A stretch of DNA of 35,512 nucleotides, taken from the NCBI GenBank assembly GCA_024762995.1, contig JANTGI010000016.1, positions 1 through 35,512 on the forward strand. The letters run 5' to 3'. Within the stretch, counting starts at the first letter, position 1. Each line of letters starts with the position of its first letter. Of this stretch, positions 1-35,512 are shown piece by piece. This DNA is from Saprospiraceae bacterium (GTDB lineage: Bacteria > Bacteroidota > Bacteroidia > Chitinophagales > Saprospiraceae). The notes beneath the pieces were generated by a model. The model worked only from the letters and a program-made list of their open reading frames with translations. It was not told the origin of the DNA and did no database searches. The translations under genes and the position numbers were made by a program.

Positions 1-56
1 CCCCCCCCTGTAACAAAACCAAAACACAACCGTCCCACAAAAAAACAAAGAACCAA

Positions 57-542
57 TTGACCACAAAACAATATAACGAAGCCGTTGAACTCTTAGCAGA
101 TGGACTATTCCGATTTGCAGCAAAGAAATGCAATGACCGAAGTTTGGCCAAAGACATTGTGCAAGATGCCTTTGCAAGATTGTGGGTCAAAAAGGAAAAT
201 GTAAACGAAAATAAGGTAAAATCCTACCTTTTCACCTCTGTAAATCGTTTAGTCATAGACTATTGGCGCAAGTCTAAACGTTTGACAGATATGGAAGCGC
301 TTTCCCAAAACCCCATAGAAAAACAGCAAGAATACTCTAACTTAAAGGAAATATTGGATAGAGAACTCAAAAAATTGCCGGAAATACAACGTACCGTACT
401 CCTTTTGAGAGATTATGAGTCCTTTTCTTATGAAGAAATCGGCTCCATTACAGATTTGAGCGAAGCACAAGTGAAAGTATATATTTACAGAGGTAGAAAA
501 GCATTGAAAAAACGTTTGGAAAAATTGAATATCGTCGCATGA
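57..542 (+). CDS. ECF-type RNA polymerase sigma-70 factor
   Basis: This 161-residue protein has the two-domain layout of an extracytoplasmic-function sigma factor that directs RNA polymerase to a small regulon. The region 2 signature (A-K-D-I-V-Q-D-A-F-A-R-L-W) lies near residues 31-43, followed by the promoter-melting segment ending Y-W-R-K-S-K-R. Region 4 (residues about 100-158) ends in the helix-turn-helix Y-E-E-I-G-S-I-T-D-L-S-E-A-Q-V-K-V-Y-I-Y-R-G-R. The first usable start is TTG at 57. The frame stays open to the window edge without an ATG, but the family N-terminus fits the TTG start. The stop overlaps the next gene by 4 nt, so the two genes are translationally coupled. The function class is certain; the regulon is unknown. 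Confidence 0.93.
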   Translation: MTTKQYNEAVELLADGLFRFAAKKCNDRSLAKDIVQDAFARLWVKKENVNENKVKSYLFTSVNRLVIDYWRKSKRLTDMEALSQNPIEKQQEYSNLKEILDRELKKLPEIQRTVLLLRDYESFSYEEIGSITDLSEAQVKVYIYRGRKALKKRLEKLNIVA

Positions 543-1702
543 TCAACCGTCAAAATTATGAAATCTGGTTTTTGGATTATTCAGAAGGCAATCTTTCTGA
601 AAAGAAAATCAATTATTTGATGGATTTTTTAGACAAAAACCAGGACTTGAAAGCTGAATTTAATGATTTGGACTTAATCCAACTGCCTCCCGATGATTCC
701 TTTACCCTTCCGGGAAAAAACAAACTCAAACGCCCGATACTTTCCGACATCCATCTCTCGCAAGAAGATAAATGGCTTATCGCAGAATTAGAAGGTGATT
801 TGACCCCTAATGAAAAAATACAATTAGACAAGCTTTTGCGCAAGCAGCCCCACCACTTAAAAGATCGAAAAATCTATCAAGCCACCACGCTAAGCCCTGA
901 TCTCTCCATTAAATATCCCAACAAAAAGGATTTAATGCACCGAGATCACAAAATTTTTCCTTGGCGTATGGTCCTACAATTGGCCGCTGCCATTTTACTT
1001 TTAGCCGCGATGATTTTTGCCTTGCGTAAGGAGGACAATATGGCCACTCCGTCCAAAATGCCTATTGTCCAAACTCCAAACCTGATAAACCCTACCCAAC
1101 AAAAACTAAATCCCACGCAAAAAATCCAACCCATTAACCAAGAAATTTTAACACCGCAGTCACCTACCGTACCCCGTAAAGAACAAGAGCTCGTGCAATC
1201 TCCTGTCGAACCATCCAACCCTATTTTGCGCAAGCCGAAAAATAAAAGTGTCCACCTTAATCCCCCAAAAACCAACAAAGAAGTCTTCGTCTCACAAGAC
1301 CAACCCACTCCTACGCCTCCTCAAATTCAAACCCCACCCAAACCCCGGTTAAAGCCTGAATTACCACAACCAAAACCCGTTCTTGCACACCAAAACACCC
1401 AAGAACCTTCTCCAAACACCCACGTGAATGAGACTCCTAAAGAACACCCCACCAAACGGCTCATTGCCTTAAACAAACCCAAGGATTTTATTAAAAAAAC
1501 GATTCATAAAGGAGTCAAAAAAATCGTACAAGACGATGCCACGGAGAAGCAGGTTACCTTGCCGGAAGCCATCGTCTCAACAATTGGCACCGTCACCAAA
1601 AAGAAAACATCCTACAAAAAAGAAAATACCCAAAATACCAAGAGATTGTCCATCTCCATCGGGGGCTTTAAGTTTTCAAGAGTGAAGCACCGAACCCGCT
1701 AG
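539..1702 (+). CDS. putative membrane anti-sigma factor with proline-rich C-terminus
   Basis: This 387-residue protein starts inside the sigma factor gene (ATGA overlap), the classic arrangement of an ECF sigma factor and its anti-sigma regulator. The acidic, helical N-terminus (about 1-140) would face the cytoplasm. One hydrophobic segment at about 144-162 (starting M-V-L-Q-L-A-A-A) should cross the inner membrane. The rest is very rich in Pro, Lys, Gln and Thr and would be an extended periplasmic linker, ending in a short basic segment. No zinc-binding HxxxCxxC motif is visible, so it is not a typical ZAS-domain protein. The anti-sigma role is inferred from position and topology; no family was recognised in the C-terminal half. 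Confidence 0.7.
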   Translation: MINRQNYEIWFLDYSEGNLSEKKINYLMDFLDKNQDLKAEFNDLDLIQLPPDDSFTLPGKNKLKRPILSDIHLSQEDKWLIAELEGDLTPNEKIQLDKLLRKQPHHLKDRKIYQATTLSPDLSIKYPNKKDLMHRDHKIFPWRMVLQLAAAILLLAAMIFALRKEDNMATPSKMPIVQTPNLINPTQQKLNPTQKIQPINQEILTPQSPTVPRKEQELVQSPVEPSNPILRKPKNKSVHLNPPKTNKEVFVSQDQPTPTPPQIQTPPKPRLKPELPQPKPVLAHQNTQEPSPNTHVNETPKEHPTKRLIALNKPKDFIKKTIHKGVKKIVQDDATEKQVTLPEAIVSTIGTVTKKKTSYKKENTQNTKRLSISIGGFKFSRVKHRTR

Positions 1703-1749
1703 GCAGGAAGCATGGCAAAACGCCACCCATCTACTCCATAAAACACCGC

Positions 1750-2694
1750 TCATCCCAACGCCACCCGTATATTCTCCGCCGTTTTCTCCAACAAGGTACG
1801 ACGAGCTTCCAAAGATGTCCAAGCCATATGCGGGGTAATTAAGCAATTTTTCAATCCGACTAAAGGATGGTTTTGTGGGGGTGGCTCCTTCGACAAAACA
1901 TCTAACCCGGCTCCTTTAATCACCTGAATTTTAAGAGCTTGCGCCAAATCTTCTTCCTGAATTAATGGACCGCGAGCCGTATTAATCAAATAGGCAGAAG
2001 GCTTCATTTGCGAAAGCGTCCGCGCATTAATAAAATGCTTGGTCTGGGCGGTCAGCGGAGCATGCAGCGAAAGAATATCGCTTTCTTTCAATAAAACATC
2101 CGGTGACACCATTTTCACATTTCTATCGTGGGGATTATTAGAGCGGTTGTAGGCCAAGACATTCATGCCGAAGGCCAAAGCAATATCTGTCACCTTGGCA
2201 CCAATATTCCCCAATCCATAAATACCCATTGTCTTCCCGGACAACTCTCTCCACGGTTCCAAAAAATAACAAAAATCCAGACTTTTCGCCCATTCCAATT
2301 GATTAACTGACTGACTATGCTCATAGACTTTATTGGTCAACGCTAATAGGAGTGCGAAAACATGTTGTGCCACCGCATTCGTACTATAACCCACAACATT
2401 TTTGACCAAAACCCCACAATTTTTCGCTGCGACAAGGTCAATATTATTGGTTCCGGTCGCTGTGATGGCAATCATCTTCAGCTTAGGCAGTTGACGGATT
2501 ACTTCTGCGGTGACCTCTATTTTGTTGACCACGATAATACTTGCATTTCTGGCTCGCTCAATGACAAGACGCTCCGGAGTGCGGTCAAATATCAACAATT
2601 CAGCGAATCTAGTCCCTTCGTTTTGGGCAATAATACTCCAATCCAAATCTCCGGGATTCAAGGCATACCCATCCAATACGACAATCCTTTCCAT
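1750..2694 (-). CDS. D-2-hydroxyacid dehydrogenase (glycerate/hydroxypyruvate type)
   Basis: This NAD(P)-dependent oxidoreductase interconverts 2-keto acids and D-2-hydroxy acids; the closest well-known group is glycerate dehydrogenase/hydroxypyruvate reductase. The Rossmann motif G-L-G-N-I-G is at residues 160-165. The catalytic set is present in order: Arg in N-T-A-R-G-P-L-I, Glu in D-V-L-S-K-E-P-P, and His in I-T-P-H-M-A-W. The ATG at 2694 was chosen, giving 314 residues, because the family begins at the equivalent of M-E-R-I-V-V-L-D-G; an in-frame ATG 19 codons upstream would add a tail the family lacks. It stands alone, convergent with the sigma operon. The exact substrate cannot be read from sequence. 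Confidence 0.9.
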   Translation of the reverse strand: MERIVVLDGYALNPGDLDWSIIAQNEGTRFAELLIFDRTPERLVIERARNASIIVVNKIEVTAEVIRQLPKLKMIAITATGTNNIDLVAAKNCGVLVKNVVGYSTNAVAQHVFALLLALTNKVYEHSQSVNQLEWAKSLDFCYFLEPWRELSGKTMGIYGLGNIGAKVTDIALAFGMNVLAYNRSNNPHDRNVKMVSPDVLLKESDILSLHAPLTAQTKHFINARTLSQMKPSAYLINTARGPLIQEEDLAQALKIQVIKGAGLDVLSKEPPPQNHPLVGLKNCLITPHMAWTSLEARRTLLEKTAENIRVALG

Positions 2695-2999
2695 GACCTT
2701 TTTTGGATGCAAGATAAAAAATATTTCCGGCAAGGACTTCGCTCGATACATTTTGGTTATAAAAAAGTGACACTTGGACGGTTATTACCGGTTGAGCATT
2801 TTGTGTATGATGCCGGTTTCCCTTACAACAAGAGCAAAAAGGGATGATGCCACTAAAAAACAGGCCGAAAAAGACATTTTATTAAGAAAATCTTTAGGGA
2901 GCCCTATAGTTACCGAAAATTTACCTTTATTCGCAATAAAAACCAAAAGGGTTTGTAACAAATAGTAGGGAACGCAATATGATTGACACAAGAACCGCA
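2695..2999. other. intergenic region, no gene recognised
   Basis: This stretch lies between the dehydrogenase start and the repeats before ung. Short open frames exist on both strands (for example 2774-2965 plus and 2785-3093 minus), but none resembles a known protein and the minus-strand one runs through the family B repeats. It presumably holds the dehydrogenase promoter, although no clear TAnnTTTG box was found. Confidence 0.4.
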
Positions 3000-3082
3000 T
3001 TGAACCTGCCCGATACATGCTTGCGCCAAAGGCAATTGAACCTGCCCGTTGCAGGCGGGCGCCAAAGGCAATTGAACCCATT
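3000..3082 (+). repeat. family B intergenic repeat, 36-bp period
   Basis: Units beginning GAACCTGCCCG start at 3002 and 3038, and a truncated third (GAACCC) starts at 3074, giving an exact 36-bp period. Each unit ends with GCCAAAGGC, a small GCC-AAA-GGC hairpin, followed by AATT. The second unit carries the GC-rich hairpin CCTGCCCGTTGCAGGCGGGC. The same family appears as a 39-bp array at 21488-21668. The repeat stops about 40 nt before the ung start codon. Confidence 0.8.
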
Positions 3083-3120
3083 AAAACCCACACAATACAT
3101 CACCATCTAAATCAAAAGAC

Positions 3121-3789
3121 ATGAATGTACAAATAGAACCATCATGGGGAGAAGCATTACAAGAAGAGTTTGACAAACCATATTTTCAAGACATTGTGCA
3201 GTATCTAAAGAAGGGAAAAGCCTCCCAAAAGGTTATCTTTCCGCCGGGCCGTTTAATCTTTCAAGCTTTCGCAAAAACGCCTTTTAACAAGGTCAAGGTT
3301 GTTATTTTGGGGCAAGACCCCTATCACCGGGCGGGCCAAGCCATGGGGCTTTCCTTTTCGGTGCCTGTCGGTGTTACGGTGCCTCCTTCCCTAAAAAACA
3401 TCTATAAGGAATTGCAGCAGGATATTGGATTTATCATACCCGATCATGGAGATTTGACAAAATGGGCCGAACAAGGCGTCTTCTTGCTCAACGCCTTTCT
3501 CACCGTAGAGCAAGGCCGTGCTGCTTCTCACCAAAAAATCGGTTGGGATATTTTTACCGATGCGGTCATTAAAAAATTGTCCGATCAACGTGAGCATTTA
3601 ATTTTTCTACTTTGGGGACGTTTTGCGCAAGCGAAGGCAGCCTTAATTGATGAGACTAAGCATTATGTCTTAACGGCGTTTCACCCTTCTCCCCTTGCGG
3701 GAAATCGATTCGCCGGATGTGCCCATTTTTCAAAGACCAATGAATTATTAAAAAAAAATGGAATGGAACCGATCCACTGGCAAATTTAG
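3121..3789 (+). CDS. ung: uracil-DNA glycosylase, family 1
   Basis: The enzyme removes uracil from DNA as the first step of base excision repair. At 222 residues it is the usual length of bacterial Ung. The water-activating loop G-Q-D-P-Y-H is present with the catalytic Asp at residue 66, and the DNA-intercalating loop H-P-S-P-L-A has the catalytic His at 188. The uracil-specificity segment L-L-N-A-F-L-T-V and the L-L-W-G strand are also clear. The ATG at 3121 matches the family N-terminus. It is a single-gene unit, preceded by family B repeats and convergent with a small rhodanese gene. No defect is visible. Confidence 0.98.
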   Translation: MNVQIEPSWGEALQEEFDKPYFQDIVQYLKKGKASQKVIFPPGRLIFQAFAKTPFNKVKVVILGQDPYHRAGQAMGLSFSVPVGVTVPPSLKNIYKELQQDIGFIIPDHGDLTKWAEQGVFLLNAFLTVEQGRAASHQKIGWDIFTDAVIKKLSDQREHLIFLLWGRFAQAKAALIDETKHYVLTAFHPSPLAGNRFAGCAHFSKTNELLKKNGMEPIHWQI

Positions 3790-3860
3790 AAAAAACAATC
3801 TCTCCACACAGATAAGCGGAGATGGTACACACCTAAAAACAGACGAAATCCATCCAAAAA

Positions 3861-4139
3861 CTAAAAAATCATATTCCGAAGGTCTCTCCAACCGCCGCCA
3901 TTATAGACCCGATCTTGCCCTTTTGCAACTAATAAGTTAGCCGCTTGACCGCTTCGATTACCGGATTCACAGCAAAGCAAGATGGGTTTGGTAAATTCAT
4001 CAATGACCAATAGATTATTCTTTAATGTACCGAGCGGAATATTTATGGAATTAACCACATGGCCGGCGGCAAACTCCCAAGGCTCTCTAACATCAATGAT
4101 GGTTACTGTTGGATGATTCGCTATGTCTCTTAAGGTCAT
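3861..4139 (-). CDS. single-domain rhodanese-like sulfurtransferase
   Basis: This 92-residue protein is a stand-alone rhodanese domain, the class that moves sulfane sulfur via a cysteine persulfide. It has the N-terminal D-V-R-E-P-W-E-F-A-A-G-H motif and the active-site loop C-E-S-G-N-R-S, with the second Cys of the L-L-C-C pair in the catalytic position. The C-terminal G-G-W segment is typical. It lies downstream of, and on the same strand as, the MBL-rhodanese gene but has its own promoter: a TAGCTTTG -7 box and a GTGA-N6-TCAC palindrome lie upstream (4206-4249). The likely role is in sulfide/persulfide handling with its neighbour. Confidence 0.93.
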   Translation of the reverse strand: MTLRDIANHPTVTIIDVREPWEFAAGHVVNSINIPLGTLKNNLLVIDEFTKPILLCCESGNRSGQAANLLVAKGQDRVYNGGGWRDLRNMIF

Positions 4140-4205
4140 TATAAAAATTTAAAAGCTAAATTTTGATTAAAGTTCTAGGGTTCAGAAAACGCTAAATTCG
4201 GAGAC

Positions 4206-4249
4206 CAAAGCTAAAGGGATAAAGGAAAAGACTAGGTGACAGACATCAC
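4206..4249 (-). promoter_or_regulatory. promoter with Crp/Fnr-type operator upstream of rhodanese gene
   Basis: Read on the minus strand, a perfect GTGA-N6-TCAC palindrome (4249-4236) is followed after 22 nt by TAGCTTTG (4213-4206), an exact Bacteroidota -7 box TAnnTTTG. No TTTG -33 box is present; the palindrome sits about 41 bp upstream of the expected start of transcription, as at class II activator promoters. The gene begins at 4139. The same layout occurs at 5829-5873 and 11063-11107. Confidence 0.72.
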
Positions 4250-4286
4250 AAAAAACAAAAGGTGACCAATTGAATGATCACCTTTC
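4246..4286 (-). terminator. Rho-independent terminator of the MBL-rhodanese gene
   Basis: On the minus strand, AAAGGTGA (4285-4278) pairs with TCACCTTT (4265-4258), with the stem extendable across one mismatch, and is followed by a T-rich run TTGTTTTTTG. It lies about 95 nt after the stop of the MBL-rhodanese gene and just before the operator of the small rhodanese gene, so the two genes appear to be separate transcription units. Confidence 0.72.
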
Positions 4287-4379
4287 GTAAAAACTTCATC
4301 CGGCTTCAAAGTCTATTTTGTACCAAGCTTCGGAGTCCGAATGAGTCCTATTAAATGAAGAATTATCTAGGACATCGCT

Positions 4380-5783
4380 CTAAAGCATAGTTGTCGGGCA
4401 AACATAATCGGAAACCTTAATGTCCGTACGTTTAAGTGCCTTAAAGCCACCACGAATATCTGTTATTTTCTTGATTCCGTTTGCATATAAAATAGAACAA
4501 GCAATCAAAGAACGATAACCGCTAGCACAGTAGATATTATAGCTTTTGGAAGGGCTAAACTTGGCAATATTATCCGGTAACACGTTTAAGGGTACATTTT
4601 CTGCACCAATCACGTGCTCAGAATAGTATTCAGACTCTTTTCGGACATCCACAAGATTCTTCTTGCCTTTCTTTTCAGCAAATTCTGCGGCAGATGTAGA
4701 ATCAAAATTTGCCGTTTTGAAACCCGCAGCTTTCCATGAACGAATACCACCTTTTAAGTACCCTAAGGCATTATCATATCCGACACGTGCCAAACGAGTG
4801 ACCACTTCTTCTTCACGTCCGCGTGGAGCAAGAAAAATTATTTTTTGGTTTAAATCCTTTATCAAAGTACCAATCCAAGTCGCAAAACTTCCATCAATCC
4901 CAAAATACCAAGAACCCGGGATAAACTCTTTGGTGAAAGAACGCTTGCTCCTTGTATCAATAACCAATACATCCTTCTCTTCTGCCAATACCTTAAATTC
5001 TCGAGCAGATAAGGGTCTCATACCGTGAGCAACCACTTCATCAATACTCTTATTGACAGATTTGTTCATTCCTACATTCTTAGGAAAATACTGTGGTGGT
5101 GTCTTTAAACCTGTAGTTACTTCTTTAATAAACTCATCCTTGGTCATGTCCGCACGTAAGGCGTAGTTCACTTCCTTTTGGTGTCCTAAGGTATCCCAAG
5201 TTTCCTTACTCATGTTTTTTCCACAAGCTGAACCCGCTCCATGATTCGGATAAACAACAATATCATCAGGCAAGGTCATAATTTTTTTCCGCAAGGAATT
5301 GTACAAGTGTCCGGCTAAATCGGCCTGCGTCAAATCAGACTTTACCGCAAGGTCAGGGCGACCTACGTCACCGATAAACAAAGCATCTCCGGAAAATACA
5401 TATTTCTCTTTTCCTTTCTTGTCAATCAATACAATCGAGATGGACTCCATCGTATGTCCCGGTGTATGAAGCACCTTCAGCTTAATATCTCCAAGTGGGA
5501 AAATCTCTCCATCCTTGGCATTCTTAATTTTGTACTCCGGCTTGGCATTTGGCCCAAACACAATAGTAGCACCCGTAGCTTTTGCTAAATCAACTTGACC
5601 GGAAACAAAATCCGCATGGAAGTGTGTAAGAAAAATGTACTTTAACTTTACACGGTGTTTTTTGAGAAGCTCTAAGTATGGCTTCGTCTCTCTTAGGGGG
5701 TCAATAATGGCCGCTTCGCCTTTGTCAGCAATGAAATAAGCCATTTCGGCCAAGCAACCCGTAAACAATTGTTCAACTATCAT
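4380..5783 (-). CDS. persulfide dioxygenase-like MBL hydrolase with two rhodanese domains
   Basis: This 467-residue protein begins with a metallo-beta-lactamase fold of the ETHE1/persulfide dioxygenase group, which oxidises glutathione or similar persulfides to sulfite. The metal motif T-H-F-H-A-D-F has His54, His56 and Asp58, and later ligands lie in H-T-P-G-H and F-S-G-D. Two rhodanese domains follow. The first (about 275-365) has lost the active-site Cys (A-P-R-G-R-E-E instead of CxxGxR); the second (about 370-460) keeps it in C-A-S-G-Y-R-S. The ATG at 5783 was chosen, because the longer frame begins inside an operator and adds a non-family tail. It has its own promoter and terminator. Together with the small rhodanese it suggests sulfide detoxification or oxidation. 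Confidence 0.93.
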   Translation of the reverse strand: MIVEQLFTGCLAEMAYFIADKGEAAIIDPLRETKPYLELLKKHRVKLKYIFLTHFHADFVSGQVDLAKATGATIVFGPNAKPEYKIKNAKDGEIFPLGDIKLKVLHTPGHTMESISIVLIDKKGKEKYVFSGDALFIGDVGRPDLAVKSDLTQADLAGHLYNSLRKKIMTLPDDIVVYPNHGAGSACGKNMSKETWDTLGHQKEVNYALRADMTKDEFIKEVTTGLKTPPQYFPKNVGMNKSVNKSIDEVVAHGMRPLSAREFKVLAEEKDVLVIDTRSKRSFTKEFIPGSWYFGIDGSFATWIGTLIKDLNQKIIFLAPRGREEEVVTRLARVGYDNALGYLKGGIRSWKAAGFKTANFDSTSAAEFAEKKGKKNLVDVRKESEYYSEHVIGAENVPLNVLPDNIAKFSPSKSYNIYCASGYRSLIACSILYANGIKKITDIRGGFKALKRTDIKVSDYVCPTTML

Positions 5784-5828
5784 CAGTTTTATTTTTTTTG
5801 TAAACAAATAGGTGATTAAATTCGAATG

Positions 5829-5873
5829 TAAAGATAAGGGAAAAACAAATATATTTTCAGTGATTTCTGTCAC
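5829..5873 (-). promoter_or_regulatory. promoter with Crp/Fnr-type operator upstream of MBL-rhodanese gene
   Basis: On the minus strand, GTGA-N6-TCAC (5873-5860) is followed after 23 nt by TATCTTTA (5836-5829), one base off the TAnnTTTG -7 consensus. The 14-nt palindrome matches the one before the small rhodanese gene at 13 of 14 positions when that site is read on the opposite strand. The start codon is 45 nt downstream of the -7 box. The weak -7 box and absent -33 box fit an activator-dependent promoter (inference). Confidence 0.7.
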
Positions 5874-5975
5874 ACAAAATAAAATTTGGACTCAGAATAC
5901 ATACCGAAATTAAACTAATGTTTTGAAAATCAAGCAATAATAATTCCATTCCATACTAAGCAACTATTCATAACA

Positions 5976-5990
5976 ATCTGATTATCAGAT
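5976..5990. promoter_or_regulatory. 15-nt interrupted palindrome, possible operator
   Basis: ATCTGAT-T-ATCAGAT is a perfect inverted repeat with 7-bp arms and a one-base centre. It lies in the 330-nt gap between the MBL-rhodanese start and the 3' end of the PLP-enzyme gene. No T-run follows on either strand, so it is not a terminator. It could be a binding site for a dimeric regulator, but chance in AT-rich DNA is possible. Confidence 0.35.
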
Positions 5991-6117
5991 AGATATAATA
6001 CTTTTCCATTATATTTTCCCATAAAGACGTGAAAAACAACAGACAAAATAAAAACAAGAAAAAGTTACTCATTTTTTTTCTCTACCAAAAAAAGAGAAGC
6101 GAAAACAAGACTAACAA

Positions 6118-7383
6118 TTATACTTTGTCCAGCGAATTAGAGATGTCCCAAATGATATCATCCGGATTTTCTACACCCACGGACAGTCTAATCAATTTTT
6201 CAGAAATCCCTAACATCGCCCGATCTTCTTCAGAAACATCCACGTGGGTCATGGTCGCCGGATGTTCGACCAGACTCTCTGTACTTCCCAAACTTACAGC
6301 CAACTTAATGATGGTCAAATTATTTAGAAAGGTAAATGCGTCCTTTTCTTTTCCCTTAATATCAAAGGAAATCATAGCGCCCGGCGCCTTACATTGTTCT
6401 TGATAAATAGCAAATTGCTGCGGCTGTGACTCATCCAACAACCCCAAATAATATACTTTTTCTACCTTCGGATGGCCATTCAAAAATTGAGCAATCTTTT
6501 GAGCATTTCGTGTTTGGGTATCCATTCTCACTTTTAGGGTTTCCAAACTACGCATCAAAAGCCATCCTGTCCACGGGCCCGCCATATTGCCCAAAAAAGT
6601 ACGAAGACCACGGATACGAGCCATCAATTCATGGTTGCCCAAAACGGCTCCCGCTATCACATCACTATGTCCGGCAATATACTTTGTCGCCGAATATACC
6701 ACCAAATCCGCTCCATGCTCCATCGGATGTTGCCACAATGGCCCCATGTACGTATTATCTACGGCCAAATACACCGGTGCATCATCTCGCGAAAACCGAT
6801 CCGCTATACGTCGTGCCATGCTCAGATCAAACAAAGCATTGGTGGGATTCGCCGGAGTCTCGATATAGACCAAAGCCAACTGGTCACTATGCCCTGTATC
6901 TTCAACCAATTGAATAATTTCTTGCTCACTCATCTTAGGATGAAAACCGACGGTATGTATCCCAAATCCCTTTAAAATATGATGGATAAAATGATCGGTC
7001 CCGCCATATACCGGCTTACTATGCAACAACAGACTACCCGGCTTTAAAAACTCTAAAAATACCGTAGAAATAGCAGACATCCCACTTTCAAAAACCGCAC
7101 AAGCATCTGCTTTATCCCAAAGCTTTAGCCTTCCTTCCAGAATCTCCAAATCCGGATTATTCAACCGGCTATATATCAATCCCAATTTTTCATTAGGCTT
7201 TTGGTCACGCATACCGTAAGCAATTTCAAAAAATGCTTTCCCTTCTTCTGCTGTGTTAAAAACGAAGGTGGATGTTTGAAAAATAGGACATTTTACTGCT
7301 CCTTCGGACCATTGGGGATTGTAGCCGTAAGACATCATTAAAGTTTCCGGGCTAAATTGTTTTCTCTTGTCGTGATCATCCAT
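6118..7383 (-). CDS. cystathionine gamma-synthase / methionine gamma-lyase family PLP enzyme
   Basis: This 421-residue enzyme belongs to the Cys/Met metabolism PLP family, which forms or breaks C-S bonds in cystathionine, homocysteine or methionine. The PLP lysine is Lys234 in S-A-T-K-Y-I-A-G-H-S-D. Other signatures are Y-S-R-L-N-N-P at the substrate entrance, E-S-G-M-S-A-I before the phosphate pocket, and the Asp that holds the pyridine ring in V-D-N-T-Y. Length and start fit the family, with the ATG at 7383 preceded by a good promoter. Whether it acts as synthase or lyase cannot be settled from sequence. As a lyase it would release thiols or sulfide next to a persulfide-oxidising gene. Confidence 0.92.
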   Translation of the reverse strand: MDDHDKRKQFSPETLMMSYGYNPQWSEGAVKCPIFQTSTFVFNTAEEGKAFFEIAYGMRDQKPNEKLGLIYSRLNNPDLEILEGRLKLWDKADACAVFESGMSAISTVFLEFLKPGSLLLHSKPVYGGTDHFIHHILKGFGIHTVGFHPKMSEQEIIQLVEDTGHSDQLALVYIETPANPTNALFDLSMARRIADRFSRDDAPVYLAVDNTYMGPLWQHPMEHGADLVVYSATKYIAGHSDVIAGAVLGNHELMARIRGLRTFLGNMAGPWTGWLLMRSLETLKVRMDTQTRNAQKIAQFLNGHPKVEKVYYLGLLDESQPQQFAIYQEQCKAPGAMISFDIKGKEKDAFTFLNNLTIIKLAVSLGSTESLVEHPATMTHVDVSEEDRAMLGISEKLIRLSVGVENPDDIIWDISNSLDKV

Positions 7384-7481
7384 GGTTAGTGGCTTTATTT
7401 GGTTAAAAAACAGGCATTACAGGGGCTAAAAGTTTAAAATTAGCATTTTGGACATTTTTTTCTTAATCGCTCAGGCAGTCT

Positions 7482-7514
7482 CAAAGATAGTATTTTTTAA
7501 CCATCGTTGGCAAA
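7482..7514 (-). promoter_or_regulatory. promoter of the PLP-enzyme gene
   Basis: On the minus strand a TTTG -33 box (7514-7511) is followed by a 21-nt spacer and a perfect -7 box TATCTTTG (7489-7482). This predicts a leader of about 95 nt before the start codon at 7383. It is among the most consensus-like promoters in the window and has no GTGA-N6-TCAC site. Confidence 0.7.
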
Positions 7515-7526
7515 TTCCCCCACAAA

Positions 7527-9164
7527 TCATGTCTGAATAACCCCCGGATTAAACCTTTCGATAGGAGCATTATTAGCAGCTTCAATCGTCATGGAAATAA
7601 CCTTTCTTGTCTCTACCGGATCAATAATGGCATCCAACCAAAGTCTAGAAGCGGCATAGTACGGGGTTGTTTGATGGTCATATTTGGATTTTATCTTTTC
7701 GTAGAGTTCATTGGCTTCTTTTTCGGTCGGCTCCGTTCCTTTCTTTTTCATTGAAGAAATTTGGATTTGTTGCAAAACTTTGGCCGCTTGCGCTCCGCCC
7801 ATCACGGCTATTTTGGCCGTGGGCCAACCCACTATGATTCTGGGGTCGTATGCCTTGCCACACATGGCATAATTTCCTGCACCGTAGGAGTTTCCCACGA
7901 CAATAGAAACTTTAGGAACCGTAGAATTAGCCACCGCATTCACCATTTTGGCACCATCCTTAATAATCCCGCCATGCTCCGAGCGACTACCCACCATAAA
8001 TCCCGTTACATCATGCAAAAAAACCAAAGGGATTTTCTTTTGATTACAATTTAAAATAAATCGGGTAGCCTTGTCTGCAGAGTCCGAATAAATCACACCC
8101 CCAAACTGCATTTCTCCCCGACCGTTTTTGACCACGCGGCGATTATTTGCCACGATACCAACCGCCCAGCCATCAATACGGGCATAGCCGCAAATCATCG
8201 TCTTACCATAATCCTTTTTGTACTGCGTAATCTTAGAATCATCCACTATACATTTAATCAACTCCAAAGAATCATAGGGCTTGGCGTGATTTTCCGGAAA
8301 GATTTTGTACAAATCCTTAGGATCCTTTTTCGGAAGAACCGGTTTTTCCCGACTGAAGCCCGCTTTCTCCGTTGCCCCGATTTTATCCATTATATCTTTG
8401 ATTAAGTCCAAAGCTTCTGCATCATCCTTCGCCTTATAGTCCGTCACACCGGAGATTTCGGAATGTGTTTTGGCTCCGCCCAATACCTGCTTATCTATGC
8501 TTTCGCCAATAGCCGCTTTCACCAAATAAGGCCCCGCCAAAAAAATAGTCCCTGTCTTTTCGACAATAATGGCTTCATCCGACATTATCGGAAGATAAGC
8601 CCCACCGGCTACACAACTACCCATTACAGCGGCAATCTGGATGATTCCCTTGCTGGACATCACCGCGTTATTTCGGAAGATACGCCCAAAATGCTCCTTA
8701 TCAGGAAAAATCTCATCCTGCATAGGCAAAAACACCCCCGCACTATCCACCAAATAGATGATAGGCAGTCGATTCTCCATCGCTATTTCCTGCGCCCTTA
8801 AATTCTTCTTTCCCGTAATCGGAAACCAAGCCCCAGCCTTGACCGTCGCATCGTTAGCGACCACTACACATTGGTGCCCTTGCACATATCCTATGACCAC
8901 TACAACACCACCTGCCGGACATCCCCCGTATTCTTCATACATCTCATATCCCGCAAATGCCCCAATCTCCATTGTCGGAGCCCCATCGTCCAACAAATAT
9001 GTCACACGCTCCCGCGCCGTCATCTTACCTTGTTGTCTTTGTTTTTCTAACGCCTTCTTGCCGCCTCCTAGATATATTTTATCTAATCGTTGGTTCATCT
9101 TGGAGATTTTTAGGCGCAAGCTATCATCATTCTTGCTCTGTTCAATGTTTATTTTCTGGTGCAT
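7527..9164 (-). CDS. acyl-CoA carboxylase carboxyltransferase (beta) subunit
   Basis: This 545-residue protein has the paired crotonase-fold carboxyltransferase domains of biotin-dependent acyl-CoA carboxylases (propionyl-, methylcrotonyl- or related CoA). The N-terminal half carries the T-A-R-E-R motif and the glycine-rich oxyanion turn G-S-C-V-A-G-G-A-Y. The C-terminal half carries H-D-V-T-G-F-M-V-G and the second turn G-N-S-Y-G-A-G-N-Y. The ATG at 9164 was chosen; a longer open frame to 9263 adds a Cys-rich tail the family lacks. The biotin carboxylase and carrier subunits are not in this window, so the acyl substrate is unknown. It is transcribed in the same direction as the PLP gene, with 143 nt between them and a separate promoter for the latter. 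Confidence 0.93.
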   Translation of the reverse strand: MHQKINIEQSKNDDSLRLKISKMNQRLDKIYLGGGKKALEKQRQQGKMTARERVTYLLDDGAPTMEIGAFAGYEMYEEYGGCPAGGVVVVIGYVQGHQCVVVANDATVKAGAWFPITGKKNLRAQEIAMENRLPIIYLVDSAGVFLPMQDEIFPDKEHFGRIFRNNAVMSSKGIIQIAAVMGSCVAGGAYLPIMSDEAIIVEKTGTIFLAGPYLVKAAIGESIDKQVLGGAKTHSEISGVTDYKAKDDAEALDLIKDIMDKIGATEKAGFSREKPVLPKKDPKDLYKIFPENHAKPYDSLELIKCIVDDSKITQYKKDYGKTMICGYARIDGWAVGIVANNRRVVKNGRGEMQFGGVIYSDSADKATRFILNCNQKKIPLVFLHDVTGFMVGSRSEHGGIIKDGAKMVNAVANSTVPKVSIVVGNSYGAGNYAMCGKAYDPRIIVGWPTAKIAVMGGAQAAKVLQQIQISSMKKKGTEPTEKEANELYEKIKSKYDHQTTPYYAASRLWLDAIIDPVETRKVISMTIEAANNAPIERFNPGVIQT

Positions 9165-9316
9165 GGTTGTTATCCGTATTATTTGTCCGCAATTTATAGC
9201 TTTTACCGAAAACAATAGGCAGAGACATTGATTTTTTATTGATTTACAGGTATATTTGCGCATACAATTGATGTTATCCCTTCCATCCTTTAAGATTCCC
9301 TACTTAACAAACACAA

Positions 9317-9324
9317 TAACTTTG
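9317..9324 (+). promoter_or_regulatory. -7 box TAACTTTG directly before a start codon
   Basis: TAACTTTG matches TAnnTTTG exactly but ends only 4 nt before the ATG at 9329. If used, transcription would begin at or beside the start codon, giving a leaderless mRNA. No convincing -33 TTTG is seen, so this is tentative. Confidence 0.4.
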
Positions 9325-9328
9325 CTCA

Positions 9329-10507
9329 ATGAGACTACTTTTTCTGTTTCTATTTTTCGGATCTTTTGCTTCTTTACAGGTACCTGTCGTCTCCAATTAC
9401 CCTGATTTTATGGAAGGAATCTCCGAAAATCAACCTACGGCCTTGCGTATGGAGTCAGATTTGATTAGATATGGCGCGATGGTTCATGTGCAAACTTACC
9501 AAGAAGTATTACCCGTTGATGAAGAGCACCTTTTGCTTATCAAAGAGACCTTCGAGTCCTTGCCTCCTACCGTAAAAGTGCCCGATTATCAAGCAAAAGG
9601 AGACTCTTACCTTTGTCTATGCCAAAAGAATGATTTGCTAAAAATTTTAGAAAGATGGAAAGATGGTCAACAAAACATCGATGACTATGCAAAATTTGAC
9701 TGCAAATATCGCAGTTTCACCAATCCGGATGATATGTTTCATGGCGAATCTTTTTGGAAAGAAAAAGACATACTCCAAAAATTAAAACAAAAAAATCAAG
9801 ATACAGAGATTATTTCCCTTTCGGAAAACGTCAAATTTGATATTTTTAAGAATAAAAACAATGCCACCAAAAAAGTCATCAAAGTCATTTTTCCGCTGCC
9901 CATTGAGCACATCGTCAAAGAAGTAGAAGACGAATCCTTTCTTATTTCTGCAAAGAGTGATAACGACCAAGAGCTCTACCAAGGTCTAAGTGTCCAAGGC
10001 TGGAAAAGCTTGTTTCCACAATGGAAGGAATATCAAGAGTTAAATACCGGCTTTTGGGGAAAACCCCGCAAAAAATCCAACATCAAAAACAATCAATACG
10101 CCAAATCTTTTACCATTGCCCCCAATAATACTAAGACATACAACATCAAAGGCCAATCCACCTTCCTTGTCCGAACTAATCAACAAAAAACCAAATCATT
10201 CCAACATCTCACCATCAACCAAAATGGTCGATATATCAAAGGAGAATCATACCTGGATTATGGAGAATATCTACACCATGGCACCACCGGTTTGGCAGGT
10301 GAAGAGCAAAAAATAACCATCGCCTTCGATGCTGCTATCCCGATTTCTTCCATTTCCGTATTTGACGGCAACACAGGCATCCAACTAGGTGAAACCAACG
10401 CCCCACCATTTGAGCTAAACATCCCCAATAAAACCACTGAAATCAACGTAAAAATCACCTATCCAAAACTAAAAAAGGTCCAAATAAATTACTCCACCAT
10501 AAAATAA
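9329..10507 (+). CDS. secreted protein of unknown function
   Basis: This 392-residue protein starts with a short signal peptide (M-R-L-L-F-L-F-L-F-F-G-S-F-A-S-L-Q). The mature part is rich in Lys, Asn and Gln and has no membrane segment. The last 90 residues look like a beta-sandwich, with a segment resembling the predicted Ig-like ends of surface proteins (S-I-S-V-F-D-G-N-T-G-I-Q-L). A clear T9SS sorting domain is not present. No family was recognised. It is divergent from the acyl-CoA carboxylase gene, and its stop codon directly abuts the family A repeat array. The coding status is well supported by length, signal peptide and codon use; the function is unknown. Confidence 0.75.
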   Translation: MRLLFLFLFFGSFASLQVPVVSNYPDFMEGISENQPTALRMESDLIRYGAMVHVQTYQEVLPVDEEHLLLIKETFESLPPTVKVPDYQAKGDSYLCLCQKNDLLKILERWKDGQQNIDDYAKFDCKYRSFTNPDDMFHGESFWKEKDILQKLKQKNQDTEIISLSENVKFDIFKNKNNATKKVIKVIFPLPIEHIVKEVEDESFLISAKSDNDQELYQGLSVQGWKSLFPQWKEYQELNTGFWGKPRKKSNIKNNQYAKSFTIAPNNTKTYNIKGQSTFLVRTNQQKTKSFQHLTINQNGRYIKGESYLDYGEYLHHGTTGLAGEEQKITIAFDAAIPISSISVFDGNTGIQLGETNAPPFELNIPNKTTEINVKITYPKLKKVQINYSTIK

Positions 10508-10725
10508 CCAAAAGCAGCTTGCTGCGCAAAAAAGCAGCTTGCTGCGCAAAAAAGCAGCTTGCTGCGCAAAAAAGCAGCTTGCTGCGCAAAAAAGCAGCTT
10601 GCTGCGCCCCCACCAAAAGCAGCTTGCTGCGCCCCAAAGACCAAAAGCAGCTTGCTGCGCCCCAAAGACCAAAAGCGACGAAGGAGCGCCCCAAAGACCA
10701 AAAGCCCCCCCAAAGACCAAAAAAA
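10508..10725 (+). repeat. family A hairpin repeat array, seven copies
   Basis: Seven copies of GCAGCTTGCTGCGC start at 10514, 10534, 10554, 10574, 10594, 10619 and 10647. The first five have an exact 20-bp period with AAAAAA spacers; the later ones are joined by CCCCAAAGACCAAAA. Degenerate CCCCAAAGACCAAAAGC units continue to about 10725. GCAGC-TT-GCTGC is a 5-bp stem with a 2-nt turn. Period 20 breaks any reading frame and the open frames across it are low-complexity, so it is not coding. It begins one base after the upstream stop codon. Confidence 0.9.
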
Positions 10726-10786
10726 AATCCGCCCACAAAAAAAAGCAGACGGACATTCCAAAATTTCTTACCTCAAAATAGTACCC

Positions 10787-10987
10787 TTACTTCTTATTAG
10801 TATTCGCACCGATGAGACTGTACAAAGGGCAAAAATTCATCACCGCTGTCAATAACGCAATAGCGCCAACAACAACAGCAACAATACCCAAAGTGCCCGT
10901 CAAAATATTGGCATAATAAAGGTAGGCTAGCACTAAAGCTAACACAATTCTAATAATTTTGTCCGTAGAACCTACATTCTTTTTCAT
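10787..10987 (-). CDS. DUF2892 (YgaP-type transmembrane) small membrane protein
   Basis: This 66-residue protein starts M-K-K-N-V-G-S-T-D-K-I-I-R, the characteristic opening of DUF2892. It has two hydrophobic helices (about 13-28 and 33-50), then F-C-P-L-Y-S-L-I-G, another hallmark of the family. In E. coli YgaP this module is fused to a rhodanese domain, and in other bacteria the gene often sits beside rhodanese and MBL persulfide dioxygenase genes. That link is established knowledge. Here the gene lies 5 kb from those genes but has the same operator-promoter layout upstream (11063-11107). It is convergent with the unknown secreted-protein gene across the family A array. Confidence 0.92.
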   Translation of the reverse strand: MKKNVGSTDKIIRIVLALVLAYLYYANILTGTLGIVAVVVGAIALLTAVMNFCPLYSLIGANTNKK

Positions 10988-11062
10988 AATCGTTTTGTTT
11001 ATGGTTATTCAACCGGTTAAAAATTCCATTTAAGGATTCTCGCTTTGAAAGCAATGATACAA

Positions 11063-11107
11063 CAAAAATAACAGATTCCCAAATAAGCCCACCGTGACTT
11101 TTGTTAC
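11063..11107 (-). promoter_or_regulatory. promoter with Crp/Fnr-type operator upstream of DUF2892 gene
   Basis: On the minus strand, GTAAC-AAAA-GTCAC (11107-11094), one base off GTGA-N6-TCAC, is followed after 23 nt by a perfect -7 box TATTTTTG (11070-11063). Operator-to-box spacing equals that of the MBL-rhodanese promoter and is one more than that of the rhodanese promoter. The start codon is about 75 nt downstream. Part of this region abuts the 3' end of the Omp28-like gene. Confidence 0.66.
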
Positions 11108-11118
11108 GTTCCAAAATT

Positions 11119-12153
11119 TTATTCATGTTGAACGACTATTTTTTGCGCAAGCAGACCATCAGGGCTCACCAATTGAACCCAATAAACACCATCTTGAAGC
11201 AAAGAAGCATCCAATTTCTTTGTATGATGACCCAGGGCTCCTTGCGCCCCAAGCTCCCATTCTCGAAGCAATCGCCCGGTCACATCATATAAAACCAATT
11301 CCCCACTAAAAGGTACTGCAAAATCCAAGGAAATAAGAGATTTTCCGGTAACCGGATTAGGAGAAACAGCCAATTTTGCGCCTTTCAACGCCGGAGCCTG
11401 GGTAGAAACTACCAGACCGCTGGTCTCTGTCCCATTAACAAATTCATATTTTAAACCCACTTTCTTCCATAGTACCGTAGATAATCTCAAATGATTAACA
11501 TCCCAGCTATCGGCGATGGGAATAGAAAAATCCATAGAAAAAGAAGTATTCGCTGCAATCGGTCCATTCGCCAAAATCTCACCAAACGCATCGCCTGCCA
11601 TATCGTCTCTCAACACTTTTTCATGGACGGCATTAGCCCCTTGACCGGCTTGATAATTGACGACACCATCTTCTACGACATAGACATTCAAGTAATAAGC
11701 GCCTTCTGCTTGCGCAAAAAAAGTAGCATTCACCGTAACGGAAATTTGATTATTATCGACCGAAATATCTACAGGTATCGCATTGGCTACGGGTGACAAT
11801 CCGGCATTCTGTTGGACGCCCGTTTTAATGGCATTGCGAATCGAAGTGGAAGAGCCCGATTTTTCCACATTGTTTAAATAAAAACGCGGCTGCCCGGATC
11901 CGTCCAAATTTGCTGCAATACCCTGAGTAGTTGCATTCATCAAATCCCCACTATAGTGCATGGCCCATAAAATTGCCTGACTATCATTGTCATCAATCAA
12001 TTGTTCAAATAAGTCCCAACCCCAACCGCCGCAAGGAGGACACCAAGAAGCCGTTTTTTTGATTATTAAGCTGGATTGAGTTTGGGGTACCTCTTGGGCT
12101 TGCGCCAAATAACTAATACCCACTGCTAAAAGAAGGAGTAGAATCTTTTTCAT
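11119..12153 (-). CDS. Omp28-like secreted protein with thioredoxin-type CPPC motif and T9SS sorting domain
   Basis: This 344-residue protein has a signal peptide (M-K-K-I-L-L-L-L-L-A-V-G, cleavage after A-Q-A), then T-A-S-W-C-P-P-C-G-G, the CxxC of the Omp28/thioredoxin-like family, at about residues 35-44. The middle matches the Omp28 layout (V-H-E-K-V-L-R-D). The C-terminal 80 residues form a type A T9SS sorting domain: S-P-N-P-V-T-G near its start, Y-D-V-T-G-R in the middle and G-V-Y-W-V-Q-L near the end. It should cross the outer membrane and be surface-attached or released. A disulfide redox role is possible. It carries three copies of the over-represented GCTTGCGCNAAA word. Confidence 0.9.
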   Translation of the reverse strand: MKKILLLLLAVGISYLAQAQEVPQTQSSLIIKKTASWCPPCGGWGWDLFEQLIDDNDSQAILWAMHYSGDLMNATTQGIAANLDGSGQPRFYLNNVEKSGSSTSIRNAIKTGVQQNAGLSPVANAIPVDISVDNNQISVTVNATFFAQAEGAYYLNVYVVEDGVVNYQAGQGANAVHEKVLRDDMAGDAFGEILANGPIAANTSFSMDFSIPIADSWDVNHLRLSTVLWKKVGLKYEFVNGTETSGLVVSTQAPALKGAKLAVSPNPVTGKSLISLDFAVPFSGELVLYDVTGRLLREWELGAQGALGHHTKKLDASLLQDGVYWVQLVSPDGLLAQKIVVQHE

Positions 12154-12204
12154 TTTTTACCTTTTTTGTGATCGTTCACACAAATATAGGTAACTCACCA
12201 CTCA

Positions 12205-12846
12205 CTAGAGCAAGGTAATCTGTCCTCTAGCCAACAAAACCAGCTTTTCTTTCTCAAATTGTTTCAATAATCTGGAGATAACCTCCCGGGATGTCGCCAA
12301 ATCTCTTGCGATTTCGTTATGGGAGATTTTGAGCATGGTACTACCAACCGTCGCTGAGCGTTGCTGCAAATACCTCATTAAGCGTTCGTCCAAATGATGA
12401 AAAATAACCCCTTCAAAAGCCTGAATCAGTTCATTAAACCGCATTCCAAAGGTCTCAAAAACAAAATTATACCATGACGGATACTTTTTATTGACCGAAT
12501 ACAGCGAATCAGCAGACAAAGCCATCAAACCCGTATTTTCAAGGGCGACGGCTTTTATTTCACTTTTCCCCTGTTTGATAGATGATGCCAAGGTCATGGC
12601 ACAAGATTGCCCCGGCTTGATATAATACAAAAAAGCCTCCCGGGCATCATCGTCTTCACGAAACACCTTTACCGATCCCGAGACCACTAAAGGTATCACT
12701 TTGATATAATCACCGACATTAAGGATAACTGTCCCTTTGGGGACTTCGACATAGCGACTATTTTGAGCAATAGTCTCTATTAATTCAAATTGTTGAAAAA
12801 CCGGAAAATTACTCCGCAAAGCTTTAGTTTTGGCCTGAAAATCCAT
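12205..12846 (-). CDS. Crp/Fnr family transcriptional regulator (second of a pair)
   Basis: This 213-residue protein has an N-terminal cyclic-nucleotide-binding-like beta barrel (about 20-135) and a C-terminal winged helix. The recognition helix T-S-R-E-V-I-S-R has Arg, Glu and Arg in the positions that E. coli CRP uses (Arg180, Glu181, Arg185) to read GTGA. The barrel has G-Q-S-C-A-M-T-L where CRP binds cAMP; this S-C-A/S-M version is usual in Bacteroidota regulators and argues against simple cAMP binding. There is no Fnr iron-sulfur cysteine cluster at the N-terminus. Its start lies 23 nt inside the end of the upstream paralogue, so the two are probably co-transcribed and coupled. Confidence 0.93.
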   Translation of the reverse strand: MDFQAKTKALRSNFPVFQQFELIETIAQNSRYVEVPKGTVILNVGDYIKVIPLVVSGSVKVFREDDDAREAFLYYIKPGQSCAMTLASSIKQGKSEIKAVALENTGLMALSADSLYSVNKKYPSWYNFVFETFGMRFNELIQAFEGVIFHHLDERLMRYLQQRSATVGSTMLKISHNEIARDLATSREVISRLLKQFEKEKLVLLARGQITLL

Positions 12847-13498
12847 TCGTAGGAACTAGTAGAGTTATTTTATTGCGACCAATAGTCAATATTTCTTGCT
12901 TCTCCAGTTTTTTCAACAACCTAGATATTGCTTCCCTCGAAGCATTCAGGTCTTGCGCAATCTCTTGATGAGTAGAAAAAATAGTCGTATCACCGATGGC
13001 CTTTGACTTTCTATTTAAGTAATTAAGGAGTCGCTCATCCATTTTTAAGAAAGCAATCTCGTCAATGGTTTGGATGAGTTCCATCATTCGGGAATCATAA
13101 GACTTCATCACAAAGTTTTTCCAAGAATGAAACTTCATCATCCATTCATCTACAAATCGAATCGGAATGCCTATCAATTCCACATCTTCCACCACCTTGG
13201 TTCTCACCTCGCTCTTTTTGTGCATCATACAACACGAAAAAGCCATAGAACATGAATCTCCGGCATGCAAATAATAAAGAAAAATTTCATTCCCGTGATC
13301 ATCCTCCCGCAAAACCTTCAAAGTCCCTTTGCTGATAAGGGGCACAAACTTCACATAAGAGCCGATTTCTTGGGTCACATCTCCCCTTTTAAAATGCTTA
13401 ATCATCCCCTCTTGACAAATCGCATCTTGCAGCGGAATCTCCGCCAGTTGATGAAATTGTTTGTTTAATATCGCCTGAATTTTTTCTTTTTTGAGCAT
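12824..13498 (-). CDS. Crp/Fnr family transcriptional regulator (first of a pair)
   Basis: This 224-residue paralogue of the next gene has the same effector barrel and winged helix. Its recognition helix A-S-R-E-A-I-S-R again keeps the CRP residues that contact GTGA. The barrel motif is G-D-S-C-S-M-A-F-S-C-C-M, with three cysteines close together, which could sense thiols, persulfides or redox state (inference). The ATG at 13498 was chosen; the frame can be extended to a TTG at 13528, adding ten residues. It overlaps the downstream regulator by 23 nt. It is the natural candidate to bind the GTGA-N6-TCAC operators upstream of the rhodanese, MBL-rhodanese and DUF2892 genes. Confidence 0.93.
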   Translation of the reverse strand: MLKKEKIQAILNKQFHQLAEIPLQDAICQEGMIKHFKRGDVTQEIGSYVKFVPLISKGTLKVLREDDHGNEIFLYYLHAGDSCSMAFSCCMMHKKSEVRTKVVEDVELIGIPIRFVDEWMMKFHSWKNFVMKSYDSRMMELIQTIDEIAFLKMDERLLNYLNRKSKAIGDTTIFSTHQEIAQDLNASREAISRLLKKLEKQEILTIGRNKITLLVPTNGFSGQN

Positions 13499-13573
13499 CT
13501 CCCATTTTTTGAACTGGTAAATATACAACTTATATTATTCTTTGCAGAAAAAAACCATAAATATTTGCCCCAT

Positions 13574-13640
13574 CCAAAAAGCAGCTTGCTGCGCCCCAAA
13601 GACCAAAAGCGAACGCAGTGAGCACACCAAAGACAAAAAA
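13574..13640 (+). repeat. family A repeat, single copy plus degenerate unit
   Basis: One GCAGCTTGCTGCGC starts at 13581, followed by CCCCAAAGACCAAAAGC, then a diverged unit GCGAACGCAGTGAGC and ACACCAAAGAC. It lies between the Crp/Fnr gene start and the tRNA promoter. It is the same family as the arrays at 10508 and 15706 and has the same orientation. Confidence 0.85.
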
Positions 13641-13652
13641 AACAAAAAAAAC

Positions 13653-13683
13653 TTTCACAAAACAAAAATAACTCTTATCTTTG
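13653..13683 (+). promoter_or_regulatory. promoter of tRNA-Arg and the ribosomal-protein genes
   Basis: TTTC (13653-13656), a one-base variant of the -33 TTTG, is followed by a 19-nt spacer and a perfect -7 box TATCTTTG (13676-13683). Transcription should begin a few bases before the tRNA at 13696. The spacing is the Bacteroidota optimum. Because no other promoter is evident before rpmB, it may also serve the downstream genes. Confidence 0.82.
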
Positions 13684-13695
13684 CACTCCAAAATT

Positions 13696-13769
13696 GGCTC
13701 CGTAGCTCAACTGGATAGAGTACCTGACTACGGATCAGGAGGTTGCAGGTTCGAACCCTGCCGGGGTCA
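13696..13769 (+). tRNA. tRNA-Arg (anticodon ACG)
   Basis: The 74-nt cloverleaf closes fully. The acceptor stem pairs GGCTCCG with CGGGGTC (two G-U pairs), the D arm is GCTC-AACTGGATA-GAGT, the anticodon arm is CCTGA-CTACGGA-TCAGG with anticodon ACG, and the T arm is GCAGG-TTCGAAC-CCTGC. The discriminator is A and CCA is not encoded. ACG would be edited to ICG to read CGU/CGC/CGA. It lies 69 nt before rpmB and may share its transcript. Confidence 0.97.
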
Positions 13770-13838
13770 CAAAGATGGAAACACAAAGATAGCCGCAAGC
13801 ATTTTTGTAATTCACAACTAAGACAAAAAAAGTAGAAA

Positions 13839-14102
13839 ATGTCTAGAATATGTCAACTGACAGGTAAAAAACCAATCTCGGGTAACAACGTTTCTCACTC
13901 TCATGCGAAAACGAAGAGACGTTTTGTACCTAACGTACACAAAAAACGTTTCTTTATTCCCGAAACCGGGCAATGGGTGACTATGAAAGTGTCCGGAAAA
14001 GCAATCAAAAATATCAACAAGCTCGGTGTTTATGCATATTTGCGTAAGCTGGAAAAGAAAGGTGTTGACACTGGCGTTAAACTGACTAAAGTAATCTCAT
14101 AA
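13839..14102 (+). CDS. rpmB: 50S ribosomal protein L28 (bL28)
   Basis: This 87-residue protein has the L28 opening [12 protein letters not shown], the N-N-V-S-H-S-H motif and the basic stretch K-T-K-R-R-F, followed by the conserved middle [13 protein letters not shown]. It is a structural protein of the large subunit. The start ATG is preceded by an A-rich leader (AAAAAAAGTAGAAA) without a strong Shine-Dalgarno, typical of this phylum. Its stop overlaps the rpmG start by one base (TAATG). It heads the conserved Bacteroidota set L28-L33-DUF4295-FtsY. Confidence 0.98.
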
Positions 14103-14290
14103 TGGCTAAGAAATCAAAAGGAAATAGAATTCAGATTATTCTTGAGTGCACAGAACACAAATCTTCCGGTATGCCGGGGACATCTAGGTACGTCACCCAA
14201 AAGAATAAAAAAAATACACCTGCAAGAATGGAGTTGAAAAAATACAACCCTATTCTTAGAAAATATACTCTTCACCGCGAAATCAAATAA
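14102..14290 (+). CDS. rpmG: 50S ribosomal protein L33 (bL33)
   Basis: This 62-residue protein matches L33, with I-I-L-E-C-T-E-H near the start, [13 protein letters not shown] in the middle and [12 protein letters not shown] at the end. Only one cysteine is present, so it is the zinc-free (C-minus) form. It starts on the last base of the rpmB stop codon and ends 2 nt before the DUF4295 gene, so the three form one tightly coupled unit. Confidence 0.98.
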
Positions 14291-14292
14291 TC

Positions 14293-14469
14293 ATGGCTAA
14301 GAAAATTTCGAAAAACGCCCGGATTGCTCAACGGGCCGCTAACGCCGGCTCCGGTAAAGAGCACGTAAAGGTCGTTAAATCAATCAAAGACCCTATCACA
14401 GGAAAATATTCCTACAAAGAAGTCATCATCCACAAAGATGAAGTAGCTGACTTCTTTGCCAAAAAATAG
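14293..14469 (+). CDS. DUF4295 family small basic protein
   Basis: This 58-residue gene is short but clear. The protein reads M-A-K-K-I-S-K-N-A-R-I-A-Q-R-A-A at the start and ends V-A-D-F-F-A-K-K. It starts 2 nt after the rpmG stop. It is the Bacteroidota-specific DUF4295 family, found between L33 and FtsY across the phylum. High Lys content and co-transcription with two ribosomal proteins suggest it binds the ribosome. A Bacteroidota-specific ribosomal protein, bL38, has been described, but whether it is this family is not something I can confirm here. Confidence 0.93.
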   Translation: MAKKISKNARIAQRAANAGSGKEHVKVVKSIKDPITGKYSYKEVIIHKDEVADFFAKK

Positions 14470-14491
14470 GCAAAAATTAACCTAACAGTTT

Positions 14492-14526
14492 AAAAAGGCT
14501 TTTCTTTTCAGAGAAAGGCCTTTTTT
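14492..14526 (+). terminator. Rho-independent terminator after the ribosomal-protein genes
   Basis: AAAAAGGC (14492-14499) pairs with GCCTTTTT (14518-14525), the inner part continues TTTTCT/AGAGAA with a bulge, and the stem ends in a T-run. It lies 22 nt after the DUF4295 stop and separates this operon from ftsY, which has its own -7 box. Confidence 0.85.
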
Positions 14527-14601
14527 GGGTTATTCTCTACTGCAACTTATTTCTTTACCCTTCGGTGACAAAAACTAGAGTTTACTCAAAACTTTTAGCT
14601 A

Positions 14602-14609
14602 TATCTTTG
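14602..14609 (+). promoter_or_regulatory. -7 box of ftsY
   Basis: TATCTTTG matches the -7 consensus exactly and ends 26 nt before the ftsY ATG. The -33 region is only partly conserved (GTTT at about 18 nt spacing). It follows the terminator at 14492-14526, so a new transcript is expected here. Confidence 0.62.
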
Positions 14610-14635
14610 TTTGTCTTATTACAATCGCAAAATCT

Positions 14636-15592
14636 ATGAGCTTTTTTAAAAAATTCTTTTCCAAAAAGAAAAAAGATGACCTAGACAAAGGGTTAGAAAA
14701 AACGAAAACCGGCATCTTCTCTAAAATCTCTAAGGCCGTTGCCGGTAAATCTACCGTCGATGAAGAGTTTTTAGACAATCTCGAAGAAATCCTTGTCGCT
14801 TCAGATGTCGGTGTGGATACCACCGTCAAAATCATCGATCGACTCGAACAACGTGTCAAACAAGACAAATACATCAATACCGCCGAGCTCAATTCCATCC
14901 TAAAAGATGAAATCAATCTCCTCCTTTCGGAAAACAACACCCAAGGTCTTGATGACTTTACGATTCCGGCTTTTACAAAACCTTACGTCATTCTGGTCGT
15001 GGGTGTCAATGGAGTGGGCAAAACCACAACCATCGGCAAACTGGCCCACCAATACAGAGAACAAGGTCTCAAAGTCGTCCTTGGAGCCGCAGACACTTTC
15101 CGTGCCGCCGCTGTTGACCAATTAGGTATCTGGGCCAAACGTGCGGACACCGACTTCTTCTCCAAAGGAATGTACACAGATCCCGCTGCAGTTGCCTTCG
15201 AAACCGTCAACTATGCCATCGAAAACAACATGGATGTTGCCATCATCGACACCGCCGGACGACTTCACAACAAAATCAACTTGATGAAGGAATTGTCCAA
15301 AATCAAAAATTCCATCAACAAAAAAATGGAGGGCGCTCCTCACGAAGTTTTATTAGTTCTTGACGCCACCACCGGACAAAACGCTTTTGAGCAATGCGAA
15401 AAATTCTCCGAAGCCACCGATGTCACCGCCCTAGCTTTGACCAAATTAGACGGCACCGCTAAAGGCGGAGTAGTCATCGGCATCAGCGACCAATTCAAAA
15501 TACCCATCAAATACATCGGCGTAGGCGAAGGAATGGATCATCTCCAAGTCTTCAACAAAAAAGCTTTTGTGGACTCTCTATTTGACAATTAG
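14636..15592 (+). CDS. ftsY: signal recognition particle receptor FtsY
   Basis: FtsY is the membrane-associated GTPase that receives SRP-ribosome complexes for co-translational insertion. The 318-residue protein has a short Lys-rich N-terminus (M-S-F-F-K-K-F-F-S-K-K-K-K), the four-helix N domain (to about 110) and the G domain. The P-loop G-V-N-G-V-G-K-T-T begins at residue 123. The SRP-GTPase insertion motif D-T-F-R-A-A-A, the D-T-A-G-R switch, the T-K-L-D-G-T-A-K-G-G specificity motif and the final G-V-G-E-G-M-D-H-L are all intact. The acidic A domain is nearly absent, as usual in Bacteroidota. It is a single-gene unit followed by family C and A repeats. Confidence 0.98.
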   Translation: MSFFKKFFSKKKKDDLDKGLEKTKTGIFSKISKAVAGKSTVDEEFLDNLEEILVASDVGVDTTVKIIDRLEQRVKQDKYINTAELNSILKDEINLLLSENNTQGLDDFTIPAFTKPYVILVVGVNGVGKTTTIGKLAHQYREQGLKVVLGAADTFRAAAVDQLGIWAKRADTDFFSKGMYTDPAAVAFETVNYAIENNMDVAIIDTAGRLHNKINLMKELSKIKNSINKKMEGAPHEVLLVLDATTGQNAFEQCEKFSEATDVTALALTKLDGTAKGGVVIGISDQFKIPIKYIGVGEGMDHLQVFNKKAFVDSLFDN

Positions 15593-15605
15593 ATGATTTA
15601 ATTTC

Positions 15606-15637
15606 GGTGTAACGGTGTAACGGCACAGCGGTATCGC
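15606..15637 (+). repeat. family C 8-bp period repeat after ftsY
   Basis: Four 8-bp units, GGTGTAAC, GGTGTAAC, GGCACAGC and GGTATCGC, lie 13 nt after the ftsY stop. The same 8-bp family follows the receiver gene (25608-25660) and sppA (32530-32577), always in the same orientation relative to the upstream gene. Confidence 0.72.
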
Positions 15638-15705
15638 TCATTCTTGACAAATCTAGCACTGAAAAGCCAGAGCTAATCCTTATCATCAGCAAATAACCAG
15701 CCCTA

Positions 15706-15972
15706 TCAAAAGCAGCTTGCTGCGCCCAAAAAGCAACTTGTTGCGCCCAAAAAGCAACTTGTTGCACCAAAAAAGCAGCTTGCTGCGCACCAAAAAGCAG
15801 CTTGCTGCGTCAAAAAAGCAACTTGTTGCACCAAAAAGCAGCTTGCTGCGCCCCAAAAAGCAGCTTGCTGCGTCTAAAACGCGCCCTCCAAAAGCAGCTT
15901 GCTGCGCCCCAAAGACCAAAAGCGACCGCAGGGAGCGCCCCAAAGACCAAAAGACAGCGCACCAAAGACCCA
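15706..15972 (+). repeat. family A hairpin repeat array, nine copies, two stem versions
   Basis: Six copies of GCAGCTTGCTGC start at 15712, 15775, 15797, 15838, 15860 and 15894. Three copies of GCAACTTGTTGC start at 15733, 15754 and 15818. The second version changes both sides of the stem (GCAGC/GCTGC to GCAAC/GTTGC), preserving pairing. The spacers are C/A-rich (CCCAAAAA, ACCAAAAA) and the tail has CCCCAAAGACCAAAAG units. It fills the ftsY to Fe-S gene gap and is noncoding. Confidence 0.9.
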
Positions 15973-15987
15973 AAAAATACCGTTCAT

Positions 15988-15995
15988 TATATTTG
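15988..15995 (+). promoter_or_regulatory. -7 box of the Fe-S protein operon
   Basis: TATATTTG matches TAnnTTTG exactly, directly after the family A array and 51 nt before the ATG at 16047. No clear -33 TTTG lies at the expected distance. Confidence 0.55.
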
Positions 15996-16046
15996 CCTAA
16001 GAAATCCCTAATCACTACCTTGCGAGCTCAATCAACCACGTGAAAG

Positions 16047-17405
16047 ATGATCCAGCAAATCCTATTTATCCTAGTCACGATTATTGCCGTTTGGTATGCG
16101 TACAAGCAATACGCCCGAATCTGGAAAAATATCAAACTCGGAAAACCCGTCACGCTAAAAGGCGAGAAATCCCAAAGGTGGAGAAATGTTTTTTTGGTTG
16201 CTTTGGGCCAAAAAAAGATGTTTAAGAAATGGATTCCCGGTCTCTTTCATTTCTTTATTTATTCTGCTTTTCTCATTACTCAAATAGAGCTCATCGAAAT
16301 ATTTGTAGATGGTATATTCGGGACACACCGACCATTTGCGTCGATGCTGGGTGGGTTTTATACTTTTGTGATTAGTTTAATTGAGATTTTATCGGTTTTG
16401 GCGTTTGTGGCGACCTTGATATTTCTAGCCAGGCGTAATTTACTCAAGGTTCCGCGTTTTCAAAAGCCGGAGATGAAAGGTTGGCCCAAGCTGGATGGTA
16501 ATATTATTTTGTATTTGGAATTAAGCTTGGTCATTGGCATCATGATGATGAATGGAGCGGATACCGTTTTACAGCATATGGGCGCCCCCCATTATCACGA
16601 AACCGGTGCTTTTGCGGTAAGCAGTTGGTTGGGGCCTACCCTATTTGGTGGCTTGTCGGAAGGTAGTTTAGTCTTGATAGAGCGCGCCGGATGGTGGATA
16701 CATTTTTTGGTGGTTTTGGCCTTTTTAAATTATCTGCCCATTTCCAAGCACTTACATGTTTTTTTGGCCTTTCCGAATACTTATTTTGCTCGGCTTACGC
16801 CAAAAGGGGAAATCCCCAATATGGACGACGTAACCCAAGAAGTCAAAATCATGCTGGGCTTAGAAGAACCGGACCCGAATGCTGACATGTCCGAATTGCC
16901 GGAATTTGGGGCTAAAGACGTGTTTGATTTGACGCAAGTCAACCTGCTCAATGCTTATACTTGTACGGAATGTGGACGCTGCACCGCCGCTTGTCCCGCC
17001 AATATCACCGGCAAAAAATTGAGCCCTAGAAAAATCATGATGGATGTTCGTGACCGCATGGAAGAAATCGGAAAAAACATCGAAGCCAATAATACAACGT
17101 ACATTGCTGAACCCAAAAAAGCAGAAGGAGCCGTTTTGTCGAAAGACAATTACGATGACGGCAAATCGCTTTTTGACTTCATTTCGGATGAAGAAATCTT
17201 TGCTTGCACCACCTGTAATGCCTGCGTAGAAGCCTGCCCTGTTTTGATTAATCCATTAGACATCATCATTCAAATGCGCCGGTACAAACAATTGACCCTT
17301 TCGGAAGGCCCCGCTGATTGGCTTCCGATGTTTAATGCCATTGAAAATAGTGGCGCCGTATGGCAAATGAATGTCGAACGCGATGCGTGGAAAAATGACC
17401 TTTAA
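16047..17405 (+). CDS. membrane (Fe-S)-binding protein, NarI-like plus 4Fe-4S dicluster (HdrD/GlpC-like N-half)
   Basis: This 452-residue protein has about five membrane helices in its first 240 residues (about 1-19, 58-83, 98-127, 150-172, 205-235), resembling the cytochrome-b-like subunits of membrane redox complexes. A cytoplasmic ferredoxin part follows, with two 4Fe-4S motifs: C306-T-E-C-G-R-C-T-A-A-C-P and C387-T-T-C-N-A-C-V-E-A-C-P. The next gene carries the cysteine-rich CCG domains, so the pair together equals one HdrD/GlpC-type unit, probably passing electrons to or from menaquinone. The catalytic partner is not evident. Histidines in the membrane part could bind heme, but this is inference. 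Confidence 0.9.
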   Translation: MIQQILFILVTIIAVWYAYKQYARIWKNIKLGKPVTLKGEKSQRWRNVFLVALGQKKMFKKWIPGLFHFFIYSAFLITQIELIEIFVDGIFGTHRPFASMLGGFYTFVISLIEILSVLAFVATLIFLARRNLLKVPRFQKPEMKGWPKLDGNIILYLELSLVIGIMMMNGADTVLQHMGAPHYHETGAFAVSSWLGPTLFGGLSEGSLVLIERAGWWIHFLVVLAFLNYLPISKHLHVFLAFPNTYFARLTPKGEIPNMDDVTQEVKIMLGLEEPDPNADMSELPEFGAKDVFDLTQVNLLNAYTCTECGRCTAACPANITGKKLSPRKIMMDVRDRMEEIGKNIEANNTTYIAEPKKAEGAVLSKDNYDDGKSLFDFISDEEIFACTTCNACVEACPVLINPLDIIIQMRRYKQLTLSEGPADWLPMFNAIENSGAVWQMNVERDAWKNDL

Positions 17406-17451
17406 GAAACGGACTTACTCACCTACACTCTAAAAATCTAACATACCTGAT

Positions 17452-18228
17452 ATGAAAGTTCAAACAATGGCCGAATTAGCGGCACAAGGAAAATCACCGG
17501 AAATCTTATTTTGGGTCGGCTGTGCCGGAAGCTACGATGCCAGAGCCATTAAAGTAACCAAAGCTTTTGCCAAAATTTTGAATGCGGCCAATATCGACTT
17601 TGCCATTTTAGGTCAAGAAGAGAGATGCACCGGAGACCCCGCTCGCCGGGCCGGCAATGAGTTCTTATTTCAAATGTCCGCAATGATGAATATTGAAACG
17701 ATCAACCAATACAAATTTAAGCGGATTGTTACCACTTGCCCGCACTGCTACAATACCTTCAAAAATGAATATCCGGCTCTTGGTGGAGACTTCAAAGTCA
17801 TTCACCATTCGGAATATCTCCAAGAACTAATCGCCGACGGAAAAATAAGAATTACCGATGAAGGTGAAATAAAAGGCAAAAAATTAACCTATCATGATTC
17901 TTGTTATATCGGACGTGGTAATGACATCTATGAAGCGCCCCGAGAAGTACTAAATGCTCTCAATAACGACATCATTGAAATGAAACGCTGCAAGTCTGAC
18001 GGGCTTTGTTGTGGAGCCGGTGGCGCACAAATGTTTAAGGAAGACGAACCAGGCAACAAAAGAATTAATACCGAACGCGCTGAAGAAGCCATCCATACAG
18101 GTGCCGAAGTCATTGCCGCCAATTGTCCGTTTTGCATTACCATGCTAGAAGACGGCATCAAAGAAAAAGACGCTCAAGAAAAAGTCACCGTCCTAGATTT
18201 GGCAGAGATTATTGCCGATAGGATTTGA
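17452..18228 (+). CDS. (Fe-S)-binding protein with two CCG cysteine-rich domains (HdrB/GlpC-like C-half)
   Basis: This 258-residue soluble protein contains two cysteine-rich (CCG) domains as in heterodisulfide reductase HdrB/HdrD and GlpC. The first includes V-G-C-A-G-S-Y, E-R-C-T-G-D-P-A-R-R and T-T-C-P-H-C-Y-N-T-F. The second includes H-D-S-C-Y-I-G-R, L-C-C-G-A-G-G-A-Q-M-F and N-C-P-F-C-I-T-M. It begins 46 nt after the membrane Fe-S gene and is surely its partner. It probably receives electrons from the ferredoxin domain and acts on a thiol/disulfide or lactate/glycerol-type substrate. The physiological substrate cannot be decided. Confidence 0.9.
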   Translation: MKVQTMAELAAQGKSPEILFWVGCAGSYDARAIKVTKAFAKILNAANIDFAILGQEERCTGDPARRAGNEFLFQMSAMMNIETINQYKFKRIVTTCPHCYNTFKNEYPALGGDFKVIHHSEYLQELIADGKIRITDEGEIKGKKLTYHDSCYIGRGNDIYEAPREVLNALNNDIIEMKRCKSDGLCCGAGGAQMFKEDEPGNKRINTERAEEAIHTGAEVIAANCPFCITMLEDGIKEKDAQEKVTVLDLAEIIADRI

Positions 18229-18256
18229 GAATGGTGCAAGCTTTGGTAGTTTATCT

Positions 18257-18384
18257 GTCAGTATCGGATAGCCGCAAAAAGCCGTATCCTTGACTTCCAA
18301 GCACAATGCCCGACCCGTTGCGTAATAGAATTTTCTCCATTACGCAACGGGGCGCATGAATTATCACACAGGGCATTGTGATAA
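18257..18384. repeat. nested inverted repeats between convergent genes
   Basis: CCCGTTGCGTAAT (18314-18326) pairs perfectly with ATTACGCAACGGG (18339-18351) around a 12-nt loop. Outside it, CACAATGCCC (18302-18311) pairs with GGGCATTGTG (18371-18380). A competing pair, TTATCACA (18361-18368) with TGTGATAA (18377-18384), uses the same bases. A smaller stem (GGATA 18266-18270 with TATCC 18285-18289, extended by GTCA/TGAC) precedes them. No T-run follows. It may act as a bidirectional terminator or be a relic of a small palindromic mobile element. Confidence 0.75.
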
Positions 18385-18410
18385 CCGCTCCAAGACATAC
18401 ACCGATAAAA

Positions 18411-18818
18411 CTATTCTACCGGACTCTTGTAGGCATACTTAATCAAATCATGCGTCGTAACGATGCCCACCAATTCATCATTGTCAACCACCGGTAAAGC
18501 ATGAATATCATTTGTCATAAAGATATCTGCAGCTAATCCGACACTGTCATCCGGTCTAATAGAAGTCACCTTATTGCTCATAAAATCTTTGACTTTGATA
18601 AGCATAAATTCCTTGTCAGAATACTCTGTCCGAACAGACAGCAAACGCAAAATATCTTCTTTACTCAATATTCCAACTAATTTCCCACGATCCAAAATGG
18701 GAATATGATGGAAACTATGATTTTCAAAAGTTTTACTTACAATGTTAAAGCTATCTTCAACATGTATAGAGATAACATTCTTGGTCATCACTTCACTTAC
18801 GGGGATATTTGGATTCAT
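18411..18818 (-). CDS. CBS-domain pair protein
   Basis: This 135-residue protein consists of two CBS domains (about 1-62 and 68-130), a module that binds adenosyl nucleotides such as AMP, ATP or SAM and regulates partners. The first has V-S-E-V-M-T-K-N-V-I-S and H-H-I-P-I-L-D-R-G-K-L-V-G-I-L-S. The second has V-K-D-F-M-S-N-K-V-T-S-I and H-A-L-P-V-V-D-N-D-E-L-V-G-I-V-T-T-H-D. No other domain is attached. It is convergent with the Fe-S operon. The target is unknown. Confidence 0.93.
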   Translation of the reverse strand: MNPNIPVSEVMTKNVISIHVEDSFNIVSKTFENHSFHHIPILDRGKLVGILSKEDILRLLSVRTEYSDKEFMLIKVKDFMSNKVTSIRPDDSVGLAADIFMTNDIHALPVVDNDELVGIVTTHDLIKYAYKSPVE

Positions 18819-18961
18819 TCTTCTTTTTTTTTAGTTTGAAAATTTGCTCGACTGCAATTATTGAAGTCTAAAATTAAACTTTACTTAAGAAATACGCAAG
18901 TCCAAAAAGTGACTTCAATCAGGTTTATAATTGACTTAGGTAGTATCCATGCCCCTACTTC

Positions 18962-20233
18962 CTATAACAACAACATTTTCCGAAAGGCTGATTGATTATT
19001 AGTTTCCAACTTATAAAAATAAATTCCGGAGCTATTCAAGTCTGACTTGGCGATAGAAATGCTATTCATCCCCTTTTCATAGAATGCCTGAATAGTCTTC
19101 AAAACACGACCATTTAAGTCATAAACAGTTAATGTGGCGACCGTTGATTCCGGCAAATAAAACCGAATAATGGTCTCCTCCCCAAATGGATTGGGCTCAT
19201 TCTGATACAAGGTCAATTTATGTGGTGTCTTTCCATCAAAAGCGAAATTGATGTTATATACTTCTTCCTCCTCATCATAAGCCATGGGTCTCATGCGCTC
19301 AGAAGCCAGGCTCAGGACATCGCTCAATAATGCTTTATGACGTGCCCGCACTTTTAGCGTAAGCAACTGACGGGGTACTTTCCCCACATGTCCAAAATAC
19401 AGGACATTTTTGTGCAAACGTACCTGATCAAGAATAGAATGTCCGGATTCTTCCACATCCAGCAACTCCAAATCCCCCAAACTAAGTGCCCACTGACAAG
19501 CTACTAAATCTTCGTACGAAATTTCAATAGGGATTTCGTATTCAAGTCCGGGCAACAATCTTTTATTGGGCGTATTCAGGAGAACCTCCCCATAAACATG
19601 CGCTATTGGCCTTTGAGAATTAGAAAGTGCAGAATTATTCAAATCCCCAACCTTTACTGCCACGAAGTCTAAATTATGCACCGATGGATTATTGGTCAAA
19701 TACTGTTTAGTCGTCGAGCAGGTATGGAAAGGAGCAGATGTTGGTGGTAAACACATCGCATCATAAAACCGCCAAGATGCTTGTTTTTCAAACTCCGTTG
19801 GAGCTCCCAACACAAAATGACGTAAGATCTTGACATCCTGATCATCCACCCGACCATCATCATTGATATCTGCCGCCAACTTTTGGTAGGAAGACCGAAA
19901 ATTTTGCGTTGTAAGCGCATTTTCCAACTCAAATAAATCCCAAATATCTACGCCATTGCCGACATCACCATCTTTTTGGGGGCGCACCAAAAAGTCACTA
20001 CCCACCACAGTAGGAATCAAAAATCCCCCCGAAGCGTCACTGCTCACAAGGATGGGCAATAAGCTCCCATCGGCATCTTCAATAATAATCTTGGCATTCT
20101 CTACACCACTGCCAAGGTCGGTCTTCAACTGACCTTTTACAGGATTCATACCAATATTACCGGCACTAGGCTGTGCCCATAATCCCCCGACGAGATATAG
20201 AAATATCAGCAAAATGAAGGTCATTCTTGCCAT
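18962..20233 (-). CDS. secreted protein with dockerin-like segment and T9SS sorting domain
   Basis: This 423-residue protein has a signal peptide (M-A-R-M-T-F-I-L-L-I-F-L-Y, cleavage after W-A-Q). An early beta domain resembling a carboxypeptidase-regulatory/SdrD-B-like fold is followed by a calcium-binding dockerin-type repeat, D-I-N-D-D-G-R-V-D-D-Q-D-V, near residue 125, preceded by G-N-G-V-D-I-W-D-L-F. A cohesin-like beta region is possible in the middle. The end is a type A T9SS sorting domain (Q-N-E-P-N-P-F near its start, Y-D-L-N-G-R-V-L, G-I-Y-F-Y-K-L). An ATG three codons later could also be the start. It should be a cell-surface or released protein of unknown substrate. Confidence 0.87.
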   Translation of the reverse strand: MARMTFILLIFLYLVGGLWAQPSAGNIGMNPVKGQLKTDLGSGVENAKIIIEDADGSLLPILVSSDASGGFLIPTVVGSDFLVRPQKDGDVGNGVDIWDLFELENALTTQNFRSSYQKLAADINDDGRVDDQDVKILRHFVLGAPTEFEKQASWRFYDAMCLPPTSAPFHTCSTTKQYLTNNPSVHNLDFVAVKVGDLNNSALSNSQRPIAHVYGEVLLNTPNKRLLPGLEYEIPIEISYEDLVACQWALSLGDLELLDVEESGHSILDQVRLHKNVLYFGHVGKVPRQLLTLKVRARHKALLSDVLSLASERMRPMAYDEEEEVYNINFAFDGKTPHKLTLYQNEPNPFGEETIIRFYLPESTVATLTVYDLNGRVLKTIQAFYEKGMNSISIAKSDLNSSGIYFYKLETNNQSAFRKMLLL

Positions 20234-20347
20234 ATAGTGTTTGTTATAGTGTGCAACGTGCGGTCAAGGATTGGAAGAATCCAATTCCTATATCCAAATC
20301 AATTCGGGGTGGATAGGGAATGTCATTTAAGAACCTAAACAACAGTA

Positions 20348-20355
20348 CAAAGATA
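20348..20355 (-). promoter_or_regulatory. -7 box upstream of the 423-residue T9SS gene
   Basis: On the minus strand this reads TATCTTTG, an exact -7 consensus, about 115 nt before the start at 20233. No TTTG -33 box stands at the usual distance. The leader contains ATTGG...CCAAT and could fold. Confidence 0.5.
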
Positions 20356-20489
20356 CCCTTTAATAGGCTTAACTACTTACACCGCTAAGGGTAACTTTAA
20401 GCTATTTTTATTTAAAATATGAGCAATAAGGGTGATGAAAAAAATAGGAGAATCAGTACCGCTACTCCAATTTCAGGAAAGTGCGCTGC

Positions 20490-21398
20490 CTATTTAACCT
20501 TTAAGACTTTTATCGCCACCCGTTGATTTCGGGCTTGACCGGCTTTAGAGCGACTTTTGGAAAGTGGCCGGCTTTTACCGTAGCCTTTATAGTAGATTTG
20601 TTGCTCCGAAATACCTTTATCCATGATAAATTCCGCAATGGCCTTGGCGCGATTCAGTGATAATTCTTGACAATATATGTCGTCGCAATTCCTGTTGGTG
20701 TGGCCACCTATTTCAATCTCTACATTGGGATAATCCTTCAAAAATCGGACAATTTCAAATAAAACCGGAATAAAAGATGATTTAATCTCATACGAATTTG
20801 CATCAAAACTCAAGTGCTTGATAGAAAATTCCAACCCCTCCTTCACCGGACGTTTGAACTCCGGAATATAGGGCTTCGGCGTCTTAGATTTAGTGACTAC
20901 GTGGGGACTGTAATTATTCACACAGATCTGAAACTGCCCATCCACCTGATTTGCATCTTGCACATTAATCAAATAAGTCTGACCGGGGATAAGATCATCT
21001 TTTCGCAAAGCCGCAAATCGCTTTCCTTTTCGCGAACGCGTACAACCTATCAAGCTAATTTGCCCGGCGCAGTCACCGGAAAACAAAACAAATTCAGGCT
21101 GTTGCAATTGTCTTTTGTCCGGGCCGATTCCCTTAACGGTTATTTTGCATACCGTACCGACAGCCGTAAACCTAAACCATACGTCTTTCCCAAAATTAGC
21201 AAAACAAGTAGCTATATCCGAACCGGAACTAGTGGCCCCGGCGGTAGAAAATTGTCCACTTTCAGAGCACCATTTTTTAGGATTATCAATTTGGTAGGCG
21301 CTTTCGCAAAAATCATATGGATTTTGGGCTTCCAGACCGGTATAGCCCACAAACAAACAGAAAATAAACAGTAAACGAGCGATTATAGTAGGTTTCAT
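20490..21398 (-). CDS. OmpA-family outer-membrane protein with N-terminal beta-sandwich
   Basis: This 302-residue protein has a signal peptide (M-K-P-T-I-I-A-R-L-L-F-I-F, cleavage after L-E-A-Q) and an N-terminal Cys-containing domain (C-E-S-A, W-C-S-E-S, D-V-W-F-R-F) resembling bacterial pre-peptidase beta-sandwich domains. The C-terminal OmpA/MotB domain (about 180-300) binds peptidoglycan, with I-G-G-H-T-N-R-N and L-S-L-N-R-A-K-A-I-A-E-F. The usual peptidoglycan-contacting Asp of the G-H-T-D motif is Asn here, while the conserved Arg remains. The ATG at 21398 was preferred over 21440 because it puts the signal peptide at the start. It would tether the outer membrane to the wall. Confidence 0.9.
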   Translation of the reverse strand: MKPTIIARLLFIFCLFVGYTGLEAQNPYDFCESAYQIDNPKKWCSESGQFSTAGATSSGSDIATCFANFGKDVWFRFTAVGTVCKITVKGIGPDKRQLQQPEFVLFSGDCAGQISLIGCTRSRKGKRFAALRKDDLIPGQTYLINVQDANQVDGQFQICVNNYSPHVVTKSKTPKPYIPEFKRPVKEGLEFSIKHLSFDANSYEIKSSFIPVLFEIVRFLKDYPNVEIEIGGHTNRNCDDIYCQELSLNRAKAIAEFIMDKGISEQQIYYKGYGKSRPLSKSRSKAGQARNQRVAIKVLKVK

Positions 21399-21487
21399 AG
21401 CCACTAAAACGCTAAAAAACCAAATAAGGTTGAATCCCAAAAAAGAATTAAATCAGGATTAACAAGGCAAAAAAGGTCCCTGTTTAG

Positions 21488-21668
21488 GCAATTGAACCTG
21501 CCCGCCTGCAGGCGGGCGTCCGAAGGACAAACTAAACGTCCGAAGGACAAACTGAACCTGCCCGTTGCAGGCGGGCGTCCAAAGGACAAACTGAACCTGC
21601 CCGTTGCAGGCGGGCGTCCGAAGGACAAACTGAACCTGCCCGTTGCAGGCGGGCGTCCGAAGGACAAA
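21488..21668 (-). repeat. family B double-hairpin repeat array, 39-bp period
   Basis: Units starting GAACCTGCCCG lie at 21494, 21554, 21593 and 21632, the last three at an exact 39-bp period; a truncated unit lies between the first two. Each holds a GC-rich hairpin (CCTGCCCGTTGCAGGCGGGC) and a small GTCC-GAA-GGAC hairpin. The first copy contains the perfect 18-bp palindrome GCCCGCCTGCAGGCGGGC (21500-21517). Period 39 keeps a frame open, but the predicted peptide is a meaningless 13-residue repeat. It ends 2 nt from the stop of the 675-residue T9SS gene. Confidence 0.88.
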
Positions 21669-21670
21669 AT

Positions 21671-23698
21671 CTATTCCTTCACAATTCGCTTAACCACCAA
21701 CCCTTCTTCCGCATAGAGTTTTAAAATATACTGCCCCGAAGCCCAGCCTTCCATTTCAATTTGGACCTTATTTCCATCCATTGACGGGAGCGTATAAACT
21801 TTTTGCGCAAGCACATCATATACCTCCAACCGAATAGGATGCAAATCATCCACTACGACGGATATTTCGCGGGTCGCCGGACTAGGATATACCTTGACCT
21901 TGCCTTGAATAGCCGGATCCAAAGAACCGACCGTTGTGTTATTCACAAAAACAACAGTGGATGTCCCATTATTTTTCACGCTAAACTCCTTGACATGGCC
22001 TTCTGCATCTACTGCACGGATAGATTTGATACGGATAGGCACTTCAATATATTTTTCCGTGCGCAAGGTAATCACATCGTCAATGATAATATCCACCTTA
22101 GCAATTTTACCATATCCATTTTTGGAAGATTGATCATTTCTAACAAAGGTCATATCCAACTGATGCGCTGTCATAAAGTCATTCGCCAACCACAATAATT
22201 CATTGCTGGAACCCAGCATTGAATTATCATAATAATCCACCATCGCCGGCTTATTCACCAGGTCATCGGGATAGTCTATACCAAGGGCAATGCCCGCTAA
22301 ATCATAGACCGGTGTCTGACCACTTCCAAGCATTAGGTCCGCTGAAATCGTCCATTCATTCGGACTGTTATCTGTAACAATTATCGTATCTTGATTAAAT
22401 TTTAGATAGACGGGCGGCAAAGCAGGATCAGAAAAGAAAGAGCCTTCCGGAAGTGGCTGACTATTCAACAAAATACTATTGACATCCAGGTAGTCCACTT
22501 CTCCGTCACCATCACAGTCAAAATGCTTATAGTTAATCCCATTCAGCTGTCCTGCCCAATCAAAGGACATTTGTCCGTACCAATCATTTGAAGCGCCCGG
22601 CCTCGGAAAACCGGAAGAATCATAGCCTAACCCCACATACAGCACATCCGCCAAATCTGCTGCACCACTTTGATCCGCATCTCCCGGAAAAACATAATCC
22701 TCCAAACCTCCTCCCATGGGCACTTGTACACTATCCCCTATCACCACCACTTGGCAAGCCGCAGACATACATTCGTCATCACCCGCTAACAAACAAACCA
22801 TATATGAGCCATCCTCTTCAAATACATGTGTAAATGTATCGACATCTTCCACAAAGGTACTGTCACTCACAAACCAAATACTAAAGGCATCTGCTCCCGC
22901 GAAGGAAGAAGTATTGGTAAAAACATACTCATCATTAGCACTTATGGACAAATCAAAGGATGCGACACAACCAGTCGTATCTGAACACGGACCGGGAATA
23001 TAAGAAGTAACCCCACCATAGTAAAAGGCTTCGCACTCATTCGCATAGGTCACCTGATTACACCCACATACGGGCGCATAAACGCTCATGCAACTCATAG
23101 TCGTGTCCATGATTGTGGAATCAACACAGGTATAGGGGTTCGGGGAAAAATTCAATAGCTCACACGCAACCGTTGAACAAGAATCACCATTCATCGAAAC
23201 CATTTCCAGCGCCACACAAAGTTCTTTTCCCTCATCTGCCAAAGTGCCCTCATACGTTGATGCCGTGGATACGGGCACGCCGTCTAGGTACCATTCATAG
23301 CTAAAAGGTGTCCAACCATCCGATACTTCCAACTGCACCCAGTACGTATCTCCTCCCCAATCCATATAGGCATGAATATCTGCTTCACAAGAACCTACCA
23401 CCATAGTGTCCACTTCCAAACAGGTCAACTCAATCGGCGGATACCCTTGACAGGAACTAACATTAGCCATGTCATAACTAAAAAAGACAATGTCTCCCGG
23501 CTCTATAGTCCATCCTCCGTCATCCACCACCTCCAACACATCCGTAGAGCTAGGAGAAGTCTGGATATATAGGTTTGTACAAGCGTTATCTTGAAAAACC
23601 AATCCAACAAAGTCACATTGAGCCTTTCCGACGGAAAAAGACATTAGAATAAGCATCTGAATACCTACCAAAGCCTTAAATATCCTAAATCCTTTCAT
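21671..23698 (-). CDS. large secreted protein with Kazal-type, PKD-like and dockerin-like regions and T9SS sorting domain
   Basis: This 675-residue protein has a signal peptide (M-K-G-F-R-I-F-K-A-L-V-G-I, cleavage near G-K-A-Q). It contains a Kazal-type protease-inhibitor motif, M-S-V-Y-A-P-V-C-G-C-N-Q-V-T-Y-A-N-E-C, near residue 210, then a PKD-like domain (D-T-F-T-H-V-F-E-E-D-G-S-Y-M-V-C). Two dockerin-like calcium loops follow (G-D-A-D-Q-S-G-A-A-D-L-A-D-V and D-C-D-G-D-G-E-V-D-Y-L-D-V). The last 75 residues are a type A T9SS sorting domain (V-Y-P-S-P-A, Y-D-V-L-A-Q-K-V-Y, G-Q-Y-I-L-K-L). It is Cys-rich, as exported proteins can be. The exact function is unknown; binding or protease inhibition at the cell surface is plausible. 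Confidence 0.88.
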   Translation of the reverse strand: MKGFRIFKALVGIQMLILMSFSVGKAQCDFVGLVFQDNACTNLYIQTSPSSTDVLEVVDDGGWTIEPGDIVFFSYDMANVSSCQGYPPIELTCLEVDTMVVGSCEADIHAYMDWGGDTYWVQLEVSDGWTPFSYEWYLDGVPVSTASTYEGTLADEGKELCVALEMVSMNGDSCSTVACELLNFSPNPYTCVDSTIMDTTMSCMSVYAPVCGCNQVTYANECEAFYYGGVTSYIPGPCSDTTGCVASFDLSISANDEYVFTNTSSFAGADAFSIWFVSDSTFVEDVDTFTHVFEEDGSYMVCLLAGDDECMSAACQVVVIGDSVQVPMGGGLEDYVFPGDADQSGAADLADVLYVGLGYDSSGFPRPGASNDWYGQMSFDWAGQLNGINYKHFDCDGDGEVDYLDVNSILLNSQPLPEGSFFSDPALPPVYLKFNQDTIIVTDNSPNEWTISADLMLGSGQTPVYDLAGIALGIDYPDDLVNKPAMVDYYDNSMLGSSNELLWLANDFMTAHQLDMTFVRNDQSSKNGYGKIAKVDIIIDDVITLRTEKYIEVPIRIKSIRAVDAEGHVKEFSVKNNGTSTVVFVNNTTVGSLDPAIQGKVKVYPSPATREISVVVDDLHPIRLEVYDVLAQKVYTLPSMDGNKVQIEMEGWASGQYILKLYAEEGLVVKRIVKE

Positions 23699-23727
23699 TC
23701 TCCTTATGTTTAGGTTTTTTCATGTTA

Positions 23728-23735
23728 CAAATGTA
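23728..23735 (-). promoter_or_regulatory. -7 box of the 675-residue T9SS gene
   Basis: On the minus strand this reads TACATTTG, an exact TAnnTTTG, 29 nt before the start codon at 23698. The -33 region is degenerate. Confidence 0.55.
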
Positions 23736-23851
23736 AAGCCTACTAAGTACTAAAAAAAGCACATTATTTTTGATTTGTGTCAATTACTTTACAGAAAAAT
23801 AAAGTTAATCTATTGTTTATTAACAAGTTAAGGTTCATTTTTGTATAAAAA

Positions 23852-25276
23852 ATGCCCAGTAAAAAATTACTTACCTATTTAAATGTGCTTTCGCAAAACG
23901 AATTACGCAAGTTAGAAAAATTTATTCAATCTCCCTATCACAATGAAGTGAAAGATTTGTCTAGGTTTTATGCGATTATTAAACCCCATTTACTCAAAAA
24001 AGAAGAAGTCCCTGTCCCTTCTAAACAAGAAATATGGAAAAAACTATTCCCAAACACCAAGTATAATGATACCAAATTACGAAAAATCGCTTCCCTAGTC
24101 CTCCAATTAGCCATTGAGTTTAAAGCCTATGAAATTTTAAAGCAAAAACCGGAACAAAAACTTTTGCTAGAGCTGCATGCCGTCAGCCAACCGGAACTAA
24201 CCACTCATATCGCCGGTATCAACCGAAAACTCATTCATTACACCCAACAAAACAGCATCAACACCATAGAATCCAACTTTTATAGGTTTAGGTTAAGCAT
24301 CCAAAACCATCGTATCGCAGAGATGGAAAACGACCGCAAAAAACTGCTAAAACTAGAAGAACTCCAAGAAGCATTGGAGCATTTAGACGTGTTTTACTAC
24401 GCTCAAAAACTGGCCATGATGGCTGACAATATTGGTTATCAAGGATTTATGAATATCGCTCACCAATTTCACAACACTCAAAAGTTATTTGAAGAAATTG
24501 AATCCAGTCCTTTTTTTAATAAACCGATTATTCAGGTCTATTACTTAATCATCCAAATGCTGTCCCAACCGGAGCAAGAGACCCACTTCTTCAAACTAAA
24601 AGATTGGCTCAATCAAAACAGTCAACATTTTGACAAAAGTCAAAAGAAAACTTTTTACTCCCACCTAATCAATTATTGTATCTCTCATAAAATCAACAAG
24701 GGTGATGAGACTTTTTATCAATATGCGTTTAATGTTTTTAAGATAATGGTAGAGCAACAGTTAATTTTCACCCCTTTTATGGAGCCGAGCTATTACCGAA
24801 ATATCATTTCCATCGGACTTCGCGTCAAAGAATTTGATTACGTCCAAAACTTCATTCACACATATTCCAAATATTTACCCCCCAACCAAAAAGAAAATGC
24901 GGCCACTTTCAATTTAGCAAGCCTATACTACAAGCAGAAAAATTACGGAAAAGTATTAGAACTTTTACACAATGTGGAACTAACCAACCTGTCCTATGCG
25001 CTCGGAGCCAAAACCATTTTGGTAGGGACTTATTATGCGATGGATGAATACCGAGCTCTAGAATCACTATTGACCAGCTTCAGAATATTCATCCTACGCA
25101 ATAAACTTCTGGCCAAAAGTACCAAGCAAAGCTATCTCAACTTCCTTAAATTCACCAAAAAACTAATCTCCCTGGCCCCCTACGACCACAAAGGAAAAGA
25201 AAAACTCCAACAAACCATCCTAAAAACCCAAAATGTGGCCGTCCGCGACTGGTTACTAGAGCAAATCAACCGGTGA
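23852..25276 (+). CDS. conserved Saprospirales-type cytosolic protein of unknown function
   Basis: This 474-residue protein lacks a signal peptide or membrane helix and is almost entirely helical, rich in Lys, Leu, Gln and Tyr. The opening L-S-Q-N-E-L-R-K-L-E-K-F-I-Q-S-P-Y-H-N resembles a family of hypothetical proteins I associate with Saprospiraceae and relatives (from memory, not checked). The C-terminal third has TPR-like helix pairs (N-L-A-S-L-Y-Y-K-Q-K-N-Y-G-K-V-L-E-L-L). No catalytic motif is seen. A near-consensus -7 box CATTTTTG (23836-23843) with ATTG 20 nt before it lies just upstream, so the leader would be only a few bases long. It is divergent from the large T9SS gene. Confidence 0.8.
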   Translation: MPSKKLLTYLNVLSQNELRKLEKFIQSPYHNEVKDLSRFYAIIKPHLLKKEEVPVPSKQEIWKKLFPNTKYNDTKLRKIASLVLQLAIEFKAYEILKQKPEQKLLLELHAVSQPELTTHIAGINRKLIHYTQQNSINTIESNFYRFRLSIQNHRIAEMENDRKKLLKLEELQEALEHLDVFYYAQKLAMMADNIGYQGFMNIAHQFHNTQKLFEEIESSPFFNKPIIQVYYLIIQMLSQPEQETHFFKLKDWLNQNSQHFDKSQKKTFYSHLINYCISHKINKGDETFYQYAFNVFKIMVEQQLIFTPFMEPSYYRNIISIGLRVKEFDYVQNFIHTYSKYLPPNQKENAATFNLASLYYKQKNYGKVLELLHNVELTNLSYALGAKTILVGTYYAMDEYRALESLLTSFRIFILRNKLLAKSTKQSYLNFLKFTKKLISLAPYDHKGKEKLQQTILKTQNVAVRDWLLEQINR

Positions 25277-25398
25277 AAGGTAAAGGGTTAAGCCGGCCTG
25301 CTGTAGGCTGGGGCTAAAGGGTTACAAATTTTAGCTTCTGAATAAAATGGACATTTATTTTGGGTGTGACCCTTACATTAGGACGCTGTTTAACTTCT

Positions 25399-25472
25399 TA
25401 AATCTTAAATTAACTCTAAAATCTGTTAGGAAGTAGATTTTAGGGATTTATAGAGAAAGGATTTAAGATTTA
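25399..25472. repeat. nested AT-rich inverted repeat
   Basis: TAAATCTTAAAT (25399-25410) pairs perfectly with ATTTAAGATTTA (25461-25472), and inside it CTAAAATCT (25416-25424) pairs with AGATTTTAG (25435-25443) around a 10-nt loop. Together they could form a 74-nt hairpin. Further ATTTAAG copies follow (GATTTAAGAATTAAG). It is the main structure in the 385-nt gap between the unknown protein and the receiver gene; the rest of the gap holds no recognisable gene. Confidence 0.65.
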
Positions 25473-25607
25473 CGATTTAAGAATTAAGATTTTTGAAGTG
25501 CTGCCGCAGCGACAAGGAAAACAAAGGGATTCGAAGCGCCAAAAGTTAAGTAAGTAAAAGCTCTTGATTTTTTATACCGTCAGGGCACCACGCTCTTATA
25601 CCAATAC

Positions 25608-25660
25608 ACCGTTGAACCGCTATACCGTTAAACCGTTAAACCGTTGAACCGTTGTTCCGT
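25608..25660 (-). repeat. family C 8-bp period repeat after the receiver gene
   Basis: On the plus strand six units ACCGTTGA, ACCGCTAT, ACCGTTAA, ACCGTTAA, ACCGTTGA and ACCGTTGT lie in perfect 8-bp register, ending one base from the receiver gene stop at 25662. In the sense of that gene the unit reads as CGGT plus four bases, matching the orientation after ftsY and sppA. Confidence 0.8.
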
Positions 25661-25661
25661 A

Positions 25662-26048
25662 TCAAACCCCCAATTCAGGCACCATCCGTTGTATTCTAAA
25701 ATATAATTCTACCGGTTTGAAAGGTTTCATAATGAAATCATCGGCACCACCATCCAAGGCATCAATAAGTGTCTGCCCGTCGTCTTCTAGGGTGGCCATC
25801 ACCAAAAACGGCGAAACGGTTCCCCCATTTTTTTCTTTGGACCAAGCGACAATATCCACAGCCGATGCCCCTTTCATCTGCAAATCCGCAATAATTAAGT
25901 CCAAATCATGACTCATTACGGCCTTTTTCACCCCTTTTACATTATTTTCATGAATGACATTATATCCTTGCTTTTCCAGCCTAAATTTTAAAGCGGTCAA
26001 CATAATATCCTGCTCAACACAAATCAATACATTCTTTGATAACTCCAT
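25662..26048 (-). CDS. stand-alone response-regulator receiver protein
   Basis: This 128-residue protein is a single receiver domain without an output domain. The phosphoacceptor Asp55 is in L-I-I-A-D-L-Q-M, the acidic metal pocket is Glu12/Asp14 in V-E-Q-D, the switch Thr is at 86 and the conserved Lys is 108 in F-I-M-K-P-F-K. It would signal by binding a partner, as CheY- or Spo0F-type proteins do. No kinase gene is adjacent. Its promoter is probably the -7 box at 26085-26092. Confidence 0.92.
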   Translation of the reverse strand: MELSKNVLICVEQDIMLTALKFRLEKQGYNVIHENNVKGVKKAVMSHDLDLIIADLQMKGASAVDIVAWSKEKNGGTVSPFLVMATLEDDGQTLIDALDGGADDFIMKPFKPVELYFRIQRMVPELGV

Positions 26049-26084
26049 CTATTCGTCCTATTTCTGTTTTCTATGGTTTCGCGG

Positions 26085-26092
26085 CAAATGTA
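26085..26092 (-). promoter_or_regulatory. -7 box of the receiver gene
   Basis: On the minus strand this reads TACATTTG, an exact -7 consensus, 36 nt before the start codon at 26048. It is identical to the -7 box of the 675-residue T9SS gene. A -33 TTTG is not evident. Confidence 0.5.
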
Positions 26093-26124
26093 TGAAATCT
26101 ATATGGATTAGCCTAATTTTTTTC

Positions 26125-26811
26125 CTAATCATCCAAAAACTCCTGAAATATCAATTCATCCGCCGCAGAATCATAAGCAGTCAAGTAGCCAAAACCTTTC
26201 TGACTAGGATACACACAACCCGTATCCAAATCCAAGACCTGTTTCTCTGAAAATACTTGATGCATTTGACGAACTTCTGCCGGCGTCACGGGTGTATGCC
26301 CATGCACGACTTTTCGACTCCCCAGCCAATCATAATTTATCTCTTCATGCCAATCCCGTATCCACCGCATATCACGTATCGCTTCCAAGGGATTGTCCAA
26401 GTCAAAATTCAATCCGGCATGAACAAAAATAAATCCTTCTTTTTCATAATACTCTTTGCTTTCGCTCAAAAGTTGCCAATAAATGGGATCGATGGCCGAC
26501 ATATCCATCTCATCCACTCCAAAACTGGCTAAAACCTTCCGACCTCCCGCATTCAACCACCGATCCTTTACAAAGAAATCGATGTGGGCATTCAGCATCA
26601 ATTCTTCGTGATTACCTTGAATCAACACCACCCGGTGACCGGCTTCTTTTAGTCGTAAGACCTCATCCAAAACCCCTTTGGTATCGGGCCCCCGATCAAT
26701 CATATCGCCCAAGAGAATCAACTCATCCTGATGGCCTAGTGCCAGTTTTTCCACCAATTTCCGGAAGGTACGGGCACAACCGTGTATATCTCCAATGGCA
26801 ATTTTTCTCAT
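26125..26811 (-). CDS. PPP-family metallophosphoesterase
   Basis: This 228-residue enzyme has the complete PPP metallophosphatase motif set: G-D-I-H-G at residues 7-11, G-D-M-I-D-R-G, G-N-H-E, and the late metal ligands V-H-A-G-L-N and V-H-G-H-T-P. This family includes bacterial Ser/Thr protein phosphatases (PrpA-like) and diadenosine tetraphosphatases, and the size fits either. It is monocistronic, with its 3' end about 75 nt upstream of the receiver gene. Which substrate it uses cannot be decided. Confidence 0.92.
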   Translation of the reverse strand: MRKIAIGDIHGCARTFRKLVEKLALGHQDELILLGDMIDRGPDTKGVLDEVLRLKEAGHRVVLIQGNHEELMLNAHIDFFVKDRWLNAGGRKVLASFGVDEMDMSAIDPIYWQLLSESKEYYEKEGFIFVHAGLNFDLDNPLEAIRDMRWIRDWHEEINYDWLGSRKVVHGHTPVTPAEVRQMHQVFSEKQVLDLDTGCVYPSQKGFGYLTAYDSAADELIFQEFLDD

Positions 26812-27028
26812 CTTTTAATCTTTTTATTGGTAAAAATCACGAAAACTCCTGTCATCAACCCAAATATCCTACTCACTTAAATTCAGTGCGTCAAAGCCAA
26901 ATTGTACAAACTCATCACCACACATATCACCTGTTTTCGGGGAGAAGCCGCCTATAATTTGAGAATACTTGAACAAAACAATCCTCCAAACAGTTCCACA
27001 AAGCAACAAATGTATAAAATAACGGCCA

Positions 27029-27490
27029 ATGTTACTTCGAATTTCAATAATTACAGCTATTTTTGCGGCTTGCTTAGGAAGCATCCAAGCTCAATCCACA
27101 GATTCTCTTTTTAATGGAACGTGGATTGGAGAATTAACTCAAGAACCCGGTGGAATTGCCTTAAAATATCCTTTCCGCATCGTGATTGAAGTTTTGGATA
27201 GCCATAAAGTGACCGGACAGACTTACGCCAATGTCTATGACGACCCCAATTTTGCGGTCATGTCCTTTACGGGAACGATTTTCAAAGGAAAATTGTTGAC
27301 CTTCCAAGAGACCAAAATCATTGATGCCACCGTCATGCAAGACTATATTTGGTGCATCAAAGGTGGACAGTTGACGCTAAAGCAAGAACACGATCAGCTA
27401 TTACTTGAAGGGTATTGGCAAGGGGTCACAGAAAATAACGGGCAGTGCATTCCCGGCAAAATCTATCTCAAAAAAAGACTTACTCCTTGA
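27029..27490 (+). CDS. small secreted protein of unknown function
   Basis: This 153-residue protein has a good signal peptide (M-L-L-R-I-S-I-I-T-A-I-F-A-A-C-L-G, cleavage after I-Q-A-Q). The mature part starts with F-N-G-T-W-I-G-E-L-T-Q and has alternating beta-strand patterns (V-T-G-Q-T-Y, L-T-L-K-Q, L-L-L-E-G-Y-W), like small lipocalin/avidin-type barrels that begin with G-x-W. Family membership was not recognised. It lies 44 nt before argS in the same direction. The weak upstream TATAATTTG (26953-26961) may be its promoter. Confidence 0.75.
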   Translation: MLLRISIITAIFAACLGSIQAQSTDSLFNGTWIGELTQEPGGIALKYPFRIVIEVLDSHKVTGQTYANVYDDPNFAVMSFTGTIFKGKLLTFQETKIIDATVMQDYIWCIKGGQLTLKQEHDQLLLEGYWQGVTENNGQCIPGKIYLKKRLTP

Positions 27491-27534
27491 CTTTTTTTGC
27501 GCAAGCATCGACCCATTAAGACTTAAACCAAACA

Positions 27535-29379
27535 ATGAAATACGAAAAACAACTAAAAGAAAATACCGTAAAAGCCATCAAAGACCTCTATGATGCGGAA
27601 GTCTCTGAAAATCAAGTGACCATCAATGATACACCGTCTAATTTTGACGGAGATTTCACGATTGTGACCTTCCCTTTTGCGAAAGCAGCCCGCAAAGCTC
27701 CGATGCAAATTGCTGAAGAACTCGGCCAATATCTGACCGAAAAAATGGACTCCGTTCGCAGCTTTAATGTCGTCAAAGGATTCTTAAACTTAACCGTCCA
27801 AGACCAAGTTTGGACAAGTTCGTTGCAGGACATACTTTATAAGGAAAACTACGAACATGGCTCTCCCCTTGCGGAAAAAGTAATGGTCGAATTTGCCTCC
27901 CCAAACACCAACAAACCGCTACACCTTGGCCATGTACGGAACATTCTTCTGGGTTGGTCTATCTCCAAAATATTAAAAGCGGCCGGCAAGCGAGTCACCA
28001 CCACCCAAATCGTCAATGATCGGGGCATTGCCATTACGAAAAGTATGCTGGCTTGGAAAAAGTATGGCAACGGCGCTACTCCCGAATCAACCGGCAAAAA
28101 AGGAGACCATTTTGTCGGTGATTATTACGTGCTTTTTGCCCAAAAACTAGCTGAAGAGTACGCCAATTGGATAGATACGGATGCCGCAGAAAAAGAATAT
28201 AAAGCCCGAAAAAAAGCGGACCAAAGTAAGCAAGATTTCTTCAAGGCGTACAAGGATACTTACTTCAATAAATACAGCGCACTTGGTGCCGAAGCCAGAG
28301 AAATGCTCCAAAAATGGGAAAAACATGATCCGGAAACGCTGGAGCTTTGGAGAACCATGAATAGTTGGGTATTAGCCGGTTTTGAAACGACTTTTGAGAC
28401 GCTGGGAATTTCTATAGACAAGACTTATTTGGAGTCCGACACCTATCTCCTAGGAAAAGATATTGTGCAAGACGGCCTCCAAAAAGGTGTTTTTTATAAG
28501 AATGACGATGGCTCTATTGCCGTGGACTTAGAAGACAAAAATCTTGGTGAAAAAATCGTCATGCGAAGTGATGGCACGTCCCTATATGTGACGCAAGACA
28601 TCGGGCTAGCGAGACAAAGACACCAAGAATTTGGTATGGACAGCATGGTCTATGTCGTCGGGAATGAGCAAATTTATCACTTCGATGCACTCTTTGCCAT
28701 CTTAGAGAAGTTACAAGAGCCTTACGCCAAAAAACTCTATCACTTAGCTTACGGCATGGTAAATTTGACCACCGGAAAGATGAAATCTCGTGAAGGCACT
28801 GTCGTGGATGCCGATGACCTGATGGCCGACATGGTGACGACCGCCACCAAAGAATCTTTGGAGCGCAATGAAATTACAGACTTGTCCCCAGACAAACAAG
28901 CAGAAATCCGCAAAAACATCGCCTTAGGAGCCTTAAAATATTTCATCTTGAAGGTTAACCCCAAAAAACGTATGGTTTTTGACCCGGCCGAATCTATCGA
29001 ATTACAAGGTCAAACCGGCCCTTATATCCAATATGCTTACGTCCGGACAGCCGGTCTCAAAAAATATTTTGCGGAAGCGGATACCTCCCGAGCCGCACTT
29101 TATACCACATTGGAAAAGGAAGAAAAGGACTTAATTAAGTGGTTGACCAAATATCCCGCTTTGATTCAAGAAGCAGCCAAAGAATATGACCCGTCCATTA
29201 TCGCTGCTTTTGCTTACAATTTGGCGAAAGCCTTCAGCAAATTTTGGCATGAGCGCAGTATCTTGAAAGCAGAAGAACCCGGAGCCAAAGAATTCCGTTT
29301 CTTATTAAGTCAGGCCGTTGGCGATACGCTCAAAGATGCGATGGACCTTTTGGGTATAAAAATGCCCACTCGTATGTAA
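27535..29379 (+). CDS. argS: arginyl-tRNA synthetase
   Basis: This class I synthetase charges tRNA-Arg. The 614-residue protein has the N-terminal tRNA D-loop-binding domain, the class I HIGH motif as H130-L-G-H, the ArgRS signature F-A-S-P-N-T-N-K-P-L-H, and a KMSKS-like loop K415-M-K-S-R-E-G. The C-terminal DALR anticodon-binding domain ends at K-M-P-T-R-M. The start and length match the family. It is followed after 27 nt by glnS, so the two are co-transcribed. The word TTTTGCGCAAGC lies in its 5' leader (27495-27506). Confidence 0.98.
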   Translation: MKYEKQLKENTVKAIKDLYDAEVSENQVTINDTPSNFDGDFTIVTFPFAKAARKAPMQIAEELGQYLTEKMDSVRSFNVVKGFLNLTVQDQVWTSSLQDILYKENYEHGSPLAEKVMVEFASPNTNKPLHLGHVRNILLGWSISKILKAAGKRVTTTQIVNDRGIAITKSMLAWKKYGNGATPESTGKKGDHFVGDYYVLFAQKLAEEYANWIDTDAAEKEYKARKKADQSKQDFFKAYKDTYFNKYSALGAEAREMLQKWEKHDPETLELWRTMNSWVLAGFETTFETLGISIDKTYLESDTYLLGKDIVQDGLQKGVFYKNDDGSIAVDLEDKNLGEKIVMRSDGTSLYVTQDIGLARQRHQEFGMDSMVYVVGNEQIYHFDALFAILEKLQEPYAKKLYHLAYGMVNLTTGKMKSREGTVVDADDLMADMVTTATKESLERNEITDLSPDKQAEIRKNIALGALKYFILKVNPKKRMVFDPAESIELQGQTGPYIQYAYVRTAGLKKYFAEADTSRAALYTTLEKEEKDLIKWLTKYPALIQEAAKEYDPSIIAAFAYNLAKAFSKFWHERSILKAEEPGAKEFRFLLSQAVGDTLKDAMDLLGIKMPTRM

Positions 29380-29406
29380 CAGCCGCTTGGCTACAAAAAC
29401 AAAAAA

Positions 29407-31074
29407 ATGAAATTACCGAAACCCTCTAACTTTATAGAAGAAATCGTCGTTCAGGACATCAAATCCGGCAAACATGGCGGACGGGTACATACTCGTTTTC
29501 CGCCAGAGCCCAACGGGTATTTACACATTGGTCATGCCAAATCCATTGCGCTCAACTTTGGCCTTGCGGCAAAATACGGGGGAATCACCAATCTCCGATT
29601 TGACGACACAAACCCGGCCAAAGAAGAGCAAGAGTACGTCGATGCCATCAGAAAAGATATAAAATGGCTGGGTTATGACTGGGGAGACCGAGAATATTAC
29701 GCTTCGGACTATTTTGAGCAACTCTACCGGATGGCCATCAAACTCATCAAAAAGGGATTGGCTTATGTGGATGATTCTACCCCCGAAGAAATTGCTCATC
29801 ACAAAGGTACTCCCACCACAAAAGCCACGCCGACCCCCTATCGAAGTCGTACCATCGAAGAAAATTTAGACCTTTTTTATCGGATGCGAAACGGCGAGTT
29901 TGATGATGGCTCCAAAGTATTGCGGGCCAAAATCAGCTTAGATTCTCCCAATATGCACTTGAGAGACCCGTTACTCTATCGCATTAAGCGGGCACATCAC
30001 CACCGTACCGGAGACAAATGGTGTATCTATCCCATGTATGACTTTGCCCACGGGCAGTCGGACTCGTTGGAAAAAATTACCCATTCCATTTGTACCTTGG
30101 AATTTTTGCCCCATCGCCCTCTTTACAATTGGTTGATTAAGCAATTAGAGATATTCCCTTCCAGACAGATTGAGTTTGCCAGATTGAATTTGACTTATGC
30201 GATGATGAGCAAGCGCAAGCTACTTGCTTTAGTGAATGAAGGCATTGTGCATGGTTGGGATGACCCTAGGATGTTGACTATTTCCGGGCTACGGAGACGG
30301 GGCTATACGCCTTCTTCCATCCGGGAATTTGCCCATCGAATCGGAATTGCCAAGCGGGACAATATGATTGACATGGCCCTTCTTGAATTTGTCATTCGCG
30401 AAGAACTCAATCGCATCGCTATGCGCGTCATGGTCGTCACCCACCCGATTAAGGTAACCATCACCAATTATCCGGAAGGAAAAGAAGAACTTTTGTCCAT
30501 CATCAACAATCCGGAAGATGAAAGTGCCGGGTCTAGAGAAGTGCCTTTCAGCAAAAATTTATACATTGAGCAGGAAGACTTTATGGAAAATCCACCAAAA
30601 AAATGGTTTCGACTTTCTCCGGGCGGAAAAGCACGTCTAAAAGGTGCCTACATCATCCAATGCGATGAAGTTATCAAAGATAGCGATGGACAAGTAACAG
30701 AGCTAAAGTGCACTTACTTCCACGACAGTAAAAGCGGTCAAGACCAATCAGGCATCAAAGTACGCGGTGTATTACATTGGGTTTCGGCCCCACATGCTTA
30801 TGAAGGAGAAGTGCGCCTTTATGACCGACTTTTTAAAGTAGAGAATGTCGGTGCATCAGACCTACCCACGGAAGAAATCATTAATCCGGACTCCTTAATT
30901 GTGGTGCCTAATGCAAAAATGGAGCCCGCACTCAAAAATGCTTCTCCGGATACTTACTATCAATTTATGCGAAAAGGATATTTTTGTATCGACCCGGACT
31001 CCACCGATGACAAAAAGGTATTCAACCGGACAGTCACTTTGAAAGACGGATGGAAACGAAAATCAACAAAGTAA
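29407..31074 (+). CDS. glnS: glutaminyl-tRNA synthetase
   Basis: This 555-residue class I synthetase charges tRNA-Gln directly. It has the signature [12 protein letters not shown] with HIGH at residues 40-43, the V/MMSKR form of the KMSKS loop (M-M-S-K-R-K at 266-271), and the two C-terminal beta-barrel anticodon domains. GlnRS genes are patchily distributed in bacteria and thought to derive from eukaryotes; Bacteroidota usually have it. It ends the argS operon and is followed by a long GC-rich inverted repeat at 31091-31125. Confidence 0.98.
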
Positions 31075-31090
31075 GCCGGTCGGTTTTACT

Positions 31091-31125
31091 GTTCAACCTG
31101 CCCGGCACAAGCGGGCAGGTTGAAC
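31091..31125. terminator. 14-bp perfect inverted repeat after glnS, probable terminator
   Basis: GTTCAACCTGCCCG (31091-31104) pairs perfectly with CGGGCAGGTTGAAC (31112-31125) around a 7-nt loop, starting 17 nt after the glnS stop. It shares the AACCTGCCCG sequence with family B repeats but is fully self-complementary. No T-run follows on the plus strand, so intrinsic termination is uncertain. It may block 3' exonucleases or be a relative of the family B element. Confidence 0.6.
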
Positions 31126-31232
31126 AAAACAAAATTCCCACATGCTGTCACGCACTCAAACAGGACTTAATAATCCGGAGAAAAAGTGTTTTTTTAATTT
31201 ACAATGCTTAACTCCACTTCTTTTGGGGCAAC

Positions 31233-32486
31233 TTATCGTCTCATCGCCTCAACCGGATCAAGCCGAGAAGCATTGAAAGCAGGAATAAAACCGGCCAAAA
31301 TACCGACGATGGCGGAGATGCCGATACCCCACAAAATATTATTGAAAGAAAGGAAAATATCGTATTTAAAGGCTTTAGAGATGAAAATAACGGCAATCCG
31401 CACAAATAGTAGGCCCAGTAATCCCCCCAAAATACTTAAGACGACTGATTCTACCAAAAACTCCAGCAAGATAAACCATCGCTTGGCCCCCAGTGCCTTT
31501 TTGATACCGATGATATTCGTCCGTTCTTTTACGGACACAAACATGATGTTGGCCACAGACACCATCCCCACTAAAATCGCAAAGCCTCCAATAATAAATC
31601 CGGCAATATTCATGGCACTAAAAATACCCGAAATCATATTCGTCAATAAAGTCATCGTATTCAAAGAAAAATTACTTTCCTCCCTTGGACGCAAATGTCG
31701 GACGGAACGCAGTACTGACGTAATTTCATCTTTCATATCATCCACGGACACTCCTTCTTTGGCTTTGACCATTAGATTACCACCCCCAAAGAAAAACTTC
31801 GTATTCAGATTAGCCACTCTCGCCGCTAGCGGCATGGACAGCAAAATGGCATCATCATAATTCATGATACTGACAATTTCATTGCCTTTTTTCTTAATCA
31901 CTCCTATTATTTTCAACTTTGCCCCTTTGTACTTTATTTCTCGACCTACCGGATCTAATGCTCCAAACAAAGTCTCGGCTACATCCGCCCCAATAACGAC
32001 CATATTCGCCCCGGAGTGATATTCAGAATAAGAGTAAAATCGACCTTTATCGTATTCCAAAGAAAACAGGTCCGAATACTTATCGGTGACCGCCACCATG
32101 GCGACATCCTTCATGGATTGATTCCGATACTTTAAAGTCTTGTTGCCTAGATAAATGCTATAAGCGGTATATTGGGCTCCTTGCAGACGATCTTTTAACT
32201 GTTTGAAGTCCCGATAAGAAGGATTAGGTCTGCGGCTGTATTTCCAAAATTGGGAACGATTCATGGATGCCCAAGGCACCTTACTCACATAGACGACATC
32301 TTTTCCTAAAGTCTCCAGACTTCCTTTGACATTTTCTTCCAAGGAATCTACTGACGCAAATACCGCAATAATACAAAAAATACCCACAGAAATACCTAAG
32401 AGCGATAGGGTCGTTCTTAATTTGTTGGACATCAGCTGATGAATGGCTTGCTGTACCGCTTCCCATGAAATTTTGAGTAATTGCAT
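31233..32486 (-). CDS. MacB/FtsX-type ABC transporter permease
   Basis: This 417-residue protein has the MacB layout: one N-terminal helix (about 27-47, L-S-L-L-G-I-S-V-G-I-F-C-I-I-A-V), a large periplasmic MacB-PCD domain (about 50-285), then three helices forming the FtsX domain with the signature V-K-E-R-T-N-I-I-G-I-K-K-A-L-G-A and the end F-N-A-S-R-L-D-P-V-E-A-M-R. Such permeases couple ATP hydrolysis by a MacB-type ATPase to export or mechanical transfer of lipoproteins, toxins or peptides. No ATPase gene is in the window. It starts 92 nt after the sppA stop in the same direction and may be co-transcribed. Confidence 0.93.
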   Translation of the reverse strand: MQLLKISWEAVQQAIHQLMSNKLRTTLSLLGISVGIFCIIAVFASVDSLEENVKGSLETLGKDVVYVSKVPWASMNRSQFWKYSRRPNPSYRDFKQLKDRLQGAQYTAYSIYLGNKTLKYRNQSMKDVAMVAVTDKYSDLFSLEYDKGRFYSYSEYHSGANMVVIGADVAETLFGALDPVGREIKYKGAKLKIIGVIKKKGNEIVSIMNYDDAILLSMPLAARVANLNTKFFFGGGNLMVKAKEGVSVDDMKDEITSVLRSVRHLRPREESNFSLNTMTLLTNMISGIFSAMNIAGFIIGGFAILVGMVSVANIMFVSVKERTNIIGIKKALGAKRWFILLEFLVESVVLSILGGLLGLLFVRIAVIFISKAFKYDIFLSFNNILWGIGISAIVGILAGFIPAFNASRLDPVEAMRR

Positions 32487-32529
32487 TTTTACCGTTTATG
32501 TGATTCCGTTTGGTCGAAGGAATTGGGCC

Positions 32530-32577
32530 TACCGTCATACCGCTACACCGCTACACCGCTATACCGTCATACCGCTG
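32530..32577 (-). repeat. family C 8-bp period repeat after sppA
   Basis: On the plus strand six units TACCGTCA, TACCGCTA, CACCGCTA, CACCGCTA, TACCGTCA and TACCGCTG lie in perfect 8-bp register, ending one base from the sppA stop at 32579. Because it lies between sppA and the permease gene it would be in the same transcript if they are co-transcribed. Confidence 0.82.
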
Positions 32578-32578
32578 T

Positions 32579-34348
32579 TTAATAGTCAATTCGTACAGGC
32601 ATCCGCATTTGGATTCCTTTCATTTCTTTGAGCGATTTCAAATCGAGATAAAGCGGCGCCAAATCCCCCAATTCTTCTTTGATAATTTGTTCACGTACCT
32701 GGGTGACTACTTTCTTACCGGTCAATTCTTCCACAATGCGTTCCATTTTATTCTTTATTTTGGGATATTCAACAATCTTTGCTTCCGCCAAATCAGCTCG
32801 CTTTTCGGCTTCCGCAATGGCTGCATCCAAATCACCAAATTCATCGACCAAACCATTAGACTTGGCATCCACGCCTGTCCAAACACGTCCTTGAGCTATT
32901 TCATGGACTCCATCTACAGTCATTCCACGACCTTGGGCCACCCTGGACAAGAAGGTCGCATACATCGTATCAATCATGTTTTGAAACATGAGCGCATTTT
33001 GACCTTCAATCGGGAAATAGCCATTGATGGGCACGGCATTCTTATTGGTTTGGACGGTATCATAATGAATACCCAACTTGTCATTCATAAATTCTTGGGT
33101 ATTCGGAATCATGGCAAATACCCCTATTGAACCGGTTATCGTATTAGGCTCCGCATAGATTTTATCTGCATTACAGAGCATATAGTAACCACCGGAAGCG
33201 GCCACATCACCCATGGATGCAATCACCGGAATACCCTTTTCTTTGATGAGTTCTATCTCTCTCCACATACTTTCGGAAGCCACGGCACTACCGCCACCGG
33301 AATTCACCCGCAAAACGAGCGCTTTTACCTTATCATCTTTTCTAATCTTGCGCAGAATTTGAACATATTGCTTATCTCCTATCTTGCCTACGCCTCCTTT
33401 ACCATCGACGATGTTTCCTTCGGCATAGACCACAGCTACTTTATCTTTTCCTTTATGTTTCCATTTTATAGTTTGATAATATTTAGCCATCATCATCACC
33501 GGTATTTTCTTTTTGGCTTCGATACCCAAACGATGTCTCAGATTGTTATCTAACTGATCCCAATAAAACAAAGAATCCACCAACCCCATCTTTAAGGCCT
33601 GCCCGGCTTGTTTTAGCGCAAGCGTATCCGCATATTGCCGCAAGGTAGGCTCCGGGATATTCCTAGACGCAGAAATATCTTTAATAAACACATCATAAAG
33701 ACCTGTAATATAACGTCTTACCTGCAACTTGCTAGGCTCGCTCATATGGGTGTAGCGGAATGGCTCCGTGGCACTTTTAAACTTCCCGGCATAAAACACC
33801 TGTGCTTTAATCCCCAGTTTATCCATCGCTTCCTTATAAAAACCGGTCATTCTTGCAAATCCCCGCAACTCGACATTGCCCAGCGGATTTAAGTAAACCT
33901 GGTCGGCCACCGATGCCAGATAGTAAGCCCTTTGGGTATAAAACTTGCCATAAGCGACGACGAACTTACCGGACTCCTTAAAGTCTTCCAGCGCCCGACG
34001 AAGCCGAGATTGGGTGGCACTGCCATTGGAAGAATACATTCCGGTCAGCAAAATTCCGGACACTTTAGGATCCGTCTTAGCATGTTCGATGGTTCTCACT
34101 AAATCTTCCAGCCCCAAGGTACTTTCTTCTTCCAAATTAAACGCTTGAAAGCCTCCTTCCTTCACATTATTGGTCCTTTCGGGAATAGGAATACTCATAT
34201 CCAGCTTTAGGAGAGTGCCTTTTTTAGCCCTTACTTTTTTGGGACCGGAAAAAATAGCCATCATAAAGAAAAAACCGATAATAGCCATGATCGCCAAAAT
34301 AAATCCTAAAGCGGCCGCGAAAGTAGATTTCACAAAAAAGTTTTTCAT
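32579..34348 (-). CDS. sppA: signal peptide peptidase SppA, 67K type
   Basis: This 589-residue protein is the two-domain (67K) form of the membrane-anchored serine/lysine protease that degrades leftover signal peptides. One N-terminal helix (about 11-31, [17 protein letters not shown]) anchors it. The catalytic lysine is Lys191 in [10 protein letters not shown], matching Lys209 of E. coli, and the serine is Ser385 in D-V-A-A-S-G-G-Y-Y. The substrate-groove segment [10 protein letters not shown] is conserved. It is the first gene of a probable sppA-permease unit. Confidence 0.97.
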
Positions 34349-34417
34349 ATTAATTATTTCTGTTTTTAAACGGTAAAGACACCCGTAAAAGAAGTCTCCC
34401 CTGATACAAACACGCCA

Positions 34418-34442
34418 TTTGTGACATGATAATAGTCACAAA
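34418..34442. promoter_or_regulatory. 8-bp inverted repeat in the sppA upstream region
   Basis: TTTGTGAC (34418-34425) and GTCACAAA (34435-34442) are perfect inverted arms separated by 9 nt. The GTGAC half-site resembles the Crp/Fnr operators elsewhere, but the spacing (N9 between GTGAC arms, not N6 between GTGA and TCAC) differs. It lies 70 nt before sppA. The remaining 390-nt divergent region holds no gene. Confidence 0.4.
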
Positions 34443-34668
34443 AAGCACTAAAAAAGGGAACTGCAGTCTTACCTACAAAGTAAATTACGGCAGTATTACA
34501 GTAATTTTATTTTTTTTCTTACCTTGCGGAAAAAATTACAGAACGACACAAATGTAACAGAAATCCAGAAATTGACTTTCTTTTTTTCGATTAACGGTCA
34601 ATTCTATGGGATAAGTGGTAGAAAATACATTTTATGTAAAAAAATGTACATTATTACTTACGCGAGAC

Positions 34669-34700
34669 ATTGTTTTTCTAGGTGAAGTTGCCTATTTTTG
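34669..34700 (+). promoter_or_regulatory. promoter of the choice-of-anchor L gene
   Basis: ATTG (34669-34672), near the -33 TTTG, is followed by a 20-nt spacer and a perfect -7 box TATTTTTG (34693-34700). The leader to the ATG at 34771 would be about 65 nt and is A/C-rich near the start. Confidence 0.68.
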
Positions 34701-34770
34701 ACTTGTCTCTCCAAACAATAGCGCGTAGCTTCCCAAGAGCAAACAACAAAAACAAACAAACAAGCAACCG

Positions 34771-35512
34771 ATGACGAACAGTACTAAGCTACTGCTAAGC
34801 CTATTTTTTTTGGCGTTGAATCATAGTATTCAGGCCCAATTAAATGTGATTAGCGCCGGCGGCACTTCCTTCACCCCCGAAGAGCTCATCACCAATGTTT
34901 TTCTAGGTGAAGGGGTCACAGTAACGAATATCACTTACGCCGGCAATCCCACCCAGGTGGGTTATTTTAACGGAGCCGTTGCGGACATCGGGCTAGATCG
35001 CGGTATTGTCATGACCACCGGTCAAGCGGCAGATGCTGCCGGACCACAATCTGACCTACCTAGTAGTATGGCCGGTACCAGCAACACAGACCCCGATTTA
35101 GTGACCATCGGTCAAGTCATCCAACCGGGCGCCGATGTGAATGATGTCGCTGTTTATGAAATCACCTTTATTCCGGTAGCGGACACATTGAGATTTAGAT
35201 ATGTTTTTGCTTCCGAAGAATATCCGGAGTATGTTTGCACCCAGTTTAATGATGTTTTTGGCTTCTTTATTTCCGGGCCCGGCATCAGTGGCGCTTATTC
35301 TAATTCTTCCGAAAATATCGCTCTAATCCCTGACCCTAGTGATCCGACCGGACTTACATTTACTACGGACCCTGTATCAATTAGCAATGTCAATAACGGC
35401 AATCCCAACAATACCGGATGTGTGCCCAGCTACCCCATGTATTATAATGACAACGAAGGCAGCCTAAATCTAGCCTATGACGGATATACCCACGTTTTTA
35501 CTGCGCAAGCGA
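34771..35512 (+). CDS. choice-of-anchor L domain secreted protein, 5' part
   Basis: The gene runs off the window end; 247 codons are visible. A signal peptide (M-T-N-S-T-K-L-L-L-S-L-F-F-L-A, cleavage after I-Q-A-Q) is followed by the choice-of-anchor L domain: T-N-V-F-L-G-E-G-V-T-V-T-N-I-T-Y near residue 40, G-I-V-M-T-T-G near residue 80, and F-R-Y-V-F-A-S-E-E-Y-P-E-Y near residue 145, followed by D-V-F-G-F-F-I-S-G-P-G. Such proteins are large surface proteins, often with repeated adhesion domains and a C-terminal T9SS or other anchor, which would lie outside this window. The function is probably in adhesion or surface structure (inference). Confidence 0.93.
   Translation, partial: MTNSTKLLLSLFFLALNHSIQAQLNVISAGGTSFTPEELITNVFLGEGVTVTNITYAGNPTQVGYFNGAVADIGLDRGIVMTTGQAADAAGPQSDLPSSMAGTSNTDPDLVTIGQVIQPGADVNDVAVYEITFIPVADTLRFRYVFASEEYPEYVCTQFNDVFGFFISGPGISGAYSNSSENIALIPDPSDPTGLTFTTDPVSISNVNNGNPNNTGCVPSYPMYYNDNEGSLNLAYDGYTHVFTAQA

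Follow-up and report, generated by a model that had tools for sequence, protein, structure and literature searches.

Bacteroidota are abundant heterotrophs of many habitats, and in the literature searched we found no account of how they sense and control reduced sulfur. In a stretch of 35,512 nucleotides from a Saprospiraceae genome (hereafter the window), a single-domain rhodanese gene, a gene for a persulfide dioxygenase (PDO) fused to rhodanese domains and a gene for a small YgaP-like transmembrane protein (YgaP-TM) share one promoter layout, a CRP-like palindrome followed at nearly constant distance by a Bacteroidota −7 box. Do these promoters form a regulon, and, if so, which regulator and which signal control it? 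On the evidence it is quite probable that all three are part of one regulon that deals with persulfide and other sulfur, is activated in the class II manner by the Crp/Fnr proteins CrpA, CrpB or both, and responds to persulfide or sulfide.

Three promoters with a shared layout

A pattern search of the window recovered all three palindromes and −7 boxes on the minus strand at the coordinates given by the first-pass annotation, and reproduced its spacings of 22, 23 and 23 nt (Table 1). Its gene assignments were borne out as well: rhodanese (PF00581), PDO-rhodanese (PF00753 and PF00581) and a DUF2892 protein, which we take to be the YgaP-like family PF11127. Perfect GTGA-N6-TCAC occurs twice in the window, as the rhodanese and PDO operators that had already been named; the third operator, that of YgaP-TM, is imperfect. 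One extra imperfect palindrome at 34921 (GTAACGAATATCAC) had no box at 18–26 nt in the window search. Homologues of PDO align from the Met at 5783, and the upstream GTG at 5873, which lies inside the operator, is unlikely to be used as a start.

Table 1 Predicted promoter elements, genes and candidate regulators in the window.
Feature	Position	Strand	Evidence
Rhodanese promoter layout, GTGATGTCTGTCAC-N22-TAGCTTTG	4206..4249	-
Rhodanese-gene operator GTGATGTCTGTCAC (predicted)	4236..4249	-	window pattern search; relatives' promoters
Rhodanese-gene −7 box TAGCTTTG, operator 22 nt away	4206..4213	-	window pattern search
PDO-rhodanese promoter layout, GTGACAGAAATCAC-N23-TATCTTTA	5829..5873	-
PDO-rhodanese-gene operator GTGACAGAAATCAC (predicted)	5860..5873	-	window pattern search; homologous genes' upstream regions
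PDO-rhodanese-gene −7 box TATCTTTA, operator 23 nt away	5829..5836	-	window pattern search
YgaP-TM promoter layout, GTAACAAAAGTCAC-N23-TATTTTTG	11063..11107	-
YgaP-TM-gene operator GTAACAAAAGTCAC (predicted)	11094..11107	-	window pattern search; relatives' promoters
YgaP-TM-gene −7 box TATTTTTG, operator 23 nt away	11063..11070	-	window pattern search
Single-domain rhodanese, 92 aa	3861..4139	-	PF00581 6.4e-15
PDO (MBL fold) with two fused rhodanese domains, 467 aa	4380..5783	-	PF00753 1.7e-16, PF00581 5.4e-26
YgaP-TM, YgaP-like transmembrane protein, 66 aa	10787..10987	-	PF11127 1.4e-22
CrpA, Crp/Fnr regulator, one effector-loop cysteine, recognition helix SREVISRLL	12205..12846	-	PF13545, PF00027, PF00325
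CrpB, Crp/Fnr regulator, C-X5-CC in effector loop, recognition helix SREAISRLL	12824..13528	-	PF13545, PF00325

Chance is inadequate as a source of the three layouts. The combination of operator and box did not occur in any of 300 first-order Markov copies of the window, and the two strict palindromes compare with 0.27 expected from Markov copies. The promoters of close relatives have kept the operator while their flanks have diverged: the YgaP-TM operator is identical to the last letter in two related loci (L088 and L089), with less conserved flanks, and the position of the rhodanese operator reads GTAACGTTTATCAC in one relative (G001) and GTGACTAGCATCAC in another (G004).

Class II Crp/Fnr promoters have a fixed spacing between operator and core promoter, and a spacing of 22–23 nt was found in the window, in the genome and in relatives. 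If transcription starts about 5 nt past the box, the operator would be centred near −41.5, a position that would fit contact with RNA polymerase. In E. coli, class II CRP promoters carry the operator near −41.5, and Crp/Fnr proteins bound there are activators as a rule. The class II position proposed earlier thus agrees with the spacing, and the value of −41.5 itself depends on the assumed start.

Occurrence in the source genome and in relatives

Genome-wide, the bare palindrome GTGA-N6-TCAC is not enriched (20 places versus 30 for a reversed control); enrichment of the palindrome was rejected on this count, and only its pairing with a −7 box is informative. Two relaxed patterns that combine palindrome and box gave 10 versus 3 and 5 versus 2 matches relative to the reversed control. 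Around the 20 strict palindromes, 13 TAnnTTT boxes lie at 5–45 nt in either direction, 8 of them at 22–23 nt. The genome-wide search suggested in the first-pass annotation, with a count of the sulfur genes downstream, supported its reading: 8 of the 15 layout matches stand before a gene for a rhodanese, PDO, YgaP-TM or a thioredoxin-domain protein (in one case a porin-rhodanese pair), and another 3 before families found repeatedly downstream of relatives' sites. None of the 14 matches with a visible downstream gene precedes a hemN- or feoA-like gene (the gene of match C21 is off the contig).

We then considered 119 genomes, comprising the source genome and relatives from the same family and order. 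The pattern GTGAY-N4-RTCAC followed at 22–23 nt by TAnnTTTG occurs at 141 sites in 50 of them, as compared with 2 for the reversed control. Of these sites, 137 were fetched (two of G031 and one each of G110 and G096 were left out). Sulfur or thiol roles account for the majority of predicted targets, as expected of a sulfur regulon: 73 of the 137 sites precede genes for PDO, rhodanese, SulP, YeeE, thioredoxin, thioredoxin reductase, peroxiredoxin or YgaP-TM. A further 13 precede recurrent families without an assigned role, 2 precede Crp genes, and 49 precede other genes (42) or no open reading frame (7). Reading frames of at least 60 aa were sought within 260 nt and otherwise within 450 nt; some entries still represent the second gene of an operon. 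In a Pfam scan of the 130 downstream proteins (137 minus the 7 sites without a frame of ≥60 aa), the hits were rhodanese (37), MBL (13), SulP (12), YgaP-TM (7) and thioredoxin (6); for comparison, the whole source genome encodes 18 rhodanese domains.

The non-sulfur genes that carry the layout in relatives include feoA, DUF983, radical-SAM hemN-like and fatty-acid-hydroxylase genes. Because feoA, DUF983 and hemN-like genes are among them, sulfur genes are not the only ones to carry the motif. Given the 49 sites before other genes or none, the motif seems to serve a second, different regulon of the Crp/Fnr type as well.

Upstream regions of PDO genes chosen by homology, regardless of sites, provide a separate view of the spacing. 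The layout is present at 13 of 30 such genes (the window PDO included), always with 22 or 23 nt. Over the range of 5–44 nt, boxes at these loci fall at 22 nt in ten cases, at 23 nt in three and elsewhere in just two. The exact layout is absent from the other 17 regions, 12 of which have no palindrome within 350 nt (248 nt for L074). Where a palindrome lacks an exact box (five cases), a one-mismatch box lies at 22 nt in L083 and L087 and a two-mismatch box at 22 nt in L086; the L073 palindrome has a one-mismatch box at 23 nt. The layout recurs in relatives before the same families, and the absence of its exact form from 17 of 30 PDO regions qualifies the earlier reading.

Candidate regulators

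Several lines of evidence make CrpA and CrpB the most likely regulators of the sulfur-gene switch: (i) Both belong to the Crp/Fnr superfamily, with PF13545 and PF00325 above the cut-off in each (PF00027 is above it in CrpA and below it in CrpB), and the predicted fold of CrpB matches Crp/Fnr structures, among them CRP, FNR and HcpR. (ii) Both carry an R-E-x-x-S-R recognition helix, which none of the genome's four remaining HTH_Crp_2 proteins has; the aligned helix of E. coli CRP is SRETVGR, and its R-E..R reads GTGA. (iii) Of the 90 genomes with a PDO match, at least 33 have a CrpB-like gene no more than 10 kb from a PDO gene, based on 37 Crp places chosen by eye for a contig shared with a PDO place. 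(iv) CrpB closeness correlates with site number across 72 family genomes (rho 0.74, a raw value that ignores relatedness). (v) Outside the genus of the source, genomes with a close CrpB (27) average 3.0 sites and those without (40) average 0.5, again ignoring relatedness. A related-locus search with CrpB returned 4 loci only.

The genes crpA and crpB overlap (12205–13528), and the listed start of crpB is a TTG, although translation more likely begins with the Met at 13498. As a check on autoregulation, 310 nt of window sequence before crpB were searched for a palindrome and had none, yet 2 of the 137 relatives' sites do precede Crp genes.

Among 51 of 53 Crp-like sequences (L037 and L091 were excluded as distant), one effector-loop cysteine is invariant (51/51). 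The CrpB types add a CC pair, the second cysteine being present in 38 of 39 and the third in 36 of 39, whereas CrpA and the YgaP-linked Crp proteins have one of the three, except for one YgaP-linked protein that has a second. The predicted structure has a mean pLDDT of 74.5 and is least reliable in the effector loop, with residues 95–106 below 50, which is too uncertain for measuring distances around the cysteines.

The operators, their spacing, the target classes, the linkage with regulator genes and the cysteine conservation were all computed directly, and they suggest the following scheme. A Crp/Fnr dimer (CrpB, CrpA or both) would bind GTGAY-N4-RTCAC centred near −41.5 and recruit RNA polymerase to a Bacteroidota promoter with the −7 box TAnnTTTG, i.e., class II activation. 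The genes activated would be those for persulfide dioxygenase, rhodaneses and the YgaP-type membrane protein in the window and, elsewhere in the genome and in relatives, those for sulfur-compound transporters, thioredoxin, thioredoxin reductase and peroxiredoxin. The signal would most likely be persulfide or sulfide itself, read by cysteines in the loop equivalent to the cAMP-contacting loop of CRP. A more specific proposal is tentative, and we would rate it a little below an even chance: CrpB types may be sensors of persulfide (sulfane sulfur) in which the cAMP cassette has become a C-X5-CC thiol switch, and may act with a one-cysteine CrpA-type partner tied to YgaP-TM to control sulfur detoxification jointly in Saprospiraceae and part of the surrounding class.

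Alternative explanations

The operators could be class II Crp/Fnr operators of an oxygen, nitric oxide or redox regulator similar to FNR or HcpR, in which case the sulfur genes would be part of a micro-oxic or nitrosative programme. We regard this as unlikely, if by no means negligible. The relatives' sites before feoA, DUF983, hemN-like and hydroxylase genes speak for it, hemN and feoA being typical FNR-type targets, as does the fold match of CrpB to FNR and HcpR; in addition, three cysteines and a further ligand could hold an iron-sulfur cluster. FNR-type regulators, however, have four conserved cysteines and a 4Fe-4S cluster, whereas the Crp-like proteins here share one cysteine in all 51 sequences and three in nearly all CrpB types, and CrpA and the YgaP-linked proteins are largely limited to one. 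Sulfur-type genes also dominate the matches of the source genome (8 of 15, with hemN- or feoA-like genes at 0 of 14). Moreover, the operator end TTGTCAC is found in 6 of 10 hemN, feoA, DUF983 and hydroxylase sites versus 4 of 78 sulfur and recurrent-family sites, a post hoc skew that suggests a separate regulator for the hemN/feoA-like sites.

Ordinary cAMP-CRP control, in which the sulfur genes would belong to a response to carbon starvation, would explain the CRP-like half-sites GTGA/TCAC and recognition helix. The phosphate-binding cassette of cAMP-CRP contains Gly-Glu and Arg-Ser, but when CrpB is aligned with CRP and CrpA with Vfr, Gly-Glu has no counterpart and a cysteine stands just before it; Arg-Ser of CRP faces Lys-Lys, with a Ser one place further on. 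Scores under the NCBIfam CRP model, 54 and 48 bits, fall far short of its cut-off of 266, and we consider such control very improbable. A repressor released by sulfide, in the manner of ArsR- or CsoR-type persulfide sensors, has a precedent in the reactive-sulfur sensors CstR, SqrR and BigR, which are repressors (PMC9774590). It is nevertheless improbable here, in that repressors work from many positions and 13 of the 15 boxes in the homology-chosen PDO set lie at 22 or 23 nt. A −33 TTG element was rejected: the spacer shows no TTG peak (at most 5 of 93 N22 sites per gap from 0 to 18), in a test limited by the operator, which fills the remainder. Crp/Fnr proteins at −41.5 also generally activate. 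Finally, a common palindrome falling by chance near common AT-rich boxes would be in line with the lack of enrichment of the bare palindrome; it is contradicted by the counts of 141 versus 2, as well as by non-random downstream functions and fixed spacing, and merits practically no credence.

Relation to known regulators

The proposed activation of sulfur genes by CrpA, CrpB or both resembles E. coli CRP and its class II promoters in the GTGA-N6-TCAC operator, predicted to lie near −41.5, the Crp fold and the R-E-x-x-x-R recognition helix. It differs in that the window proteins have a loop cysteine instead of matched cAMP cassette residues, in the Bacteroidota −7 box in place of the sigma-70 −10 element and in the sulfur genes as targets. 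The closest solved structure to both CrpA and CrpB, by sequence (4.8e-17 and 6.4e-22) and by fold, is 3dv8, a Crp/Fnr protein of Eubacterium rectale that has cysteines opposite the first two in the CrpB loop; at 25% identity, it is titled a putative regulator, with no function given, and is not known to be linked to sulfur. A Crp/Fnr protein from Bacteroidota itself, HcpR of Porphyromonas gingivalis (9day), is known for nitrosative stress and stands at rank 22 of the fold matches, with 16% identity.

In a sensor of reactive sulfur species, persulfidation of one or more conserved cysteines alters DNA binding. The sensors CstR, SqrR, BigR and FisR are thiol-based, answer reactive sulfur and control sulfide-handling genes, and FisR is an activator with three conserved cysteines; as described in PMC9774590, they belong to the CsoR, ArsR and Fis families and none to Crp/Fnr, unlike the window candidates. 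The ArsR-type sHdrR and SoxR of Hyphomicrobium denitrificans also have another fold (PMC12423496). Our literature search found no published description of a Crp/Fnr-controlled persulfide or sulfur regulon, in line with the earlier remark that none was described for this group. Now that an operator can be named, together with its constant promoter geometry, its targets and a candidate sensor, sulfur control in Bacteroidota becomes directly testable, and the unusual TAnnTTTG promoter of the phylum is supplied with a class II activator geometry. If the reading of the cysteines is true, reactive-sulfur sensing would gain a protein fold, and CrpB would exemplify a nucleotide effector pocket rebuilt as a thiol switch.

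Distribution across the phylum and operator variants

The layout is rare in a phylum-wide sample: of 345 genomes, 42 have it (30 of the 85 that belong to the class and 12 of the 260 outside it). Downstream genes were examined at 28 loci (L269–L296) out of 61 sites; in eight genomes of one family, the gene behind the layout encodes an unrelated protein of secreted or outer-membrane-like type. Palindrome details were rejected as a code for target class, with no difference between sulfur and other sites at positions 5 or 10. The eight YgaP-TM sites favour GTGAC-N4-GTCAC.

The window promoters

The genome comprises 3.68 Mb in 241 contigs, the window being contig 16, and its nearest named relatives include uncultured Saprospiraceae. 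On re-checking the window sequence, all palindrome and -7 box coordinates claimed by the first-pass annotation for three promoters were correct, and Pfam confirmed the genes assigned to them, which encode a rhodanese, a persulfide dioxygenase (PDO)-rhodanese protein and a PF11127 membrane protein (YgaP-TM). This layout, a Crp/Fnr palindrome followed at 22-23 nt by a TAnnTTTG-like box, occurred 0 times in 300 simulated windows. In close relatives the operators were kept in diverged flanks, and the YgaP-TM operator is identical across three genomes.

Features of the window and layout matches elsewhere in the genome (C, contig of this genome)
Feature	Location	Strand	Description
Rhodanese promoter	4236-4249 (operator)	minus	GTGATGTCTGTCAC-N22-TAGCTTTG; sulfur/thiol target, 92 aa
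PDO-rhodanese promoter	5860-5873 (operator)	minus	GTGACAGAAATCAC-N23-TATCTTTA; sulfur/thiol target, 467 aa, MBL fold and two rhodanese domains
YgaP-TM promoter	11094-11107 (operator)	minus	GTAACAAAAGTCAC-N23-TATTTTTG; sulfur/thiol target, 66 aa
Omp28-like secreted protein	11119-12153		PF11551, type IX sorting domain (PF18962); between crpA and YgaP-TM operator
crpA	12205-12846	minus	Crp/Fnr, candidate regulator
crpB	12824-13528	minus	Crp/Fnr, candidate regulator; overlaps crpA at 12824-12846
tRNA-Arg (ACG)	13696-13770	plus	Upstream of crpB
Short repeats	10510-10680, 15700-16000, 21404-21667		AAAGCAGCTTGCTGCGC and near variants; noted by eye in the sequence and in mechanically called ORFs
TM-rhodanese	C7		Sulfur/thiol target; divergent from Sulf_transp (YeeE-type) gene
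Rhodanese	C23		Sulfur/thiol target
Rhodanese, then small membrane protein	C67		Sulfur/thiol target
Porin_O_P gene, then rhodanese	C87		Sulfur/thiol target
Protein with thioredoxin domains	C10		Sulfur/thiol target
Small membrane protein	C6		Recurrent family
LysE-type transporter	C23		Recurrent family; divergent from C23 rhodanese, palindrome common to both
Multihaem cytochrome	C111		Recurrent family

Distribution of the layout

The bare palindrome GTGA-N6-TCAC is not enriched in the genome (20 places versus 30 for the reversed control). When a TAnnTTT box was required at a distance of 21-24 nt, GTGA-N6-TYAC gave 10 matches versus 3 for the control and GTAA-N6-TCAC gave 5 versus 2; 8 of the 13 boxes found 5-45 nt from the 20 strict palindromes sit at 22 or 23 nt. 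The genome-wide count of downstream sulfur genes proposed in the first-pass annotation came out in its favor: 8 of the 15 matches precede sulfur or thiol genes, 3 precede families recurring behind such sites in relatives, and 4 (C21, with its gene off the contig, C46, C116 and C143) fit neither group. A strict palindrome on C6 (48437), with two rhodanese domains downstream, has a one-mismatch box, CAACTTTG, at exactly 22 nt. By eye, the proteins behind the layout on C143 (locus L028) and in the relative G001 (L197) seem to share a family (QKIDTLK.VQ.LNQ), which may be a further target because the layout precedes the gene in both genomes.

Searching 119 genomes for GTGAY-N4-RTCAC-N22/23-TAnnTTTG yielded 141 sites in 50 genomes, versus 2 sites for the reversed pattern. 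We fetched 137 of these, and a mechanical rule taking the first substantial downstream ORF found one for 130. Pfam domains in these 130 proteins are rhodanese (37; the entire genome of the window has 18), MBL (13), SulP (12), STAS (11), YgaP-TM and AhpC/TSA (7 each), thioredoxin and pyridine-nucleotide-disulphide oxidoreductase (6 each), and Sulf_transp, LysE, DUF983 and FA_hydroxylase (3 each). By target class, the 137 sites divide into rhodanese (24), PDO (13), SulP (12), YgaP-TM (8), small membrane protein (7), thioredoxin (6), thioredoxin reductase (5), LysE (4), YeeE (3), peroxiredoxin, multihaem cytochrome and Crp (2 each), other (42) and no ORF (7).

The small membrane protein (70-84 aa, motif like LTLGLAPFxPEPHIxGKxRWxxGGAxGM; L040:17-268 on C6, L181, L188, L194, L227, L248 and L250) is a possible new regulon member; its L040 copy matches no Pfam or NCBIfam model.

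Across a sample of 345 genomes from the phylum, 42 have the pattern (control, 1 match): 30 of the 85 that belong to the class, a count that takes in the family and order, and 12 of the 260 beyond it. Among the 28 loci examined, some again have the layout in front of PDO, SulP, thioredoxin and peroxiredoxin genes. Eight genomes of one other family of the class (L285-L292) have it in front of one and the same unrelated protein of secreted or outer-membrane-like type, with GTGACTTTTATCAC (6) or GTGACTTTAGTCAC (2) and N23.

PDO promoters chosen by homology

PDO homologs (E up to 1e-60) are present in 107 of 119 genomes, and 30 loci, the window's own included, were chosen independently of the sites. 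A GTRA-N6-TYAC palindrome lies within 350 nt of the start in 18 of them, with about 0.5 expected by chance in 30 such regions at the rate computed for the window. The full layout is carried by 13 loci, and 12 have no palindrome. Box spacings over 5-44 nt were 22 (10 times), 23 (3), 6 (1) and 35 (1). Five loci have a palindrome without an exact box; at 22 nt, L083 and L087 have a one-mismatch and L086 a two-mismatch box, L073 has a one-mismatch box at 23 nt, and no near-miss box is visible by the L080 palindrome. In 7 of the 12 palindrome-free loci a same-strand ORF ends less than 200 nt upstream, possibly but not necessarily as part of an operon.

Probable activation and the extent of the proposed regulon

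A fixed spacing is needed by an activator touching RNA polymerase and would not be by a repressor; class II activation is the preferred reading. A predicted transcription start about 5 nt after TAnnTTTG would place the operator center at about -41.5. A TTG peak for a -33 element was sought in the spacer and none was found.

Genes of recognized sulfur or thiol function stand behind 73 of the 137 sites, and recurrent families of unknown role behind 13. The 42 'other' targets speak against a clean sulfur regulon. They include feoA (FeoA domain), DUF983, fatty-acid-hydroxylase and FAD-binding monooxygenase-like genes and two radical-SAM proteins resembling hemN, one with a HemN_C domain only below cut-off, and resemble a second, FNR-type regulon on a near-identical operator. 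The hemN-like, feoA, DUF983 and fatty-acid-hydroxylase-like set (L157, L229, L198, L230, L145, L236, L241, L143, L207 and L209), with a TTGTCAC half-site in 6 of its 10 sites, probably belongs to such a separate regulon. The layout would thus mark Crp/Fnr class II promoters in the group generally, with the sulfur regulon as their largest recognized part. In the sulfur regulon the targets would form one pathway, in which YeeE would admit sulfur compounds, rhodaneses and YgaP-TM would pass on persulfide sulfur, PDO would oxidize it to sulfite, SulP would move anions, and thioredoxin, thioredoxin reductase and peroxiredoxin would clear persulfides.

Candidate regulators

Of the six HTH_Crp_2 proteins encoded in the genome, the window pair alone has the recognition helix SRE-x-x-SR. 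The related locus L088 runs crpB, crpA, operator, YgaP-TM; the Omp28/sorting-domain protein is absent, with about 120 nt between crpA and the operator. CrpB-like matches (E up to 1e-25, CrpA-type proteins among them) occur in 90 of the 119 genomes. At least 33 of those genomes have such a match no more than 10 kb from a PDO gene, and 25 such genes are no more than 3 kb away; chance would give about 1%, as estimated from genome sizes. Genomes whose best CrpB match is closer have more sites (rho 0.74 in 72 family genomes and 0.61 in all 119, figures uncorrected for shared ancestry). Without the own genus the contrast stays, 27 genomes with a close CrpB averaging 3.0 sites versus 0.5 in 40 without.

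A second Crp type, nearer CrpA, adjoins the YgaP-TM gene and operator in seven relatives, lying ahead of the operator in L160, L178, L184, L208, L213 and L223 and behind the YgaP-TM gene in L203. These operators favor GTGAC-N4-GTCAC. The CrpA-like gene and YgaP-TM appear as a dedicated regulator-target pair.

Effector loop and proposed sensing

A review names CstR, SqrR, BigR, PigS and FisR as reactive-sulfur sensors, and its sensing passages give no Crp/Fnr protein that role (PMC9774590). No Crp/Fnr sulfur regulon in Bacteroidota was found in titles and abstract openings, weak evidence of absence, as most subscription journals and preprints fell outside that scope.

All 51 sequences of the CrpB, CrpA and YgaP-linked types have a cysteine in the loop matching the cAMP-contact loop of CRP. 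The corresponding loop in CRP contacts cAMP; aligned with CRP and Vfr, the window proteins do not match the Gly-Glu of the CRP cassette. Five residues after the loop cysteine, CrpB types have CC (38/39 and 36/39); these second and third cysteines occur in 0/5 CrpA types and in 0 and 1 of 7 YgaP-linked types. Persulfide is the signal that we infer from the targets and the loop cysteines. The best-matching relative with a solved structure, 3dv8, has no assigned function; it carries cysteines at the first two loop places, as in CrpB, which means that the motif occurs beyond this group. For CrpB a Crp fold is predicted, with pLDDT below 50 in residues 95-106.
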